In this document: positions 1 through 64,000 of the stretch, in pieces
How positions within the stretch are numbered: the stretch's first letter is position 1
How the letters are laid out: every line of letters starts with the position of its first letter
Assembly (NCBI RefSeq): GCF_030269645.1
Contig: NZ_BSTR01000004.1
Location: forward strand, 1-64,000
From: Actinokineospora sp. NBRC 105648
GTDB taxonomy: Bacteria > Actinomycetota > Actinomycetes > Mycobacteriales > Pseudonocardiaceae
Direction of reading: 5' to 3'
DNA: 64,000 nucleotides
Translations under genes and position numbers: made by a program
The notes under the pieces: model-generated
What the model saw: the letters and a program-made list of their open reading frames with translations, nothing else
The model's database searches: none
What the model was told of the DNA's origin: nothing

Positions 1-107
1 CCCCCGCACCCCCACCCCGCCACACCCAACGCATCCACCAAAGCCACGAGCAAGCCGCCCCGCCCCTACCCGGCCCAACCCCCGCACACCGATCCAGCCC
101 GCGCCCC

Positions 108-251
108 CGATGCGATCGGCGAAGCCGTGAGCGAACCGTCCCAGCCCCCACCCAATGCGATCGGCGAAGCCGTGAGCGAGCCCCCACCCGACCACGCTGG
201 TTCGGTCACCGATCGCACCGTGGGGGTCTGGGGGCTCGGCCCCCAGAAATG
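108..251. repeat. Copy A of a 144-bp tRNA-flanking repeat module
   Basis: This stretch is nearly identical to 1066-1209. It holds two copies of a 26-bp unit (starts at 109 and 154; core GCGATCGGCGAAGCC), then a constant segment ending in a GC hairpin (CTGGGGGC at 228-235 and GCCCCCAG at 239-246). Seen from the minus strand it lies immediately downstream of the tRNA-Ala terminator, just as copy B lies downstream of tRNA-Ile. No credible gene overlaps it. Confidence 0.85.
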
Positions 252-296
252 GAAACGGCCGACCAGGTTCGCGCACTCCGCGAACACAGGTCGGCC
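250..296 (-). terminator. Bipartite hairpin terminator of tRNA-Ala
   Basis: The outer arms are GGCCGACC (257-264) and GGTCGGCC (289-296). An inner stem lies within them: GTTCGCG (267-273) and CGCGAAC (279-285). On the minus strand the hairpin is followed by a short U-containing stretch. It begins 8 bp past the tRNA-Ala 3' end. The tRNA-Ile terminator has the same two-tier shape with a different sequence. Confidence 0.75.
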
Positions 297-303
297 AAGG
301 CCG

Positions 304-376
304 TGGAGACGAGGGGAATCGAACCCCTAACCCCTGCCTTGCAAAGGCAGTGCTCTGCCAATTGAGCTACGTCCCC
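304..376 (-). tRNA. tRNA-Ala (anticodon TGC)
   Basis: On the minus strand a 73-nt cloverleaf can be folded. It starts GGGGACGTAGCTCA, has anticodon stem-loop CTGCCTTTGCAAGGCAG with anticodon TGC, a GTTCGATTC T-loop, and ends in CGTCTCC with discriminator A. The CCA tail is not encoded. It lies next to tRNA-Ile (1262-1335) downstream of gyrA, which is the conserved alaT/ileT position in Actinobacteria. Confidence 0.97.
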
Positions 377-380
377 CAAT

Positions 381-403
381 CGACGCGGCGCACTGCCGCG
401 TCG
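381..403 (-). terminator. Hairpin after the DLW-39 gene
   Basis: A perfect 9-bp stem is formed by CGACGCGGC (381-389) and GCCGCGTCG (395-403) with a 5-nt loop. It sits between the stop of the small minus-strand gene at 416 and the 5' end of tRNA-Ala. There is no U tract, so it may be a terminator or only a processing or stability hairpin. Confidence 0.5.
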
Positions 404-415
404 AGTGGATCAGGG

Positions 416-556
416 TCAGGCCTTCTTCGCGCCGTTGTTGCCCGCGGGCGCGGTGGCCTCGCGCCACAGGGCGGCTTCAGCCTTGGCCGAGCTCTTGCGC
501 TTGACGACCAGGAGGACACCACCAGCAACTGCGGCGAGCGCGAGGAGCTTCTTCAC
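416..556 (-). CDS. DLW-39 family small protein (46 aa)
   Basis: A 46-residue protein starting at GTG 556, preceded by a strong AAGGAGG ribosome site 8 nt upstream. It has a basic N-terminus (MKK), a hydrophobic stretch LLALAAVAGGVLLVV at about residues 4-18, then a basic and polar tail. The tail contains ALWREAT, which resembles the [DA]LW-x-EAT motif that names the DLW-39 family. Such microproteins are typically encoded next to tRNA-Ala/tRNA-Ile near gyrA in actinobacteria. A single-pass membrane topology is likely; the function is unknown. A longer reading of the same frame is rejected because the good ribosome site decides the start. Confidence 0.8.
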   Translation of the reverse strand: MKKLLALAAVAGGVLLVVKRKSSAKAEAALWREATAPAGNNGAKKA

Positions 557-1065
557 GACCAATGCCTCCTTAAGGCATAAGAACAGTCCACCGGCCGATT
601 CACCCCCGGCCCAGCGTGTTCCCCCAGTCTGCCACACCCCACCCCCACCCCCACCGACAACCCACAACCCCACCGCAACCCCCACGCAACACACCACCCA
701 CCACCCCGCCACCCACTCCCACCCCAGCGAGCAAGCCCCTCCCACGCCCCACCCACCAAGCCCACCCGATGCCCCCCGGCAACCCACGAGCCAGCCACTC
801 CGACCCCAACGCGATCGGCAAACCCAAGAGCCAGCCACCCCGGGGCCCCACCCACCACGATCAACGAAGCCCGTGGGCATCCCGCTCCAGCTCCCACCCG
901 ACGCAATCAGCGAAGCCGCGAGCGAGCCGCTCCGCCTCCCACCCCGATGCGCTCAGCGAAGCCGAAAGCGACCGTCCCAGCCCCCACCCAACGCGAGCGG
1001 GCCCCCTCCACTCCCCGCCCGATGCGATCGGCGAAGCCGTGAGCGAACAGTCCCAGCCCGCGCTC
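557..1065. repeat. Gene-free stretch with degenerate copies of the 26-bp unit
   Basis: About 500 bp with no supported gene. The first half is very C-rich on the plus strand (runs of CCCAC and CCACC). The second half carries a near-perfect unit at 1021-1046 and degenerate units at about 900-925 and 946-971 (core CAGCGAAGCCG). The long reading frames across it are composition artefacts: they are proline-rich on one strand and glycine-rich on the other, with no domain. Confidence 0.7.
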
Positions 1066-1209
1066 CGATGCGATCGGCGAAGCCGCGAGCGAACCGTCCC
1101 AGCCCCCCACCCAATGCGATCGGCGAAGCCGTGAGCGAGCCCCACCCGACCACGCTGGTTCGGTCACCGATCGCACCGTGGGGGTCTGGGGGCTCGGCCC
1201 CCAGAAATG
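1066..1209. repeat. Copy B of the 144-bp tRNA-flanking repeat module
   Basis: The same content as 108-251: two 26-bp units (1067 and 1113), the constant segment, and the CTGGGGGC/GCCCCCAG hairpin at the end. On the minus strand it directly follows the tRNA-Ile terminator. The few differences from copy A suggest either recent duplication or maintenance by gene conversion. Confidence 0.85.
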
Positions 1210-1254
1210 ACAAAGGACGACCCGGCCTGCGCAATCCGCAGGCATGGGTCGTCC
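1210..1254 (-). terminator. Bipartite hairpin terminator of tRNA-Ile
   Basis: The outer arms are GGACGACCC (1215-1223) and GGGTCGTCC (1246-1254). The inner stem is GCCTGCG (1225-1231) with CGCAGGC (1237-1243). On the minus strand it is followed by TTTGTC. It begins 8 bp downstream of the tRNA-Ile gene. Confidence 0.8.
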
Positions 1255-1261
1255 GAGTCCG

Positions 1262-1335
1262 TGGGCCTAGGAGGACTTGAACCTCCGACCTCTTCGTTAT
1301 CAGCGAAGCGCTCTAACCGCCTGAGCTATAGGCCC
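1262..1335 (-). tRNA. tRNA-Ile (anticodon GAT)
   Basis: A 74-nt cloverleaf on the minus strand. It starts GGGCCTATAGCTCAG, has a GCTTCGCTGATAACGAAG anticodon arm with anticodon GAT and a GTTCAAGTC T-loop, and ends TAGGCCC plus discriminator A. CCA is not encoded. It lies between the DUF3566 gene and the DLW-39/tRNA-Ala pair, as in other actinobacterial origin regions. Confidence 0.97.
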
Positions 1336-1393
1336 CTGTGGGAACGCGAGAAGACTACCGTAGGCCTCCTCGCGCTCCCAAATCGGTATCCCC

Positions 1394-2221
1394 TTACTCG
1401 CGCTCGGCGAGGGTGACCTCCAGGCCGCCCGCGAGGTCCGCGGAGACGTTGTAGACGAAGGCGCCCACGGTCGCCAGCGCGCTGAACAGGACGATGTTGA
1501 TCGCGCCGATGATGGCGGCGATGCCGAACACGCGGCCCGCGCTGATCAGCGGGCCGGCGTTGCCGCCCTCGTTGGCGTTGAGGAGTTCGCTGGAGATGCC
1601 GTTGACCTTGTCCCAGACGCCCATGCCGTCGAGCACCGCGTAGAGAGCGCCGACGGCGACCAGCCACACGAAGAACAGGGCGACGCCAAGGACCAGCGAC
1701 AGCTTGAGCACCGACCACGGGTCGAAGCGCTTGATCTGCAGGTTGGCCCGCCGCGGGCCGCGGCCGGGCCTGCGCAGGGCGCTCGGTGGGGCCTGCGCGG
1801 CGCCGCGCGCGCCGTCGAGGTTGACCGCCGCGCGCGGTGGCGCGGCGGCCGACGGTGCCTCGGCGGCGCCCGCGAACAGGCGGGGAACCGCCGTGCCGGT
1901 GACCACCGGGCGCTCGACCGAGATGGTCGCGTCGTCGCTCGGCGGGAACACGGGCACGTGGCCGTTGCCCGGGGTGGGCAGGGCCTGGGTGACGTCCGGG
2001 TCGGACTCCTCGGTCGGGAAGGCGGGCTCGGCCTGCTCGTCCGGGGTGCCCCGCTGCCACGGCGGCGGTGTCGACGCGTTCTCCTCGGCAGCAGCGGGCT
2101 CCGGCTGCTCCGGCGCCTGCTCCGGCTGCGCCTTCTTGTTCGTCGTGGCGATGACCGAAGTCCGCTCCGAGGTCTCGGCTGGCTCCGGTGCGGTGGTGTC
2201 CGGCTTCTCGGGTGGTGTCAC
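1394..2221 (-). CDS. DUF3566 transmembrane protein (275 aa)
   Basis: The N-terminal ~165 residues are disordered and rich in Pro, Ala and Glu. The C-terminal ~110 residues form a DUF3566 domain with two hydrophobic segments (KLSLVLGVALFFVWLVAVGA and IIGAINIVLFSALATVGAF). Its position directly downstream of gyrA matches mycobacterial Rv0007. The function is unknown; the family is a membrane protein with a long cytoplasmic tail. The start is GTG 2221, 27 nt after the gyrA stop, with only a weak AGGGG site, so translation is probably coupled to gyrA in the gyrB-gyrA-DUF3566 operon. Confidence 0.88.
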   Translation of the reverse strand: MTPPEKPDTTAPEPAETSERTSVIATTNKKAQPEQAPEQPEPAAAEENASTPPPWQRGTPDEQAEPAFPTEESDPDVTQALPTPGNGHVPVFPPSDDATISVERPVVTGTAVPRLFAGAAEAPSAAAPPRAAVNLDGARGAAQAPPSALRRPGRGPRRANLQIKRFDPWSVLKLSLVLGVALFFVWLVAVGALYAVLDGMGVWDKVNGISSELLNANEGGNAGPLISAGRVFGIAAIIGAINIVLFSALATVGAFVYNVSADLAGGLEVTLAERE

Positions 2222-2248
2222 GAGCGGTTTCCCCTACGTCCCTCGGTC

Positions 2249-4831
<2,583 letters not shown>

Positions 4832-4885
4832 GATGCTTCTTCCGTTTGACTGGTTCTACGCAAGACGGGGTGCGCGCGGTCCGGA

Positions 4886-6983
<2,098 letters not shown>

Positions 6984-7067
6984 GGACACCCCTGGTTCGC
7001 TCGCAGAGCCGCGCACGCGGATGGCAACGGGTCAGGACGCCAGCGCGAGGTTCTCGACCCGCGAGGT

Positions 7068-7835
7068 TCAGCCGTAGGTGTCCCGTGGTCCGCGACCGGG
7101 AACGTGCCGCGGGCCGTAGCGCCAACTGGGCGCCGACGGGCCCTGGACCTTCAGCCGCTTGACCACGTTCGGCCCGACCCCGGCGGCGATCTGCACCAGC
7201 AGCTGCCGTTGCAGCAGCCGCAACTGGGTGGCCCAGGCGGTGGAGTCGGCCTGCACGGTCAGCTCGCCGTCCTTGATCGCGATCGGCTTGGCGTGCTCGG
7301 CCACGTCGGACCCGACCAGGGCGGCCCACTTGCCGAAGACCTGACCACCGGAGAGCTGCTGCTGCCAGCCGCGGTCCACGGCGACCCGGGAGGCGATCCG
7401 GCCCAGCGGCTGCGGGTCGCGGTCGTCGGCGCCGGATCCGGACCACCGGCGCCGACGCCGGTTGCCGGTGGCTGTTCCACGTGGAACAACGCGGTTCTTC
7501 CGGTTGGTCTGGGCGACCTGGCGGGCGGCCGCCAACGCGGCTCTGGCAAGATCTGAACCCCGCAGCTCGGCCGCCGCCGACCGGTCACCCGGTGTGTCAC
7601 CCTGCGTCGCCCCTGTGGATGAATCGCCGAGTTTTCCACTCTTGGGTGTGGATCGATCGCCGTCAACCCGGGCTCCGGGTCCCCCAGATGGCCGCACAGT
7701 GACGGTGTTATCCACACTATCCACAGGGTTGTCCCCAGATGTGGGTGCGGTCACCGCCCGCTTGGTCACGCGCTGTCGTCGACCGACCGCCGGTCCCACG
7801 GGGTCGAGCGCACCCCCGAACAGGTCGTCAGACAC
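7068..7835 (-). CDS. DUF721 (DciA-like) protein (255 aa)
   Basis: Residues 1 to ~150 are low-complexity and disordered (Ser, Gly, Arg). The C-terminal ~100 residues form the DUF721 domain ([46 protein letters not shown]). DUF721 includes DciA, the helicase-loading factor that replaces DnaC in most bacteria, so a role in DnaB loading at the adjacent origin is likely. The GTG start at 7835 overlaps the recF stop by 8 nt (GTGTCTGA), giving translational coupling. Unusually, the DNA encoding the disordered part contains a perfect parS palindrome (7473-7488) and a cluster of DnaA-box-like sequences (7708-7737). Confidence 0.88.
7473..7488. promoter_or_regulatory. parS: parS site 1
   Basis: TGTTCCACGTGGAACA, a perfect 16-bp palindrome and a one-base variant of the parS consensus TGTTTCACGTGAAACA in each arm. 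It is bound by ParB to nucleate the partition complex. It lies inside the DUF721 coding sequence, about 4 kb from oriC on the dnaN side. Confidence 0.93.
7708..7737 (+). promoter_or_regulatory. DnaA-box cluster inside the DUF721 gene
   Basis: Three near-consecutive 9-mers occur: TTATCCACA (7708-7716, perfect consensus), CTATCCACA (7717-7725, one mismatch) and TTGTCCCCA (7729-7737, one mismatch to TTGTCCACA). All have the same orientation and encode part of the disordered linker. Spacing near helical register suggests cooperative DnaA binding, perhaps as a titration or regulatory site. Confidence 0.6.
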
Positions 7836-8985
7836 GTCGCACCTCCCCGTCGGCCACCGCGTAGCGGGCACCCGCCAACTCGGTGGGCACATCTTCCTCC
7901 ACCGCGGCCGTGACGAGGACCTGTTCGGCCCCGACGGCCACTTCGGCGAGTCGCTGCCGCCTGCGCCGGTCGAGCTCGGCGAACACGTCGTCGAGCACCA
8001 GCACCGGTTCGCTGCCCTCGTCCTTGAGCAGCTCGTAGGACGCCAGCCGCAGCGCCAGCGCGAACGACCACGACTCGCCGTGGCTGGCGTAGCCCTTCGC
8101 CGGGGCGTCGCCGAGCACCAGGTCGAGCTCGTCGCGCTGCGGCCCGACCAGGCTCACCCCGCGCTCGAGCTCGAGATCGCGGCGCACCGCCATCCGGGCC
8201 AGCAGCGCGTCGGCGACCACCTCGACGTCGGCCCGCTCGCCACCATGCTTCCCGTATCCCTCGGGCAGTGTGTCCTCGATCTTCGACCGGTACGCCACCC
8301 GCGCCGGGCGGGACTCGGGTGCCACCCCGGCATAAGCGTCGGCGACCCTCGGCGCGAGATCGGCCACCAGGTCGAGTCGGGCCGCGAGCAGCTGGGCGCC
8401 GTGCGCGGCCAAGTGGTTGTCCCAGACGTCGAGCGTGGCGAGCGCGTCCGGGTCGGTTCGGCGCGCGCGACGGTTCGCCGCCGAGCTCTTGAGCAGTGCG
8501 TTGCGTTGTCGTAAGACCCGGTCGTAGTCGGCGCGCACTCCCGCGTACCGCGGCGCGCGCAGTACTAAGAGGTCGTCGAGGAACCGGCGGCGCTCGCCCG
8601 GATCCCCCCGCACCAACGACAAGTCCTCCGGCGCGAACAACACCGTGCGCAAGATCCCCAAGACATCCCGCGGGCGCGGCACCGGTCCCCGGTTGATCCG
8701 TGCCCGGTTCGCCTTGCCCGGCGTGATCTCCAGTTCGACGGTCAGCTCGCGCCCGTCGTTGACCACGGCAGTCCGGATGATCGCGCGCGCGCAACCCTGC
8801 CGGACCAACGGCAGGTCGGCGGCGACCCGGTGCGACCCGAGGGTCGCCACGTACCCGATCGCCTCGACCAGGTTGGTCTTGCCCTGCCCATTCGCGCCGA
8901 CCAGCACCGACGCGCCGGGCTCCAACTCGAGGTCGGCCTGCTCCCAGGAGCGGAAGTCGGCGACCTGCAGGTGCCGGACGTGCAC
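7828..8985 (-). CDS. recF: Recombination protein RecF (385 aa)
   Basis: SMC-like ATPase of the RecFOR pathway that loads RecA at single-strand gaps and stalled forks. Walker A GANGQGKT is at residues 30-37, the ABC signature region includes [10 protein letters not shown], and the Walker B/D-loop is [12 protein letters not shown]. Length is normal for the family (360-400). The GTG start at 8985 overlaps the last base of the gnd TAG stop, and the gene's own stop lies inside the start of the DUF721 gene. The three genes are therefore translationally coupled. Confidence 0.98.
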
Positions 8986-9896
8986 TAGCTCACGTCGCCG
9001 GACCCGGAGGTCGGGCCTGCCTTGTGCACCGCGTGCCCGCCGAACTGGTTGCGCAGCGCCGAGACCGCCTTCATCGCGGGCGAGTCGTCCTGCCGCGAGG
9101 CGAACCGGGCGAACAGCGCGGCCGAGATCACCGGCAGCGGCACCGAGTGGTTGATCGCCTCCTCGACGGTCCACCGACCCTCGCCGGAGTCCTCGACGTA
9201 CCCGGTGAGCTGGGCCAGCCCCGGGTCCTCGTCGAGCGCCTTGACCAGCAGGTCCAGCAGCCAGGACCGGACGACCGTGCCGCGGGTCCACGCCTTGAGC
9301 ACCGCGGGCACGTCGGTGACCTCGTCCGCGGCGACGAGCAGCTCGTAGCCCTCGGCGTAGGCCTGCATCAGGCCGTACTCGATGCCGTTGTGCACCATCT
9401 TCGCGAAGTGACCCGCGCCGACCTTGCCCGCGTGCGCGAAACCCTCTTCGCGCGGACCCTCGGGGCGCAGCGCGTCGAAGATCGGCTGCGCGCGCTCGAC
9501 CAGCTCGGCGTCGCCGCCGACCATCAGGCCGTAGCCGTTCTCCTTGCCCCACACGCCACCGGAGACCCCGCAGTCGAGGTAGCCGATCCCCTTGCCCGCC
9601 AACAGTTCCGCGTTGACCTTGTCGTCGGTGTAGCGGGAGTTGCCGCCGTCGATGACCACGTCGCCCTCGGCGAGCAGCTCGCCCAGCTCGGCCACGGTCT
9701 GCCGGGTCGGCTCGCCCGAGGGCACCATCACCCACACGACGCGCGGCGCCTGCAGCTTGTCGACCAGGTCCGTCAGCGACGAGCTGTCGCTGATGTCGGG
9801 GTTGCGGTCGTAACCGACCACCTCATGGCCCGCGGCGCGCACGCGCTCGCGCATGTTGAAGCCCATCTTGCCCAGGCCGACGAGTCCCAGCTGCAC
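8985..9896 (-). CDS. gnd: 6-phosphogluconate dehydrogenase, decarboxylating, short type (303 aa)
   Basis: Oxidises and decarboxylates 6-phosphogluconate to ribulose 5-phosphate in the pentose phosphate pathway. The N-terminal Rossmann motif is GLGKMG (residues 7-12). The substrate-binding signature [12 protein letters not shown] and the catalytic segment [14 protein letters not shown] are present. At about 300 residues it belongs to the short YqeC/GndA-type enzymes rather than the 470-residue class. GTG 9896 is preferred because GGAGG lies 8 nt upstream and the protein then begins MQLGLVGLG, as in homologues; a GTG six codons earlier carries that Shine-Dalgarno within it. Location between dnaN and recF is known in other actinomycetes. 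Confidence 0.93.
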
Positions 9897-9936
9897 GATC
9901 GATTCCTCCGTCACTTGGTCCGGTGCCCCGGCCCGG

Positions 9937-11067
9937 TCAGCCCGGCAGGCGGACCGGCATCAGCAGGTAGAGGTAGCCCGGGATGACACCATCCTCGCCC
10001 ACCGGCTTGATCAGCGCGGGTCGGTTCGGCGTGGTGAACGACAATTCCGCGCGGTCCTTGTGCAGCGCGGCGAGACCGTCCTGCAGGTAGCCCGGGTTGA
10101 ACGCGATCGTGACCGGGTCGCCGGTGAACTCGACCGGCAGCTCCTCCTCGGCGCTGCCCTCGTCGTCACCACCGGCCGACAGGCGCAGCGAGTTGTCGGC
10201 GAACTCCAGCCGGACCTGGGTGCCGCGCTCGGCCACCAGGGACACGCGCTTGATCGCCTCGACCAGCGGGGCGACACCGATCACCGCGTTCGACGTCTGC
10301 TCCGAGGGGAGCAGCTGGCGGTAGCGCGGGAACTCGGCGTCGAGGAGCCTGCTGGTGGTGCGCCGGCCCGAACCGGACAGGCCGAGCAGCCCGTCACCGG
10401 GCGAGAGCGCGAGCTCGACCGTGCGCCCGGAACTGCCCAGGGCCTTGGCCGCCTCGGCGAGCGTGCGCGCGGGGACCAGCACCGCGGCGTCGTCCACGTC
10501 GCCGGAGGGCTTCCACTCGAACTCGCGCATGGCCAGCCGGAAGCGGTCGGTGGCGACCAGCGTGAGCTTCTCGCCCGCGATCTCGACCCGCACCCCGGTC
10601 AGCATCGGCAGCGTGTCGTCCTTGCCCGCGGCCACGGCGACCTGGCTGACGGCCTGGCCGAAGACCTCGCCCTGCAGCTCGCCCGCGTGCTGGGGCATCG
10701 ACGGCAGCGCCGGGTAGTCCTCCACCGGCATCGTCGGCAGGCTGAACTTGGCGCTGCCACAGGTGATCGCGACCCGGGAGCCGTCGACCGAGATCTCCAC
10801 CGGCTGGGCGGGCAGCGACTTGGTGATGTCGGCCAGCAGCCGCCCGGAGACCAGGGTGCGGCCGCCGTCGGCCACCGTCGCCGGGACGCCGACCGTGGCC
10901 GAGACCTCGTAGTCGAACCCGGAGACGGTCAGGCTGTCGGCGCCGTCAGCGGACCCGGCGTCCAGCAGGACCCCGCCGAGGACGGGAACCGGTGGCCGGG
11001 ACGGGAGGCTGCGGGCGACCCAGGCGACGGCGTCGGCGAGGCCGTCGCGCTCGACGCGGATCTTCAT
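9937..11067 (-). CDS. dnaN: DNA polymerase III sliding clamp, beta subunit (376 aa)
   Basis: Ring-shaped processivity clamp of the replicative polymerase. The three-domain fold is recognisable from the conserved start [20 protein letters not shown], the central [11 protein letters not shown] and the C-terminal [12 protein letters not shown]. Normal length. The ATG at 11067 is preceded by AAAGGA. It lies downstream of oriC and 40 bp upstream of gnd, so dnaN-gnd-recF-DUF721 probably form one operon. Confidence 0.99.
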
Positions 11068-12220
11068 GGGAGTCCTTTCCAGGCTCGACCGGCTGCCCCC
11101 ACCGACCGTGCGGGGCGAGTCCGTCGAGCTGTCCACGCTGTAGGGCCCAACCGTAGAGCGTGATCCGGCTCCCCGTCATCCGGGGCGGCCGGGCCGGGGC
11201 GGGGCCTGGAGCGAGGTGTCCCCAACTTCCGCCGCCCCCTGCTTTTTCTTTTTTGTTCTTCTGGAAGAGAGAAAAAACAGCAGTAGTAGTAAGGGTTGGG
11301 GATTGTGTGGACAACCGCCAACCACGCAGGTCAGGGGGCTCGCCGGGCTGTGGAGAACCCGGTGGTCCAACCGGTGGACAGATCGGCCGACCGGTGGATG
11401 GTTTTTGCCGCACCCGTCCGCGTCCACAGACGGCCCGAGTTGTCCACAGTTCCGTCCCCAGATGTGGGTCGAGTAGCCCCCAGGCTGGCGGTCCGCCGCC
11501 CACAGGGTTGTCCACAGGCCAAGTCCCCCGTACCGGTGACGCAGACCACGCGAATTCGCCCGGATCCGAAGGTTTCTGGGGGTGTGGTCAGCCCGTCCCC
11601 ACCCCCAGAAATATCCGCGCGGCGGCGTTCGGCGGGCAGATCGGGGTGGGTCGCGACCCGGGTCGGGGCCGTAGGTGGGCCGCGACATCGGCGCGATCCG
11701 GCGATCCGGGAGTTTTCTGGGAGTGTGCGGGCCGGTCCACTGCGGCAATAAACCTGCGCGCGGACCGCGCGGGGAGGCGGCGGCATACCCGGACGTGGCG
11801 GGCTGAACCGCCGTCGAAGATCGTCCAGAAGTGTGGCAGTCGGCGGCGGGCGGCGTCAGGGCGGCCGCCGGTGCGCGGGGACCTCGGATCGCGCCCGACC
11901 GGCGAGATTTCTGACAGTGGGGACGGTCGTCCACCTCGGCAATAAGAACCCGCAAGTGCCCGATCCGGCTGAGGGACGGACACCTGCCGGGACGCGCGCC
12001 GCCGCGCGCTCGCCGGACCCCGTCGACGCAACCGGCCAACGGACCCTCGGGTCAGCCGCGGTGGCTACCTGACCCGCGCACGGGCTCGGGCGCTAGTGCG
12101 GCCCTAGGGCGACCGGGACAGCACAGCGCCACCACGATGCCCGGGGTGGGCGCGCGGCGGCGCGGCACGGAGACCGCTGAACCGCGGCCGGGAGGGTGAT
12201 CTAAAAGAAGAAGGTGTGGA
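11068..12220. other. oriC: oriC, dnaA-dnaN intergenic region
   Basis: A 1.15-kb region without any credible gene between dnaN and dnaA, the classical actinobacterial origin. It has three perfect DnaA boxes (11306-11516), several degenerate ones such as TGTGGAGAA (11350-11358), and a strikingly AT-rich, poly-pyrimidine/poly-purine island at about 11240-11290 that could be the unwinding element. Three imperfect copies of a TTTCTG...GTG module occur between 11571 and 11945. Apparent open frames across the region run on both strands and look like composition artefacts. Confidence 0.92.
11306..11516. promoter_or_regulatory. Three perfect DnaA boxes in oriC
   Basis: TGTGGACAA at 11306-11314 (minus orientation), TTGTCCACA at 11440-11448 and TTGTCCACA at 11508-11516 (both plus). 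All match the high-GC actinobacterial consensus TTGTCCACA exactly. One-mismatch sites lie between them. They sit immediately next to the AT-rich island on the dnaN-proximal side. Confidence 0.88.
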
Positions 12221-13792
12221 TCAGGCCCGGGCGCGCTGCTTGATCCGGGACGTCAGCTCCTGCACCTGGTCGTAGATGCGCCTGCGCTCGGCCATCTCCT
12301 TGCGGATCTTCTTGTCCGCGTGCATGACCGTGGTGTGGTCGCGGCCGCCGAACGTCTGGCCGATCTTGGGCAGGGAGAGGTCGGTGAGCTCGCGGCACAG
12401 GTACATGGAGATCTGCCTGGCCTGCGCAAGCGCTTTCGTCTTGCCTGGTCCGCACAGGTCGTCGATGGAGACGCCGAAGTACTCGGCGGTGACGGCCATG
12501 ATGGTCGGGGCGCTGATCTCGGGCGCCTGCGAGTCCGGGATCAGGTCGCGCAGGACGATCTCGGCGAGGCTGACGTCGACCGGCTGGCGGTTCAGGGACG
12601 CGAACGCGGTGACTCGGATGAGGGCGCCCTCGAGCTCGCGGATGTTGCGCTCCACCCGGGCTGCGATGAACTCCAGCACCTCAGCGGGCGCGGCCAGGCG
12701 GTCTTGCGCGGCCTTCTTGCGCAGGATGGCGATGCGGGTCTCCAGCTCGGGCGGCTGGATGTCGGTGATCAGGCCCCACTCGAACCGGGTGCGCAGCCGG
12801 TCCTCCAGGGTCTCCAGCCGCTTCGGCGGGCGGTCGGAGGACACGACGATCTGCTTGTTCGCGTTGTGCAGCGTGTTGAAGGTGTGGAAGAACTCCTCCT
12901 GGGTGCCTTCCTTGCCCTCGAGGAACTGGATGTCGTCCACCAGCAGCACGTCGATGTCGCGGTAGCGGCGCTGGAACGCCACCTTCCGGTCGTCGCGCAG
13001 CGAGTTGATGAAGTCGTTGGTGAACTCCTCGGTCGAGACGTACCGCACGCGCATCCCGGGGAACAGGCGCTGCGCGTAGTGGCCGACCGCGTGCAGGAGG
13101 TGGGTCTTGCCCAGGCCGGACTCGCCCCAGATGAACAGCGGGTTGTACGCCCGGGCGGGCGCCTCGGCGACCGCGACCGAGGCGGCGTGGGCGAACCGGT
13201 TCGATGCGCCGATGACGAAGGTGTCGAACGTGTACTTCTCGTTCAGCCGGGTCTTGGAGGTCTGCGGCTGGGCGGGCGCGGTGAACGGCTGTCCGCTGGT
13301 CGTCTGCTGACCGGAGAACCGGGGCCAGATCTCGTGGACGGCGGCGAGCGCGTCGCCCTCCTCGTCCACCTCCTCGGCGTCGTCGTCGGTGTCCGAGGCG
13401 TACTTGAGCCCGGCGTCGGCCAGCACCACCTGGTTGGCCGCGGCCTGGACCTCGGCCGCCGGGATGGTCACGGTGTCGCCGTCGACCTCGCCCGAGACCA
13501 CGACCGGCACGGGCTTGGGGGCGATCGCCGGGGTGGCGTCGACCTTGACCGCCAGCGAGACGACCCGGCCGAGCCTGCGGGAGAGGGCCGCGGTGATCGG
13601 CTCGCGCAGCGCGCGCTCGATCGCCTCCTTGGCGAAGTCGCTCGGCGCGGACAGCAGCGCGGTGCCGTCCAGCAGGCCGATCGGCCTGGTCATCCGCATC
13701 CAGGCGCGCTGGGACGGAGACAGGGTCCCGGCGGACAGCTCGCGCACGACCTGGTCCCAGACCACACCGAGGTTCATCTGGTGCTCCGACAT
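12221..13792 (-). CDS. dnaA: Chromosomal replication initiator DnaA (523 aa)
   Basis: AAA+ ATPase that binds DnaA boxes and melts oriC. The N-terminal interaction domain is residues 1 to ~95. An acidic, alanine-rich linker (domain II) runs to about 190. The AAA+ domain has Walker A GESGLGKT (223-230) and Walker B LLVDDIQF. The DNA-binding domain IV has the signature [11 protein letters not shown] starting at residue 482. The ATG at 13792 is preceded by a GGGGAG site; a second in-frame ATG lies five codons later. Acidic, extended domain II is typical of actinomycetes. Confidence 0.98.
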
Positions 13793-14254
13793 CTGCGCCG
13801 CTCCCCTCCCCTCGTCGGCATTCGGCGGTAAGGCTCGTCCCGGTGCGTGGGCGCCGTCAAACGGGCATCCACAGGGTTGTCCACAACTGTGCACGAAGGT
13901 ACGGCGAACCGCAGAGAAACCCGACGGGGGGTTCAAGGTACTCAGTGGCTCGGCGACGTCGGCGCGGCAGGGCTCCCATTCCCCGGGGCGGCCAACCGAG
14001 AGTCCGCACGGTAACAACGGCGGCCCCGGGCCACAAGACAGGGCCGTCAGAGGGGGTGCGGTGCCACCTCGGGCAGGTGAGGCGGCCCCCGGTTTGATGC
14101 CCGGGGGCCCGGGTGCGTACCCTCATAAGGTCTCCCGCTTGCGGCGGGTGAGTTCTGTGTGCCCTCCGTGGTCGCCGCGCGTACTCACCCTCGTCGCGTA
14201 CCGGCAGGGGGCGGGCAGACCTGCAAGACCTTCTGAGTACCGGGAGAACCAGTC
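13793..14254. other. dnaA-rpmH divergent regulatory region
   Basis: A 462-bp gap without a gene that should carry the dnaA and rpmH promoters. A perfect DnaA box TTGTCCACA lies at 13877-13885, about 85 bp upstream of the dnaA start, preceded by a weaker GCATCCACA. That arrangement fits DnaA autoregulation. The rpmH-side promoter is listed separately. I see no convincing -10/-35 pair for dnaA. Confidence 0.7.
14094..14123 (+). promoter_or_regulatory. Candidate rpmH operon promoter
   Basis: TTGATG (14094-14099) and TACCCT (14118-14123) are separated by 18 bp. Both are reasonable actinobacterial sigma-70 hexamers, followed by about 125 nt of leader before rpmH. No competing pair is seen in this gap. 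Confidence 0.5.
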
Positions 14255-14392
14255 GTGAGCAAGCGCACCTTCCAGCCGAACAACCGTCGTCGGGCCAAGA
14301 CCCACGGCTTCCGTCTGCGGATGCGTACCCGTGCGGGGCGCGCCATCCTCGCCGCCCGCCGCCGCCAGGGCCGCGCCAAGCTGTCGGCCTGA
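14255..14392 (+). CDS. rpmH: 50S ribosomal protein L34 (45 aa)
   Basis: The short basic protein begins [15 protein letters not shown] and ends RQGRAKLSA, unmistakably L34. GTG start with GGGAGAA upstream. It is the first gene of the divergent rpmH-rnpA-yidD-yidC-jag operon next to dnaA, the canonical arrangement. Confidence 0.98.
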
Positions 14393-14407
14393 CCCCAGCC
14401 CGCCGCC

Positions 14408-14821
14408 GTGCTACCCGCGGCCGCCCGGCTGACCAGCAGCGCGGACTTCCGGATGGTGACCAAGAACGGTCGCCGCGCCGGTCGTCCGAGGCTCGTGGTG
14501 CACGCCGTGACGGACCGGGTGCGGGCGGCACCACTCGAAGCCGACTCGACGGTGACACGGTCCCCCGTGCCGCCGAGGGTCGGTTTCGTCGTGAGTAAGG
14601 CAGTGGGCAACGCGGTCGTCCGGCACCGCGTCGCCCGGCGCCTGCGGCACGTCGCGCGGGACCGGATCGGAACTCTGCTGCCGGGCAGCACGTTGGTCGT
14701 TCGGGCATTGCCGCGAGCGGCGACGGCGACCAGCGCCGAGCTCGACCAGGACTTCGAGGCCGCGATCCGCAGGCTGCACCTGGTCCGGGACAACGGTGCC
14801 GACGATGGCGGTGGGGCGTGA
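14408..14821 (+). CDS. rnpA: Ribonuclease P protein component (137 aa)
   Basis: Protein subunit of RNase P, which matures tRNA 5' ends. The basic core includes [12 protein letters not shown] and the family signature around [16 protein letters not shown] (RNR-like motif). The GTG start at 14408 is 15 nt after rpmH. The stop overlaps the yidD start (GTGA). Length is slightly greater than the usual 110-130 because of an extended tail. Confidence 0.96.
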
Positions 14822-15141
14822 GTGGAGCATCCGCGGTGGACGACCGTGCGGCTGCCACGCGCCCGGGTCCGCTGGCGCGGTTGCTGCTCCTGCCGGTCCG
14901 CGGCTACCGGCGGTGGGTATCCCCGCTGTTGCCGCCCGCGTGCCGGTTCTACCCCAGTTGTAGCGCGTACGCGGCCGAGGCACTGACCGTGCACGGTGCC
15001 GCCCGCGGCTCCTGGCTCGCTGTCCGCCGCCTGCTCCGGTGCGGCCCCTGGCACCCCGGCGGTCTCGACCCCGTGCCGCCGAGGAAAACCGAGAAAGCGT
15101 CCGGGAAGAGCCCGGCTGACCCGACAGCTGCCGAGGAGTAG
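14818..15141 (+). CDS. yidD: Membrane protein insertion efficiency factor YidD (107 aa)
   Basis: Small membrane-associated protein that assists YidC-dependent insertion. The family motif [11 protein letters not shown] places Cys42 and Cys48, followed by [14 protein letters not shown]. Overlaps rnpA by 4 nt. It ends 4 nt before the yidC start, so the cluster is translationally coupled. Confidence 0.96.
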
Positions 15142-15145
15142 TTCC

Positions 15146-16207
15146 GTGCTCGATTTCATCTACTACCCGGTGTCCTTCATCATGTGGTGTTGGCACTGGG
15201 TCTTCGGTCACGTCTTCGGCGAGTCGAGCGCTATCGCCTGGGCGCTGAGCATCATCTTCCTGGTCTTCACCCTGCGCGCGATCATGTTCAAGCCCATGGT
15301 CAAGCAGGTCCGCTCGATGCGGAAGATGCAGGAGTTCGCGCCCGAGATCAAGAAGCTGCAGAAGAAGTACGCCAACGACAAGCAGAAGCAAGCCCAGGAG
15401 ATGCAGAAGCTGCAGTCCGAGCACGGCGTGAGCCCGCTCGGCGGCTGCCTGCCGATGCTGCTGCAGATCCCGGTCTTCATCGGCCTGTTCCACGTGCTGC
15501 GCGAGTTCAAGCCGGGTAAGACCGAGAACTACTTCTTCGACGAGCGCGGTGTCACCTCCTACGTCGACGCCAACCTGTTCGGCGCCCGGCTCAGCAACTG
15601 GATCACCCAGCCGCAGCAGGCGCTGGCGGAGTTCGGCGTGCAGCGCAGCTCGGTCATCCTGGTGGCCATCCCGCTGATGCTGCTCGCGAGCGCGCTGACC
15701 CACCTCACCGCCCGGCACTCGGTCGCCCGGCAGAACCCGGCCGCGGCCACCGCGCAGACCGGCCTGATGAACAAGCTGACGCTCTACGTCTTCCCGCTGG
15801 GTGTGCTCCTCGGTGGCTTCTTCTTCCCCATCGGCCTGATCATGTACTGGCTGAGCAACAACGGCTGGACCCTCTGGCAGCAGCGCTTCGTCTACAAGCG
15901 CATCGACGCTGAGGAAGCCGCGAAGAAGACCGCCGTGATCGAGAAGCGCGCCGCCAACGCCCCCCGCCCGGGCGCGAAGCCGACCCAGCCGAAGAAGCGC
16001 CCCGCCCCCGTCAAGCCCGCGGACGACGACGTCGCCACCGAGCAGTCGGCCCCGTCGTCCGAGCCGGCCACGACGACGCCGTCGACATCGACGACCGCGA
16101 CTCCCCCGGCGAAGGCGCCCGGCTCGAACGGCACCGGCGGCACCGAGATTCCCGGCCTGATCGCAGGCCGATCCCGCAGCAAGAAGTCAGGTCGCAAGAA
16201 CCGCTGA
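15146..16207 (+). CDS. yidC: Membrane protein insertase YidC/Oxa1 (353 aa)
   Basis: Inserts proteins into the cytoplasmic membrane with or without Sec. Starts at GTG 15146 (MLDFIYYPVSF), preceded by GAGGAG inside yidD. The Oxa1 core spans about residues 10-250, with a basic hairpin rich in Lys/Gln (IKKLQKKYANDKQKQ) after the first membrane segment and PMLLQIPVFIGLFHVLREF. The C-terminal ~90 residues are a Pro/Ala/Thr-rich tail ending in a basic KKSGRKNR, which may contact the ribosome. It lacks the periplasmic domain of Gram-negative YidC, as expected. Confidence 0.97.
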   Translation: MLDFIYYPVSFIMWCWHWVFGHVFGESSAIAWALSIIFLVFTLRAIMFKPMVKQVRSMRKMQEFAPEIKKLQKKYANDKQKQAQEMQKLQSEHGVSPLGGCLPMLLQIPVFIGLFHVLREFKPGKTENYFFDERGVTSYVDANLFGARLSNWITQPQQALAEFGVQRSSVILVAIPLMLLASALTHLTARHSVARQNPAAATAQTGLMNKLTLYVFPLGVLLGGFFFPIGLIMYWLSNNGWTLWQQRFVYKRIDAEEAAKKTAVIEKRAANAPRPGAKPTQPKKRPAPVKPADDDVATEQSAPSSEPATTTPSTSTTATPPAKAPGSNGTGGTEIPGLIAGRSRSKKSGRKNR

Positions 16208-16237
16208 GGCGTGGCTCGACCTGGAGAGGAGTGAACC

Positions 16238-16792
16238 GTGCCGGAGACGGTGCAGGCGACCGAGACGACCACCGACGTGGAGAGCGAGGACGTGCGGACC
16301 GAGGACGGTGAGCGGCCCGCGGGCTCAACCGAGGAGCTGCTGGTCCAAGAAGGCGATATCGCGGGGGACTACCTGGAGCGGCTGCTCGACATCCTCGACT
16401 ACGACGGCGACATCGACCTCGACGTCGAGGCCAGCCGCGCGGTGGTGAGCATCGACGGCGGTGAGGACTTGGAGAAGCTGGTGGGTCCGCGCGGCAACGT
16501 GCTGGAGGCGCTGCAGGAGCTCACCCGGCTCGCCGTGCAGCAGGAGACCGGCGCCCGCAGCAGGCTGATGCTCGACATCGCCAGCTGGCGCGCCGACCGC
16601 CGGGAGGAGTTGCGCGACCTCGGCCAGGCCACCGCCCAGAAGGTGCTGTCCAGCGGCGAGCGCGTCCGGCTGCAGCCGATGACCCCGTTCGAGCGCAAGG
16701 TCGTGCACGACGCTGTCGCCACGATCAAGGGCGTGCACAGCGAGAGCGAGGGTGAGGACCCGCGCAGGCGCGTGGTCGTCTTCCCCCAGTAG
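16238..16792 (+). CDS. jag: Jag/KhpB-family RNA-binding protein (184 aa)
   Basis: After an acidic N-terminal ~45 residues come a KH-like region (LVGPRGNVLEALQELTRLA) and a C-terminal R3H domain (TPFERKVVHDAVA, SESEGEDPRRRVVVFP). The Jag-N domain of Firmicutes proteins is absent. The family binds RNA and, as KhpB/EloR in other bacteria, affects cell elongation. GTG 16238 has GAGAGGAG upstream. Last gene of the rpmH operon, followed by a strong terminator. Confidence 0.93.
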   Translation: MPETVQATETTTDVESEDVRTEDGERPAGSTEELLVQEGDIAGDYLERLLDILDYDGDIDLDVEASRAVVSIDGGEDLEKLVGPRGNVLEALQELTRLAVQQETGARSRLMLDIASWRADRREELRDLGQATAQKVLSSGERVRLQPMTPFERKVVHDAVATIKGVHSESEGEDPRRRVVVFPQ

Positions 16793-16813
16793 TCAGCAGT
16801 CCGGCAGTACCGA

Positions 16814-16850
16814 ACGCGGCCCGCCTCTCCGGCGGGCCGCGTTTCTTTTG
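16814..16850 (+). terminator. Rho-independent terminator of the rpmH-jag operon
   Basis: A perfect 10-bp GC stem is formed by GCGGCCCGCC (16816-16825) and GGCGGGCCGC (16831-16840), with a 5-nt loop, followed by GTTTCTTTTG. It is the best canonical terminator in the window. Confidence 0.93.
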
Positions 16851-16854
16851 GGCA

Positions 16855-16870
16855 CGTTTCACGTGGAACA
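16855..16870. promoter_or_regulatory. parS: parS site 2
   Basis: CGTTTCACGTGGAACA, a match to parS with the core GTTTCACGTGGAAC intact. It lies in the gap between the jag terminator and rsmG, 68 bp from the next site. Confidence 0.9.
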
Positions 16871-16922
16871 CCGTGGGGCGAGGCAGGTCGCCGATCACCG
16901 ATCGGCGACAATCACCGGGCAC

Positions 16923-16938
16923 CGTTTCACGTGGAACA
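16923..16938. promoter_or_regulatory. parS: parS site 3
   Basis: CGTTTCACGTGGAACA, identical to site 2. It lies just upstream of the rsmG start, so ParB occupancy could affect rsmG expression. A GTG in frame with rsmG falls within the site but is an unlikely start. Confidence 0.9.
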
Positions 16939-16957
16939 TCGGATGGGGTCTGACTGG

Positions 16958-17707
16958 ATGACGAACGATCGGACCTCAGCCGCCGCCGCGGTGTTCGGGG
17001 ATCGGGTCCACCTAGCCGAGCGGTTCGTCGACCTGCTCACTGAGCACGGTGTCGAGCGCGGGCTCATCGGTCCGCGCGAGGTCGACCGGCTGTGGGACCG
17101 GCACGTGCTCAACTCGGCGGTCGTCGGCGACGCGATGGCCGAGGGAGCCCGAGTGGTGGACGTCGGCTCGGGCGCCGGGCTCCCCGGTATCCCGCTCGCC
17201 ATCGCCCGGCCCGACCTGGAGGTGATCCTGGTCGAACCGATGGCCCGGCGGGTGGCGTGGCTGGACGAGGTCGTGGAGACTCTTGCCCTGTCCTCGGTCA
17301 CGGTCCTGCGGGGTCGCGCCGAGGAACAGGCCATCCGGTCGCGGGTTCTCGGCGCTGATGTGGTCACCGCCCGAGCCGTCGCCCCGTTGGCGAAACTGGC
17401 CGGATGGTGTCTCCCCCTGCTGCGCGAGGGCGGCGTGCTGGTCGCCCTCAAGGGAGCCAGTGCGGGCGAGGAGATCGACCGGGACCGACAGGCGGTGGCG
17501 CGGCTCGGGGGCGGTGCGCCGCACGTCGAGACCTACGGCGCCGCCGTGCTCGAGGTCCCGACAACGGTGGTGCTCATCGAACGCGTGAAGTCCGCTGTCG
17601 GGCGTGACCGGTCTTGGCGGACAAGGAAAGATCAGGGTGCACAGAAGGATCAGGGTGCACGGCTAGATCAGAGTGCACAGCGGGACCAGGGTGTACATCG
17701 AGGCTGA
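16958..17707 (+). CDS. rsmG: 16S rRNA (guanine-N7) methyltransferase RsmG/GidB (249 aa)
   Basis: SAM-dependent enzyme that methylates N7 of G527 (E. coli numbering) in 16S rRNA; its loss gives low-level streptomycin resistance. The SAM motif is VVDVGSGAGLPGIPLAI, preceded by DRLWDRHVLNS and followed by VTARAVAPLAKLA. The start is uncertain: ATG 16958 is chosen because it leaves parS site 3 outside the gene and has a G-rich site upstream; ATG 16943 is the alternative. The last ~24 residues come from a DNA tandem repeat (see 17630-17701) and lie beyond the enzyme fold. Confidence 0.95.
   Translation: MTNDRTSAAAAVFGDRVHLAERFVDLLTEHGVERGLIGPREVDRLWDRHVLNSAVVGDAMAEGARVVDVGSGAGLPGIPLAIARPDLEVILVEPMARRVAWLDEVVETLALSSVTVLRGRAEEQAIRSRVLGADVVTARAVAPLAKLAGWCLPLLREGGVLVALKGASAGEEIDRDRQAVARLGGGAPHVETYGAAVLEVPTTVVLIERVKSAVGRDRSWRTRKDQGAQKDQGARLDQSAQRDQGVHRG
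17630..17701 (+). repeat. Four 18-bp tandem repeats at the rsmG 3' end
   Basis: Four units in register (17630, 17648, 17666, 17684). The first two start GATCAGGGTGCAC; later ones diverge. They encode repeats of the type DQGAQK/DQGARL/DQSAQR/DQGVHR at the C-terminus of RsmG. Each unit carries a GTGCAC palindrome or a one-base variant. The array ends 21 bp before parS site 4. Confidence 0.92.
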
Positions 17708-17721
17708 GAACGGAGCGAGGA

Positions 17722-17737
17722 TGTTCCACGTGAAACA
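17722..17737. promoter_or_regulatory. parS: parS site 4
   Basis: TGTTCCACGTGAAACA, one base from the textbook TGTTTCACGTGAAACA consensus. It lies 49 bp upstream of the parA start, in the usual place for autoregulation of parAB by ParB. Confidence 0.93.
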
Positions 17738-17785
17738 GACGGCTTGCGTCGCCGATCTGACCGGTGCTCGGGAGGACCGCTGACC

Positions 17786-18682
17786 ATGACCCAGCCCTCC
17801 CCCGCCTCCGTTTCCGGCTGGACGCCGATAGCCGAGGAAGCCGCTCGGGCGACCCGGCTCAAGCACCCGGACCGGATGTTCCCCCGCCCCACCCACCGTC
17901 GGGTCTTCACCGTCTCCAACCAGAAGGGTGGCGTCGGCAAGACCACCTCGGCGGTCAACCTCGCCGCCGGGCTCGCCATGCACGGGCTGCGCGTGCTCGT
18001 CATCGACCTGGACCCGCAGGGCAACGCCAGCACCGCCCTCGGCGTCGACCACCGCTCCGGTACCCCCTCGGTGTACGAGGTGCTGCTCGGCGAGGTCACC
18101 GTCGCGGACGCGGCGCAGATGAGCGACCAGTCCCCCAACCTCTACTGCGTGCCCGCGACCATCGACTTGGCGGGCGCCGAGATCGAGCTGGTGTCGATGG
18201 CGATGCGCGAGTCCCGGCTCAAGGAGGCGCTGTCCGACCAAGCGCTCGACGAGCTGAACCCGGACTACGTGTTCATCGACTGCCCGCCCTCGCTCGGCCT
18301 CCTGACCGTCAACGCGATGGTCGCCGCGCAGGAGGTGCTGATCCCGATCCAGTGCGAGTACTACGCGCTGGAGGGGCTCAGCCAGCTGCTGCGCAACATC
18401 GAACTGGTCCAGGCGCACCTGAACCGGCAGCTGACCGTGTCGACGATCCTGCTGACGATGTACGACGGTCGCACCAAGCTGGCGGACCAGGTGACCTCGG
18501 AGGTGCGGCACCACTTCGGTGACACCGTCCTCACCACGGTCATCCCGCGCAGCGTGAAGGTGTCCGAGGCGCCGGGCTACGGCCAGTCCGTGCTCGCCTA
18601 CGACCCCGGTTCCCGCGGCGCCATGAGCTACCTGGACGCCGCCCGTGAAGTTGCCGAACGAGGAGCGGGGGCACCGCAATGA
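17786..18682 (+). CDS. parA: Chromosome-partition ATPase ParA/Soj (298 aa)
   Basis: Deviant Walker-A ATPase that moves ParB-parS complexes. The P-loop is KGGVGKTT (47-54) with the signature lysine, followed by [13 protein letters not shown] and the Walker [11 protein letters not shown] ~40-residue N-terminal extension precedes the fold. ATG 17786 has GGGAGGA 9 nt upstream. Its stop overlaps the parB start (ATGA). Confidence 0.97.
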
Positions 18683-19671
18683 GCGGCACCGGACCAGCCG
18701 GGCGCAAGGGCGGGTTGGGTCGCGGTCTCGCCGCGCTCATCCCCCAAGGGCCACCGGTCGGCGCGCCTGCGGGCGGGCTGAGACTGCCCACCCCCTCGGG
18801 GCGCGCCGGTGAGTCGATCGAGAGCGCCCCCGCCCAGCCTGAGCACAGCGGCACGGTGGCGGGCGCGGTCTACCGGGAGATCCCGACCGGGTCGATCAAG
18901 GCAAACCCCAAGCAGCCGCGGCAGGTGTTCGACGAGGACGCGCTGACCGAGCTGGAGCACTCGATCCGCGAGTTCGGGCTCATGCAGCCGATCGTGGTGC
19001 GCGAGCTCGGGCCGGACAGCTACGAGCTCGTCATGGGTGAGCGGCGGCTGCGCGCCTCTCAGCGCGCCGAGTTGGAGCGCATCCCGGCGATCGTCCGGCA
19101 GACCGCCGACGACGCCATGCTCCGCGACGCGCTGCTGGAAAACATCCACCGGGTGCAGTTGAACCCGCTGGAGGAGGCAGCGGCCTACCAGCAGCTGCTC
19201 GACGAGTTCGCCGTGACGCACGAGGAGCTGGCAAGCCGGATCGGGCGCAGCAGGCCGGTCATCACCAACACCATCCGGCTGCTGCGACTGCCGCTGCCGG
19301 TGCAGCGCCGGGTGGCGGCGGGTGTCCTGTCCGCCGGGCACGCGCGGGCGTTGCTGGGTCTGGACGAGCCGGGCAGCCAGGAGGAGCTGGCGACCCGGAT
19401 CGTCGCCGAGGGCCTGTCGGTGCGGGCAACCGAGGAAGCGGTCACCCTGGCCAAGGGCGCTCCCCCGGCCAAGCCCAAGCAGGCGCCGCGCAACCCGATC
19501 CAGGCACCGGGGTTGCAGAGCCTCGCCGAACGCCTCTCGGACAAGTTCGACACCCGGGTGAAGGTCGAGTTGGGCAAGCGGAAAGGTCGGATCGTGGTCG
19601 AGTTCGGCTCGGTCGACGACCTCGAGCGGATCGTCGAGATGATGGCGGAAAACGGGACAAATCGGACCTGA
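18679..19671 (+). CDS. parB: Chromosome-partition protein ParB/Spo0J (330 aa)
   Basis: CTP-dependent clamp that loads at parS and spreads. The N-terminal [13 protein letters not shown] (10-22) is the ParA-interacting segment. The CTP-binding GERR motif is at 120-123. The helix-turn-helix contains [20 protein letters not shown]. The C-terminal dimerisation domain starts near [16 protein letters not shown]. Overlaps parA by 4 nt. Its targets are the four parS sites in this window. Confidence 0.97.
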
Positions 19672-19752
19672 AATTCCCGCAGGGAACCACACCAGGTCAA
19701 TACGTCACGGTGACAATGAGCGGATGATGGCCCTGCGTCGACCCGAACTCAC

Positions 19753-20712
19753 TCAGGGTGCGGGGATGGCGCGGGCGATCGCCCGGTCGACCAGACCGGC
19801 GTAGGTGGTGCCGAACGACAGCCCGGCCGCCTCGAACGCCATCGGGACGAGCGAGGTCTCGGTCAGACCGGGCGACAAGTTCACCTCGAGGAAGTACACG
19901 TCCCCCTCGGCGCTCACCACCGCGTCGGTCCGGGACACGTCGCGCAACCCGAGCAGCCGGTGCGCCGCCACCGCGAGGTCGGCCACCTTCGCCGCGGTGT
20001 CCGGGTCGAGCCGGGCGGGCGTGTGGAAGGTCGTCAACCCGGCGGTGTAGCGGGCGGTGTAGTCGTAGACACCGGTCTCCGGCGCGATCTCCACCGCGGG
20101 CAGCGCCGTCGGTCCGTCGGGCCCGTCGATGACGGTGACGGCCACCTCGACACCGTGGATGAACCGCTCGGCGAGCACGGCGTCGCTGTAGGCGAGCGAC
20201 CCCACCATCGCGGTCGGCAGCTGCGCCGCCTCCCGCACCACCTGCGCACCGAGGGCTGAGCCGCTCTGGTCGGGTTTGAGCATCATCGGCAAACCGAGCC
20301 GCTCGACCATCGCGTCGAGCACCGGCTGCGCGCCCAGCTCGCGGAACGCGCTCTGCGGCAGCACCACCCAGTCCGGGGTCAGCAGCCCGGCGCGGCGCAG
20401 CTCGGCCTTCGCGCTCGGCTTGTCCCACGCCCGGCGGCACGCGTCGGCGTCGGCACCGACGTACGGCACGCCGAGCAGTTCCAGGATCGTCTGGATGGAT
20501 CCGTTCTCACCCTCACCGCCGTGCAGCGCGATCACCACGGCGTCCGGCCGGTGCTTGCGCAGCCTGGGCAGCAGGCCCGCGTCGGCGTCCCACTCCTCCA
20601 CCGTGACCCCAACCGAGCGCAACGCCGCCGACACCCGGCGCCCCGACCGCAGGGAGACGTCCCGCTCGTGCGAGAGACCTCCGGCGAGCACGGCTACCCA
20701 GCGATCGGTCAC
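19753..20712 (-). CDS. D-alanine--D-alanine ligase family, ATP-grasp (319 aa)
   Basis: The family joins two D-Ala molecules for peptidoglycan precursors. Seen: N-terminal VAVLAGGLSHERDVSL, ALHGGEGENGSIQ, GLPMMLKPDQSGSALG, and the metal-binding FLEVNLSPGLTETS. The consensus G-x-ENG-x-Q and EVN-x-x-PG motifs are intact, but several consensus residues differ (D-Q-S-G-S where D-Ala ligases usually have GSS). It may be a second Ddl or a relative with another substrate. GTG start with AGGAGC upstream. Converges with parB. Confidence 0.82.
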   Translation of the reverse strand: MTDRWVAVLAGGLSHERDVSLRSGRRVSAALRSVGVTVEEWDADAGLLPRLRKHRPDAVVIALHGGEGENGSIQTILELLGVPYVGADADACRRAWDKPSAKAELRRAGLLTPDWVVLPQSAFRELGAQPVLDAMVERLGLPMMLKPDQSGSALGAQVVREAAQLPTAMVGSLAYSDAVLAERFIHGVEVAVTVIDGPDGPTALPAVEIAPETGVYDYTARYTAGLTTFHTPARLDPDTAAKVADLAVAAHRLLGLRDVSRTDAVVSAEGDVYFLEVNLSPGLTETSLVPMAFEAAGLSFGTTYAGLVDRAIARAIPAP

Positions 20713-20786
20713 GGACGCTCCTAGGGGAATGCACGGCTGAGACAGCCGCGGGTGAACAAACGCAGCTCGGACGGTACCGACAACGC

Positions 20787-22106
20787 CTACGCGGTGTCCG
20801 GTGTGGGCGTCTGCGGGCCGGAGAGCGCCCGGCTAGTGGTGGGGCCGAAGGTGTTGAGCAGGTCGAGCTCTTGGGCGAGCACGCCCGCGAGCCTGCGCAC
20901 GCCCTCGGAGATCCGCTCCGGCGGCGGGTAGCAGAACGACAGCCGCATCTGCCTGCTGCCGAACCCGTCGGCGTAGAAGCCGGTGCCCGGCACGTACGCC
21001 ACCCGGGCGGTGACCGCCCGGGGCTGCATGGCCTTGGTGTCGACGCCCTCCGGCACCGTGAGCCAGACGAAGAACCCACCGTCGGGCCTGGTCCACGTGC
21101 AGCCCGCGGGCATGTGCTGCTCCAGCCCGGTCAGCAGGGCGTCGCGGCGCTCGCGGTACATGGTCTGGAAGGACTTGATCTGGCCCTTCCAGTCGTGCGT
21201 GGCCAGGTAGCGCGAGACGACCATCTGGTTCAACGTGGGCGCGCACAGCGCAGCCGACTCCGCGGCCAGCACCAGCTTCTCCCGCACCGCGTGCGGCGCC
21301 AGCGCCCAGCCGACTCGCAGACCGGAGGCGAAGGTCTTGGAGAACGAACCCAGGTAGATCACGTTGTCGGCGTCCATCGACCGCAGCGCCGGGTAGATCT
21401 GGCCGTCGAAGCCCAGCAGGCCGTACGGGTTGTCCTCGATCACCAGCACGTCGTGCCGGGCGCAGATGTCCAGGACCTCGGCCCGCCGCGAGACCGCCAT
21501 CGTCACGCCCGCGGGGTTGTTGAAGTTCGGGATCGTGTACAGGAACTTGACCCGGCGGCCCGCCCGCGCGGCGGCCGCCAGCGCCGCCCGCAACGCCTCC
21601 GGCTGCAGCCCGTGCTCGTCCATCGCGACGTGGCGGACATCGGCCTGGTAGGAGGCGAAGGTGCCCAGCGCGCCCACGTAGGACGGCCCCTCGGCCAGCA
21701 CGATGTCACCCGGGTCGCAGAAGATGCGGGTGACCAGGTCCAGCGCCATCTGCGAGCCGACCGTGACCACCAGGTCGTCCGGATGGCCGACGACCCCCTC
21801 CAGGGCCATGACCTCGCAGATCTGCTCGCGCAGCAGCGGCACACCGTGCGCGGAGCCGTACTGCAGGGCGGTCAGCCCCTCCTCGGCGATGATCTGCCCG
21901 ATCTGGCTGGACAACGACTCCAGCGGCAGCGCGGCCAGGTTCGGCATCCCGCCCGCCAACGACACCACCTCGGGCCTGCTCGCCACCGCGAACAGCGCTC
22001 GCACCTCGGACGCCGTCATGCCGGCCGCCCGCGCCGCGTAGCGCCCCAGGTGCGGGTCGAGGCTGCGGGCGCCCAGTCGTTCGGGCGGCTGTCCAGAGGT
22101 CGTCAT
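20787..22106 (-). CDS. PLP-dependent aminotransferase, class I/II (439 aa)
   Basis: Fold-type I aminotransferase. Substrate and PLP motifs: YGSAHGVPLLREQIC, TIPNFNNPAGVTM, VIEDNPYGLLGF, and the PLP lysine in YLGSFSKTFASGLRVGW. It resembles 2-aminoadipate or MocR-type aminotransferase domains without the DNA-binding part. The substrate cannot be read from sequence. ATG 22106 is preceded by GGAG; an upstream TTG four codons earlier is rejected. Commonly found near parB in related actinomycetes. Confidence 0.88.
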   Translation of the reverse strand: MTTSGQPPERLGARSLDPHLGRYAARAAGMTASEVRALFAVASRPEVVSLAGGMPNLAALPLESLSSQIGQIIAEEGLTALQYGSAHGVPLLREQICEVMALEGVVGHPDDLVVTVGSQMALDLVTRIFCDPGDIVLAEGPSYVGALGTFASYQADVRHVAMDEHGLQPEALRAALAAAARAGRRVKFLYTIPNFNNPAGVTMAVSRRAEVLDICARHDVLVIEDNPYGLLGFDGQIYPALRSMDADNVIYLGSFSKTFASGLRVGWALAPHAVREKLVLAAESAALCAPTLNQMVVSRYLATHDWKGQIKSFQTMYRERRDALLTGLEQHMPAGCTWTRPDGGFFVWLTVPEGVDTKAMQPRAVTARVAYVPGTGFYADGFGSRQMRLSFCYPPPERISEGVRRLAGVLAQELDLLNTFGPTTSRALSGPQTPTPDTA

Positions 22107-22278
22107 GGCTCGCTCCAAGGGGTGGAACAGTCAAAACAGTGTAACCAGAGGAGTGACTTACCCCTGAGATTCCGCCCCGCGGTTCCGACGCAGGTCACAT
22201 CGCCCTATCCTGGGTCGCGTAGTTCGCCGTCCTCCCCTGCGGGCGCGCGACGGTATTCCGCGAGGCACGGGAGGTTGG

Positions 22279-22905
22279 GTGTCGCGACGCGTCGTCGGCG
22301 TCACGCTGGACAACCTGGAACACCTTCCGAAGCACTGCCGCGGATGCGTGTACTGGGAGTTGGCGCCGCACCTCAAGGAGCAGGCGGAGGAGTTCGGCAC
22401 CACCGAGCTGGAGAAGGAAGCCTGGGTCTCGAGCGTCCTGCTCGACTGGGGCTCCTGCGGCCGAGTGGTCTACAGCGACAAGCTCCCCGTCGGGTTCGTG
22501 CTGTACGCCCCGCCCAACGCCGTCCCCCGCGCGTCCGCGTTCCCGACGTCCCCGGTCAGCGCTGACGCGGTCGTGCTCACCGGCTTCCACGTGCTTCCGG
22601 AGTTCCGCGGCGGCGGCCTCGGCCGGATGCTCGTCCAAGCAGTGGCCAAGGACCTCACCCGGCGCGGCGTCCGGGCCCTGGAGGCCTTCGGCGACGCCCG
22701 ACCGGACGAGGAGCGCTCCTGCGTCGTCCCGGCCGACTTCCTCACCAGCGTCGGCTTCAAGACCGTGCGCCCCCACCCCCGGTGGCCCCGCCTGCGCCTG
22801 GAACTGCGCACCGGCATCACCTGGAAGGAAGACGTCGAGGCCGCCCTCGAACGCCTCCTGGGCACCGTCTCGGTCAGCACCGCCAGCCCGATCCTGCAGC
22901 GCTGA
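22279..22905 (+). CDS. GNAT-family N-acetyltransferase (208 aa)
   Basis: Acetyl-CoA-binding motif A is visible as FHVLPEFRGGGLGRMLVQAVAKDL (R-x-x-G-x-G/A type, about residues 103-126). The N-terminal part has CRGCVYWE with two cysteines, a feature of this conserved origin-proximal GNAT group (position of Rv3916c). Substrate unknown. GTG start directly after a GGGAGGTTGG segment. Divergent from the aminotransferase. Confidence 0.85.
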   Translation: MSRRVVGVTLDNLEHLPKHCRGCVYWELAPHLKEQAEEFGTTELEKEAWVSSVLLDWGSCGRVVYSDKLPVGFVLYAPPNAVPRASAFPTSPVSADAVVLTGFHVLPEFRGGGLGRMLVQAVAKDLTRRGVRALEAFGDARPDEERSCVVPADFLTSVGFKTVRPHPRWPRLRLELRTGITWKEDVEAALERLLGTVSVSTASPILQR

Positions 22906-22954
22906 CCCCCAGGCCGTCCCCGCCCCGAGAAACCACCCGTTCAGGCGACCCGAG

Positions 22955-22963
22955 TTGTCCACA
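22955..22963 (+). promoter_or_regulatory. Isolated DnaA box
   Basis: TTGTCCACA, a perfect high-GC DnaA box, in the gap after the GNAT gene, about 11 kb from oriC. A single 9-mer could occur by chance, but other perfect copies here are also intergenic. Confidence 0.45.
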
Positions 22964-23071
22964 ACCAAGATCCACACTCGCCACCACCACCCCCTGCCCA
23001 GGTAAAATGGATCGGGGATGGTCCCCCTAGGGATGGGTGGGCCGTCTCTTGGGGGTGTCTCTGGGTGGTTG

Positions 23072-24336
23072 TCAAGCCGCTGCGGGGGGCGGAGCTGGTT
23101 CGGGGTGGCGGTGGTTGGTGCGGTTGCGGAGCATCGCGTAGAGGACGTCGCAGCGGCGGGCTAGGCAGATGAGCGCGGCGTTGTGTTTCTTGCCCTCGGC
23201 TTCGTTTGCGGTCGTAGTAGGTGCGGCTGGTGGGATCGGAGAGGGCTGCGAAGGCGGCAAGGTAGAACGCGCGTTTGAGTGTGCGGTTGCCGGTGCGGGC
23301 GGGGTGTTCGCCGCGGATGCTGCTGCCGGAGCGGTGGTTGACTGGGGCGATGCCCGCGTAGGCGGCCGAGTGGGCGGAGCTGGCGAAGCCGGTGGCGTCG
23401 CCGATCTCGAGGAGGATGCGGGCGGCGGTCCTGATCCCGATGCCGGGCATCGAGGTCAGGACCGCGGCGAGAGGGGTGCGCATCGAGTGTCCCCTCGATC
23501 TCTGTTACCAGGGTTTTCTGTTGCTGGAGAAAGGTTTCAGGCTGTCGGCCAGTCGAGACGGAACCGTGTCCGCCGCGGTCGCGCCGGGGACGGTGACGGT
23601 CTGCTCGGCCAGAGCGGAGAGGATGTCGTCGACCATGCGGGCGCCCATGCGGGGAGCGTGTGTCACCGCGATCGAGGTCGGCTTCCGGCGTCCGGCCTTG
23701 CCGATCCCGACGGGTCCGCCGCAGCGGGAGGATCTCCAGCACCGCCGGGTGGCCGGTTCGGCCCGAGGACGCGTTCGAGGGCGGGATGGATTCCAGTGAG
23801 CAGCCCTCGGACGCGGTTGGAAAGGCGGTTGCCTCGCCTGCGAGGTCGTCGTCGAAGCCGACCAGGACGTCGAGCTCGGCCAGGGCGTCGTCGCCGGTGT
23901 CGACCTGGCGCAGGGTGCGGGCGGCGTCGGCGATGACGAAGGCGTCGCGGGCGTCGGTCTTGGCGTTGCCCGGATAGAGGTCGGCGATGCGGCGCATGGC
24001 CAGGCCCGGAGGGTAGGCGACCTGGTGCCCGCAAGCGCGGGCGACGGTGACCGGCAGGGCGCCGATCGTCGCGGGCTGATCGACCACCACGAGCAGCGGC
24101 CCGTGCTTGGCGAGCTTGTCGAACAAGGCCCGCAGCAGCGTCGGTTCGGTGTCGGGCAGCGGGATGTCATGGAGCCGCTTGGCCGCCGGGTCCAGGCTGA
24201 CCGCGTGATGGGCATCCAGGCCGAGGAACACCCTGAAAGTCGGTTTCCCGGGTGGGGATCGGCGATAAGCCAGCAGGTAAGCCGCCTGGTGCCCCAGCGC
24301 GGGGGCAACGTCCCGATCGGCGTCGGCAGAGACCAC
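23072..24336 (-). pseudogene. Decayed IS110-family transposase
   Basis: The N-terminal DEDD half reads VFLGLDAHHAVSL and GNAKTDARDAFVIADAARTL in one frame. The continuation RGLLTGIHPALERVLG is in another frame, the linker RMGARMVDDILSALAEQ in a third. The Transposase_20 part SMPGIGIRTAARILLEIGD...YAGIAPVNHRSGSS and the last piece KKHNAALICLARRCDVLYAMLRN are again shifted. At least four frameshifts are needed, so it is inactive. The element sits between the GNAT gene and the cwlM homologue, which are neighbours in related genomes. The element's ends are not defined; IS110 members have few or no inverted repeats. Confidence 0.85.
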
Positions 24337-24552
24337 GACTAGCAGCCTCCCGGGTCGGGAGGGCTAGTCGAACAACGCCCGCAGCTGTTGGGCGTCGGCC
24401 CGCCATGCACCGATGCCGCGACGTGGTCACCGGGTGGGCCGTCGGGCGGGCGGCACGCGGAGGGCCCAGCGTGTGACAGCTCAACGGCTTGTGTGGGCGC
24501 AGAGGTGGGGCCCGCTGGTTGAGGTGTCTCCGACCAGCGGGGCAAGCGTTTG
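24337..24552. other. Gap between transposase remnant and cwlM homologue
   Basis: About 215 bp in which I see no gene, promoter or repeat. It may include the outer end of the IS110 element or remnants of the pre-insertion spacer. Confidence 0.5.
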
Positions 24553-25692
24553 CTACTCGGCCTTGGCCAACTCGTGGGCAAGGACGTCGGCGAAGGTGAA
24601 GCTGCCGGTGGGCTGGTCGTTCTCCCCCAGCAGGTAGAGGCGCTTCACGGCCACCACGATGCCCTCGGCGACGATGTCGCGGAAGGCGGGGTCGCTCAGC
24701 CTGCGGCGGTCGTCCTGGTTGGTGAGGTAGCCGATCTCGATGCGGACGGCTGGGCAGCGGGTGAGGCGGAGCAGCTCCCAGGTCTTGGGGTGGGCGCCGC
24801 AGTCGCGCAGGCCGGTGCGCTTGGCGATCTCGCGCTGGATCAGGCCCGCCATGGCCTCGCCCAGCGTCGAGGTGGTGCCGTTCCCGGTGCCGAAGTGGAA
24901 GCTGGCGACGCCCTGGGCGAACGGCGAACCGTTGCCGTCCGAGTGCAGGGACAGGACCAGGTCCGCGCCCGCCTCGTTCGCGAACGCCGCGCGTTCGGAC
25001 TCGTCGGGGCACTGGTCGGGGCCCCTGGAGAGCAGGGCCTCCATGCCGGTGGCGACCATCCGGCCCTCGAGCCTGCGGGCCAGGTCCCACATCAGTTCCG
25101 ACTCGTTGACGCCCTCGACCGCCACACCGGTGTCGGTGGCGCCGTGGCCGGGGTCGATGACGATGCGCTTGCCGGTCAGGCGGGGGCCGGAGCGGCGGAC
25201 GCGTTCCTGCTCACGCAGCAGCACCGGACGGCCACCGCGGGCGCGCGGGGACAGCTGGCGCAGGCCGCGGATGGTCTCCGGGCCGCAGATGCCGTCGACC
25301 GTCAGCCCGTAGTCGCGCTGGAAGTTGCGCAGCGCGGCCTCGGTCTGGTGACCGAACACCCCGTTCGGGCGACCCGCGTCGTAGCCCAGCTCGAGCATCC
25401 GCTCCTGCAGGGTCACCACGTCGTCGCCGGTGATCGGGGCGGAGACGAGGTAGGCCAGCGGGCGGCCGCCGAGCTGGTAGGTGGCATCACGCAGGGCGCG
25501 GTAGGTCGCCGGGCCGATGAGGCCGTCGGTGATCAGGCCGCGCTGCTGCTGGAACGTCCGGATGGCGTGCTCCATGACCTGGTCGAACTGGTCGTGGACG
25601 CCGCCGACCGCAGGCATCAGGCCCAACGCTGCGAGCGTGGACCGAACCTCGGCTACGGCCGGCCCCCCATCGCCGCGGCGCAGTACCCGCAT
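24553..25692 (-). CDS. cwlM: N-acetylmuramoyl-L-alanine amidase, CwlM-like (379 aa)
   Basis: Two peptidoglycan-binding repeats (residues ~5-70 and ~90-148: RTFQQQRGLITDGLIGP, LRNFQRDYGLTVDGICGP) precede an Amidase_3 domain with IVIDPGHGATDTG (His183), VNESELMWDLA, LVLSLHSDGNG and VRIEIGYLTNQDD. There is no signal peptide. In Mycobacterium tuberculosis the syntenic CwlM is cytoplasmic, is phosphorylated by PknB and activates MurA, so a regulatory role is likely here too. ATG 25692 is chosen over an in-frame ATG 21 codons upstream because it matches the usual N-terminus and has GAGG before it. Confidence 0.88.
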   Translation of the reverse strand: MRVLRRGDGGPAVAEVRSTLAALGLMPAVGGVHDQFDQVMEHAIRTFQQQRGLITDGLIGPATYRALRDATYQLGGRPLAYLVSAPITGDDVVTLQERMLELGYDAGRPNGVFGHQTEAALRNFQRDYGLTVDGICGPETIRGLRQLSPRARGGRPVLLREQERVRRSGPRLTGKRIVIDPGHGATDTGVAVEGVNESELMWDLARRLEGRMVATGMEALLSRGPDQCPDESERAAFANEAGADLVLSLHSDGNGSPFAQGVASFHFGTGNGTTSTLGEAMAGLIQREIAKRTGLRDCGAHPKTWELLRLTRCPAVRIEIGYLTNQDDRRRLSDPAFRDIVAEGIVVAVKRLYLLGENDQPTGSFTFADVLAHELAKAE

Positions 25693-25807
25693 GCACGCCT
25701 CGCTCTCCACTCGTGCACCCGAAACAGGCGGTGCTGAACCTGACAGGTCACCCATTGTGCCTTGCCGGACTTCCCGTCCCCCGCAGGGATGGCGGGTGGG
25801 TCGCTCG

Positions 25808-25856
25808 GAAAACCGAAACGGGGCTCCCGCGTCGCCTGACGAGACGCGCGAGCCCC
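25808..25856 (-). terminator. Terminator of trxB-trxA
   Basis: A 15-bp stem with one mismatch is formed by CGGGGCTCCCGCGTC (25820-25834) and GACGCGCGAGCCCCG (25842-25856). On the minus strand it is followed by GTTTCGGTTTTCC. It lies 17 bp beyond the trxA stop. Confidence 0.88.
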
Positions 25857-25873
25857 GGGTTCGGGTTGCCTGC

Positions 25874-26203
25874 TCAGCCCAGGTAATCCTGCAGCTCGTT
25901 GAGCAGCAGCGCCTTGGGCTTGGCACCGACGATGGTCTTCACCGCGCGACCGCCCTGGAAGACGATCATGGTGGGGACCGACATGACCTGGTAGTCGCGT
26001 GCGGTGCCCGGGTTCTTGTCGATGTCGAGCTTGGCGACGGTGATCTTGTCGGAGTAGTCCGCCGCGATCTCCTCCAGCAGCGGGGCGACCATCCGGCACG
26101 GCCCGCACCAGGTGGCCCAGAAGTCCACGATCACGGGCTTCTCGCTGATCAGGACGTCGTCGGCGAACGAGTTGTCGGTGACGGTGACGGTGTTACCGGC
26201 CAT
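25874..26203 (-). CDS. trxA: Thioredoxin (109 aa)
   Basis: General disulfide reductant. The active site is WCGPC (residues 32-36) in DFWATWCGPCRMV. The cis-proline region is VPTMIVFQ. Full-length single-domain thioredoxin. ATG 26203 with GGGAG upstream. Directly downstream of trxB, as in the mycobacterial trxB2-trxC pair, and ends at a strong terminator. Confidence 0.98.
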   Translation of the reverse strand: MAGNTVTVTDNSFADDVLISEKPVIVDFWATWCGPCRMVAPLLEEIAADYSDKITVAKLDIDKNPGTARDYQVMSVPTMIVFQGGRAVKTIVGAKPKALLLNELQDYLG

Positions 26204-26253
26204 CGTGGTCTCCCTGCGGGCGGTGGGTGGATATGGGGCGGGCGGATGTGGGG

Positions 26254-27249
26254 TCAGTTGGCGGGGCCGTAGCCGCCGCCGACCAGCTCGGGGGCCAGTT
26301 CGGCGGACTCCTCGCCGCGCTCGGCGAGCCAGCGCTCGGCGTCGATCGCCGCCGAGCAGCCGGAGCCCGCGGCGGTGATGGCCTGGCGGTAGGTGTGGTC
26401 GACGAGGTCGCCCGCGGCGAACACACCGTCGAGGTTGGTGTGCGTGGAGCGGCCCTGGGTCCGCACGTAGCCCTCGTCGTCGAGGTCCACCTGGCCTGCC
26501 ACCAGCGCGCTGCGCGGGTCGTGGCCGATGGCGACGAAGAAGCCGGTGACGTCGAGGTCGGAGACCTCGCCGGTGCGGGTGTCGCGCAGCCGCAGGCCGC
26601 TGACCTTGGCGTCGCCGAGCACCTCGGTGACCTCGGAGTTGAGCTGCCAGCGGATCTTCTCGTTGGCCCGGGCGCGCTCCAGCATGATCCTGGAGGCGCG
26701 GAAGTCCTCGCGCCGGTGGATGACGGTGACCGAGCGGGCGAAGCGGGTGAGGAAGGTGGCCTCCTCCATCGCCGAGTCGCCGCCGCCGAGGACCGCGATG
26801 TCCTGGTCGCGGAAGAAGAAGCCGTCGCAGGTGGCGCACGCGGACACGCCGCGGCCGAGCAGCTCCTGCTCACCGGGCACGTTGAGGTAGCGGGCCGCCG
26901 CGCCCATCGCCAGCACCACGGCCTTGGCCGCGTAGCGGACGCCATCGGCGACGACGTACTTGACCGGTCCGTCCAGCTCGACCGACTCGACGTCCTGCGG
27001 GCGCAGCTCGGCGCCGAACCGCTCGGCCTGGGCGCGCATCTGCTCCATCAGGTCCGGACCCATGATGCCGTCGCGGAACCCGGGGAAGTTCTCCACCTCG
27101 GTGGTGGTCATCAGGGCGCCGCCGAACTGGGCGCCCTCGAAGACCAGCGGTTCGAGCTGGGCGCGCGCGGCGTAGACGGCCGCGGTGTAGCCCGCGGGTC
27201 CGGATCCGACGACGATCAAGTTCCGGATCTGGTCCGCGTCCGCAGCCAT
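26254..27249 (-). CDS. trxB: Thioredoxin reductase (331 aa)
   Basis: NADPH-dependent flavoenzyme that reduces TrxA. FAD-binding GSGPAG is at 15-20. The redox pair is in CATCDG (Cys138, Cys141). The NADPH motif is [12 protein letters not shown], and the C-terminal FAD motif is VFAAGDLVD. Normal length. Located between the sigM/anti-sigma pair and trxA; in related actinobacteria thioredoxin genes are targets of the disulfide-stress sigma factors. Confidence 0.98.
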
Positions 27250-27407
27250 CTGTCCTCCATCGGCTCAGCCGGGCAGCTCCGCCCGGTCGCACTTGGTGTC
27301 AACGCGATCGTAGGCGGCCGTTGTTCCACGGCCGCCAGTGATGGCGGGCACCAAGGCGGAGCCAGGTTCGGGCCGGGGTTCAGCCGGGGAAGCCGGGGCG
27401 GCCCGGG

Positions 27408-28190
27408 TCAGCCGATGGTGCCGTTGAACAGCGCGGCGCAGTCGGGTTCGACGACCAGGACGCGGAACTTGGCGATGCCGTCCAGCTGCAGGATCATCGT
27501 GCCCGGCTTGCCGTCCAGCGTCACCGGGCGGACTCCGACGACCTGGTTCTTCGCCGGGTCGAGCTTGTTCTCCGCGCGGCACCGATCCACTCCGGCGCGG
27601 TCCTTGAGCGGGCCGTAGTCGAAGCGGTTGACGACCTTGTTGGGCACGCCCGCCAGCTCGGTGCTCTTGACCGCGAGCGGGCCCTCTTGGCCGGAGTTGT
27701 CGCTCGGCGGGAGCACGGCGGTCGGGGCCGGTTCGGCGACACCGCCGGTCTGCTGGGTGCCGGGCAGCACGGCAAAACCGACGGCCACCGCGGCGGCGGC
27801 AGCGGTGAGCAGGCCGGCTCCCCAGGCGGCGCGCTTGCCACGCCTGCCGCGGGCCGCGCTCAGGTCGATCACCGGCGCGATCTCGGGCAGCGGTTCGCGC
27901 ACCGCGACCGGGTGGCCGAAGGCCTGCCTGGCCTCGGCGTCGAGGGCGGCGTCGAGCCGGGCGGCGAAGGTCGCGGGCATCGGCGCGACCGGGGCGTTGC
28001 CCAGCTCACCGAGCCCGACCTTGACCGAGTCGAGCGCCTCGATGACCGCCTTGGCGGCCGGGTCGGCGTTGACCCGGGGCCACAACCGGGCGCTCTGCTC
28101 GGCGTCCAGGACGCCCGCGTGCAGGTCGGCGAGCAGGTCGACGGACCATGGCGGCCCGCCGGGGCCTCCGCCCCGAAGCTCGTCCGTCAT
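27408..28190 (-). CDS. Membrane-anchored anti-sigma factor for the ECF sigma (260 aa)
   Basis: Encoded immediately after the ECF sigma gene with an ATGA overlap. The N-terminal ~110 residues are an acidic, helical cytoplasmic part, followed by one transmembrane segment (AAWGAGLLTAAAAAVAVGFAV, about residues 136-156) and a ~100-residue outer domain with two cysteines (DRCRAENKL, VEPDCAALF). Position and topology match RsmA (Rv3912), the SigM anti-sigma of mycobacteria. No HCC zinc motif is seen, so regulation is unlikely to be the RsrA thiol type. Confidence 0.85.
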   Translation of the reverse strand: MTDELRGGGPGGPPWSVDLLADLHAGVLDAEQSARLWPRVNADPAAKAVIEALDSVKVGLGELGNAPVAPMPATFAARLDAALDAEARQAFGHPVAVREPLPEIAPVIDLSAARGRRGKRAAWGAGLLTAAAAAVAVGFAVLPGTQQTGGVAEPAPTAVLPPSDNSGQEGPLAVKSTELAGVPNKVVNRFDYGPLKDRAGVDRCRAENKLDPAKNQVVGVRPVTLDGKPGTMILQLDGIAKFRVLVVEPDCAALFNGTIG

Positions 28191-28804
28191 CGTCCCTCCC
28201 AGTGGCGCCTGTTTGCGTCTGCGACAGCGCCACCTCGGACGTTCGCATCTGCATCGGGGTTCCGAAGATGTCCGAGAACTTTGGCCAGCTTCGCGCGTCC
28301 GCGCGCGCACCTGCTCTTGACGGTGCCCTCCGCGATCCCGAGCATCTTGGCTGTCTCAGCCACCGAGTAGCCCTCGACGTCGACTAAGACGATGGGGACG
28401 CGTTGGTCCTCGGACAGCTCGGACAGCGCGGTCTGCACGACCAGCCGGGTCTCGCGCTCGGCCATCGCGTCGCGGGGGGTGACCGGCTCGCCGGGACCGG
28501 TCTCGGGCAGCGGCACGGTCGGGCGGGCCTGCCTGCGCCGGACCCGGTCCAGGCAGGCGTTGACCACGATGCGGTGCAGCCAGGTGGTGACCTGCGACTC
28601 GGCGCGGAAGGACCCGGCGGCGCGGAAGGCGGAGATGAACGCCTCCTGCAGCGCGTCGGAGGCCTCCTCCGGATCGCGCAGCGTGCGCAGCGCCACCGCC
28701 CACAGCCGGTCGCGGTGCCTGCGCACGAGTTCGGCGAAGGCACGGGGGTCTCCCGCGGCGTGCGCCGCGATGAGGTCGGCGTCCGAACTGGCTGCGGCAG
28801 TCAC
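28187..28804 (-). CDS. sigM: ECF RNA polymerase sigma factor, SigM-like (205 aa)
   Basis: Region 2 is visible as AFAELVRRHRDRLWAVALRTL and DALQEAFISAFRAA, and region 4 as YSVAETAKMLGIAEGTVKSR. No region 1 or 3. GTG start at 28804 with a weak ribosome site. It overlaps its anti-sigma gene by 4 nt and is syntenic with sigM (Rv3911), next to the MurJ/pseudokinase genes and trxB. Confidence 0.93.
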   Translation of the reverse strand: MTAAASSDADLIAAHAAGDPRAFAELVRRHRDRLWAVALRTLRDPEEASDALQEAFISAFRAAGSFRAESQVTTWLHRIVVNACLDRVRRRQARPTVPLPETGPGEPVTPRDAMAERETRLVVQTALSELSEDQRVPIVLVDVEGYSVAETAKMLGIAEGTVKSRCARGRAKLAKVLGHLRNPDADANVRGGAVADANRRHWEGR

Positions 28805-28872
28805 CCGGACAGCGTATAGGGCGGTCGCTGGATCGCTGAACCCCGCTCCGACCAGCGGATACGCCGGTCGGA

Positions 28873-30438
28873 CTACTTCGCGCGGACGAACCCGACGTCG
28901 GTCAACTCCGAGACGTTGCCGGTGGCCAGGGTGGTGATCCAGATCAGCAGGTGCTGGGTCGGCTCGGCGCTGTCGAGCTGCAGCCGGGTCTTGCCCGGCT
29001 GCAGGGTGGCCCGGCCGATGACCTTGGTGTCGGCCAGGCCGGGCTTCTCCGAGGGCGCGGTGCGGATCTCGACCACGGTGCCGCCGCTGGGCGAGTCGAT
29101 CACCACCTCGGCGAACGGGACCGGCTCGGCGAACGAGGCCATGATCCCGACGCCGGGCTTGAGCGCCGGGAACTGCTGCTGGTACTTGTCGGTCTTCCAG
29201 GACGTCTTCGGGTCGCCGTCGACCGCGCGGCTGGCCCGGCGCGGGTTGTCCGGGGTGCCCTTGACGTTGAACACCTGCACGCCCGCGGACTGGATCGGCT
29301 CGCCGGGCTGCGGCGGGGCCGGGTTGTTCTGGCCACCGCCGCCACCCGGCGCGGTCGCGACCACGGTCGGCCCGCCCGCGCTGGGCGCGTCGTCGCCGAA
29401 GAAGCTGATCAGCTGGATGCCCACCCAGGCCAGCACGCCGACGGTGGCCACCGCGAGCGCGGTGACGCCGATGGCGAGCTTGCGCCGCTTCGAGCGGTCG
29501 TTGTTGGGCCTGCGGGTGGTCCAGACGGTGCCGTCGTCGTCGTAGTCCTCGTCCGGGTCGTCCTCGACGGCGTCGATCCGCTGGGTGACGTCCTCGATGA
29601 CCTTCGCCCGCTCCAGCACCCGGATCAGGCCCGAGCTGGTGCGGATGCCGCCGGTGGCGTCGTCGGAGAGGCTGCGCACCGCGGCCGAGGACAGCTCGTA
29701 CGGGATGTAGGGGAACAGGTTGCGCGGCGCGATGACCTGGCCGTCGGGGCCCAGCGGCGCGGTCGGGATCGCCGCGGGGGCGCCCGCCAGCGGCCAACGG
29801 CCGGTGAGCAGCAGGTACAGGATGGCGCCGAGACCGCGCACGTCGTCCTGCAGCGTCGCGGCGGGCAGCGGGCCGGGGAAGGCCAGCCGGAGCAGGCCGT
29901 CCGGGGTGACCCGGACCCGCTGCGGGTGGTCGACGCCCAGGACCATGCCCGAGTGGTGGGCCTGCTCGACCGCGGCGGCCAGCGGCTCCAGCAGGCGAGC
30001 GGCGGTGGCCGGGGGCAGCGGGTGCTCGGCGATCACGTCGATCAGGTCGGTGCCCTGCGCCCAGTCGGCCACGATCAGGCCGAGCAGCCCCTCGCCGGGG
30101 GCCACGCCGTTGCCGGGACCCAGGACGTCGAGGACCCGGGAGGTGCCGGGGTGGGTGATCCGCGCGGCGTGCATGGTGCGCTCGAGGGTGCGGCGCGCGT
30201 TGGCCGCGGCCACCGTGTCACCGGGCTCGCCGACCAGCAGGGTGAGGGCCACGTCGCGGCGCAGCTGACCGTCCTGGGCGCGCCAGAGGTGGGCGTTGGC
30301 CCGCTCGTCGAGGCCGAACTCCGCGAGCAGCCGGTAGCGCCCGTCGCCGACCACACCACCAGGGACGAGGAAGCCGTCCCTGGCCCTGATGCCAGCCGCC
30401 GCCTCGCCCACCGGGTACTCGGTCCGCCTCGTCGTCAC
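28873..30438 (-). CDS. Serine/threonine pseudokinase with transmembrane and discoidin-like domains (521 aa)
   Basis: Residues ~25-285 have a protein-kinase-like fold (DGRYRLLAEFGLDERANAHLWRA). The catalytic residues are gone: the VAxK lysine is Thr in DVALTLLV, the HRD loop reads DHPQRVRVTPDG and the DFG position reads LAFPG. A transmembrane helix follows at about 312-338 (GVTALAVATVGVLAWVGIQL). The outer C-terminal ~150 residues resemble a discoidin/F5-8C-like beta-sandwich (SRAVDGDPKTSWKTD). In M. tuberculosis this pseudokinase is fused to MviN (Rv3910) and, phosphorylated by PknB, recruits FhaA. Here it is a separate gene 71 bp after murJ. Confidence 0.9.
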   Translation of the reverse strand: MTTRRTEYPVGEAAAGIRARDGFLVPGGVVGDGRYRLLAEFGLDERANAHLWRAQDGQLRRDVALTLLVGEPGDTVAAANARRTLERTMHAARITHPGTSRVLDVLGPGNGVAPGEGLLGLIVADWAQGTDLIDVIAEHPLPPATAARLLEPLAAAVEQAHHSGMVLGVDHPQRVRVTPDGLLRLAFPGPLPAATLQDDVRGLGAILYLLLTGRWPLAGAPAAIPTAPLGPDGQVIAPRNLFPYIPYELSSAAVRSLSDDATGGIRTSSGLIRVLERAKVIEDVTQRIDAVEDDPDEDYDDDGTVWTTRRPNNDRSKRRKLAIGVTALAVATVGVLAWVGIQLISFFGDDAPSAGGPTVVATAPGGGGGQNNPAPPQPGEPIQSAGVQVFNVKGTPDNPRRASRAVDGDPKTSWKTDKYQQQFPALKPGVGIMASFAEPVPFAEVVIDSPSGGTVVEIRTAPSEKPGLADTKVIGRATLQPGKTRLQLDSAEPTQHLLIWITTLATGNVSELTDVGFVRAK

Positions 30439-30509
30439 CGGTCTCTCTCCACCTGCCGCTACCGCGTCGAGCGTACGTGAAATCAGTCGGTCACCGGGGA
30501 CGAACGAGG

Positions 30510-32135
30510 TCAGCCCCGGCGCACCAGCCGGGTGATTCGGCTCGTCGCCGGGCGCAGCTCCGGCACCCGAAGCGCGGCCAGCACACCGAAGGCGACCACG
30601 CTCGCCAGCACGCCCTGCACGACCAGCGTGACCCAGGCAGTGACCAGGGACACGGCGTCGGGCAGCACCCGGCCCGCCAGCCAGGCGACCAGCATGCCCG
30701 CGCCGCCGGCGAGCACGCTCACCGCGATCACCCGGATGATCTTCTTGCTGTGCAGGTTGCCCAGCCGCACCCACAGCCACATCTGGCCGAGCACGGCACC
30801 CACCACGTAGGTCAGCGAGTTGACCAGCAGCACGGCGATGACCACCTGGTCCGGGCGCACCACGGCGCCGCACAGGTAGATCAGCGGGATCTTCACCGCA
30901 GTCATCACGACCATGATCAGGGTGGGTGTGCGGGCGTCCTTCATCGCGTAGAACACCCGCAGCTGCAGCATGACCAGCGCGTAGGGCAGCAGGCCGAACG
31001 CGGAGAACGCGAGCGCGGTGCCCAGGCGCTGGGCGTCGGCCAGGTCGGTCGCGCCGCCGTTGAACAGCGCGACGCCGATGGTCGTACCGGTCACGGTCAG
31101 CACGGCGCTGATCGGCACCAGCATCACCGCCGAGAGCCTGCTGCCGGTGGACAGGTCGTCGACCAGGCGGTCGATGTCGTTCGCGGCCGCCGCCTTGCTC
31201 ATCCTGGGCAGGATCGCGGTGAGCAGCGAGACACCGATGACGCCGTAGGGCAGCTGGAACAGCAGCCAGGCGTTGGCGTAGATCGACGCGCCGCCCGCCG
31301 CCGCCGCGGTGAGCACCCGCTGGGTGACCACCATGCCGACCTGGCTGATCGCGACGTAGCCCAGGATCCACAGCGCCAGGCCGCCGAACTCGCGCAGCCG
31401 TGCGTCGAAGCCCCAGTTCCAGCGGAAGGCGAAGCCGATCCGGCGCAGCGCGGGCAGCAGCATCGCCGACTGCACGACGATGCCCAGCGTGGTGCCGATG
31501 CCCAGGACCAGCAGCTTCAGGTCGCCCATCTGCACCGGGTCGAGCGAGATCTCGCCCGGCAGGACCGCGTAGACGACCAGCGTCGCCATGATCACCAGGT
31601 TGTTGACCACCGGGGCCCAGGCCGTCGGGCCGAACACGTGCCGGGCCTGCAGGATCGCCGAGAGCAGCGCGAACAGGCCGTAGAAGAGGATCTCCGGGAG
31701 CAGCAGGTAGGCGAACGCGGTGACCAGCTCGGGGTTGGCCTTGCCGGTGGAGCCGTCCACGTACAGGCCGGTGAACAGCGGCGCCGCGGCCACTGCGAGC
31801 ACGGTGCCGACCAGCAGACCGGTCATGCCGACGGTGAGCAGCCGGTTCGTGTAGGCCTGACCGCCGTCGGGGTCGTCCTGCGAGCGCACCAGCAGCGGGA
31901 CCACGATGCTGGCCAGCACACCGCCGAGCAGCAGCTCGAAGACGATGTTGGGCATCGTGTTGGCGATGGTGAACGAGTCGTTGACCACGCCGATGCCGAC
32001 CAGCCAGGTCAGCATGATCTTCCAGCCGAAGCCGGTGACCCGGCTGGTCAGCGTGGCGATCGCCATCGATCCGCTGGCCTTGGCCAGCGAGGGCACGGCC
32101 TGCTTGCCCGCGCCCTGCCCAGCGTCCTGCTCCAC
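30510..32135 (-). CDS. murJ: Lipid II flippase MurJ/MviN (541 aa)
   Basis: MOP-superfamily flippase that moves lipid II across the membrane. About 14 hydrophobic segments are visible. Family hallmarks include SRVTGFGWKIML, TMPNIVFELLLGGVL and FYGLFALLSAILQARHVFGP. The basic tail ends TRLVRRG. It stops after the flippase domain, without the pseudokinase fused in mycobacteria. GTG start with GAGGA upstream. 35 bp downstream of the DUF6049 gene. Confidence 0.95.
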   Translation of the reverse strand: MEQDAGQGAGKQAVPSLAKASGSMAIATLTSRVTGFGWKIMLTWLVGIGVVNDSFTIANTMPNIVFELLLGGVLASIVVPLLVRSQDDPDGGQAYTNRLLTVGMTGLLVGTVLAVAAAPLFTGLYVDGSTGKANPELVTAFAYLLLPEILFYGLFALLSAILQARHVFGPTAWAPVVNNLVIMATLVVYAVLPGEISLDPVQMGDLKLLVLGIGTTLGIVVQSAMLLPALRRIGFAFRWNWGFDARLREFGGLALWILGYVAISQVGMVVTQRVLTAAAAGGASIYANAWLLFQLPYGVIGVSLLTAILPRMSKAAAANDIDRLVDDLSTGSRLSAVMLVPISAVLTVTGTTIGVALFNGGATDLADAQRLGTALAFSAFGLLPYALVMLQLRVFYAMKDARTPTLIMVVMTAVKIPLIYLCGAVVRPDQVVIAVLLVNSLTYVVGAVLGQMWLWVRLGNLHSKKIIRVIAVSVLAGGAGMLVAWLAGRVLPDAVSLVTAWVTLVVQGVLASVVAFGVLAALRVPELRPATSRITRLVRRG

Positions 32136-32170
32136 CGTGGCCGTCCTCGTCCGTTCCGTGTCCGCGCCGC

Positions 32171-34345
32171 TCAGAGGTCTCCCTCCGCCGCTGCCCTCGT
32201 GCGCCGTGCGTTGCGGATCCTGCGGAACAACCGCAAACCGACCAGCAAGACCAGTACGCCCGCGGCCGTGCCGGTGACCGCGATGGTGATGCTGCCGTAA
32301 GAGGTGGAGTTCAGTTCAACCCGGGAGGTCCTCCCGAGCAGGGTGCCACTGTCGGTGGTCAGCCAGATCGACACGGTGAACCGGCCGGAGCGGGTGACCT
32401 CGGTGGGCAGGTAGCGCGGGATGGCGGCCTTGGCCGGGATGCGGACCAGGGCCTCCTCCTCCGGCTTGAGGCCCGGGGTGTTGCCGACGTTGATCCGGGC
32501 GCGGACGGTGACCGGCAGGCCGTTGGTGATGAACACCGGCAGCGGGCTGTCCTTCGAGGCCAGCGACAGCGGCCTGCCCGGGTCGTTGACGGTGACCAGC
32601 GAGAGCAGCCCGTTGATCTGCGCGGTGACCTCGTTGGTCGCCCGGGAGGCCTGGTCGGGGGCACCGCGCCAGGCGGTGGAGCTCGCCCGCAGCAACCCGT
32701 AGCGCAGCGGGTTGACCAGGTCGGCCGGGTAGACCTTGCGGGTGTCGTCGCGGGTGAACACGCTGTCGACCAGCTCGCGCTGCACCGCGTCGACCCGGGC
32801 GATCTCGGCGGTGACCGGGGCCGGGATCTCGGCGCCGCTGTCGGCCGCGGCGTAGTCCAGGCCGGTGCCGGTGCCCTGGTCGGCGCCGTCGACCAGGGCC
32901 TGCAGGCCCAGCGGGCGGATGAGGCCCTGGGCCTCCAGCGACTGCACGGTCTGCAGGAACACCGCCAGCTCGGCGGGCGAGGCCGACCACCGGCGCGGCG
33001 GGGCGACCAGCACCGACTGGCCGGGGGCGCTCTGGAAGCCGCCGCGGAAGACCAGGGTGGCCAGGCCGTTCTGGATCGAGGAGGTCTTCACCCCGGCGTC
33101 GTCGACCTGGGCCTTGGGCGCCAGCGAGGAGGCGACGAGCTCGTCGTAGGGCAGCGCCCGCAGGTTGGTGCCCAGCGCGAAGGGGGTCTGGCCCTGGGCG
33201 TCGAGCACCCGCGCGGAGTCGGCGATGACGGTGGTCCGGCGGCTCGCGGCGAGGTCGGTGAGGGTGTGCGCGTCCAGGGTGCCGCCATCGGGCCAGACGG
33301 TGCCCGCCAGCGGCTTGGTGCCCAGGATCTCCTCGACCTTGCGGGTCCCGTCCAGGGCGAAGTTCTGCAGGTCGACGGTGCCCGCCCGGGACAGCGCGGC
33401 CAGGTCGGCGTCGGCGAAGGGCAGCGCGATCACGCACTGGCCGCGGGTCAGGTCCTTGACCCGGTCGAGCCACAGCTGGGCGGTGCGGGCACCGCTGCCC
33501 TCGGACATCGTGCCGTCAGCGGCGCGCACCAGGTAGCCGCCGGTCATGGTGCGCACGGTCTCCAGCAGGTCCGGGTCGATCACGAAGCACAGCGACCGCG
33601 GCGTCGAGGTGTTCGCCGCCGTCGCCGTGCGCACGCTGTCGACCAGGCTGAACAGCCTGCCGCCCGCCAGCGAGGTGGTGAGGCCATCGTCGGAGAAGAC
33701 CGGCAGGCCGCCGTCGACCGGCGTCTCCACCTGGCGCGGGCGGTCGTCGATCAGCGGCCAGAGCACGCTGAGCTGGGTCGGCTCGGGGGGCGGGGGCAGC
33801 GCGCCGCCACCGGGGACCGACAGCACGGGCAGCAGCGTGCTCAGCGCCCCGACCCGCTCGGCGCGGCCGTAGGCGGGCACTCCGTTGAAGTTGAGCACCA
33901 CCGGGTAGATGCCGCGCTTGTCCAGCTTCAGCGCGCCCTTGTCGGCGTTGAGCGGGACCGAGATGGAGAACGGCACGCTCTGGCTCGGCGCCAGGTCGGC
34001 CACCACCGGCTGGAACACCGAGCTGACCTCGGGCCTGCTCAGCACGTTCGACCGCTGCGGGTCGCCCAGCGCGGTGCGCAGGCCCGACTCGGTGTCGAGC
34101 ACGTCGCCGCGCTGCAGCCGCACGTCGATCTGCTCCAGCTTGCGGTCACCCGTGTTGGTGATCGTCCCGGTGACGGTGACCGTCTGGGTGCTCGCCTCCA
34201 CCACGCGGGGGGAGAGCTGGTCGAGGTCGACGCGCAGCCGCCCGGCCGACTCGGCGGCCGCCGCCTGGGTGGGCGGGGGCAGGGCCAGCACGGCGAATAC
34301 CGCGGCCAGCGCCGCGTAACCGGCGCGGCGCAGTCGAGTGTTCAC
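32171..34345 (-). CDS. DUF6049 secreted/membrane protein (724 aa)
   Basis: A signal peptide (residues 1-~30, AALAAVFAVLALPPPTQAAAA), a long extracytoplasmic region of beta-rich sequence, one C-terminal transmembrane segment (ITIAVTGTAAGVLVLLVGLRL) and a basic cytoplasmic tail. Syntenic with Rv3909. It sits between the Nudix gene and murJ, so a role in envelope assembly is plausible, but the function is unknown. GTG start. Confidence 0.85.
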   Translation of the reverse strand: MNTRLRRAGYAALAAVFAVLALPPPTQAAAAESAGRLRVDLDQLSPRVVEASTQTVTVTGTITNTGDRKLEQIDVRLQRGDVLDTESGLRTALGDPQRSNVLSRPEVSSVFQPVVADLAPSQSVPFSISVPLNADKGALKLDKRGIYPVVLNFNGVPAYGRAERVGALSTLLPVLSVPGGGALPPPPEPTQLSVLWPLIDDRPRQVETPVDGGLPVFSDDGLTTSLAGGRLFSLVDSVRTATAANTSTPRSLCFVIDPDLLETVRTMTGGYLVRAADGTMSEGSGARTAQLWLDRVKDLTRGQCVIALPFADADLAALSRAGTVDLQNFALDGTRKVEEILGTKPLAGTVWPDGGTLDAHTLTDLAASRRTTVIADSARVLDAQGQTPFALGTNLRALPYDELVASSLAPKAQVDDAGVKTSSIQNGLATLVFRGGFQSAPGQSVLVAPPRRWSASPAELAVFLQTVQSLEAQGLIRPLGLQALVDGADQGTGTGLDYAAADSGAEIPAPVTAEIARVDAVQRELVDSVFTRDDTRKVYPADLVNPLRYGLLRASSTAWRGAPDQASRATNEVTAQINGLLSLVTVNDPGRPLSLASKDSPLPVFITNGLPVTVRARINVGNTPGLKPEEEALVRIPAKAAIPRYLPTEVTRSGRFTVSIWLTTDSGTLLGRTSRVELNSTSYGSITIAVTGTAAGVLVLLVGLRLFRRIRNARRTRAAAEGDL

Positions 34346-34366
34346 GACTTCTCTCCAGCTGATGGG

Positions 34367-34915
34367 TCAGGCACGACCGACCTCGGGTAGATCCCGTCCG
34401 ACCGGATCGGGTGAGAGCGGATGCTCGGAGAGTAGTTGCCTGGCCTTGCGGACGAGACGGCGCTCGTCGGCATAGGCGAGCCTGCCGTCCAACTCCTCGA
34501 GCGCCACCCAGGCGACCTCGGTCACCTCCGGGTCCTCGTCGGAGAGCTCGAAGGAGTGCGCCCGCAGCAGGAAGTGGTGGACGGTCTTGTGGATCCGCTT
34601 GGTGCCGTCGGCGATGAACCAGTAGTCGATCGTGCCCAGCGGGCGGACCACCTCGCCGTCGACGCCGGTCTCCTCGGCGACCTCGCGCACCGCGGTCTGC
34701 TCCGGGGTCTCGCCCGCCTCGATGTGGCCCTTGGGCAGCGACCACAGCAGCCGTCCGCGCCGGTCCAGGCGCCCGATGAGGGCCACCTCGTGCGTCGCCG
34801 GGTCGATGACCAGGCCCCCGGCGGAGGTCTCGTCGACGGTCGTCAGCCGCCGGCCGCGGCGCCGGAACCGGCGCCCGGACCGGGCGCCTCGGGACCTGCC
34901 GGACGACGGGGGCAT
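34367..34915 (-). CDS. Nudix hydrolase, MutT4-like (182 aa)
   Basis: The complete Nudix box runs from Gly63 to Val85 ([17 protein letters not shown], then AEETGV), with the REV-x-EE metal-binding core. A very basic N-terminal ~25 residues ([11 protein letters not shown]) precede the fold. The family hydrolyses nucleoside diphosphates linked to another moiety; the syntenic gene in mycobacteria is mutT4. Divergent from pcnA, with a short 80-bp shared promoter region. Confidence 0.9.
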
Positions 34916-34994
34916 GTCCGCGATGGTAGTGCGGCGGGCGCGCTGGGGACGGGCGTGCGCGCAGGGCCGTGGTCAGCCGATACGCTCGTCCATC

Positions 34995-36491
34995 GTGTCT
35001 GGAACGTCCGCCGCCACCAACGCCGTGGCCGAACTGCTGCGCGTCTCCCCCGTCGCCGACGAGCTGGCTGCCCGGTTCGCCCAGCAGGGCCACCGGCTCT
35101 ACCTGGTCGGCGGCAGTGTGCGCGACGCGCTGCTCGGGCGGCTCGGCAACGACCTCGACTTCACCACCGACGCCCGGCCGCCGGAGATCATGAAGATCGT
35201 CACAGGCTGGGCCGAGGCGATCTGGGACACCGGCATCGCCTTCGGCACGGTCGGTGCCGCCAAGCACGGCGCGACCTGCGAGATCACCACGTTCCGGGCC
35301 GACGCCTACGACCGGGTGAGCCGCAACCCCGAGGTGCGCTTCGGCGACTCGATCGAGGCCGACCTGGTGCGCCGCGACTTCACCGTCAACGCGATGGCGA
35401 TCGACCTGGCGGACCGGCGGTTCATCGACCCGCACGACGGCATGGGCGCGCTGGCGCGGCGCAACCTGGACACCCCGGCCACGCCGCAGGAGTCCTTCGC
35501 CGATGACCCGCTGCGGATGCTGCGGGCCGCCCGGTTCGTCAGCCAGCTCGGCTTCAGCTGCGCCCCCCGGGTGCTCGACGCGCTCGCGGAGATGGCCGAG
35601 CAGATCACCCGGATCACCCCCGAACGGGTGCAGGCGGAGCTCAACAAGCTGATCTGCGGCGCGCACGCGCACCAGGGGGTCGAGCTGCTGGTCGACAGCG
35701 GGCTGGCCGGGCACGTGCTGCCCGAGGTGCCCGCGATGCGGCTGGAGATCGACGAGCACCACCAGCACAAGGACGTCTACGAGCACTCGCTGGTGGTCCT
35801 CGACCAGGCGATCGACCTGGAGACCGACGGCCCGGACCTGGTGCTGCGGCTGGCCGCGCTGCTGCACGACATCGGCAAGCCGGACACCCGCAGGCACGTG
35901 CCCGGCGGCGGGGTGAGCTTCCACCACCACGAGGTGGTGGGCGCCAAGATGGTGCGCAAGCGCTTGCGGGCGCTGCGGTACTCCAAGGAGGTCACCGAGG
36001 AGGTGGCCAAGCTGGTGTTCCTGCACCTGCGGTTCCACGGGTACGGCAAGGGCGAGTGGACCGACTCCGCGGTGCGCCGCTACGTCACCGACGCGGGCGA
36101 GCTGCTCCCCCGGCTGCACAAGCTCGTGCGCGCCGACTGCACCACCCGCAACCGCCGCAAGGCGGGCGCGCTGCAGCGCACCTACGACGGCCTCGAGGAG
36201 CGGATCGCCCGGCTCGCCGCCGAGGAGGACCTGGCGCGGGTGCGGCCCGACCTCGACGGCAACGAGATCATGCGGCTGCTCGACCTGCCGCCGGGTCCGC
36301 TGGTCGGCAAGGCGTGGTCCTACCTCAAGGAGCTCCGGCTCGACCAGGGCCCGCTGGCGCACGAGGACGCGGTGGCCGCCCTGCACGTGTGGGCGCGCGC
36401 GCAGGGGTTAGGCGTGCCCGCGGCTGACCAGGGCGAAGCCGCCGAGACCGACGAGGTAGCAGCCCCCGGCGGCGAGGACCAGCCCGGGTGA
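34995..36491 (+). CDS. pcnA: CCA tRNA nucleotidyltransferase / poly(A) polymerase family (498 aa)
   Basis: Adds or repairs the tRNA 3' CCA end, needed here because both tRNA genes in the window lack an encoded CCA. Nucleotidyltransferase motif LVGGSVRDALLG with metal-binding Asp53 and Asp55 in NDLDFTTDA, then RRDFTVNAMA. An HD domain follows (LAALLHDIGKPDTRRH). GTG start at 34995. The last ~28 codons (after GLGVPA) overlap the opposing MFS gene and are probably not part of the enzyme fold. Confidence 0.93.
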   Translation: MSGTSAATNAVAELLRVSPVADELAARFAQQGHRLYLVGGSVRDALLGRLGNDLDFTTDARPPEIMKIVTGWAEAIWDTGIAFGTVGAAKHGATCEITTFRADAYDRVSRNPEVRFGDSIEADLVRRDFTVNAMAIDLADRRFIDPHDGMGALARRNLDTPATPQESFADDPLRMLRAARFVSQLGFSCAPRVLDALAEMAEQITRITPERVQAELNKLICGAHAHQGVELLVDSGLAGHVLPEVPAMRLEIDEHHQHKDVYEHSLVVLDQAIDLETDGPDLVLRLAALLHDIGKPDTRRHVPGGGVSFHHHEVVGAKMVRKRLRALRYSKEVTEEVAKLVFLHLRFHGYGKGEWTDSAVRRYVTDAGELLPRLHKLVRADCTTRNRRKAGALQRTYDGLEERIARLAAEEDLARVRPDLDGNEIMRLLDLPPGPLVGKAWSYLKELRLDQGPLAHEDAVAALHVWARAQGLGVPAADQGEAAETDEVAAPGGEDQPG

Positions 36492-37676
36492 GGCGCCGTC
36501 CGGCGCGACCACCAAGGCGCCGAGCGCGACCGAGACGACCTGGGCGACGTTGAACAGCGTGTCGTAGAGGGCGAACACCCGGCCGCGGACCTCGTCGCCG
36601 ATGTCGCGCTGCACGGCGGCGTCCACGCACAGCTTCACGACCTGCCCGGCGAAGGAGATCAGCAGCGCCGCGGCCAGCGTGGTGGGCATGGTCAGCGGCA
36701 GCCCGAACCCGACGATCGACACCCCGCCCAGGGCCAGCGCCGCCGCGATCGAGCGGCGCCTGCCGAAGCGGGCCACGATCCGGGCGGTCACCAGGCCCGC
36801 GAGCAGGATGCCCAGGCCGACCAGCCCGATCGCCTGGCCCAGCCCGCCGAGCCCGGAGCCGAAGTAGAACCTGGTCAGCAGCACGGTGAGCAGCAGTGCG
36901 ATGCCGAACGCGGCCCGGTGCGCCAGCAGGGCCACGAAGCCCGCCAGCACCGTCGGCGTGCGCAGCGCCGCGCGGCCGCCGTCGAACAGGCCCCTGGCCA
37001 CGGCGACCATCGTCTGCTGCGGCTCGTCGACCTGGTCGGGCCCCAGGTCGCCGGGCTGGAACCGGCTGGCGAACCAGGCCGCGGCGACCGAACCGACGCA
37101 CGCGACCAGGGTGGTGAGGCCGGAGCCGAGGTCGTCGTCGCCGAAGACCGCCCGCAGGCCGATCGCGCAGCCCGCGCCCAGCACGGCGATCACCGCGCCG
37201 AGCGTGGTGGCCAGCGCGTTGGCCTCGACCAGGTTGCGCACCGGCACGACGTGCGGCAGCGACGCGGACAGCCCGGAGTTGACGAACCGGCTGATCCCGA
37301 TCACGACCAGCGCCATGGCGAACAGCGTCGCGCCGTTCGCGCCGCTGATCACCGTGGTCGCCGAGACCACGACCAGCAGGGCGCGCACCAGGTTGGCCAC
37401 CACCAGCACTCGCCGCCGGTCCCACCGGTCGAGCAGCGCCCCGGCGAACGGGCCGACGATCGAGTAGGGCAGCAGCAGCGCGGTGAAGCCGGCGGCGATG
37501 GCCAGCGGGTCGGCCTGGCGCTCGGGGTTGAACAGCACGGCGCCCGCGAGCCCGGCCTGGAACAGGCCGTCACCCCATTGGGCGGCGAACCGGCTGTAGA
37601 GCAGGGTGCGGAACCCGGCGACGGCGAGCAGGGACCGCGCGCCGACACGCGGGTGGTGCGTTCTGGCCGTGCTCAC
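36408..37676 (-). CDS. MFS transporter (422 aa)
   Basis: About 12 hydrophobic segments. A typical MFS loop between helices 2 and 3 is seen (GALLDRWDRRRVLVVANL), with a second in IVARFGRRRSIAAAL. It resembles the MFS_3/enterobactin-exporter-like efflux group. The substrate is unknown. GTG 37676 has no clear Shine-Dalgarno but a TATAGG about 12 nt upstream, so a very short leader is possible. Its 3' 84 bp overlap pcnA on the other strand. A 32-bp perfect palindrome lies just upstream. Confidence 0.85.
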   Translation of the reverse strand: MSTARTHHPRVGARSLLAVAGFRTLLYSRFAAQWGDGLFQAGLAGAVLFNPERQADPLAIAAGFTALLLPYSIVGPFAGALLDRWDRRRVLVVANLVRALLVVVSATTVISGANGATLFAMALVVIGISRFVNSGLSASLPHVVPVRNLVEANALATTLGAVIAVLGAGCAIGLRAVFGDDDLGSGLTTLVACVGSVAAAWFASRFQPGDLGPDQVDEPQQTMVAVARGLFDGGRAALRTPTVLAGFVALLAHRAAFGIALLLTVLLTRFYFGSGLGGLGQAIGLVGLGILLAGLVTARIVARFGRRRSIAAALALGGVSIVGFGLPLTMPTTLAAALLISFAGQVVKLCVDAAVQRDIGDEVRGRVFALYDTLFNVAQVVSVALGALVVAPDGASPGLVLAAGGCYLVGLGGFALVSRGHA

Positions 37677-37693
37677 GGCGGCTGAGCCTATAG

Positions 37694-37725
37694 GGATGGG
37701 CGGCCCCGATCGGGGCCGCCCATCC
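37694..37725. promoter_or_regulatory. 32-bp perfect palindrome between MFS and yqgE
   Basis: The arms are GGATGGGCGGCCCCG (37694-37708) and CGGGGCCGCCCATCC (37711-37725), with AT between them. It lies 18 bp upstream of the MFS start, over the likely promoter, and about 190 bp from yqgE. A divergent region is an odd place for a terminator, so an operator or a cruciform/attenuator hairpin is more likely. Confidence 0.6.
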
Positions 37726-37914
37726 TGGCCGACGCCCGGTCGCCTCACGGCGAGTTGCGCGACGTGGCTCCAGCCGAGCGGTATTCCACGAAGGCGGTTC
37801 CAGTTGAGCCCGGGGGACACGGAGGCGCCGACCGCAAGGTCCAACGAGCGGGGTGGCCGGGTTGTTCCCCGAACTGGGTCCCGGCTGCCCGCGGCCAGGT
37901 GGGATCATGTCGGG

Positions 37915-38487
37915 GTGCCCTCCGACGTCGACGTCGAGCCGGGGACGCTGCTGGTAGCCGCGCCCAGCCTGCTCGACAGCAACTTCCGCCGCACGGTGGT
38001 CTACGTCATCGACCACCGGGGTGAAGGCACGCTTGGGGTCGTGCTGAACCGGCCGAGTGACGTGCCGGTCGACGACGTGCTGCCGAACTGGGGGCCGCAC
38101 GTCTCCCAGCCGGGCTCGGTGTTCGTCGGCGGGCCGGTGGAGCAGAAGACCGCGCTGTGCCTGGCCGCGATGCGCACCGGGGTCGAGGTCGACGGCGTGC
38201 ACGGGCTGATCGGGGTGCGCGGGCCGGTGGCGCTGGTGGACCTCGACGCCGACCCGGACGTGCTGGTGCCCAAGTTCCGCGGCATGCGGGTGTTCGCGGG
38301 CTACTCGGGCTGGGACGTCGGGCAGCTGGCGGGCGAGATCGACCGCGGCGACTGGATCGTGGTCCCGGCGCTGCCCGCCGATGTGCTGGCCCCGGCCGGC
38401 GCGGACCTGTGGGGTCGGGTGCTGCGCAGGCAGGGCATGCCGCTGGCGCTGCTTGCCACCCATCCGGGTGATGTTCGGGAGAACTAA
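37915..38487 (+). CDS. YqgE/AlgH family protein (190 aa)
   Basis: DUF179. Conserved N-terminus GTLLVAAPSLLDSNFRRTVVYVIDH, then GTLGVVLNRPS, VFVGGPVEQKTALCL, RVFAGYSGWDVGQLAGEI and DWIVVPA. Length is typical (~187). The biochemical function of the family is not settled. GTG start at 37915; the frame is open further upstream but without conserved sequence. Its stop shares the four bases CTAA with the stop of the opposing gene. Confidence 0.93.
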   Translation: MPSDVDVEPGTLLVAAPSLLDSNFRRTVVYVIDHRGEGTLGVVLNRPSDVPVDDVLPNWGPHVSQPGSVFVGGPVEQKTALCLAAMRTGVEVDGVHGLIGVRGPVALVDLDADPDVLVPKFRGMRVFAGYSGWDVGQLAGEIDRGDWIVVPALPADVLAPAGADLWGRVLRRQGMPLALLATHPGDVREN

Positions 38488-38900
38488 CCCGCTCGGGTGA
38501 GGGCGGAGCAGCCGCCCGCGCCGCACTGGCAGCCCGCGCAGCCCGCCGGGAGGGCGGGCTTGGGCTCCGGGACGGCGGTGGCGGCGCGGTTGCCCAGCAC
38601 GCCCGCGGCCACGGTGATCACCAGCAGGCCGACCACGGCGATGATCGAGACGGTGAGGACGGCCGCGGTGCTCGCGAGCGAGAACCCGACGACCCCGCCC
38701 AGCACACCGGTCAGCCCAGCCACCGCGGTGGGCAGGCCCGCGACCTTGTTGCCCACCCGGAACGCCTCGTCGCTGCGCAGCGTGGCCGGGGTGCGCACGC
38801 CGCCGAAGCGGTTGCGCGGCAGGCGCTCGGTGAAGCCGAGGAGACCGACGACGAGCAGCGGGAGTCCGGCGACCAGCGGGGCGAGCGGCACGAGGTTCAC
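38484..38900 (-). CDS. SdpI-like membrane protein with Cys-rich tail (138 aa)
   Basis: Three hydrophobic segments. The motif NRFGGVRTPATLRSDEAFRVGNKVAG is the signature of the SdpI family (immunity/signal protein for the SDP cannibalism toxin in Bacillus). After the last helix the C-terminus is PAGCAGCQCGAGGC, four cysteines in 11 residues, a possible metal-binding tail. No toxin gene is adjacent, so immunity is not implied. GTG start without an evident ribosome site. Confidence 0.8.
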   Translation of the reverse strand: MNLVPLAPLVAGLPLLVVGLLGFTERLPRNRFGGVRTPATLRSDEAFRVGNKVAGLPTAVAGLTGVLGGVVGFSLASTAAVLTVSIIAVVGLLVITVAAGVLGNRAATAVPEPKPALPAGCAGCQCGAGGCSALTRAG

Positions 38901-38966
38901 GACTCGATGGTAGGAGGTCGTCCTCGCGCCACGTGGTGGACACCCTCGTGCGGTGTGCTGCTCGTC

Positions 38967-40106
38967 ATGCCCCGTGCCTTGGCCGCGCTGTGCGCCGCCG
39001 CCGTCTCGGCGGGCGCGCTCGCCTCCCCCGCCGCAGCGACCCCCGACCACCCCCGCCACCCGGACCACCGCGGCGTTCGCCTGATCGGCGAGCGCACCGT
39101 CCCCAACGCCCTGCCGTTCCAGGGCACCACCGTCGGCGGGCTCTCCGGGATCGACCGGGACCCGCGCACCGGCGGGTACGTCCTGATCAGCGACGACCGG
39201 TCGGACCGCCAGCCCGCGCGGTTCTACACCGCCCGCATCGACGTCCGCCCCGACGGCCTCGGGCCGGTGGAGTTCACCTCGACGCACCCGTTCCTGCGCC
39301 CGGACGGCAAGACCTACCCGCCGTTGGCCACCGGCGACGGGACGACCGTCGACCCCGAGGACATCCGCGTCGACCCGTGGACCGGGGACTACACCTGGAG
39401 CCAGGAGGGCGAGCGCCGCCCGAACGTGCTCATCGACCCGTCGGTGCGCTCGGCGAAGCGGGATGGCTCGTTCGCCCGCGAGCTGCCGCTGCCCGCGAAC
39501 CTGAAGATGACCGCCGACCGCGGCCCGCGGCAGAACCTGGTGCTCGAGGGCCTGACCTACGCGGCCCTGGGGTCGCTCGTGGTCACCTCCGTCGAGGGCC
39601 CGCTGCTGCAGGACGGCCCGGTGGCCGACGCCGAGCACGGCGCGCTGTCGCGGATCGTGGTGCAGACCCGGTCGGGTCACCAGCTGGCGCAGTACGCCTA
39701 CCCGCAGGAGCCGGTGTTCGCCCGGCCGGTCCCGCCGACCGGGGCGTCGAGCACCGGTGTCACCTCGATCCTGGCCGTGGACCCGGTCGACCCGACCCGG
39801 TTCCTGGTGCTGGAGCGCTCCTTCGTGCAGGGCGTGGGCAACAAGGTCCGGGTGTTCGAGGTCGACACCCGCGGTGCCACCGACGTCGCCCGGCGCGACC
39901 TGGCCGACCCGGCCGGGGTCCGGCCGGTGCGCAAGCGGCTGGTGGCCGACCTCGCCGACCTCGGTTTGTCCACTGTGGACAACATCGAGGGGATGTCGTG
40001 GGGCCCGGTGCTGCGCGGCGGGGAGCGCTCGTTGCTGCTGGTCAGCGATGACAACTTCGCCACCACCCAGGTCACCCAGCTGGTGGCGCTGGGTGTCCGG
40101 CTCTAG
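38967..40106 (+). CDS. Secreted phytase-like/esterase-like protein (379 aa)
   Basis: Signal peptide at the chosen ATG 38967 (MPRALAALCAAAVSAGALASPAAA). The mature part is a Phytase-like (beta-propeller) domain: GGLSGIDRDPRTGGYVLISDD, DPEDIRVDPWTGDYTWSQEG, NLVLEGLTY, DNIEGMSWGP, LLLVSDDNF. The family is often annotated esterase-like activity of phytase family; the true substrate is not known. The frame extends 20 codons further upstream, where a GTG could also serve as start. Upstream of leuS in the same orientation. Confidence 0.85.
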   Translation: MPRALAALCAAAVSAGALASPAAATPDHPRHPDHRGVRLIGERTVPNALPFQGTTVGGLSGIDRDPRTGGYVLISDDRSDRQPARFYTARIDVRPDGLGPVEFTSTHPFLRPDGKTYPPLATGDGTTVDPEDIRVDPWTGDYTWSQEGERRPNVLIDPSVRSAKRDGSFARELPLPANLKMTADRGPRQNLVLEGLTYAALGSLVVTSVEGPLLQDGPVADAEHGALSRIVVQTRSGHQLAQYAYPQEPVFARPVPPTGASSTGVTSILAVDPVDPTRFLVLERSFVQGVGNKVRVFEVDTRGATDVARRDLADPAGVRPVRKRLVADLADLGLSTVDNIEGMSWGPVLRGGERSLLLVSDDNFATTQVTQLVALGVRL

Positions 40107-40139
40107 AGCGGTTGGCGAAACGACGTGGCCGGTGTGCGG

Positions 40140-40152
40140 TAACCTTGGGTCA
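40140..40152 (+). promoter_or_regulatory. Leaderless promoter of the leuS leader
   Basis: TAACCT (40140-40145) is a TAnnnT-type -10 hexamer with six bases before the ATG of the leader peptide at 40152. This is the spacing seen for leaderless transcripts in actinobacteria. No clear -35 element and no Shine-Dalgarno is present. Confidence 0.6.
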
Positions 40153-40190
40153 TGAGCACTGCCCGCCTGCTCCTTGGTCGGCCGCGCTGA
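40152..40190 (+). CDS. leuS leader peptide (12 aa)
   Basis: A 12-residue open frame, MSTARLLLGRPR, with three consecutive leucine codons (CTG CTC CTT), the last being rare in this genome. It is followed by mutually exclusive-looking hairpins and a U-tailed terminator before leuS. This is the layout of ribosome-mediated attenuation: stalling at Leu codons when charged tRNA-Leu is scarce would favour readthrough into leuS. Too short for gene finders. Confidence 0.7.
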   Translation: MSTARLLLGRPR

Positions 40191-40247
40191 CCAGCACCAG
40201 TTGGTGAGCGCGGCAACCCTCCATGCCCTCGGGCTGGGGGGTTTTCG
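40185..40247 (+). terminator. leuS attenuator (hairpins and terminator)
   Basis: A first hairpin uses CACCA/TGGTG with outer CGCT/AGCG around 40185-40210 and overlaps the leader stop. The terminator is formed by AACCCTCC (40215-40222) and GGGGGGTT (40236-40243), followed by TTCG/CTT. It lies about 85 bp upstream of leuS, with no gene between. A T-box is not present. Confidence 0.65.
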
Positions 40248-40328
40248 CTTCTCCGCAGTGATTGTCGAACCGGTTCGACCCTCTCGACCAAGGCGGCAGG
40301 CCGCACCCAGCGCGGAAGGACTTCACCC

Positions 40329-43160
<2,832 letters not shown>

Positions 43161-43218
43161 CGAGGTGCTGTGACGGTTCCTGTGCTGGGCCCGTTGACCG
43201 GGCGGGCCCGGCGCGGGC

Positions 43219-43959
43219 TCAGTGCAGGCCGACCTCGCGGGTGAGGTCGGCCAGCATCGAGTCGAACAGCGGGCCCGCGTCGGTCACCGGGAACGGGAAC
43301 TGGCCGAACACCTCGAGCGCGACCTGGCCGTAGAGGCGCACCCAGAACTGGAGCATCGCGTACGCGGTGTCGACGCCGAGCAGGTCGGCGGGCACGTCCA
43401 CGCCCGACTCGGCCATCGTGGTGAGCAGGTCGAGGCGGAACCGCTCGAGGTCGGGGACCAGGGCCGCGGGCACTTCGACGTCCGGGCGGGTGGAGAGCAG
43501 GCCGTTGGCCAGCACCCGACCGGCCACGGTCAGGAAGATCCGCCCGAACGAGTCCTTCGCGGCGTCCTTGCCGTCCGGGCCCGCCGGGCAGTTCACCCCG
43601 GGCTCCGACGGTGAGGCGAACACCAGGGTGAACTCCTGCGGGTGCGCCAGCGCCCAGGCGCGGAAGCCGCGGCAGATGGCCAGGACCTGGCCGAGGTGGT
43701 CGGACTCGGGCACCGGTGCCAGGTCGTTGCCCAGTTCGACGGCGAGGTCGGCGCAGACGTCCGCGCGCAGGTGCTCGACCAGGTCCTCGCGCGAGGTGTA
43801 GTAGCGGTAGAGCGCGGGCGCGGTGATGCCCAGCTCGCGGGCGATCGCGCGCAGGGTGACCGCCTGTGGGCCGTCGTTCACCAGCAGTGCCCTGGCCTGC
43901 TGCCGGATCTCGCGGTCGGTGGCCGCGCGACCGCGCTCTCGGCGTGTGGCCTGCGTCAT
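43219..43959 (-). CDS. TetR-family repressor (246 aa)
   Basis: N-terminal helix-turn-helix TLRAIARELGITAPALYRYYTSREDLVEHL, then a TetR_C ligand domain of the type with a long C-terminal half (WHG-like, FRAWALAHPQEFTLVF). ATG 43959 with GGAGACC upstream is preferred over the longer frame. Divergent from the MMPL transporter, with operator-like repeats between them, so it likely represses both. Confidence 0.92.
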   Translation of the reverse strand: MTQATRRERGRAATDREIRQQARALLVNDGPQAVTLRAIARELGITAPALYRYYTSREDLVEHLRADVCADLAVELGNDLAPVPESDHLGQVLAICRGFRAWALAHPQEFTLVFASPSEPGVNCPAGPDGKDAAKDSFGRIFLTVAGRVLANGLLSTRPDVEVPAALVPDLERFRLDLLTTMAESGVDVPADLLGVDTAYAMLQFWVRLYGQVALEVFGQFPFPVTDAGPLFDSMLADLTREVGLH

Positions 43960-43978
43960 CGTCGGTCTCCGAGCTCTT

Positions 43979-44031
43979 GTGAACGGCGTTAACCGTTCCG
44001 TATGGTCGGCCATGAGTGAACGGTGTTTACG
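43979..44031. promoter_or_regulatory. Two TetR operator copies between tetR and mmpL
   Basis: The first is an inverted repeat, GAACGG (43981-43986) and CCGTTC (43993-43998) around CGTTAA. The second, about 35 bp away, repeats the left half as TGAACGGTGTTTAC. Both lie in the 150-bp divergent promoter region. Confidence 0.65.
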
Positions 44032-44107
44032 AGCATCGCACGGGACCCCGACGGTAGTCGCCGGACGTGGTCACCACCACTCACCGGGCAATCGGGAGGA
44101 ATCACCT

Positions 44108-46258
44108 ATGTTCGCCACCTGGGGAACGGTCGTCCACGGCAAGCGGTGGGTGGTGCTGGTGGCCACCCTGGTGATCACCCTCGGCGGCGGGCTCTGGGGC
44201 CTGGGCGTGTTCGACAAGCTCACCCAGGGCGGCTACGAGGACCCGGCGAGCGAGTCCTCCCAGGTCAACCGGATCGTGCAGGACGAGCTCGGCCAGAAGC
44301 CCGCCGACGTGGTGCTGCTCTACACCGCGCCGCCGAACAAGACCGTCGACGACGCCGAGGTCGCTCAGCGGGTGACCGCCGCGCTCGCGCAGCTGCCCGC
44401 GGACAGCGTCGCCCAGCGGGTCGACTACTGGTCGGCCAAGCAGCCCGCGCTGGCCAGCCCGGACAAGCACCTGGCGATGGCGACGATCACCCTCGCCGGT
44501 GACACCTTCGACGCCCACCAGCAGTCCTACGACCGGATCAAGGACCGGCTGGTCGTCGACGGCGTGCCGACCCAGGTGGGCGGCAAGGTGCCCACCGAGC
44601 AGGCGATGACGGCGCGGTCCACCGCCGACCTGACCGTGGCCGAGGCGATCTCGCTGCCGGTCACCCTGGTCCTGCTGGTGCTGATCTTCGGCAGCCTGGT
44701 CGCCGCCGCGCTGCCGGTGCTGGTCGGCGGCCTGTCGATCTTCGGCGCGCTGGGCGTGCTGCGGCTGCTGAGCCTGGGCTTGGAGGTCAACACCTTCGCG
44801 GTCAACGTGGCGACCCTGCTCGGGCTGGGCATGGCGATCGACTACGGCCTGTTCACCGTCGGGCGCTTCCGCGAGGAGCTCGCCGAGGGGCGCACCCCGG
44901 CCCAGGCGGTCCGCCGGACCGTGGCCACCGCGGGCCGCACGGTGGCCTTCTCCGCGACGCTGCTGGTGATCGCGCTCGCCGGGCTGCTGGTGTTCCCGAT
45001 GGACTTCCTCAAGTCGATGGCCTACGGCGGCATGTCCGCGGTCGCCATCGCCGCGATCCTGTCGCTGACGCTGCTGCCCGCGCTGCTGGGCGTCCTCGGC
45101 CACCGCGTCGACAAGCTCTCGCTGCCCTGGCGCCGCCGGGCCGCGGGCGGCGAGTCCCGCTTCCTCGGCCGGATCGCCGACGCGGTGATGAAGCGGCCGG
45201 TGTGGTTCGCCGCGCCGATCGTCGCGGTGCTGGTGCTGCTGGCGCTGCCGTTCGGCAACGTGCAGTTCGGCGGCGCCGATGAGCGCCAGCTCCCGCCGGG
45301 CGACCCGCACCGGGCGACCGCCGAGGCCATCGCGGCCAACTTCCCGGCGGCGGGCTCGAACACGGCCAAGATCGTGCTGCGCGGCACCGGTGGGCCGCCG
45401 AGCCAGGCGACCGTGCAGGCCTACACCGCCGCCGCCTTCCAGGTTCCCGGCGTGCTGGACGTGAAGCCGACCGGCGCGGGCGGCGACGTCGTCCTGCTCA
45501 CCGCCCCGTTGGCGGGTGACGCCTCCTCGACCGAGGCGCGCTCGGCGGTCGACGGGTTGCGCGCGGTGCCCTCGGACGCGCAGGTCCTCGTCGGCGGGCA
45601 GCCCGCGCTGGTGGGCGACTCGGTGCGGGTGATCGTCGACCGGGTGCCGTGGATGGTGGGGATCCTGGTCGCGGCCACGCTGGTGCTGATGTTCCTGGCG
45701 TTCGGGTCGGTGCTGCTGCCGATCAAGGCGGTGGTGATGAGCGCGCTGAGCCTGTCGGCGACCTTCGGCGTGCTGGTGTTCGTCTTCCAGGAGGGGCACG
45801 GCACCGGGTTCCTCGGCGTGACACCGCAACCGGCGCAGGCCGGGATGATGGTGCTGATCGGTGCCGTGGTCTTCGGCCTGTCCACCGACTACGAGACGTT
45901 CCTGCTGGCCAGGATGGTCGAGGCCCGGCACTCCGGGCTGTCCACCCGGGACGCGGTGCGCACCGGCCTGGTGCGCACCGGCCGGATGATCACCGCCGCC
46001 GCGCTGCTGCTGGGCGTGGTCACCGGCGCCTTCGGCATGTCCTCGCTGGCGAGCATGCGGTTCATCGGCCTGGGCATGCTGGTCGCCCTGGCCCTGGACG
46101 CCACCGTGGTGCGGATGCTGCTCGTGCCTGCTGTGCTGCGCCTGTTCGGCGACGCCGCCTGGTGGGCCCCCGGCCCGCTGCGCAGGCTGCAGGAGCGGGC
46201 CGGGCTGTCCGAGGTCGAGCGGCCCGAGGACGCCCGCGAACTGGAGCGGGTGGGCTAG
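44108..46258 (+). CDS. MMPL/RND-family transporter (716 aa)
   Basis: Two repeats, each with a large extracytoplasmic loop and about six membrane segments. The second-helix signature GLGMAIDYGLFTVGRFREEL appears in the first half, and VFGLSTDYETFLLARMVE in the second, both carrying the conserved Asp-Tyr pair needed for proton relay. In actinobacteria the family exports lipids or hydrophobic compounds. ATG 44108 with GGGAGGA 7 nt upstream. Controlled by the divergent TetR. Confidence 0.93.
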   Translation: MFATWGTVVHGKRWVVLVATLVITLGGGLWGLGVFDKLTQGGYEDPASESSQVNRIVQDELGQKPADVVLLYTAPPNKTVDDAEVAQRVTAALAQLPADSVAQRVDYWSAKQPALASPDKHLAMATITLAGDTFDAHQQSYDRIKDRLVVDGVPTQVGGKVPTEQAMTARSTADLTVAEAISLPVTLVLLVLIFGSLVAAALPVLVGGLSIFGALGVLRLLSLGLEVNTFAVNVATLLGLGMAIDYGLFTVGRFREELAEGRTPAQAVRRTVATAGRTVAFSATLLVIALAGLLVFPMDFLKSMAYGGMSAVAIAAILSLTLLPALLGVLGHRVDKLSLPWRRRAAGGESRFLGRIADAVMKRPVWFAAPIVAVLVLLALPFGNVQFGGADERQLPPGDPHRATAEAIAANFPAAGSNTAKIVLRGTGGPPSQATVQAYTAAAFQVPGVLDVKPTGAGGDVVLLTAPLAGDASSTEARSAVDGLRAVPSDAQVLVGGQPALVGDSVRVIVDRVPWMVGILVAATLVLMFLAFGSVLLPIKAVVMSALSLSATFGVLVFVFQEGHGTGFLGVTPQPAQAGMMVLIGAVVFGLSTDYETFLLARMVEARHSGLSTRDAVRTGLVRTGRMITAAALLLGVVTGAFGMSSLASMRFIGLGMLVALALDATVVRMLLVPAVLRLFGDAAWWAPGPLRRLQERAGLSEVERPEDARELERVG

Positions 46259-46264
46259 GGACGC

Positions 46265-46308
46265 CACCGGCGCCGATCGCTCGGGGGGCTACACGATCGA
46301 CGCCGGTG
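46265..46308 (+). terminator. Hairpin after mmpL
   Basis: CACCGGCGCCGATCG (46265-46279) and CGATCGACGCCGGTG (46294-46308) form a 15-bp stem with one mismatch, starting 7 bp past the mmpL stop. There is no U tract, as is common for high-GC actinobacterial terminators. The remaining gap to 46479 holds no gene that I can see. Confidence 0.7.
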
Positions 46309-46479
46309 ACATGCAGCCGGCCGGAGCCGGCTCCCGGCACGAGGCCGGGGTTCACTGCGCACCCATGGGGTGCGTCACAACTGACGCACAGTGTCGCACT
46401 CTGGATCCGATCGACTACCTGATCGTTCACACTTGCGCACGTTCGCTATTGGCAACGGCCTCTGACTAGGAGTGATGCC

Positions 46480-47301
46480 GTGGTGGGGGCAGTTGTGGTA
46501 GTGGGCTCGGCCAACGCGGATCTGGTGGTCCAGGTGGCCCGGCGGCCCGGTGCGGGCGAGACCGTCCTGGGGTCGGACGCCCGGGTGCTGCCCGGCGGGA
46601 AGGGCGCCAACACCGCGGTTGCCGCGGCCCGGACGGGCGCGGCGGTGTCCTTCGTCGGGGCGGTCGGCCAGGACGGCCACGGCGACCTGCTGCTGGGATC
46701 GCTGAGCGCGGCCGGGTTGGACGTCACCCGGGTCCGGCGGGTCGACCGGCCGACCGGGATCGCCCACATCGCGGTGACGCCGGACGGGGAGAACTCGATC
46801 GTGGTCTCCCCCGGCGCGAACGGCGCGCTGACGCCCGCGGACGTCGAGCTCGGGGACGCGCGGGTGCTCGCGGTCTCGCTCGAGGTACCGGTCGCCGTGG
46901 CCGAGCACGCGGTGGCACTGGCCGAGCGGCTCGGCGTGCGGGCGGTGGTGAACCTGTCGCCGGTGGTGGAGCTCTCGGCGGCGGCGTTGGCGGTGCTCGA
47001 CCCGGTAGTGGTCAACGAGCACGAGGCGGCGCTGCTGGGATCCTCGATCGAGGTGTGCAGGTCGGTGGTGATCACGATGGGTGGGCGTGGGGCCGTTGTC
47101 GTCACCTCCAGCGGCACGGCGGAGATTCCCGCGCCCGAGGTCGAGGTCGTCGACACGACCGGGGCGGGCGACGCGTTCGTCGGCGCGCTGGCGTCGGCCC
47201 TCGCGGCGGGCGACGACCTGCTGGCCGCCGCCCGCCGCGCGGTGGAGTTCGCCTCTCGGACAGTCACCCGTCCCGGCGCGCAGTCCTCTTACGCCTGGTA
47301 A
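46480..47301 (+). CDS. rbsK: Ribokinase, PfkB family (273 aa)
   Basis: Sugar kinase. N-terminal signature VVVGSANADLVVQV and the glycine-rich LPGGKGANTAVAAAR (PfkB signature 1). The catalytic-base motif is DTTGAGDAFVGALASAL (PfkB signature 2, Asp of GAGD). NEHEAALLG and VITMGGRGAV are also typical. Ribokinase is the best guess, but other PfkB substrates are possible. No ribose transporter is adjacent. GTG start with AGGAG upstream. Confidence 0.85.
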   Translation: MVGAVVVVGSANADLVVQVARRPGAGETVLGSDARVLPGGKGANTAVAAARTGAAVSFVGAVGQDGHGDLLLGSLSAAGLDVTRVRRVDRPTGIAHIAVTPDGENSIVVSPGANGALTPADVELGDARVLAVSLEVPVAVAEHAVALAERLGVRAVVNLSPVVELSAAALAVLDPVVVNEHEAALLGSSIEVCRSVVITMGGRGAVVVTSSGTAEIPAPEVEVVDTTGAGDAFVGALASALAAGDDLLAAARRAVEFASRTVTRPGAQSSYAW

Positions 47302-47327
47302 ATGGCTCTAGTACTCCTTAACGGCGG

Positions 47328-47888
47328 TCAAGCCCGGATCGCGCGGGTGAAGAGCTCCACCAGTTCGTGCGCGTAGGTGTCCGGGTCGATGTCGGAGTCG
47401 GCCGCCGCGTCGATGCCCGCGGCGACCGTGCCCGCCATGATCGCGGGGTCGAACCCGCCGAACACGCCCTCGCGCTGCCCCTGGGTGAACTGGCGCTGGA
47501 GCCTGCCCACCCGGAACTCGTGGAGCACCACGGCGAGGTCCGGCGCGCCCGCGGCGACCTCGCGGAGCACCCGGATCTGCTCGCGGTGCGTGTGCAGCAG
47601 TTCCACCTGGGCGGCGATGTAGACCCGGACCATCTCGACCCGGTCGGTGACGCCGTCGAGCCGGGCGTTGACCAGTTCGTCCACCTGGCCGAGGGCGGCG
47701 ATGAGGACGGCCATGTCCAGGTCGCCCTTGTTCTTGAAGTGGTAGGAGATCAGCCGGGTGCTGCTCAGGCCCGCGTGCGCGACGATCCGGGCGAAGGACG
47801 CCTGGGCGTAGCCGTGCTCGGCGATCACCTCGATGGCGGCGTCGACGATCTGCTGGCGGCGGGCCGCCTCGGTGACTGTTACCTGCAT
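47328..47888 (-). CDS. TetR-family regulator (186 aa)
   Basis: Helix-turn-helix ASFARIVAHAGLSSTRLISYHFKNKGDL. The C-terminal domain is short. The ATG at 47888 has no Shine-Dalgarno, but TACTAT lies six bases upstream on the minus strand, so the message is probably leaderless. Divergent from the PLP decarboxylase, which it may regulate. Tail-to-tail with the ribokinase gene. Confidence 0.88.
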   Translation of the reverse strand: MQVTVTEAARRQQIVDAAIEVIAEHGYAQASFARIVAHAGLSSTRLISYHFKNKGDLDMAVLIAALGQVDELVNARLDGVTDRVEMVRVYIAAQVELLHTHREQIRVLREVAAGAPDLAVVLHEFRVGRLQRQFTQGQREGVFGGFDPAIMAGTVAAGIDAAADSDIDPDTYAHELVELFTRAIRA

Positions 47889-47919
47889 GAGTAAATAGTA
47901 ACACGGCTGAGTAAATCCC
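47885..47919. promoter_or_regulatory. Direct repeats TGAGTAAAT over the tetR promoter
   Basis: TGAGTAAAT occurs twice in 32 bp (starting at about 47887 and 47908). The first copy covers the tetR start codon and its TACTAT -10 element. The position suits an autoregulatory operator, although TetR sites are usually inverted rather than direct repeats. Confidence 0.45.
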
Positions 47920-47931
47920 TGGTCGGCGAAG

Positions 47932-49173
47932 ATGGCGGGCATGGATCTGCCTGACACCTCCCTGCCCGAGCACGGCACCCCGCGCGAAGAGCTCTTCGCC
48001 GACCTGCGCGCCCGCAAGACGGCCGACGCCGACTGGCGCGGGGGCCGAACGTGGAGCCTGGTGTACCCGGCGGGCGAGGACGTCGACGCGGTCCTCAAGG
48101 AGGCGCACGACCTCTACCTGTACGAGAACGCGCTCAACCCCTTCCGCTTCCCGTCGCTGGCCGACATGGAGCGCGAGGTGGTGGCGATGACCGCCGGGCT
48201 GCTGCACGCCCCCGCCGGGGCGTCCGGCTCGATGACCTCCGGCGGCACCGAGTCGATCATGCAGGCGGTCCGGGTCGCCCGAGATCGGGCCCGCGCCGAG
48301 CGGGGCGTGACCGAGCCGACGCTGGTGGTGCCGCGCTCGGCGCACCCGGCGTTCGCCAAGGGCGCCAAGTACTTCGGGCTGGAGCTGGTGCAGATCCCGC
48401 TCGACGACGACCTGCGCGCGGACGTGCACGCGGCCGCCGACCTGATCGACGACCGGACCGCGCTGGTCGCCGGGTCGGCGCCGAACTACCCGCACGGCGT
48501 GGTCGACCCCATCCCGGAACTGGCCGCGCTGGCCGCTTCACGCGGGGTGCCCTTCCACACCGACGCGTGCGTCGGCGGGTTCTTGCTGCCGTTCATGGAG
48601 CGGGCCGGGCGGGAGGTGCCGCCCTTCGACTTCCGGGTGCCGGGGGTGACGACGATGTCCGCCGACGTGCACAAGTACGGCTACGCGACCAAGGGCGCGT
48701 CGGTGGTGCTGCACCGCGCGGGTGAGCACGTCTTGCAGTACCAGGCGTTCTTGTACCAAGACTGGCCCGGCGGCCTCTATGGCTCGTTGGCGTTGGCGGG
48801 CGCGCGACCCGCGGCTCCAGTGGCGGCCGCGTGGGCGGTGCTGAAGTACCTGGGTGTGGACGGGTACGTGAAGCACGTCGAGCGGATCTTGGCCACTGCG
48901 TCGGCGATCCGCGAGGGTGTGCGCGAGCTCGGGCTGCGCGTGCTCGGCGACCCGGTGGCCTCGGTGATCGCGTTCACCGGTGAGCGGATCATGGCCGTCG
49001 GCGACCTGATGGACGACCGCGGCTGGCACCTGGACCGGCAGAACGACCCGGACGCACTGCACCTGATGGTGTCCCCCGAGCACGACCGGGTGGTCGGCCA
49101 GTTCCTCGCCGACCTGCGCGACGCCGTCGCGAACGCGGGCGAGTCGCGCGGGGTGCAGGCCCGGTACAGCTAG
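47932..49173 (+). CDS. PLP-dependent decarboxylase/lyase, group II (413 aa)
   Basis: Fold-type I PLP enzyme related to sphingosine-1-phosphate lyase and glutamate decarboxylase. Motifs: GSMTSGGTESIMQAVRVARD (PLP phosphate binding), FHTDACVGGF (Asp contacting PLP) and the lysine in SADVHKYGYATKGAS (Lys248). Substrate unknown. ATG 47932 is used; ATG 47941 three codons later is an equally good start. Divergent from a TetR regulator. Confidence 0.85.
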   Translation: MAGMDLPDTSLPEHGTPREELFADLRARKTADADWRGGRTWSLVYPAGEDVDAVLKEAHDLYLYENALNPFRFPSLADMEREVVAMTAGLLHAPAGASGSMTSGGTESIMQAVRVARDRARAERGVTEPTLVVPRSAHPAFAKGAKYFGLELVQIPLDDDLRADVHAAADLIDDRTALVAGSAPNYPHGVVDPIPELAALAASRGVPFHTDACVGGFLLPFMERAGREVPPFDFRVPGVTTMSADVHKYGYATKGASVVLHRAGEHVLQYQAFLYQDWPGGLYGSLALAGARPAAPVAAAWAVLKYLGVDGYVKHVERILATASAIREGVRELGLRVLGDPVASVIAFTGERIMAVGDLMDDRGWHLDRQNDPDALHLMVSPEHDRVVGQFLADLRDAVANAGESRGVQARYS

Positions 49174-49189
49174 CGGCCCGGTGGTACAG

Positions 49190-50083
49190 CTAAGAGCGCG
49201 CCACTTCGCTCAGGGCTTGCCGCACAGCCAGGACGAGCGGGTGGGTCTCGCGGCCACGGCGGATCGCCGCGAAGACCCGCCGGGTCGGTGGATCGGACAC
49301 CGGCACCACCCGCGGCAGGTCGGCGGGGCGCAGCGCGGTCCGCGGGATCATCGCGACCCCCACGCCGACCTCGACCAGCGCGGCCTCGGCGGCGAAGTCG
49401 TCGGAGGTGTGCGTGACCCGCGGCGCGAACCCGGCGTCGGCACACGCCGCGAGCAGCACGTCGCGGCACGGGTTGCCGGGCAGCGGGACCACCCAGTCGT
49501 CGCCGGTGAGGTCCGACAGCCCGATCTCCGCCTTGCCGACGAGCCGGTGCCCGGGCGGCAGGAGCGCGTCGAACGGCTCGGCGTAGAGCGGGTCGCGGAC
49601 CACCCGGCGGTCCTGCTCGGCGCTCTCGGCCCGGTGGTGCATGGTGATCGCGATGTCGATCTCCCCGTCGAGCAGCATCGGCAGGCTCTGCTGCCCCTCG
49701 GCGTCGCGCACCAGCACGGTCACCCCGGGCGCGGAGACCCGCAGCGCGCTGATCGCGGGCGCCACCACCTGGGTGATCGCCGAGGCGAACGCGGCCACCC
49801 GGACCTGCCCGACCTCACCGGAGCCGTAGGCGGCCATCCTGGCCTCGGCCCGGTCCAGCTCGGCCAGGACCGCGTCGGCGTGCTCGACCAGCAGCTCCCC
49901 CGCCGCCGTCAGCCACACCCGCCTGCCCTTGCGCCGCAGCAGCTCCTGCCCGACCTCCGACTCCAGCGCGCTGAGCTGCTGGGACACCGCCGACGGGGTC
50001 AGGTGCAACGCCTGCCCGGCCGCCGTCACCGTGCCGTGGTCGGCGAGCGCCCGCAGGACCCGCAGTCGTCGAGGGTCAATCAT
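49190..50083 (-). CDS. LysR-family transcriptional regulator (297 aa)
   Basis: N-terminal winged helix with RRLRVLRALADHGTVTAAGQ and LTPSAVSQQLSALESEVG, followed by a periplasmic-binding-protein-like effector domain. ATG 50083 has no Shine-Dalgarno and CACTAT six bases upstream on the minus strand. A 15-bp tandem repeat covers the upstream region. Stop-to-stop with the PLP decarboxylase gene (16 bp). Confidence 0.92.
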   Translation of the reverse strand: MIDPRRLRVLRALADHGTVTAAGQALHLTPSAVSQQLSALESEVGQELLRRKGRRVWLTAAGELLVEHADAVLAELDRAEARMAAYGSGEVGQVRVAAFASAITQVVAPAISALRVSAPGVTVLVRDAEGQQSLPMLLDGEIDIAITMHHRAESAEQDRRVVRDPLYAEPFDALLPPGHRLVGKAEIGLSDLTGDDWVVPLPGNPCRDVLLAACADAGFAPRVTHTSDDFAAEAALVEVGVGVAMIPRTALRPADLPRVVPVSDPPTRRVFAAIRRGRETHPLVLAVRQALSEVARS

Positions 50084-50093
50084 CTGTCCATAG

Positions 50094-50153
50094 TGGCAGG
50101 TCAGACAGTGGCAGGTCAGGCAGTGCCAGATCGGGGAGCGGCAGGTCAGAGCC
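50094..50153. repeat. Four 15-bp tandem repeats upstream of lysR
   Basis: Units start at 50094, 50109, 50124 and 50139: TGGCAGGTCAGACAG, TGGCAGGTCAGGCAG, then two diverged units. They fill the 62-bp space between the lysR start and the stop of the next upstream gene and run into its last codons. No coding role in lysR. Confidence 0.88.
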
Positions 50154-50799
50154 CGATGACCGGCGGTGCGGCCTTCTGGTCCGAGGTGGTGAAGGCGTCC
50201 TCCTCGTAGGAGTACCGCCTCCGGTGCACGGAGTCGCCCCAGTTGTCGTAGTAGCGCTGGAAGAACCGCGCACCGGGTTCCCGCGGGACCGGCACAACCG
50301 GTGGATCTTGGCGAAACCTGCGCGAGTAGCTCACGCCGCCGGGCTCGAACTGCGCGGGCTCGCCGACGTACCCGCCGTCCCCGAGGCAACCCGGTGAGAT
50401 CGCCGTCGGCCGCGGGAGCGCGGGTCGGGTCTGCGCGCGCGGTGCCGGGACCAGCCTGCCCCCCGACTCGGGCGCGCCGGGACCGAACAGTGAGTCGGTG
50501 GCGAACGGGTTCACCACCGGGCGCGGGGTCCAGTCCAGCGCCGACTTCGGCTCGCGCAGCCGGACGACCCCGAGGAACGCCACCCCCAGCGCCCAGCCCA
50601 GCTTGGTGATCTTGCCGGGGACCTGTTCCAGGTCAGCCAGCCACTCCTCGGTGTAGCGCTCGGTCTTCTCCGCCGAGCGCAGCCGCCGGGCGGCCCAGAC
50701 CAGGACCCGCTTGGCCAGCCACGGCGACACCTCGCCGGACTCGGCCACGGCCATCGGCACCAGCAGCGCGACCAGGACGAACACGACGGCCGGACTCAT
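50146..50799 (-). CDS. Hypothetical membrane protein paired with PadR (217 aa)
   Basis: One N-terminal membrane segment (SPAVVFVLVALLVPMAVA), an amphipathic basic region (KRVLVWAARRLRSAEKTERYTEEWLADLEQVPGK), a second hydrophobic segment (GWALGVAFLGVVRL) and a long disordered C-terminal half ending in a Tyr/Arg-rich stretch (FFQRYYDNWGDSVHRRRY). I do not recognise the family. It starts within the padR stop (ATGA overlap), so it is co-translated with the regulator. Confidence 0.8.
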   Translation of the reverse strand: MSPAVVFVLVALLVPMAVAESGEVSPWLAKRVLVWAARRLRSAEKTERYTEEWLADLEQVPGKITKLGWALGVAFLGVVRLREPKSALDWTPRPVVNPFATDSLFGPGAPESGGRLVPAPRAQTRPALPRPTAISPGCLGDGGYVGEPAQFEPGGVSYSRRFRQDPPVVPVPREPGARFFQRYYDNWGDSVHRRRYSYEEDAFTTSDQKAAPPVIGL

Positions 50800-51152
50800 G
50801 ACCACCCTCTCCACTGCGGTGTGGGTCGGGGCGCGAGGCCGCGTACGGGGCTGCCCGTGCGCTGGCGGACCGCGCCGCGGTGGTGCAGCAGCAGCGCGCG
50901 GGCGGCCCCGAGGCCGTCGGGGCTGAGCCGGTAGAAGCGCCTGCGTGGACCGCGGGCACTTGGCTCGTCCTGCTCCCAGGCGCTGACCACCCAGCCCGCG
51001 TCCTCCAGCCGGGCCAGGATCGGGTAGACGCTGCCGGTCTTGCGGCCGGCGTTCTCCGCGATCTTGAGCCCGTAGAGCTGGTCGTCCGGACCGAGCAGGG
51101 CTTCCAGGACGTCCAGCGTCGCCGCGGTGACGCGGAACGGCGGGATGTCCAT
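50796..51152 (-). CDS. PadR-family transcriptional regulator (118 aa)
   Basis: Winged-helix domain with ATLDVLEALLGPDDQLYGLKI, GRKTGSVYPILARLEDAGWV and RRRFYRLSPDGLGAAR, typical of the short PadR-s1 type. ATG 51152. An inverted repeat lies 7 bp upstream over the likely promoter, suggesting autoregulation of the padR-membrane protein pair. Confidence 0.92.
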   Translation of the reverse strand: MDIPPFRVTAATLDVLEALLGPDDQLYGLKIAENAGRKTGSVYPILARLEDAGWVVSAWEQDEPSARGPRRRFYRLSPDGLGAARALLLHHRGAVRQRTGSPVRGLAPRPTPQWRGWS

Positions 51153-51159
51153 GGGGCAA

Positions 51160-51175
51160 CTCTATCTATGTAGAG
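51160..51175. promoter_or_regulatory. Putative PadR operator
   Basis: CTCTA (51160-51164) and TAGAG (51171-51175) form an inverted repeat around TCTATG, just upstream of the padR start and 19 bp from the end of kbl. It is an AT-rich patch in a GC-rich neighbourhood. Confidence 0.6.
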
Positions 51176-51194
51176 ATGCCTGGTCAGCGTCCGA

Positions 51195-52376
51195 TCAGGC
51201 CATCTTGTCGCGGGCGGCGACGAACGCGTCGACCGCTCGGTTGACGTCCTCGGTGGTGTGCGCGGCCGACATCTGGGTGCGGATGCGGGCCTTGCCGTGC
51301 GGGACGACCGGGTAGGAGAAGCCGATCACGTACACCCCCTGGTCCAGCAGCAGGTCCGCCATCCGGCTCGCCCGACCGGCGTCGCCGATCATCACCGGGA
51401 TGATCGGGTGCTCGCCGGGCAGCAGGTCGAAGCCCGCCTCGGTCATCCGGGCGCGGAACAGCGCGCTGTTCTCGCGCAGCCGCGCCAGCAGGTCGCTGGA
51501 GGTCTCCAGCAGCTCCAGCACCGCCAGGGCCGCGCCGGTGATCGACGGGGCCAGCGAGTTGGAGAACAGGTAGGGCCGGGACCGCTGCCGCAGGATCTCC
51601 ACGATCTCCGCCCGCGCCGCGACGTACCCGCCGCTGGCGCCGCCGAGGGCCTTGCCGAGGGTGCCGGTGTAGATGTCGACCCGGTCGCCGACGCCGAAGT
51701 GCTCCGGGGTGCCGCGGCCGGTGGCGCCCATGAAGCCCACCGCGTGCGAGTCGTCGACCATGACCAGGGCGTCGTAGCGCTCGGCCAGGTCGCAGATCTC
51801 GTCCAGCGGTGCCAGGTAGCCGTCCATCGAGAAGACGCCGTCGGTGGCGATCAGCCGGTAGCGGGCGTCGGCCGAGTCCTGGAGCTGCTTCTCCAGGTCG
51901 GCCATGTCGCGGTTGCGGTAGCGCTTGCGGCCCGCCTTGCACAGCCGGATGCCGTCGATGATCGACGCGTGGTTGAGCTCGTCGGAGATCACCACGTCCC
52001 GGTCGGTCAGCAGGGTCTCGAACAGGCCGCCGTTGGCGTCGAAGCACGAGCTGTAGAGGATCGTGTCCTCGGTGCCCAGGAACCGCGAGAGCCGCGCCTC
52101 CAGCTCCTTGTGCGGCGCCTGCGTCCCGCAGATGAACCGCACCGAGGCCATCCCGAAGCCCCAGTCGTCGAGCGCCTCCTTGGCCGCGGCGACCAGCTCC
52201 GGGTGGTCGGCCAGGCCGAGGTAGTTGTTCGCGCAGAAGTTGAGCACCGGGTCCGACCCGCCGACCCGCACGTTCGCCTGCTGCGGCGAGGTGATCACCC
52301 GCTCGGCCTTGTAGAGCCCGGCGGAGCGGATCTCCTCGAGCGAGTTGAGCAGGTCCTCGCGCATCGCGCCGTACAT
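51195..52376 (-). CDS. kbl: Glycine C-acetyltransferase (2-amino-3-ketobutyrate CoA ligase, 393 aa)
   Basis: PLP enzyme that cleaves 2-amino-3-ketobutyrate with CoA to glycine and acetyl-CoA, the second step of threonine catabolism. Motifs: [42 protein letters not shown] and the PLP lysine Lys242 in [10 protein letters not shown]. The ATG at 52376 overlaps the last base of the tdh stop (TGATG), with GGGAGAG upstream. Same length as E. coli Kbl within five residues. Confidence 0.97.
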
Positions 52377-53404
52377 CAGCTCTCCCAATCCATGATGACC
52401 TTGCCGCACCGGCCGCCGCGGGCGGTGGCGAAGGCCTCGGCGTGCTCGGTGTGGTGGAACCGGTGGGTGATCACCGGCGAGATGTCCAGGCCGGACTGCA
52501 GCAGCACCGACATGGCGTACCAGGTCTCGAACATCTCCCGGCCGTAGATGCCCTTGATGGTGATCATCTTGAGCACGACCGAGCTGAAGTCGACCGCGAT
52601 CTCCCGCGCGGGCAGCCCGAGCATCGCGATCCGGCCGCCGTGGGTCATGTTCGCGATCATCTCGCGCAGCGCCGAGGGCTGGCCGGACATCTCCATGCCC
52701 ACGTCGAAGCCCTCGGTCATGTTCAGCTCGTCGTAGACCGCCGAGACCGGGGTCGCGCTCACGTCCAGCGCCACCGTCACGCCGATCTTGCGGGCCAGCT
52801 CCAGCCGGGCCTCGCTGATGTCGGTGATCACCACGTGCCGGGCGCCCGCGTGCCGGGCGACCGCCGCGGCCATCAGCCCGATCGGGCCCGCGCCGGTGAT
52901 CAGCACGTCCTCGCCGAGCACCGGGAACGACAGCGCGGTGTGCACCGCGTTGCCGAACGGGTCGAACACCGCGGCCACGTCCAGGTCGACCTCGTGCTTG
53001 TGCACCCAGGCGTTGGCCTCGGGCAGCACCGCGTACTGGGCGAACGCGCCCGCGGTGTGCACGCCGAGGCCGATGGTGTTCGCGCACAGGTGCCTGCGCC
53101 CGGCCCGGCAGTTGCGGCAGGTGCCGCACACCAGGTGGCCCTCACCGCTGACCAGGTCGCCGACCGCGACCTTGGTGACCGCGGCGCCCACCTCGACGAC
53201 CTCGCCGACGAACTCGTGCCCGAGCACCAGCGGGGCCTTGACCGTGCGGGCGGCCCAGTCGTCCCAGGCGTCGATGTGCAGGTCGGTGCCGCAGATGCCG
53301 GTGCGCAGCACGCGCAGCAGCACCTCACCCGGTCCGGGCGTGGGATCGGGTACCTCGACCAGTTCCAGACCGGGCCCGGCGGCGGTCTTGACCAGAGCCT
53401 TCAC
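52376..53404 (-). CDS. tdh: L-threonine 3-dehydrogenase (342 aa)
   Basis: Zinc alcohol-dehydrogenase family enzyme oxidising threonine to 2-amino-3-ketobutyrate. The catalytic zinc site (Cys38, His63, Glu64) and structural zinc cysteines (93, 96, 99, 107) are all present at the same positions as in E. coli Tdh. NAD-binding [15 protein letters not shown] 53404 is preferred over an ATG four codons earlier because GGAGG then sits at the right distance and the protein starts MKALVKT as in homologues. Forms a tdh-kbl operon. Confidence 0.96.
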
Positions 53405-53522
53405 AGCGTCCTCCATGCGGCGGGTGGTGGCACCCCCGCGCGGAGTCTCGCGCCGCCTACGCGGTGCGGTCCATCGCGACTTTCTGCACTGCGTTGTCAG
53501 CGCAGCTTCACAGCTCGTCCGC

Positions 53523-54152
53523 TCAGGTGTCCCAGCTCAGCTTCCACGGCCTGCGCACGGTCAGCGACCCGATCCGCACGTACGAGGGACGCCGGATCGT
53601 CACCGAGCCCGCGCGGACCGACCCGGTGACCACGAACCGGACACCGCTGCCGCCCTTGCCGACCTTGTTCTCCACGCTGCCCGCGACGGCGGTGACCCCG
53701 TCGGTGTCGCAGCTCGCGTTCTCCGGCACCAGCAGCTCCACCGAGCCGCCCGCCACGTCGAGCTTGACCTGCACCTCGCGGTGGCCGATCTCGGCCTCGG
53801 TGAAGTCGAACTCGCTCGAGCCCATCCGGTTGTGCACGGTCATCTCCCTGGGCACGATCCAGGGGCCCTCGCGCTTGAGCGAGGACATCACCGCGCGGAA
53901 CTCCATCGGCGGGACGGCGGTGGGGCTGCCCGGCTCGCGGTTGATCACGCCGGGCAGGTCGACCAGCACGGTGTTGAGCTCCGCGCGGGTCTTCGCCGCG
54001 AGCGCGATGTCGGTGCGCACGGTGAACTCGTCGAGGCTGAGCATCCCGTGGCCGATCGCCTTCTGCAGCACACCGACGACGTGCTCGCGTTCGGCGTCGG
54101 AGACCCGGAGGTCCCGGGGGCTGATCGGACCGGGGAGGTTCTCGGTGCTCAC
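53523..54152 (-). CDS. DUF1707 and LiaF-like domain protein (209 aa)
   Basis: N-terminal DUF1707 segment ([34 protein letters not shown], about residues 15-48) followed by a C-terminal beta-rich region resembling the LiaF/DUF2154 domain ([19 protein letters not shown]). No membrane segment is seen. LiaF-type proteins modulate cell-envelope two-component systems, which fits its place as the last gene of the transporter-kinase-regulator operon, 9 bp after the response regulator. Confidence 0.82.
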
Positions 54153-54161
54153 CCCACCAGC

Positions 54162-54833
54162 CTACTGCTCCGGGTCGCCGTCGAGGCCGTGTTCGATGGC
54201 GTACCTGGCGAGTTCGACGCGGTTGTGCAGCTGCAGCTTGCGCAGCGTGGACTGCACGTGGTTCTCCACGGTCCGGTGCGAGAGCACGAGCCGGTCGGCG
54301 ATCTGGCGCGCGGTGCGGCCCTTGGCCACCAGCCGCAGCACCTCGGTCTCCCGCTCGGTGAGCTTGGGCGCGGCGGCGTCGTCGGGACCCGCCGCCATCC
54401 GCCGGTACTCGCCGAGCACCAGACCGGCCAGGCCCGCGGTGAACACCGCGTCGCCCGCCGCGGTGCGCCGCACGGCCGCGACCAGCTCCTCCGCCGAGGC
54501 CGACTTGACCAGGTAGCCGGAGGCGCCCGCCTTCACCGCCTCGAGGACGTCGCTGTGCTCGCCGCTGGCGGAGAGCACCAGCACCCGGGTGCCGGGCAGC
54601 CCGGCGGTGATCTCCCGGGTGGCGTCCGCCCCGGACTCGGCCCCGAGGTTGAGGTCCATCAGCACCACGTCCGGGCGCGCCGCGCGCGCGATCCGCACCG
54701 CCGAGGACGCGTCGGCCGCGGTCGCCCGCACGTCGAAGCCGCGTTCGGCGAGGTCCCTGGCCACGCCGTCGCGCCAGATCGGGTGGTCGTCGACGACCAT
54801 CACCGAGATCGGCCGCTCCGCTTCCGCTGTCAC
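54162..54833 (-). CDS. LuxR/NarL-type response regulator (223 aa)
   Basis: Receiver domain with VMVVDDHPIWRDGV (acidic pair 15-16), phosphoacceptor Asp60 in VVLMDLNLG and the switch lysine in GYLVKSAS. C-terminal HTH with LTERETEVLRLVAKGRTARQIADRL and SHRTVENHVQSTLRKL. Its GTG overlaps the kinase stop by 4 nt (GTGA). Cognate partner of the upstream kinase. Confidence 0.95.
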   Translation of the reverse strand: MTAEAERPISVMVVDDHPIWRDGVARDLAERGFDVRATAADASSAVRIARAARPDVVLMDLNLGAESGADATREITAGLPGTRVLVLSASGEHSDVLEAVKAGASGYLVKSASAEELVAAVRRTAAGDAVFTAGLAGLVLGEYRRMAAGPDDAAAPKLTERETEVLRLVAKGRTARQIADRLVLSHRTVENHVQSTLRKLQLHNRVELARYAIEHGLDGDPEQ

Positions 54834-55996
54834 CGCTGTCCCCGCTCCCCGCGCTTGTTCGGCACCCGGATCTCCCACTCGGTACCGGCGCCGGGCGCGG
54901 TCTCCAGGCTGATGGTGCCGCCCAGCTCGCGCACCCGCCCGCGGATCGATCGCGCGATACCCAGTCGGCCCTCTTGTTCGGCGGCGGCGATGCGCCCCGC
55001 CGCGATGCCCACGCCGTCGTCGCGCACGCTGAGCACGACCTCGTCGCCGACGTCCTCCAGCAGCACCCACGCCCGCGCGTCGGGACCCGCGTGCCGGTCG
55101 ACGTTCTCCAGCGCCTCGCGCACCAGGAACGTCAGCTCGGTGGCGGCGCACTCGGCGACCAGCACCGCGGTGGCGGGCACGGACACCTGGTAGCGGTCGC
55201 TGGCCAGTACCTGCAGCCGGGGCCGCAGGTCGGCGTGGCCGTCCGAGGTGGACTCCAGCGGGGCCGCGGCCACCAGCGCGCGCAACGCCACCTCCTGGTG
55301 GCCCGCGAGCTCGGCCAACTCGGCGGCTTCCCCGCCGAGCTCACGGCCGCGCTTGCGGACCCGGGCGAGCACCTGCAGCACGCCGTCGTGGATGGTGCGG
55401 GCCAGCCGCTCCCGTTCGGCGGTGGCGGCCTCGGCCCGCATCGCCTGGGCCAGCCGCTCGGCGATCTCCGCCGCCCGGACCTGGTTCTCGCTCAGCAGCC
55501 CGAGCACGATCCCGACCCCCACCAGCAGCACCATGTCCCGGGTGAGGTCGGTGTCGAAGTAGCCGCGCACGCCGTAGTTGAACGCCGAGACCACCAGGCC
55601 GAAGATCGCCCCGCCGAGCGCGCCGGCGCGGATTGCCCCGATCGCGACCACGGCGGTGACCCACACCGTGGGCAGCAGCGGGACCTTGAGCGCGGTCAGC
55701 TGCTCGTGGGTGAGGGCGAACCGGGACACGCACATCAGGGCGCAGCACACGGCCAGGTCGACGATCGTGAACCAGAGCCGCCCGTGGCCCGCGCGCAGGT
55801 AGTACCAGAAGGTGAGCGCGGTCCACGCCGCCATCACGCCGATGGTGCCCCAAGCCAGCCCGGTGTTCGCGTAGTCGCCCCGGTGGGTGAACACCACGCC
55901 CGCGGCGAAGAACAGGGTGATCACCCGCAGCAGCACCGCCGCCCGCCAGAGCGGCCTGGTCGGGTGCTTGCGGCCGGGGCGGCCCGCCGGGCTCAC
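54830..55996 (-). CDS. Membrane sensor histidine kinase, HisKA_3 type (388 aa)
   Basis: Five or six hydrophobic segments in residues 15-170, little extracytoplasmic sequence, then the dimerisation/phosphoacceptor helix with ERERLARTIHDGVLQVLA (His203) and a HATPase domain (VREALENVDRHA, LSVRDDGVGIA). Intramembrane-sensing kinase of the DesK/LiaS kind. GTG 55996 overlaps the AI-2E gene stop; its own stop overlaps the regulator. Confidence 0.93.
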   Translation of the reverse strand: MSPAGRPGRKHPTRPLWRAAVLLRVITLFFAAGVVFTHRGDYANTGLAWGTIGVMAAWTALTFWYYLRAGHGRLWFTIVDLAVCCALMCVSRFALTHEQLTALKVPLLPTVWVTAVVAIGAIRAGALGGAIFGLVVSAFNYGVRGYFDTDLTRDMVLLVGVGIVLGLLSENQVRAAEIAERLAQAMRAEAATAERERLARTIHDGVLQVLARVRKRGRELGGEAAELAELAGHQEVALRALVAAAPLESTSDGHADLRPRLQVLASDRYQVSVPATAVLVAECAATELTFLVREALENVDRHAGPDARAWVLLEDVGDEVVLSVRDDGVGIAAGRIAAAEQEGRLGIARSIRGRVRELGGTISLETAPGAGTEWEIRVPNKRGERGQR

Positions 55997-57204
55997 GGCC
56001 AGGTCGGCCGGGACTCGTCGGAGGTGTCCGCGGACTCGTCCGAGTCGTCGGTGGCGTTGGGCACCGACCCGGTGTCGTCGAGCACGTCCACCTCGTCCGG
56101 CTCGGTCTCGCCCTCGTGCAGCAGCGACCGGATACCGGCGTTGAGCACGGCCAGCAGCGGCACCGACAGCAGCGCGCCCGCGATGCCCGCGGCGAGCAGG
56201 CCGACGGCGATGGCCAGCACCACGGCCAGCGGGTGCAGCCGCACCGCGCGGCCGAGCAGCCAGGGCTGCAGCACGTGGCTCTCGATCTGCATGACGCCCA
56301 CCACGATCGCCAGCACCACCAGCGCCGAGACGAAGCTGTTGGCGACCAGCGCGATCAGCACCGCCACGGTGCCCGCCAGCAGCGCGCCGATGATCGGGAT
56401 GAACGCGGTGAGGAAGACCAGCGCGGCCAGCGGGATCACCAGCGGGACGCCGACGATCCACAGCCCGACGCCGATGCCCACCGCGTCGAACACCGCGACC
56501 GCCGCGGTCGCCCGCACGTAGCTGACCAGCGAGGAGAAGCCCCGCCTGCCCGCGACGTCGACCCGGTCGCGCACCTGGCCGGGGATGGCGCGCACCACGA
56601 AGCCCCAGATCCCGCCGCCGTCGAACAGGAAGAAGATCAGGATGAACAGGGTCAGCAGCAGCCCGGTGAGGACCTCGCCGATGGTGGCCGCGGTGGTGAT
56701 CGCGCCCGAGGTGATCGCCGACTGGTTGGTCTTGATGGTGTTGATCGCGTTGTCCAGGTAGGCCTGGATCTGGTCCTGGCGCAGGTGCAGCGGCCCGGTG
56801 CTCAGCCAGGCCCGGATCGTGTCCAGGCTGTTGTTCACCTGGCTCTGCAGCTGCGGCAGGCCGTTGGTGAACTCGGTGATCACGAAGGTGAGCACGCCGC
56901 CGACCACGGCCAGGCCGCCGATCAGCACGATCGCGGTGGCCAGCGAGCGGGGTACCCGCCACTCGACCAGCTTGCCGACCCCCGGGGCCATCAGCGCGGC
57001 CAGCAGCAGCGCGATCGCCACCGGGATCACCACCGCGGCGAAGTAGCCCAGCAGCCAGATGATGACGTACAGCGCTCCGATGATCACCAGGAACCGCCAG
57101 GACAGCGCCGCGCTGACCCGGAGCCCCTTGGGCACCAGAGGGGTGACGTCGTTGCTCGTGAGCGTGCTGCGGTGCTTGAGGCCCGCGACGCGGTTTCTGG
57201 TCAT
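55993..57204 (-). CDS. AI-2E family transporter-like membrane protein (403 aa)
   Basis: PF01594 family: paired helices near the N-terminus (FLVIIGALYVIIWLLGYFAA), a central soluble region, then LFILIFFLFDGGGIWGFV, and later FIPIIGALLAG and ESHVLQPWLLGRAVRLHP, the family hallmarks. The acidic C-terminal tail is Asp/Ser-rich. Members act as exporters or ion antiporters; TqsA exports AI-2 in E. coli. First gene of the four-gene operon with the histidine kinase. Confidence 0.9.
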   Translation of the reverse strand: MTRNRVAGLKHRSTLTSNDVTPLVPKGLRVSAALSWRFLVIIGALYVIIWLLGYFAAVVIPVAIALLLAALMAPGVGKLVEWRVPRSLATAIVLIGGLAVVGGVLTFVITEFTNGLPQLQSQVNNSLDTIRAWLSTGPLHLRQDQIQAYLDNAINTIKTNQSAITSGAITTAATIGEVLTGLLLTLFILIFFLFDGGGIWGFVVRAIPGQVRDRVDVAGRRGFSSLVSYVRATAAVAVFDAVGIGVGLWIVGVPLVIPLAALVFLTAFIPIIGALLAGTVAVLIALVANSFVSALVVLAIVVGVMQIESHVLQPWLLGRAVRLHPLAVVLAIAVGLLAAGIAGALLSVPLLAVLNAGIRSLLHEGETEPDEVDVLDDTGSVPNATDDSDESADTSDESRPTWP

Positions 57205-57241
57205 CGCCGATCACGGTAATCGGTCGAACCGGTCTCCGGCG

Positions 57242-59509
57242 ATGAATGTCTCTGATGTGATTGCGCTCGTGACCGCGTTCGTCCCGCTGGACCAGCTGAC
57301 CGCCACCGAGCGGGCGGTCCGGGCCGCCTTCACGACCGGGGAGCGACTGGACCTGCGCGCCGCTGCGGACCGCCAGGTGCGCGGCGAGGTGCTGGCCGCG
57401 CTGCTGGTCGGGGCCTACCCGCTGGCCGCCGGGGCGATGCCCGCGCTGCGGCTCGACCACGCCGAGGTGACCGGCCGGTTCGACGTCGAGGGCCGCGCCA
57501 TCGAGCACGTGATCACCCTGCGGCGCTGCCGGTTCGCGCGCATCCCGGTGCTGCGGATGGCCCGGCTGATCGCGCTGAGCCTGCGCGGCTGCTGGCTGCC
57601 CGGTCTCTACGCGCGCAACCTCAGCGTCGGCAGCGACCTCCTGCTCGAAGCGGGCTTCACCTGCGAGGGCGTGCTCGACCTGACCGACGCCGCGGTCGAG
57701 GGCACGCTCCGGCTGACCGACGCGGTGCTGAACAACCCGGGCATGGCCGCGCTGCTCGGCGCCCGGCTGCGGGTGACCGGCTCGATTCAGGCCGCCGCCT
57801 TGCGGGCCGCGGGCGAACTGCGGCTGCGCGGCGCGAACGTCGGCGGCAGCGTGCACCTGACCGGCGCCCGGCTCGCGCACCCGTCCGGCACCGCCCTGGA
57901 GGCGACCGGGCTGACCATCGCGGGCAACCTGTTCTGCGACACCGGCGGCGGCTGCTTCGACGCGGCCGGGACGGTGATCCTCTCCGGCGCCCGCATCGGC
58001 GGCGACGCGGTGTTCTCCGGCGCGCGGCTGCACGACGCCCGCGACGGCGACGGCCAGGTGCTGGTCCTGCCGCACGGCTCGGCCGTGGACCAATACGTGC
58101 TCGACGCCGACCGGCTGCGCGTCGACGGCGACGTCAAGCTCGACGCCGGGTTCACCGCGGGCGGCACGGTCGGCCTGCGCGGCGCGCACATCGGCGGCCA
58201 CCTCCTGCTGTCCGGCGCCACCATCGGCCACCGCGCGGCGGTGGCCGACCTGGCGAAGGCGTTCACCGAGGGGCGGGCGGTCACCCGGGTGCCGGTCGCC
58301 CTGGTGGCCGACGGCGTCGAGGTGCGCGGCGACGTCGAGGCCAGGGGCAGCACGAACGGCAAGATCGACTCCGACGGCGACGTCCGCACCGCGTTCCGCG
58401 CCTACGGCCAGGTCCGCCTGGTCGACGCCCACGTGCACGGCAGCGCCAGCCTGTCGCGCGCCCGGTTGCGCGGTCCGGCCATCGACGTGCTCTTCGCCGA
58501 CCGGCTGCGCGTCGGCGGCACGCTGTTCCTGCGCAAGGTCCGCGCCAGCGGCTCGATCCGGCTGCAGAACGCGCACATCGGCTCCAGCCTGGACTGCTCG
58601 GGCGCCCGCCTCACCAAGCCGCGCCTGCGCGCCGACGGTTCGCTCAAGCCGTCCCTCGACGCGCGGGTCGCCACCGTCGGCAAGGACCTGCTGTGCAGTC
58701 ACGGGTTCCGCGCCATCGGTGGTGTGCGGGTGCGGTTGGTCGAGGTGGGCAAGATGGTCACCTTCGCGGGGGCTCGGCTCGGCGGCCGCAGCGGACCCGG
58801 CCACCCCGTCGCCGACAAGGTCCTGTCCGCGTACGGCCTCACCGCGCAAGAGCTCGTCCTCATCTTCCCCGCAGACCGCCCGCCTCTTGGTGCCGTTGTC
58901 CTCACCCGCGCGTCAGCCGTGTCGGTGATCGATGGCGCGGGGCTGTGGGCCGCGCGCGGGGGTGTCGAGGTCGAGGACTTCAGCTTCACCGCGCTGACCG
59001 CTGTCCCCGAGGTCTCGGTGCGCACCCGCCTGCTGTGGCTGCGCAAGGTGCAGCCGGACTTCGCCCCCGGGCCGTACGACCGCCTCGCTGCCGTCTACTC
59101 CCAGGGCGGCCAGGAGGAGCTCGCGCAGCGAGTGCACCTCGAGCGCCAGCGCCGCCGCTACGCCGAGCTGCACGCCGCGGGCCGGTTGTGGGGGCGGCTG
59201 CAGGACGCGACCGTCGGCTACGGCTACCGCCCGTGGCTCGCCATGATCTGGCTCGCGCTGTTCTGGCTGCTGGGCACGCTGTGGTTCAGCTGGCACGCGA
59301 TGGACAAGCTCGACAACGACGTCAACCCGGTGTGGAACCCGCCGCTGCTGGCCACCGACCTGCTGCTGCCGATCATCGACCTGGGCCAGGACAACAAGTG
59401 GCGGATGGTCGGCGCGTCCCAGTGGATCTCCGGGGTGCTGATCGCGGTGGGCTGGGTGCTGGCCACCACGGCGGCGACCGGGGCGACCCGGGTGCTCAAG
59501 CGCTCGTGA
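57242..59509 (+). CDS. Large beta-helix-like membrane protein (755 aa)
   Basis: Residues ~60-560 contain many copies of an approximately 20-residue pattern (GxLRLxGAxIGGxLxLxGA; for example LRLRGANVGGSVHLTGARL and VGLRGAHIGGHLLLSGATI), suggesting a right-handed beta-helix like pentapeptide or bactofilin folds. Near the C-terminus two membrane segments follow (LAMIWLALFWLLGTLWF and GVLIAVGWVLATTAATGA) after a basic region (LERQRRRYAELH). Similar proteins are often labelled membrane-associated oxidoreductase, but no cofactor motif is visible. ATG 57242; divergent from the AI-2E gene. Confidence 0.75.
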   Translation: MNVSDVIALVTAFVPLDQLTATERAVRAAFTTGERLDLRAAADRQVRGEVLAALLVGAYPLAAGAMPALRLDHAEVTGRFDVEGRAIEHVITLRRCRFARIPVLRMARLIALSLRGCWLPGLYARNLSVGSDLLLEAGFTCEGVLDLTDAAVEGTLRLTDAVLNNPGMAALLGARLRVTGSIQAAALRAAGELRLRGANVGGSVHLTGARLAHPSGTALEATGLTIAGNLFCDTGGGCFDAAGTVILSGARIGGDAVFSGARLHDARDGDGQVLVLPHGSAVDQYVLDADRLRVDGDVKLDAGFTAGGTVGLRGAHIGGHLLLSGATIGHRAAVADLAKAFTEGRAVTRVPVALVADGVEVRGDVEARGSTNGKIDSDGDVRTAFRAYGQVRLVDAHVHGSASLSRARLRGPAIDVLFADRLRVGGTLFLRKVRASGSIRLQNAHIGSSLDCSGARLTKPRLRADGSLKPSLDARVATVGKDLLCSHGFRAIGGVRVRLVEVGKMVTFAGARLGGRSGPGHPVADKVLSAYGLTAQELVLIFPADRPPLGAVVLTRASAVSVIDGAGLWAARGGVEVEDFSFTALTAVPEVSVRTRLLWLRKVQPDFAPGPYDRLAAVYSQGGQEELAQRVHLERQRRRYAELHAAGRLWGRLQDATVGYGYRPWLAMIWLALFWLLGTLWFSWHAMDKLDNDVNPVWNPPLLATDLLLPIIDLGQDNKWRMVGASQWISGVLIAVGWVLATTAATGATRVLKRS

Positions 59510-59517
59510 TCCACACC

Positions 59518-59526
59518 TGTGGACAA
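59518..59526 (-). promoter_or_regulatory. Isolated DnaA box
   Basis: TGTGGACAA (perfect, minus orientation), with a one-mismatch TGTGGACAC about 50 bp further on. It is intergenic, between two surface-protein genes and far (48 kb) from oriC. Confidence 0.4.
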
Positions 59527-59620
59527 CTTCGATCAGTTCTGCACGGGCACCAGGGGTACTGACTCAGGGTGACCTGTGGACACACTCTGTGTTCGTCACA
59601 CGATCCGGTGGGCATGTTGA

Positions 59621-59636
59621 GTCACGCGTGCATAAC
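59621..59636 (+). promoter_or_regulatory. MtrA-like direct repeat
   Basis: GTCAC and ATAAC separated by six bases, one mismatch per half from a GTAAC-N6-GTAAC-type direct repeat described for the response regulator MtrA. It lies about 80 bp upstream of the first of two surface-protein genes. Weak by itself. Confidence 0.3.
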
Positions 59637-59714
59637 GGTGCGTCCCGGTGCCAGTGTCTTCGTCGTACGGCCAGTCGCCGTGCGCATCCCGGATCGGAAG
59701 GCGCCAGGTACCTC

Positions 59715-60518
59715 GTGGACAAGCAGCAGCCGAAGGAGACGCCCGCACTGCGGCGCGTGCTCTCTCGCACCCTGCTCGTCCTCGGCGGCACCGTCGCCTC
59801 GACGGCCGCCGCGTGGGCCATCTCGACGGCCACCGCGGCCGCCGACGTCGCCACCGACCTGCAGGACGACCTGCGCTCCGTCGTCGACTCGGTGCCCGCG
59901 CTCGACGCGCCCGCACTGGGCGGCCCCAAGGCGCTGGTCACCGACCTCACCGACCGCGTGGGCGCCCTCATCGGCGAGCCGATGAGCGCCCCGCTGGCCC
60001 CCGTGGCCATCGCCGCGGTCGACCAGGTCGGTCGCGACCTCGCCGGTCGGTTCACCCCCAGGATCGACCTGCCCGCCAGTGGCGCGGTCGAGACCGTGGT
60101 CCCCGACCACAGCCCCGTGCTCGGCGCCACCGAGCTGCCCGGCCTGATCGACACCGATCTCGCCGCGCCGCCCGCCGCCGAGCAGCGGGTCCAGGCCCAG
60201 CCCGGACCCGTCGGCGCCGACCTGCCCGTGGCGGACGCCGGACACCGCGCCGTCAGCCACGTCCTGACCCGGCGCGGTTCCCCCGAGCCCCGCCACGAGG
60301 CACCGGCCCTGCCCACCGGCCCCAGTCCGCTGGCGCCCCTGAGCATGCCCGCTCCCGCCAACTCGGGTCACACCGCGAACAGCGCGGCGGACGCCAACGG
60401 CCTCGGCCAGGTGGCCACCGCCATCGCGGGCACCGACACCACCAGCCGTGCCCTGTGCACCGCCCAGGTCCGGGTGCCCGCCGTCATCGACGCACAGCCT
60501 GGCGTCACGCCCGACTGA
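59715..60518 (+). CDS. Hypothetical secreted protein (267 aa)
   Basis: Basic N-terminus, then a hydrophobic signal segment (TLLVLGGTVASTAAAWAISTATAAA, residues ~18-42) with a plausible cleavage after Ala. The mature part is Ala/Pro/Asp-rich without a recognised domain, and has one cysteine near the end (ALCTAQVRVPAV). GTG 59715. It is encoded 187 bp before the chaplin-like gene on the same strand, so the two may act together at the cell surface. Function unknown. Confidence 0.7.
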   Translation: MDKQQPKETPALRRVLSRTLLVLGGTVASTAAAWAISTATAAADVATDLQDDLRSVVDSVPALDAPALGGPKALVTDLTDRVGALIGEPMSAPLAPVAIAAVDQVGRDLAGRFTPRIDLPASGAVETVVPDHSPVLGATELPGLIDTDLAAPPAAEQRVQAQPGPVGADLPVADAGHRAVSHVLTRRGSPEPRHEAPALPTGPSPLAPLSMPAPANSGHTANSAADANGLGQVATAIAGTDTTSRALCTAQVRVPAVIDAQPGVTPD

Positions 60519-60531
60519 CCACCCCGCGCGG

Positions 60532-60555
60532 CCGGGGAGCGCTCTGCTCCCCCGG
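60532..60555. terminator. Hairpin between the two secreted-protein genes
   Basis: CCGGGGAGC (60532-60540) pairs with GCTCCCCCGG (60546-60555) with one bulged base. It starts 14 bp after the stop at 60518, with no U tract. The rest of the 187-bp gap holds the presumed promoter and an AAGGAG ribosome site of the next gene. Confidence 0.5.
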
Positions 60556-60705
60556 GTCATGCGCGCACGTCAGCCATGCCCCAGGCCGTGCTCTCCCGCG
60601 GGACCACTCCCGCACCCCAATTGCGGGTGACCTCCTTCCCCGACGCCTCGCGTCCGGTCACCCGCGTCCTCTCCCGATCAGGGAAAACCGAAGGAGAATC
60701 TCCAG

Positions 60706-63700
60706 ATGCAGACCTGGGCTAAGCGCGGTTTCCAGACCGCGTTGGTCACCGGTGGCTTGTTGATGCTGGGTACCGGCATCGCCTCCGCGGACGACGTCGT
60801 CAACCCCGATGCCACGCCGAACTCGGCGCTGGACATCAAGGCCGTCGTCCCCGTCAAGATCCAGAACAACCCGATCGGCGTTGGCGGCGGCCGTCAGGTC
60901 GACGCCCCCGCGGTGAACCGCACGATCGCCGTCTCGCCCCGCGACGTGCTCAAGGCGGCGGGCGTCGAGAAGCTGGTCGCCCCGACCGTCGACGGCCCGT
61001 CGAGCAAGCTGCTCGACAACGAGAACGGCCCGCTGCGCGGCAACAAGATCGTCGGCACGGTCATCGTGCCGGTGGACGCCTCCGGCAACGCGATCGGCCT
61101 GCTCGGCGACGCCAAGGCCGTCAACGACTCCACCCAGAGCGTCACCGAGGACCGCCCGATCGTCACCGACGGGTCGGACCACGGCCTCGCGGGCAACGTC
61201 GTCGACCTCGACTACACCGCGCCGGTGCAGCTGACCGGCAACGCCGTCGCCGTCGGCGGCAACGCCGACACCGAGAACACCGCGTCGCAGACCGCCACCG
61301 CGGGCGGCGACACCACCACCAACGGCAACCACGGCGCCCTCGCGGGCAACGTCGTCGCCGGGCACGCCACCACCCCGGTGGGCGTCAACGGCAACGCCGT
61401 CGGCGCCATCGGCAACGCCTCCGCCCAGTCGGTCACCAGCTCGGACAGCCTGGCAGGCGGCGTGATCAAGACCGACGGCGCCGACAGCGCCGTCTCGGGC
61501 AACGCCGCGGGCGTCCCGGTGTCCGCCCCGGTCCGCGCCAGCGGCCAGGCGATCGGCGTGCTGGGCAACTCCGAGACCAACTCGGCGTCCACCACCACCG
61601 CGCAGGCGGGCGACCAGAGCCCGGACTTCAACGGCAACCCGACCTACATCCACACCAACGGGGCCGACGGCGCCACCGTCGCGGGCACCGCCGCGCAGCC
61701 CGCCATCAGCACCCCGATCACCGCCGACTGCGGCTCGATCGTGGGCGTGGGCAACGCCGACTCGCTGTGCACCTCGGACGTGTCGAGCAACGCCGGTGGC
61801 GGCAACCGCACCTTCGGCAACGACAGCGTGCTCGGCGGCACGATCATCGGTCAGTCCACCGGTGCCCCGGTCAGCGTGATCGGTGCCGCGGGCGGCGCCA
61901 TCGGCAACGCCACCACCGACCAGACCAACACCGTCAACACCGGCGCGGGCGGCGCGAACCGCACCCGCGGCCACGACAGCGTGCTCGGCGGCACCCTGGT
62001 CAACTCCCCGGTCAGCAGCCCGGTCGACGCCTGCGGCACCAGCGCGGGCGCGGCGGTGAACAGCGACGTCGCGTGCAGCAACACCTCCACCACGGGTGCG
62101 GGCGGCGACGCGGGCTCCACCGGCGACGACTCGGTCGGCGGCGGCAACGGCGTGACCACGCCGATCTCCAACCCGGTCGAGCTGGTCAACAACAACATCG
62201 GTGGCGGCGGCGACTCCGCGATCGAGACCTCGGAGACCAAGGTCTCCCGCGCGGGCGGCGACGCCAACACCGCCGACGACGACGCGGTGCTCGGCGCCAA
62301 CCTGGTGCAGGTCCCGGTCGCGGGCCCGACCCAGCTCTTCGGCAACAGCGCGGGCGTGCTCGCCAACACCGACTCGGCCACCACGCTGGACAACACCGTG
62401 GAGGCGGGCGGCACCTCCGAGGCCTCCGGCACCGGCGGCACCGGCTCGGGCAACATCGTGCAGGCCCCGACCACCCTGCCCGCCCAGGTCTTCGGCGCGG
62501 GCGGCACCGTGGGCGGCAACGGCACGGCCAACGGCAGCAACCTGACCTCGTCGTCCTCGGGCGGCTCGGCCACCACCGACGGTGTCGACGGCAACCTCGC
62601 GGGCAACGTGGTGGACGCGCCGCTGGGCAACGCCGCCCAGGTGTTCGGCGACTCGGTCGCCGTACTCGGCGACAACGACGCCGCGGCTGACAACACCACC
62701 GACCTGGTCGCCGGTGGCACCACCGAGACCAGTGGCAAAGACGGCAACATCTCGGGCAACATCGTCAAGCCGCAGGCCCTGGTCCCGCTGCAGAACGGCG
62801 CGACCGCGGTCTCCGGCGTCGGTGGCGACAACACCGCCACCGCGGGCAGCACCACCACCGGCGCGGTCGGCGGCGACGCCACCACCAACGGTGACAAGGG
62901 CTTCCTCGCGGGCAACCTGTTCGACGTCCCGGCCGCGGCCCTAGCGCCGGTGCACGGCGACGCCGTGTCCGCGGTGGGCAGCGACGCGCAGGCCACCTCC
63001 GAGCACGCCACCTCCGGCTCGGTCGGCGGCACCTCCACCACCAGCGGCAAGCAGGGCAGCCTCAACGGCATCCTGCTGACCGCGCCGACCAAGGTGAAGG
63101 CCCCGGTCAAGGACGCCGAGGTCGAGCTGGCGGGCGACGCGGACGCGGACGCCGACCAGACCGAGAACGTCACCGTCGGCGAGGCCAGCAACAACGTCCC
63201 GGACGAGGACCACCTGCGCCTGCCCACCGGTGGCCTCGGCGCGACCGAGCTGCCGAAGCTGCCGCTGCTCTCCACGCTGCCGCTGCAGGGCGGGCTGCCG
63301 CACTTCAACGGCCTGCCCACCGGTCGCTCCGCCTACGGTGCCGACCCTCTGACCGGCCTGCTGGGCGGTCTCCCGGTGAGCCTGCCCACCGCAGGCCTGC
63401 CGACCGGTGCCATCGGCGGCCTGCCGCTGGGTGGCGCTGCCGCTGCCCGCGACCTGCCGGTGAACGGCCTCGGCGGCACCAACCTGCTGGGCGGTCTGCT
63501 CGGTGGCGGTCTCCCGGTGAGCCTGCCCACCGCGGGCCTGCCCACCGGTGCCGTCGGCGGCCTGCCGCTGGGCGGCGGGCGCTCGATGGCCCGTGAGCTG
63601 CCCACCCCGGCGGCCCTGCCCACGACCGACGACCTCACCGGGTCGTTCTCCGGCAACCTGTTCCAGGCCCCGGCCCTCCCGGTGCAGACCCCGGCGCTGT

Positions 63701-63786
63701 CCACTCTGGACACCCCGTCGGCGTCGTCGCTGACCGACACCCGGTCCAAGCTGGCCGGCCTGTTCGGGAACCTCCCGATCGGCTGA
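60706..63786 (+). CDS. Giant chaplin-like repeat secreted protein (1026 aa)
   Basis: Signal peptide 1-28 (ALVTGGLLMLGTGIASA then DD). From residue ~112 to ~830 the protein is about 14 tandem repeats of ~51 residues. The pattern is GNxVxxPxxxPVxxxGNAVxVxGN, followed by a Ser/Thr/Gly/Asp-rich spacer. This resembles the chaplin domain of Streptomyces hydrophobic aerial-hypha proteins (GNVxxVPVxxPVNVCGNTVxVIG). Repeats 5 and 7 keep two cysteines at chaplin-like positions (DCGSIVG...SLC, ACGTSAG...VAC); the others have lost them. The last ~200 residues are Leu/Pro/Gly-rich with an internal duplication. No LPXTG or membrane anchor is present. ATG with AAGGAG 9 nt upstream; bounded by a strong hairpin downstream. 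Confidence 0.82.
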   Translation: MQTWAKRGFQTALVTGGLLMLGTGIASADDVVNPDATPNSALDIKAVVPVKIQNNPIGVGGGRQVDAPAVNRTIAVSPRDVLKAAGVEKLVAPTVDGPSSKLLDNENGPLRGNKIVGTVIVPVDASGNAIGLLGDAKAVNDSTQSVTEDRPIVTDGSDHGLAGNVVDLDYTAPVQLTGNAVAVGGNADTENTASQTATAGGDTTTNGNHGALAGNVVAGHATTPVGVNGNAVGAIGNASAQSVTSSDSLAGGVIKTDGADSAVSGNAAGVPVSAPVRASGQAIGVLGNSETNSASTTTAQAGDQSPDFNGNPTYIHTNGADGATVAGTAAQPAISTPITADCGSIVGVGNADSLCTSDVSSNAGGGNRTFGNDSVLGGTIIGQSTGAPVSVIGAAGGAIGNATTDQTNTVNTGAGGANRTRGHDSVLGGTLVNSPVSSPVDACGTSAGAAVNSDVACSNTSTTGAGGDAGSTGDDSVGGGNGVTTPISNPVELVNNNIGGGGDSAIETSETKVSRAGGDANTADDDAVLGANLVQVPVAGPTQLFGNSAGVLANTDSATTLDNTVEAGGTSEASGTGGTGSGNIVQAPTTLPAQVFGAGGTVGGNGTANGSNLTSSSSGGSATTDGVDGNLAGNVVDAPLGNAAQVFGDSVAVLGDNDAAADNTTDLVAGGTTETSGKDGNISGNIVKPQALVPLQNGATAVSGVGGDNTATAGSTTTGAVGGDATTNGDKGFLAGNLFDVPAAALAPVHGDAVSAVGSDAQATSEHATSGSVGGTSTTSGKQGSLNGILLTAPTKVKAPVKDAEVELAGDADADADQTENVTVGEASNNVPDEDHLRLPTGGLGATELPKLPLLSTLPLQGGLPHFNGLPTGRSAYGADPLTGLLGGLPVSLPTAGLPTGAIGGLPLGGAAAARDLPVNGLGGTNLLGGLLGGGLPVSLPTAGLPTGAVGGLPLGGGRSMARELPTPAALPTTDDLTGSFSGNLFQAPALPVQTPALSTLDTPSASSLTDTRSKLAGLFGNLPIG

Positions 63787-63799
63787 TCAGCCACACCTG

Positions 63800-63834
63800 A
63801 GCGGGCCCGGGAGCACAGTGCTCCCGGGCCCGCT
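63800..63834. terminator. Bidirectional hairpin terminator
   Basis: A perfect 16-bp stem is formed by AGCGGGCCCGGGAGCA (63800-63815) and TGCTCCCGGGCCCGCT (63819-63834), with a 3-nt loop. It lies between the converging chaplin-like gene and the dioxygenase gene. No U tract. Confidence 0.8.
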
Positions 63835-63864
63835 CGCTGTTCGAGGGTCGAACTGGTCGAGCGA

Positions 63865-64000
63865 CTAGTCGAACTGCCAGGACCGCTTGGCCAGGCCGTA
63901 CCAGAAGCCGTCGATCACCGCGCGCTGCTCGCGCAGCGAGTCGACGCTGGCGCCGAGGGCGACGAACAGCGGGGCGAAGTGCTCGGTGCGCGGGTGCGCC
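63865..64000 (-). CDS. DODA-type extradiol dioxygenase, C-terminal fragment (partial)
   Basis: Only the last ~45 codons are in the window; the gene continues beyond 64000. The visible part reads HPRTEHFAPLFVALGA and, at the end, DGFWYGLAKRSWQFD. This matches the C-terminus of LigB/YgiD-like 4,5-DOPA dioxygenase family proteins, including the late conserved histidine that contributes to the substrate site. Converges on the chaplin-like gene. Confidence 0.75.
   Translation of the reverse strand, partial: AHPRTEHFAPLFVALGASVDSLREQRAVIDGFWYGLAKRSWQFD

Follow-up and report, generated by a model that had tools for sequence, protein, structure and literature searches.

Gene content of the locus

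The 64,000-nucleotide window, which is the whole stretch of DNA analysed here and comes from a soil actinomycete, harbors on its forward strand a gene for a 14-unit tandem chaplin protein of 1026 residues (60706..63786), recognised from its open reading frame, a PF03777 match at E 1.8e-13 and relatives at the same locus. The protein starts with a conserved, probable signal peptide, MQTWAKRGFQTALVTGGLLMLGTGIASA (aa 1-28, 60706..60789, forward strand), delimited by identity among relatives; by inspection this N-terminus looks like a signal peptide, with charged residues first, a hydrophobic core next and ASA at the end. The array itself spans aa 110-836, with 14 units in tandem, each about 51 residues long (51 in eleven, 52 in two and 62 in one). 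As delimited with a leave-one-out profile, these are, all on the forward strand, unit 1 (61033..61185, aa 110-160), unit 2 (61186..61338, aa 161-211), unit 3 (61339..61491, aa 212-262), the 62-residue unit 4 (61492..61677, aa 263-324), unit 5 (61678..61830, aa 325-375), unit 6 (61831..61983, aa 376-426), unit 7 (61984..62136, aa 427-477), unit 8 (62137..62289, aa 478-528), unit 9 (62290..62442, aa 529-579), unit 10 (62443..62595, aa 580-630), unit 11 (62596..62748, aa 631-681), unit 12 (62749..62904, aa 682-733), unit 13 (62905..63060, aa 734-785) and unit 14 (63061..63213, aa 786-836). Each of them outscores all 200 of its own shuffles in the leave-one-out test, including the weakest, unit 14 (11.4 bits vs 8.6 in shuffles). 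The protein has exactly four cysteines, 342 and 355 in unit 5 and 443 and 457 in unit 7. It ends in a Leu/Pro/Gly-rich region (63214..63783, forward strand) with the motif PALSTLD and without a membrane anchor, and among the 94 family-set proteins 64 have a PALxxLD-type motif within their final 60 residues. No transmembrane-like stretch is present in the final 60 residues of the window protein; sortase anchoring of the array was considered and rejected, as no signal was found. The first-pass annotation had described a frame of this length and position with about 14 repeats of about 51 residues, cysteine pairs in two repeats only and no sortase signal, and it is borne out on all these points. 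Searches with the window protein gave no solved structure at E<=1 and no NCBIfam match.

Immediately relevant to the array gene is a tightly linked, unannotated gene upstream, on the same strand (59589..60518), whose product is probably secreted and ends in QPGVTPD (tail codons and stop at 60495..60518, forward strand, identified from tail-pattern matches next to signal-peptide matches). Its start is uncertain, and GTG at 59715 or 59757 may suit better than 59589. A homologue of this partner was found at 91 of the 94 loci scanned, with a QPG-x-[TN]-PD end in 89 of the 91, and among 60 genomes 43 of 44 tail-pattern matches are followed, 119-519 bp downstream, by a signal-peptide match. Outside the family the tail pattern occurs in 2 of 147 other genomes, both with TGG where the stop is expected. 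Identity among partner homologues is higher in the signal region (0.50-0.65) than in the middle (0.06-0.46), and neither Pfam nor NCBIfam has a match for the protein. The partner gene and the unusual signal peptide had both been missing from the first-pass annotation.

The region between the two genes contains an inverted repeat, GGGTGACC...GGTCACCC (60625..60663, forward strand), with arms also in other upstream regions: arms of at least 8 pairs (G-T allowed) with compensated variants are present in 20 of 80, the window included. Right before the ribosome-binding site lies a short hairpin, TCCC-GATCA-GGGA (60672..60684, forward strand); 35 of the 80 regions have a CCC/GGG hairpin at the same place, its loop being GCAA or CGCAA, and CCGCAAG is found in 41 of the 80 vs 0.7 in shuffles. 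An Rfam search gave no match above the gathering score, and a promoter scan no sigma-70-like site.

Relationship of the units to chaplins

Chaplins (PF03777, formerly DUF320) serve as a bacterial model for functional amyloids in aerial growth, and in related bacteria single chaplin units form a water-repellent coat. The unit consensus of the window array is LSGNIVxAPVAxPVQVFGNAVAAGGNA, and its counterpart in classic chaplins is SGNVVQVPVHVPVNVCGNTVNVIG. From a GN-x-V...P-V...GN-A-V pattern the first-pass annotation had drawn a chaplin kinship, naming a PF03777 search of each repeat as one check. The kinship is upheld by the whole protein, which scores 50.6 bits against a curated cut-off of 21 with seven stretches at E<=1, the best at aa 514-559 across units 8 and 9. 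Taken one by one the stretches are weak, none reaching E<=1e-3 alone, and in a six-frame search one unit lies above the cut-off (22.3 bits). PF03777 was scanned against 42 family members, one of them the window protein, and 38 match at E<=1e-3.

Profiles in both directions, with shuffle controls, support the array units as chaplin relatives. A classic-chaplin profile, made without recourse to Pfam's seed from 61 domains of one genus (f20 g68) picked by a pattern that includes the cysteine pair, gives 32.5 bits on the array, with nine stretches of 2.4-14.2 bits each, whereas the reversed array scores -11.6 and the shuffled arrays, of which 885 of 1000 were reported, no higher than 8.0. Reciprocally, the unit profile matches all 61 classic chaplins at 20.9-35.1 bits and scores at most 8.7 among the 1218 of 1220 shuffles reported. 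The array is strongly biased in composition (Gly 17%, Ala 14%, Thr 12%), which, together with the weak scores of single units, could point to a low-complexity Gly/Ala/Thr/Asn repeat with a merely compositional chaplin score. We regard this as extremely unlikely, and reject it as an artefact, since shuffled units and shuffled and reversed arrays fail; the motif positions are moreover invariant across a 50-sequence alignment.

The cysteine pair of chaplins is lacking in 12 of the 14 window units, and among 54 fourteen-unit relatives pairs occur in units 1, 4, 5, 6 and 7 only. In the part of PMC5618241 used here, all Streptomyces coelicolor chaplins but ChpE have the pair, and ChpE, being without it, shows that the pair is not strictly required. 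With 14 units, and a C-terminal transmembrane stretch in 0 of the 94 proteins, the window protein departs from the one- or two-domain, sortase-signal layout and is thus a chaplin variant, not a classic long chaplin.

Distribution and age in the Pseudonocardiaceae

The Pseudonocardiaceae include antibiotic-producing mycelial bacteria. Counted from the match list, 107 of the 200 family genomes have matches to the array at E<=1e-30, while short chaplins are scarce: strong ones (E<1e-7, frames under 150 aa) were found in 2 of the 200. A reciprocal-best-hit survey of about 100 actinobacterial genomes names, in the part of the source used here, no Pseudonocardiaceae among chaplin holders (PMC4255298). 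The array has a fixed, inherited locus in this family, with an AI-2E-type gene kept at 79 of 80 named loci, a response regulator at 72 and DnaB at 67. Of 94 proteins, 55 have fourteen units, which share 35-61% identity with those of the window array, and the array can therefore be called old. Thirteen units were detected by profile in 33 proteins, where a further unit may have been missed, and 15 in three, where the first match, near residue 42 in each, is probably not a full unit. The best match of a unit is the unit of the same index in 460 of 756 comparisons, vs 54 by chance; units thus tend to pair by position between species, and a recent repeat expansion is unsupported.

Signal peptide conservation and loci without the array

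Mean identity to 93 relatives, a set mostly picked with MQTWAKRGFQTALVTGGLLMLGTGIASA as one of six patterns, is 0.94 for the signal peptide vs 0.39 for the array; among 60 genomes searched, array holders besides the window show 60-94% identity in the signal peptide. Third-base identity at four-fold sites is 0.605 there (19 sites) vs 0.636 in the array (333 sites), and 8086 of 10000 random array draws reached the signal peptide's value. Synonymous sites being no more conserved there, a constraint at the RNA or DNA level is unsupported. As a control, the one usable non-chaplin secreted neighbour, present in 13 of 80 loci, has an average identity of 0.28-0.38 per 10 in its first 40 residues and of 0.04-0.88, mostly 0.3-0.8, in the rest. 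Peptidase_S11, also considered as a control, gave one match in 16 genomes and was set aside.

Seven class-b, two class-c and two class-d genomes have the same locus and a similar signal peptide with another mature protein. Their signals are identical at 16-23 of 28 positions in ten, and the eleventh (G043) has 65% identity over residues 7-29. The unit profile scores their mature proteins within the range of their shuffles. BLAST linked no b, c or d protein to the array, a weak negative because two eroded arrays were also missed. Weak array matches opposite the strand of the b, c and d genes, obtained with composition correction off, were read as composition artefacts.

These eleven genomes, and the constraint on the signal peptide at the protein level, favor a reading in which the conserved entity would be an export or assembly module (signal peptide and QPGxTPD partner), the array one among several interchangeable cargoes, and the locus possibly a server of general envelope biogenesis. 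We consider this unlikely: arrays predominate at the locus, the rpoB tree fits both loss and original absence of the array in b, c and d, and the BLAST negative carries little weight. Moreover, a signal profile finds distantly similar signal peptides on classic chaplins, so signal conservation may be a chaplin trait. A further proposal, possible but tentative, is that many Pseudonocardiaceae possess a two-gene coat module, in which the partner would export, nucleate or retain a protein with a near-invariant signal whose usual cargo is the 14-unit chaplin. In several genera the cargo middle would have been replaced or eroded while signal, locus and partner were kept, and the module, not the chaplin, might then be the conserved unit. 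The f20 genus rich in chaplins was not seen to have this pair of genes.

Proposed role of the array

We think it somewhat probable that the window gene encodes a chaplin-family surface protein whose 14 units, joined in one secreted chain, form a hyphal or spore coat with the partner's help. The conserved signal peptide would export the chain, and the co-encoded QPGxTPD partner may aid its export, assembly or retention. Hydrophobic unit cores, as in short chaplins, would alternate with hydrophilic spacers and could form beta-strands that assemble into an amphipathic, fibrillar layer covering the hypha or spore. With the units linked, many short chaplins would no longer have to co-assemble, and multivalency or the partner could stand in for a sortase anchor. 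The pre-polymerised amyloid coat proposed in the first-pass annotation is plausible. The analysis establishes family membership by profile, the number of units, their conservation, the locus, the link to the partner, the missing anchor and how scarce short chaplins are in the family, whereas fold, assembly, location and a role in aerial growth are inferred.

GRAVY is +0.51 for unit cores and -0.74 for unit tails (-0.1 for the array overall), and +0.33 and +0.57 for two short chaplins of the same family. Beta-type periodicity is in slight excess at unit positions 13-24 (0.79 vs 0.69 in shuffles) and below shuffles at positions 4-12 (0.69 vs 0.85). Counted against the coat reading were the weak single units, the array GRAVY, the weak periodicity and the 12 units without a cysteine pair, as well as the array-less genera that retain the locus with a similar signal.

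The hydrophilic spacers, the net GRAVY near zero and the weak beta-periodicity would also suit a chaplin-derived, non-amyloid adhesin that spans the wall or lies in the matrix, a stiff stalk or biofilm protein rather than a specialist of the air interface. In families f38 and f35, tandem chaplins resemble wall-anchored adhesins, a sortase-type motif and a C-terminal membrane stretch each being present in 7 of 8. We find an adhesin somewhat unlikely, given that no family-set protein has a C-terminal membrane stretch, that the unit cores match the two short chaplins in hydrophobicity, and that strong short chaplins are so rare in the family. For the coat reading, the 14-unit array beside its partner gene suggests a different way of coat building. 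The conserved 14-unit chaplin would be a candidate for the coat protein missing so far from the Pseudonocardiaceae, and makes it testable whether tethered units can take the place of many short chaplins. Being a natural linked array, it may serve biophysical and materials studies, and the tightly linked, unannotated gene of the QPGxTPD partner comes with a hypothesis at hand.

Comparison with known systems

In the parts of the sources used here, chaplins have one or two domains, the long forms with a sortase signal (PMC5618241), and are controlled in S. venezuelae by the BldN sigma factor (PMC4255298). The window protein resembles ChpA-H of Streptomyces coelicolor in its unit (by two-way profiles), probable secretion, hydrophobic core and distantly similar signal, but differs in its 14 units, two of them with a cysteine pair, in the absence of an anchor, and in its fixed locus and partner gene. 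The first-pass annotation had taken known chaplins to be short or two-domain, which fits PMC5618241 as far as used here but not the tandem chaplins of other actinobacterial families: f18, f38 and f35 hold 27 distinct proteins with 4-10 units each, and repetition alone is therefore not unique to the window protein. They share same-profile units in tandem and, in 10 of 27, a signal that the signal profile scores higher than any control. However, they have fewer units, a C-terminal membrane stretch in 23 of 27 and a LAxTG/LPxTG-type motif in 15 of 27, and in 18 of 19 f18 proteins at most one unit lacks the cysteine pair. QPGxTPD followed by a stop was found neither in the stretches examined from these three families nor in their genomes among the 147 others. 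Because other tandem chaplins have 4-10 units and mostly a membrane stretch, the window protein is a new variant.

The YSIRK-type signal peptides of Gram-positive surface proteins are likewise conserved beyond their cargo. They differ in sequence from the signal described here, which is tied mainly to one locus, whereas YSIRK is tied to many surface proteins.

Organisation of the array protein and its kinship with chaplins

The array protein (1026 residues, ORF 60706-63786, + strand) starts with a signal-peptide-like N-terminus (residues 1-28), carries 14 tandem units (residues 110-836) and ends, after residue 836, in a Leu/Pro/Gly-rich tail. The period of the array is 51 residues, with the exception of unit 4, whose length is 62. 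Each of the 14 units scored above its own 200 shuffles with a profile built from the other 13, unit 14 being the lowest scorer in this leave-one-out test. The four cysteines are confined to units 5 and 7. Across 54 fourteen-unit relatives, cysteine pairs occur in units 1, 4, 5, 6 and 7, while cysteine was not seen in units 2 and 9-14, and 11 of 94 array proteins (the window's and 93 others) are free of cysteine. None of the 94 harbors a C-terminal membrane stretch, including the two with an L[PA]xTG string within their last 80 residues.

The first-pass annotation had drawn a relationship to chaplins from the repeat motif. The Pfam chaplin profile PF03777 matches the protein with 50.6 bits (E 1.8e-13; Pfam cut-off 21), and 38 of the 42 family members scanned, the window's protein counted, match at E<=1e-3. 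The total is built up from individually weak units: seven stretches are detected at E 1, none of them alone at 1e-3, and only a single unit (22.3 bits) exceeds the cut-off in a six-frame search. Because evidence from Pfam only risks circularity, we built an independent profile from 61 classic chaplin domains, selected by a pattern including the cysteine pair and all belonging to one genus (f20 g68), a chaplin-rich group that we take to be Streptomyces. It gave 32.5 bits over nine stretches of the array (2.4-14.2 bits each); the array read backwards gave -11.6, and no shuffle among the 885 of 1000 reported exceeded 8.0. In the opposite direction, the unit profile recovered 61/61 classic domains at 20.9-35.1 bits, with shuffles at 8.7 or less (1218 of 1220 reported). 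The unit consensus, LSGNIVxAPVAxPVQVFGNAVAAGGNA, corresponds to the chaplin pattern SGNVVQVPVHVPVNVCGNTVNVIG, the first chaplin cysteine position being mostly occupied by F.

The unit cores equal two short chaplins of the family in hydrophobicity, and the unit tails are hydrophilic. The product could be an amphipathic, beta-rich chain assembling at the hyphal surface, in which linkage of the units would take the place of the co-assembly of many short chaplins; a periodicity test gave little support for a beta-rich chain.

Distribution and age of the array

The comparison set was derived from 109 loci with a protein above 250 bits; L117, whose start was not recognised, was left out and duplicates were merged, leaving 93 relatives. 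The bulk comes from a collection scan (best 80 of 132 relatives) that had MQTWAKRG among its six patterns. The 80 named loci bear the titles Actinokineospora, Amycolatopsis, Lentzea, Saccharothrix, Actinosynnema, Umezawaea, Prauserella, Kutzneria and similar genera; a few are MAGs, and one carries the name Nocardia. Hit proteins from genomes of the window's genus have exactly the scores and lengths of those from A. auranticolor and A. inagensis, which places the window in Actinokineospora. In a search of 200 Pseudonocardiaceae genomes, the window's protein found a match at E<=1e-3 in 148 and at E<=1e-30 in 107 (by our count, the window's own genome included).

The number of units is 14 in 55 of the 94 proteins, 13 in 33 and 15-18 in 6. 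When window units were compared with those of the 54 fourteen-unit relatives, 460 of 756 best matches fell on the unit of equal index (54 expected by chance); 60 random pairs of relatives gave 568 of 840. This retention is uneven, eight units keeping their index in 34-52 of the 54 relatives, and units 5, 6, 7, 11, 12 and 14 in only 11-21. Judging from the same-index matching and the stable unit number across relatives, the array seems to be older than these genera.

The gene lies between a regulator/AI-2E-type transporter block and a block of RpsF, RpsR, RplI and DnaB (names assigned by sequence inspection). Of these neighbours, the AI-2E-type gene was found at 79 of the 80 named loci, the response regulator at 72 and DnaB at 67. 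A protein with a pentapeptide-repeat match (PF13576) is encoded at 57059-59509; it was detected close to the array gene at 38 of these loci.

Signal peptide and partner gene

Mean identity among the 93 relatives is 0.94 for the signal peptide versus 0.39 for the array, the former being inflated in this set because MQTWAKRG served as a selection pattern. A search of 60 genomes gave 60-94% signal identity in array holders other than the window. The constraint acts on the peptide, since third bases of four-fold sites are no more identical in the signal (0.605) than in the array (0.636). The median score of classic chaplin signals with the signal profile is 7.9 bits, slightly higher than the 95th percentile (6.9) of 300 segment-shuffled controls, whose maximum is 16.4. 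The signals of 27 tandem chaplins from three other actinobacterial families (f18, f38 and f35) are divided, 10 outscoring all controls, with values up to 30.7, and 11 scoring 1.1 or less. These scores suggest that the conserved signal may be partly a chaplin trait. A second secreted-looking protein in the window's genome (L132 1967-4312, G000:C66), with long Gly/Asn/Ser-rich repeats and no Pfam match, has a weakly similar signal (E 6.1e-5). The region 60625-60684 contains an inverted repeat, GGGTG..CC/GG..CACCC, of which relatives have compensated variants. It also contains, immediately 5' of the ribosome-binding site, a short hairpin that in many cases reads CCC-GCAA-GGG; both are possible elements of 5' leader control.

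Directly upstream of the array gene lies the partner gene (59589-60518), for whose product no match was found in Pfam or NCBIfam. A partner homologue was detected by profile in 91 of 94 loci, and 89 of these 91 end exactly in QPG-x-[TN]-PD. Among the loci missed, L067 has nearly no flanking sequence, L139 still has the tail, and L144 gives a TBLASTN match to the partner. The DNA pattern QPGxTPD-stop yielded 44 matches in 41 of 60 Pseudonocardiaceae genomes (backward control 0 in those 60), and 43 of these are followed on the same strand, 119-519 bp downstream, by a signal-peptide match (E<=0.1). Of the 51 genomes in which the signal was matched, 10 lack the pattern, which is blind to the QPGxNPD form. 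Across a further 147 genomes of the class, the pattern gave two matches, neither with the stop, and the backward control also gave two. The near-confinement of the tail to just upstream of the signal-peptide gene ties the partner, at the sequence level, to the module. We infer that the partner helps export, assembly or retention.

Array-less and eroded forms

In several other genera, array-less proteins with a similar signal occupy the same locus, in seven genomes (class b), two (class c) and two (class d) (L119-L123, L125, L126, L128, L130, L131, L133; syntenic loci L139-L149). Their mature parts score with the unit profile below their own best shuffle. Ten of these genomes share 16-23 of the 28 signal residues; in G043, whose start is unclear, residues 7-29 are 65% identical. 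BLASTP linked no protein of these classes to the array, a weak negative because it also missed two eroded arrays that are positive with the unit profile. Pfam at E<=0.1 matched none of six class b, c or d proteins scanned and neither eroded array. Class-b loci retain the regulator and AI-2E-type gene in 7/7 cases, DnaB being absent from the 20 kb covered; class c and d loci show DnaB as well. A PALSxLD-type C-terminal motif is present in both class c, both class d and 64 of 94 array proteins and lacking in class b, and a DT..RI-like tail in 3/7 class-b and 9/94 array proteins.

The eroded arrays, in G022 and G032, have 5 and 7 detectable units (L134, L135; syntenic loci L150, L151). Phylogeny of rpoB from 30 genomes places arrays and eroded arrays together in a single clade (99/97), inside which the two eroded ones are nested as a pair (97/96), and classes b, c and d form one clade each; the arrayed G016 falls outside the array clade in an unresolved fork, and the two outgroup rows are not on one side of a branch. 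Given this nesting, one erosion with the signal retained is the simplest reading for G022 and G032. Classes b, c and d may either have lost the array or never have gained it.

Comparison with other chaplins

In the portions of the literature covered, chaplins are described with one or two domains each, and a sortase signal is reported (PMC5618241); PF03777 has been applied in Streptomyces (PMC9640686), and an excerpted list of chaplin-like genes names streptomycetes and a few other genera, Pseudonocardiaceae not among them (PMC4255298). Among the matches listed, as titles and abstract openings with subscription papers mostly outside, the array protein, many-unit chaplins and the partner are not described.

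With up to 30 candidates scored per genome, PF03777 at E<=1e-3 was found in 74 of 200 Pseudonocardiaceae genomes, chiefly within long frames, and missed the window's own genome. Strong short chaplins (E<1e-7, frame <150 aa) occur in two of the 200 (L136, L137), and two weaker short frames measure 105 and 62 aa. When all 84 candidates of the window's genome were scored, none outside the array exceeded the cut-off.

The window's protein matched 29 of 296 genomes of the class at E<=1e-5, two being of its own genus; the remaining 27, from f18 (19), f38 (7) and f35 (1), hold 27 distinct tandem chaplins of 4-10 units (L185-L212). Their occurrence in these families marks tandem chaplins as a broader kind, of which, by sequence comparison, the 14-unit, anchorless, cysteine-poor form is the Pseudonocardiaceae variant. 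Tandem chaplins of f18, f38 and f35 have a C-terminal membrane stretch in 23/27 cases and an LAxTG/LPxTG-type motif in 15/27, whereas the array proteins are without a membrane stretch; and 18 of the 19 from f18 have a cysteine pair in every unit or miss it in no more than one, in contrast to the cysteine-poor array of Pseudonocardiaceae.
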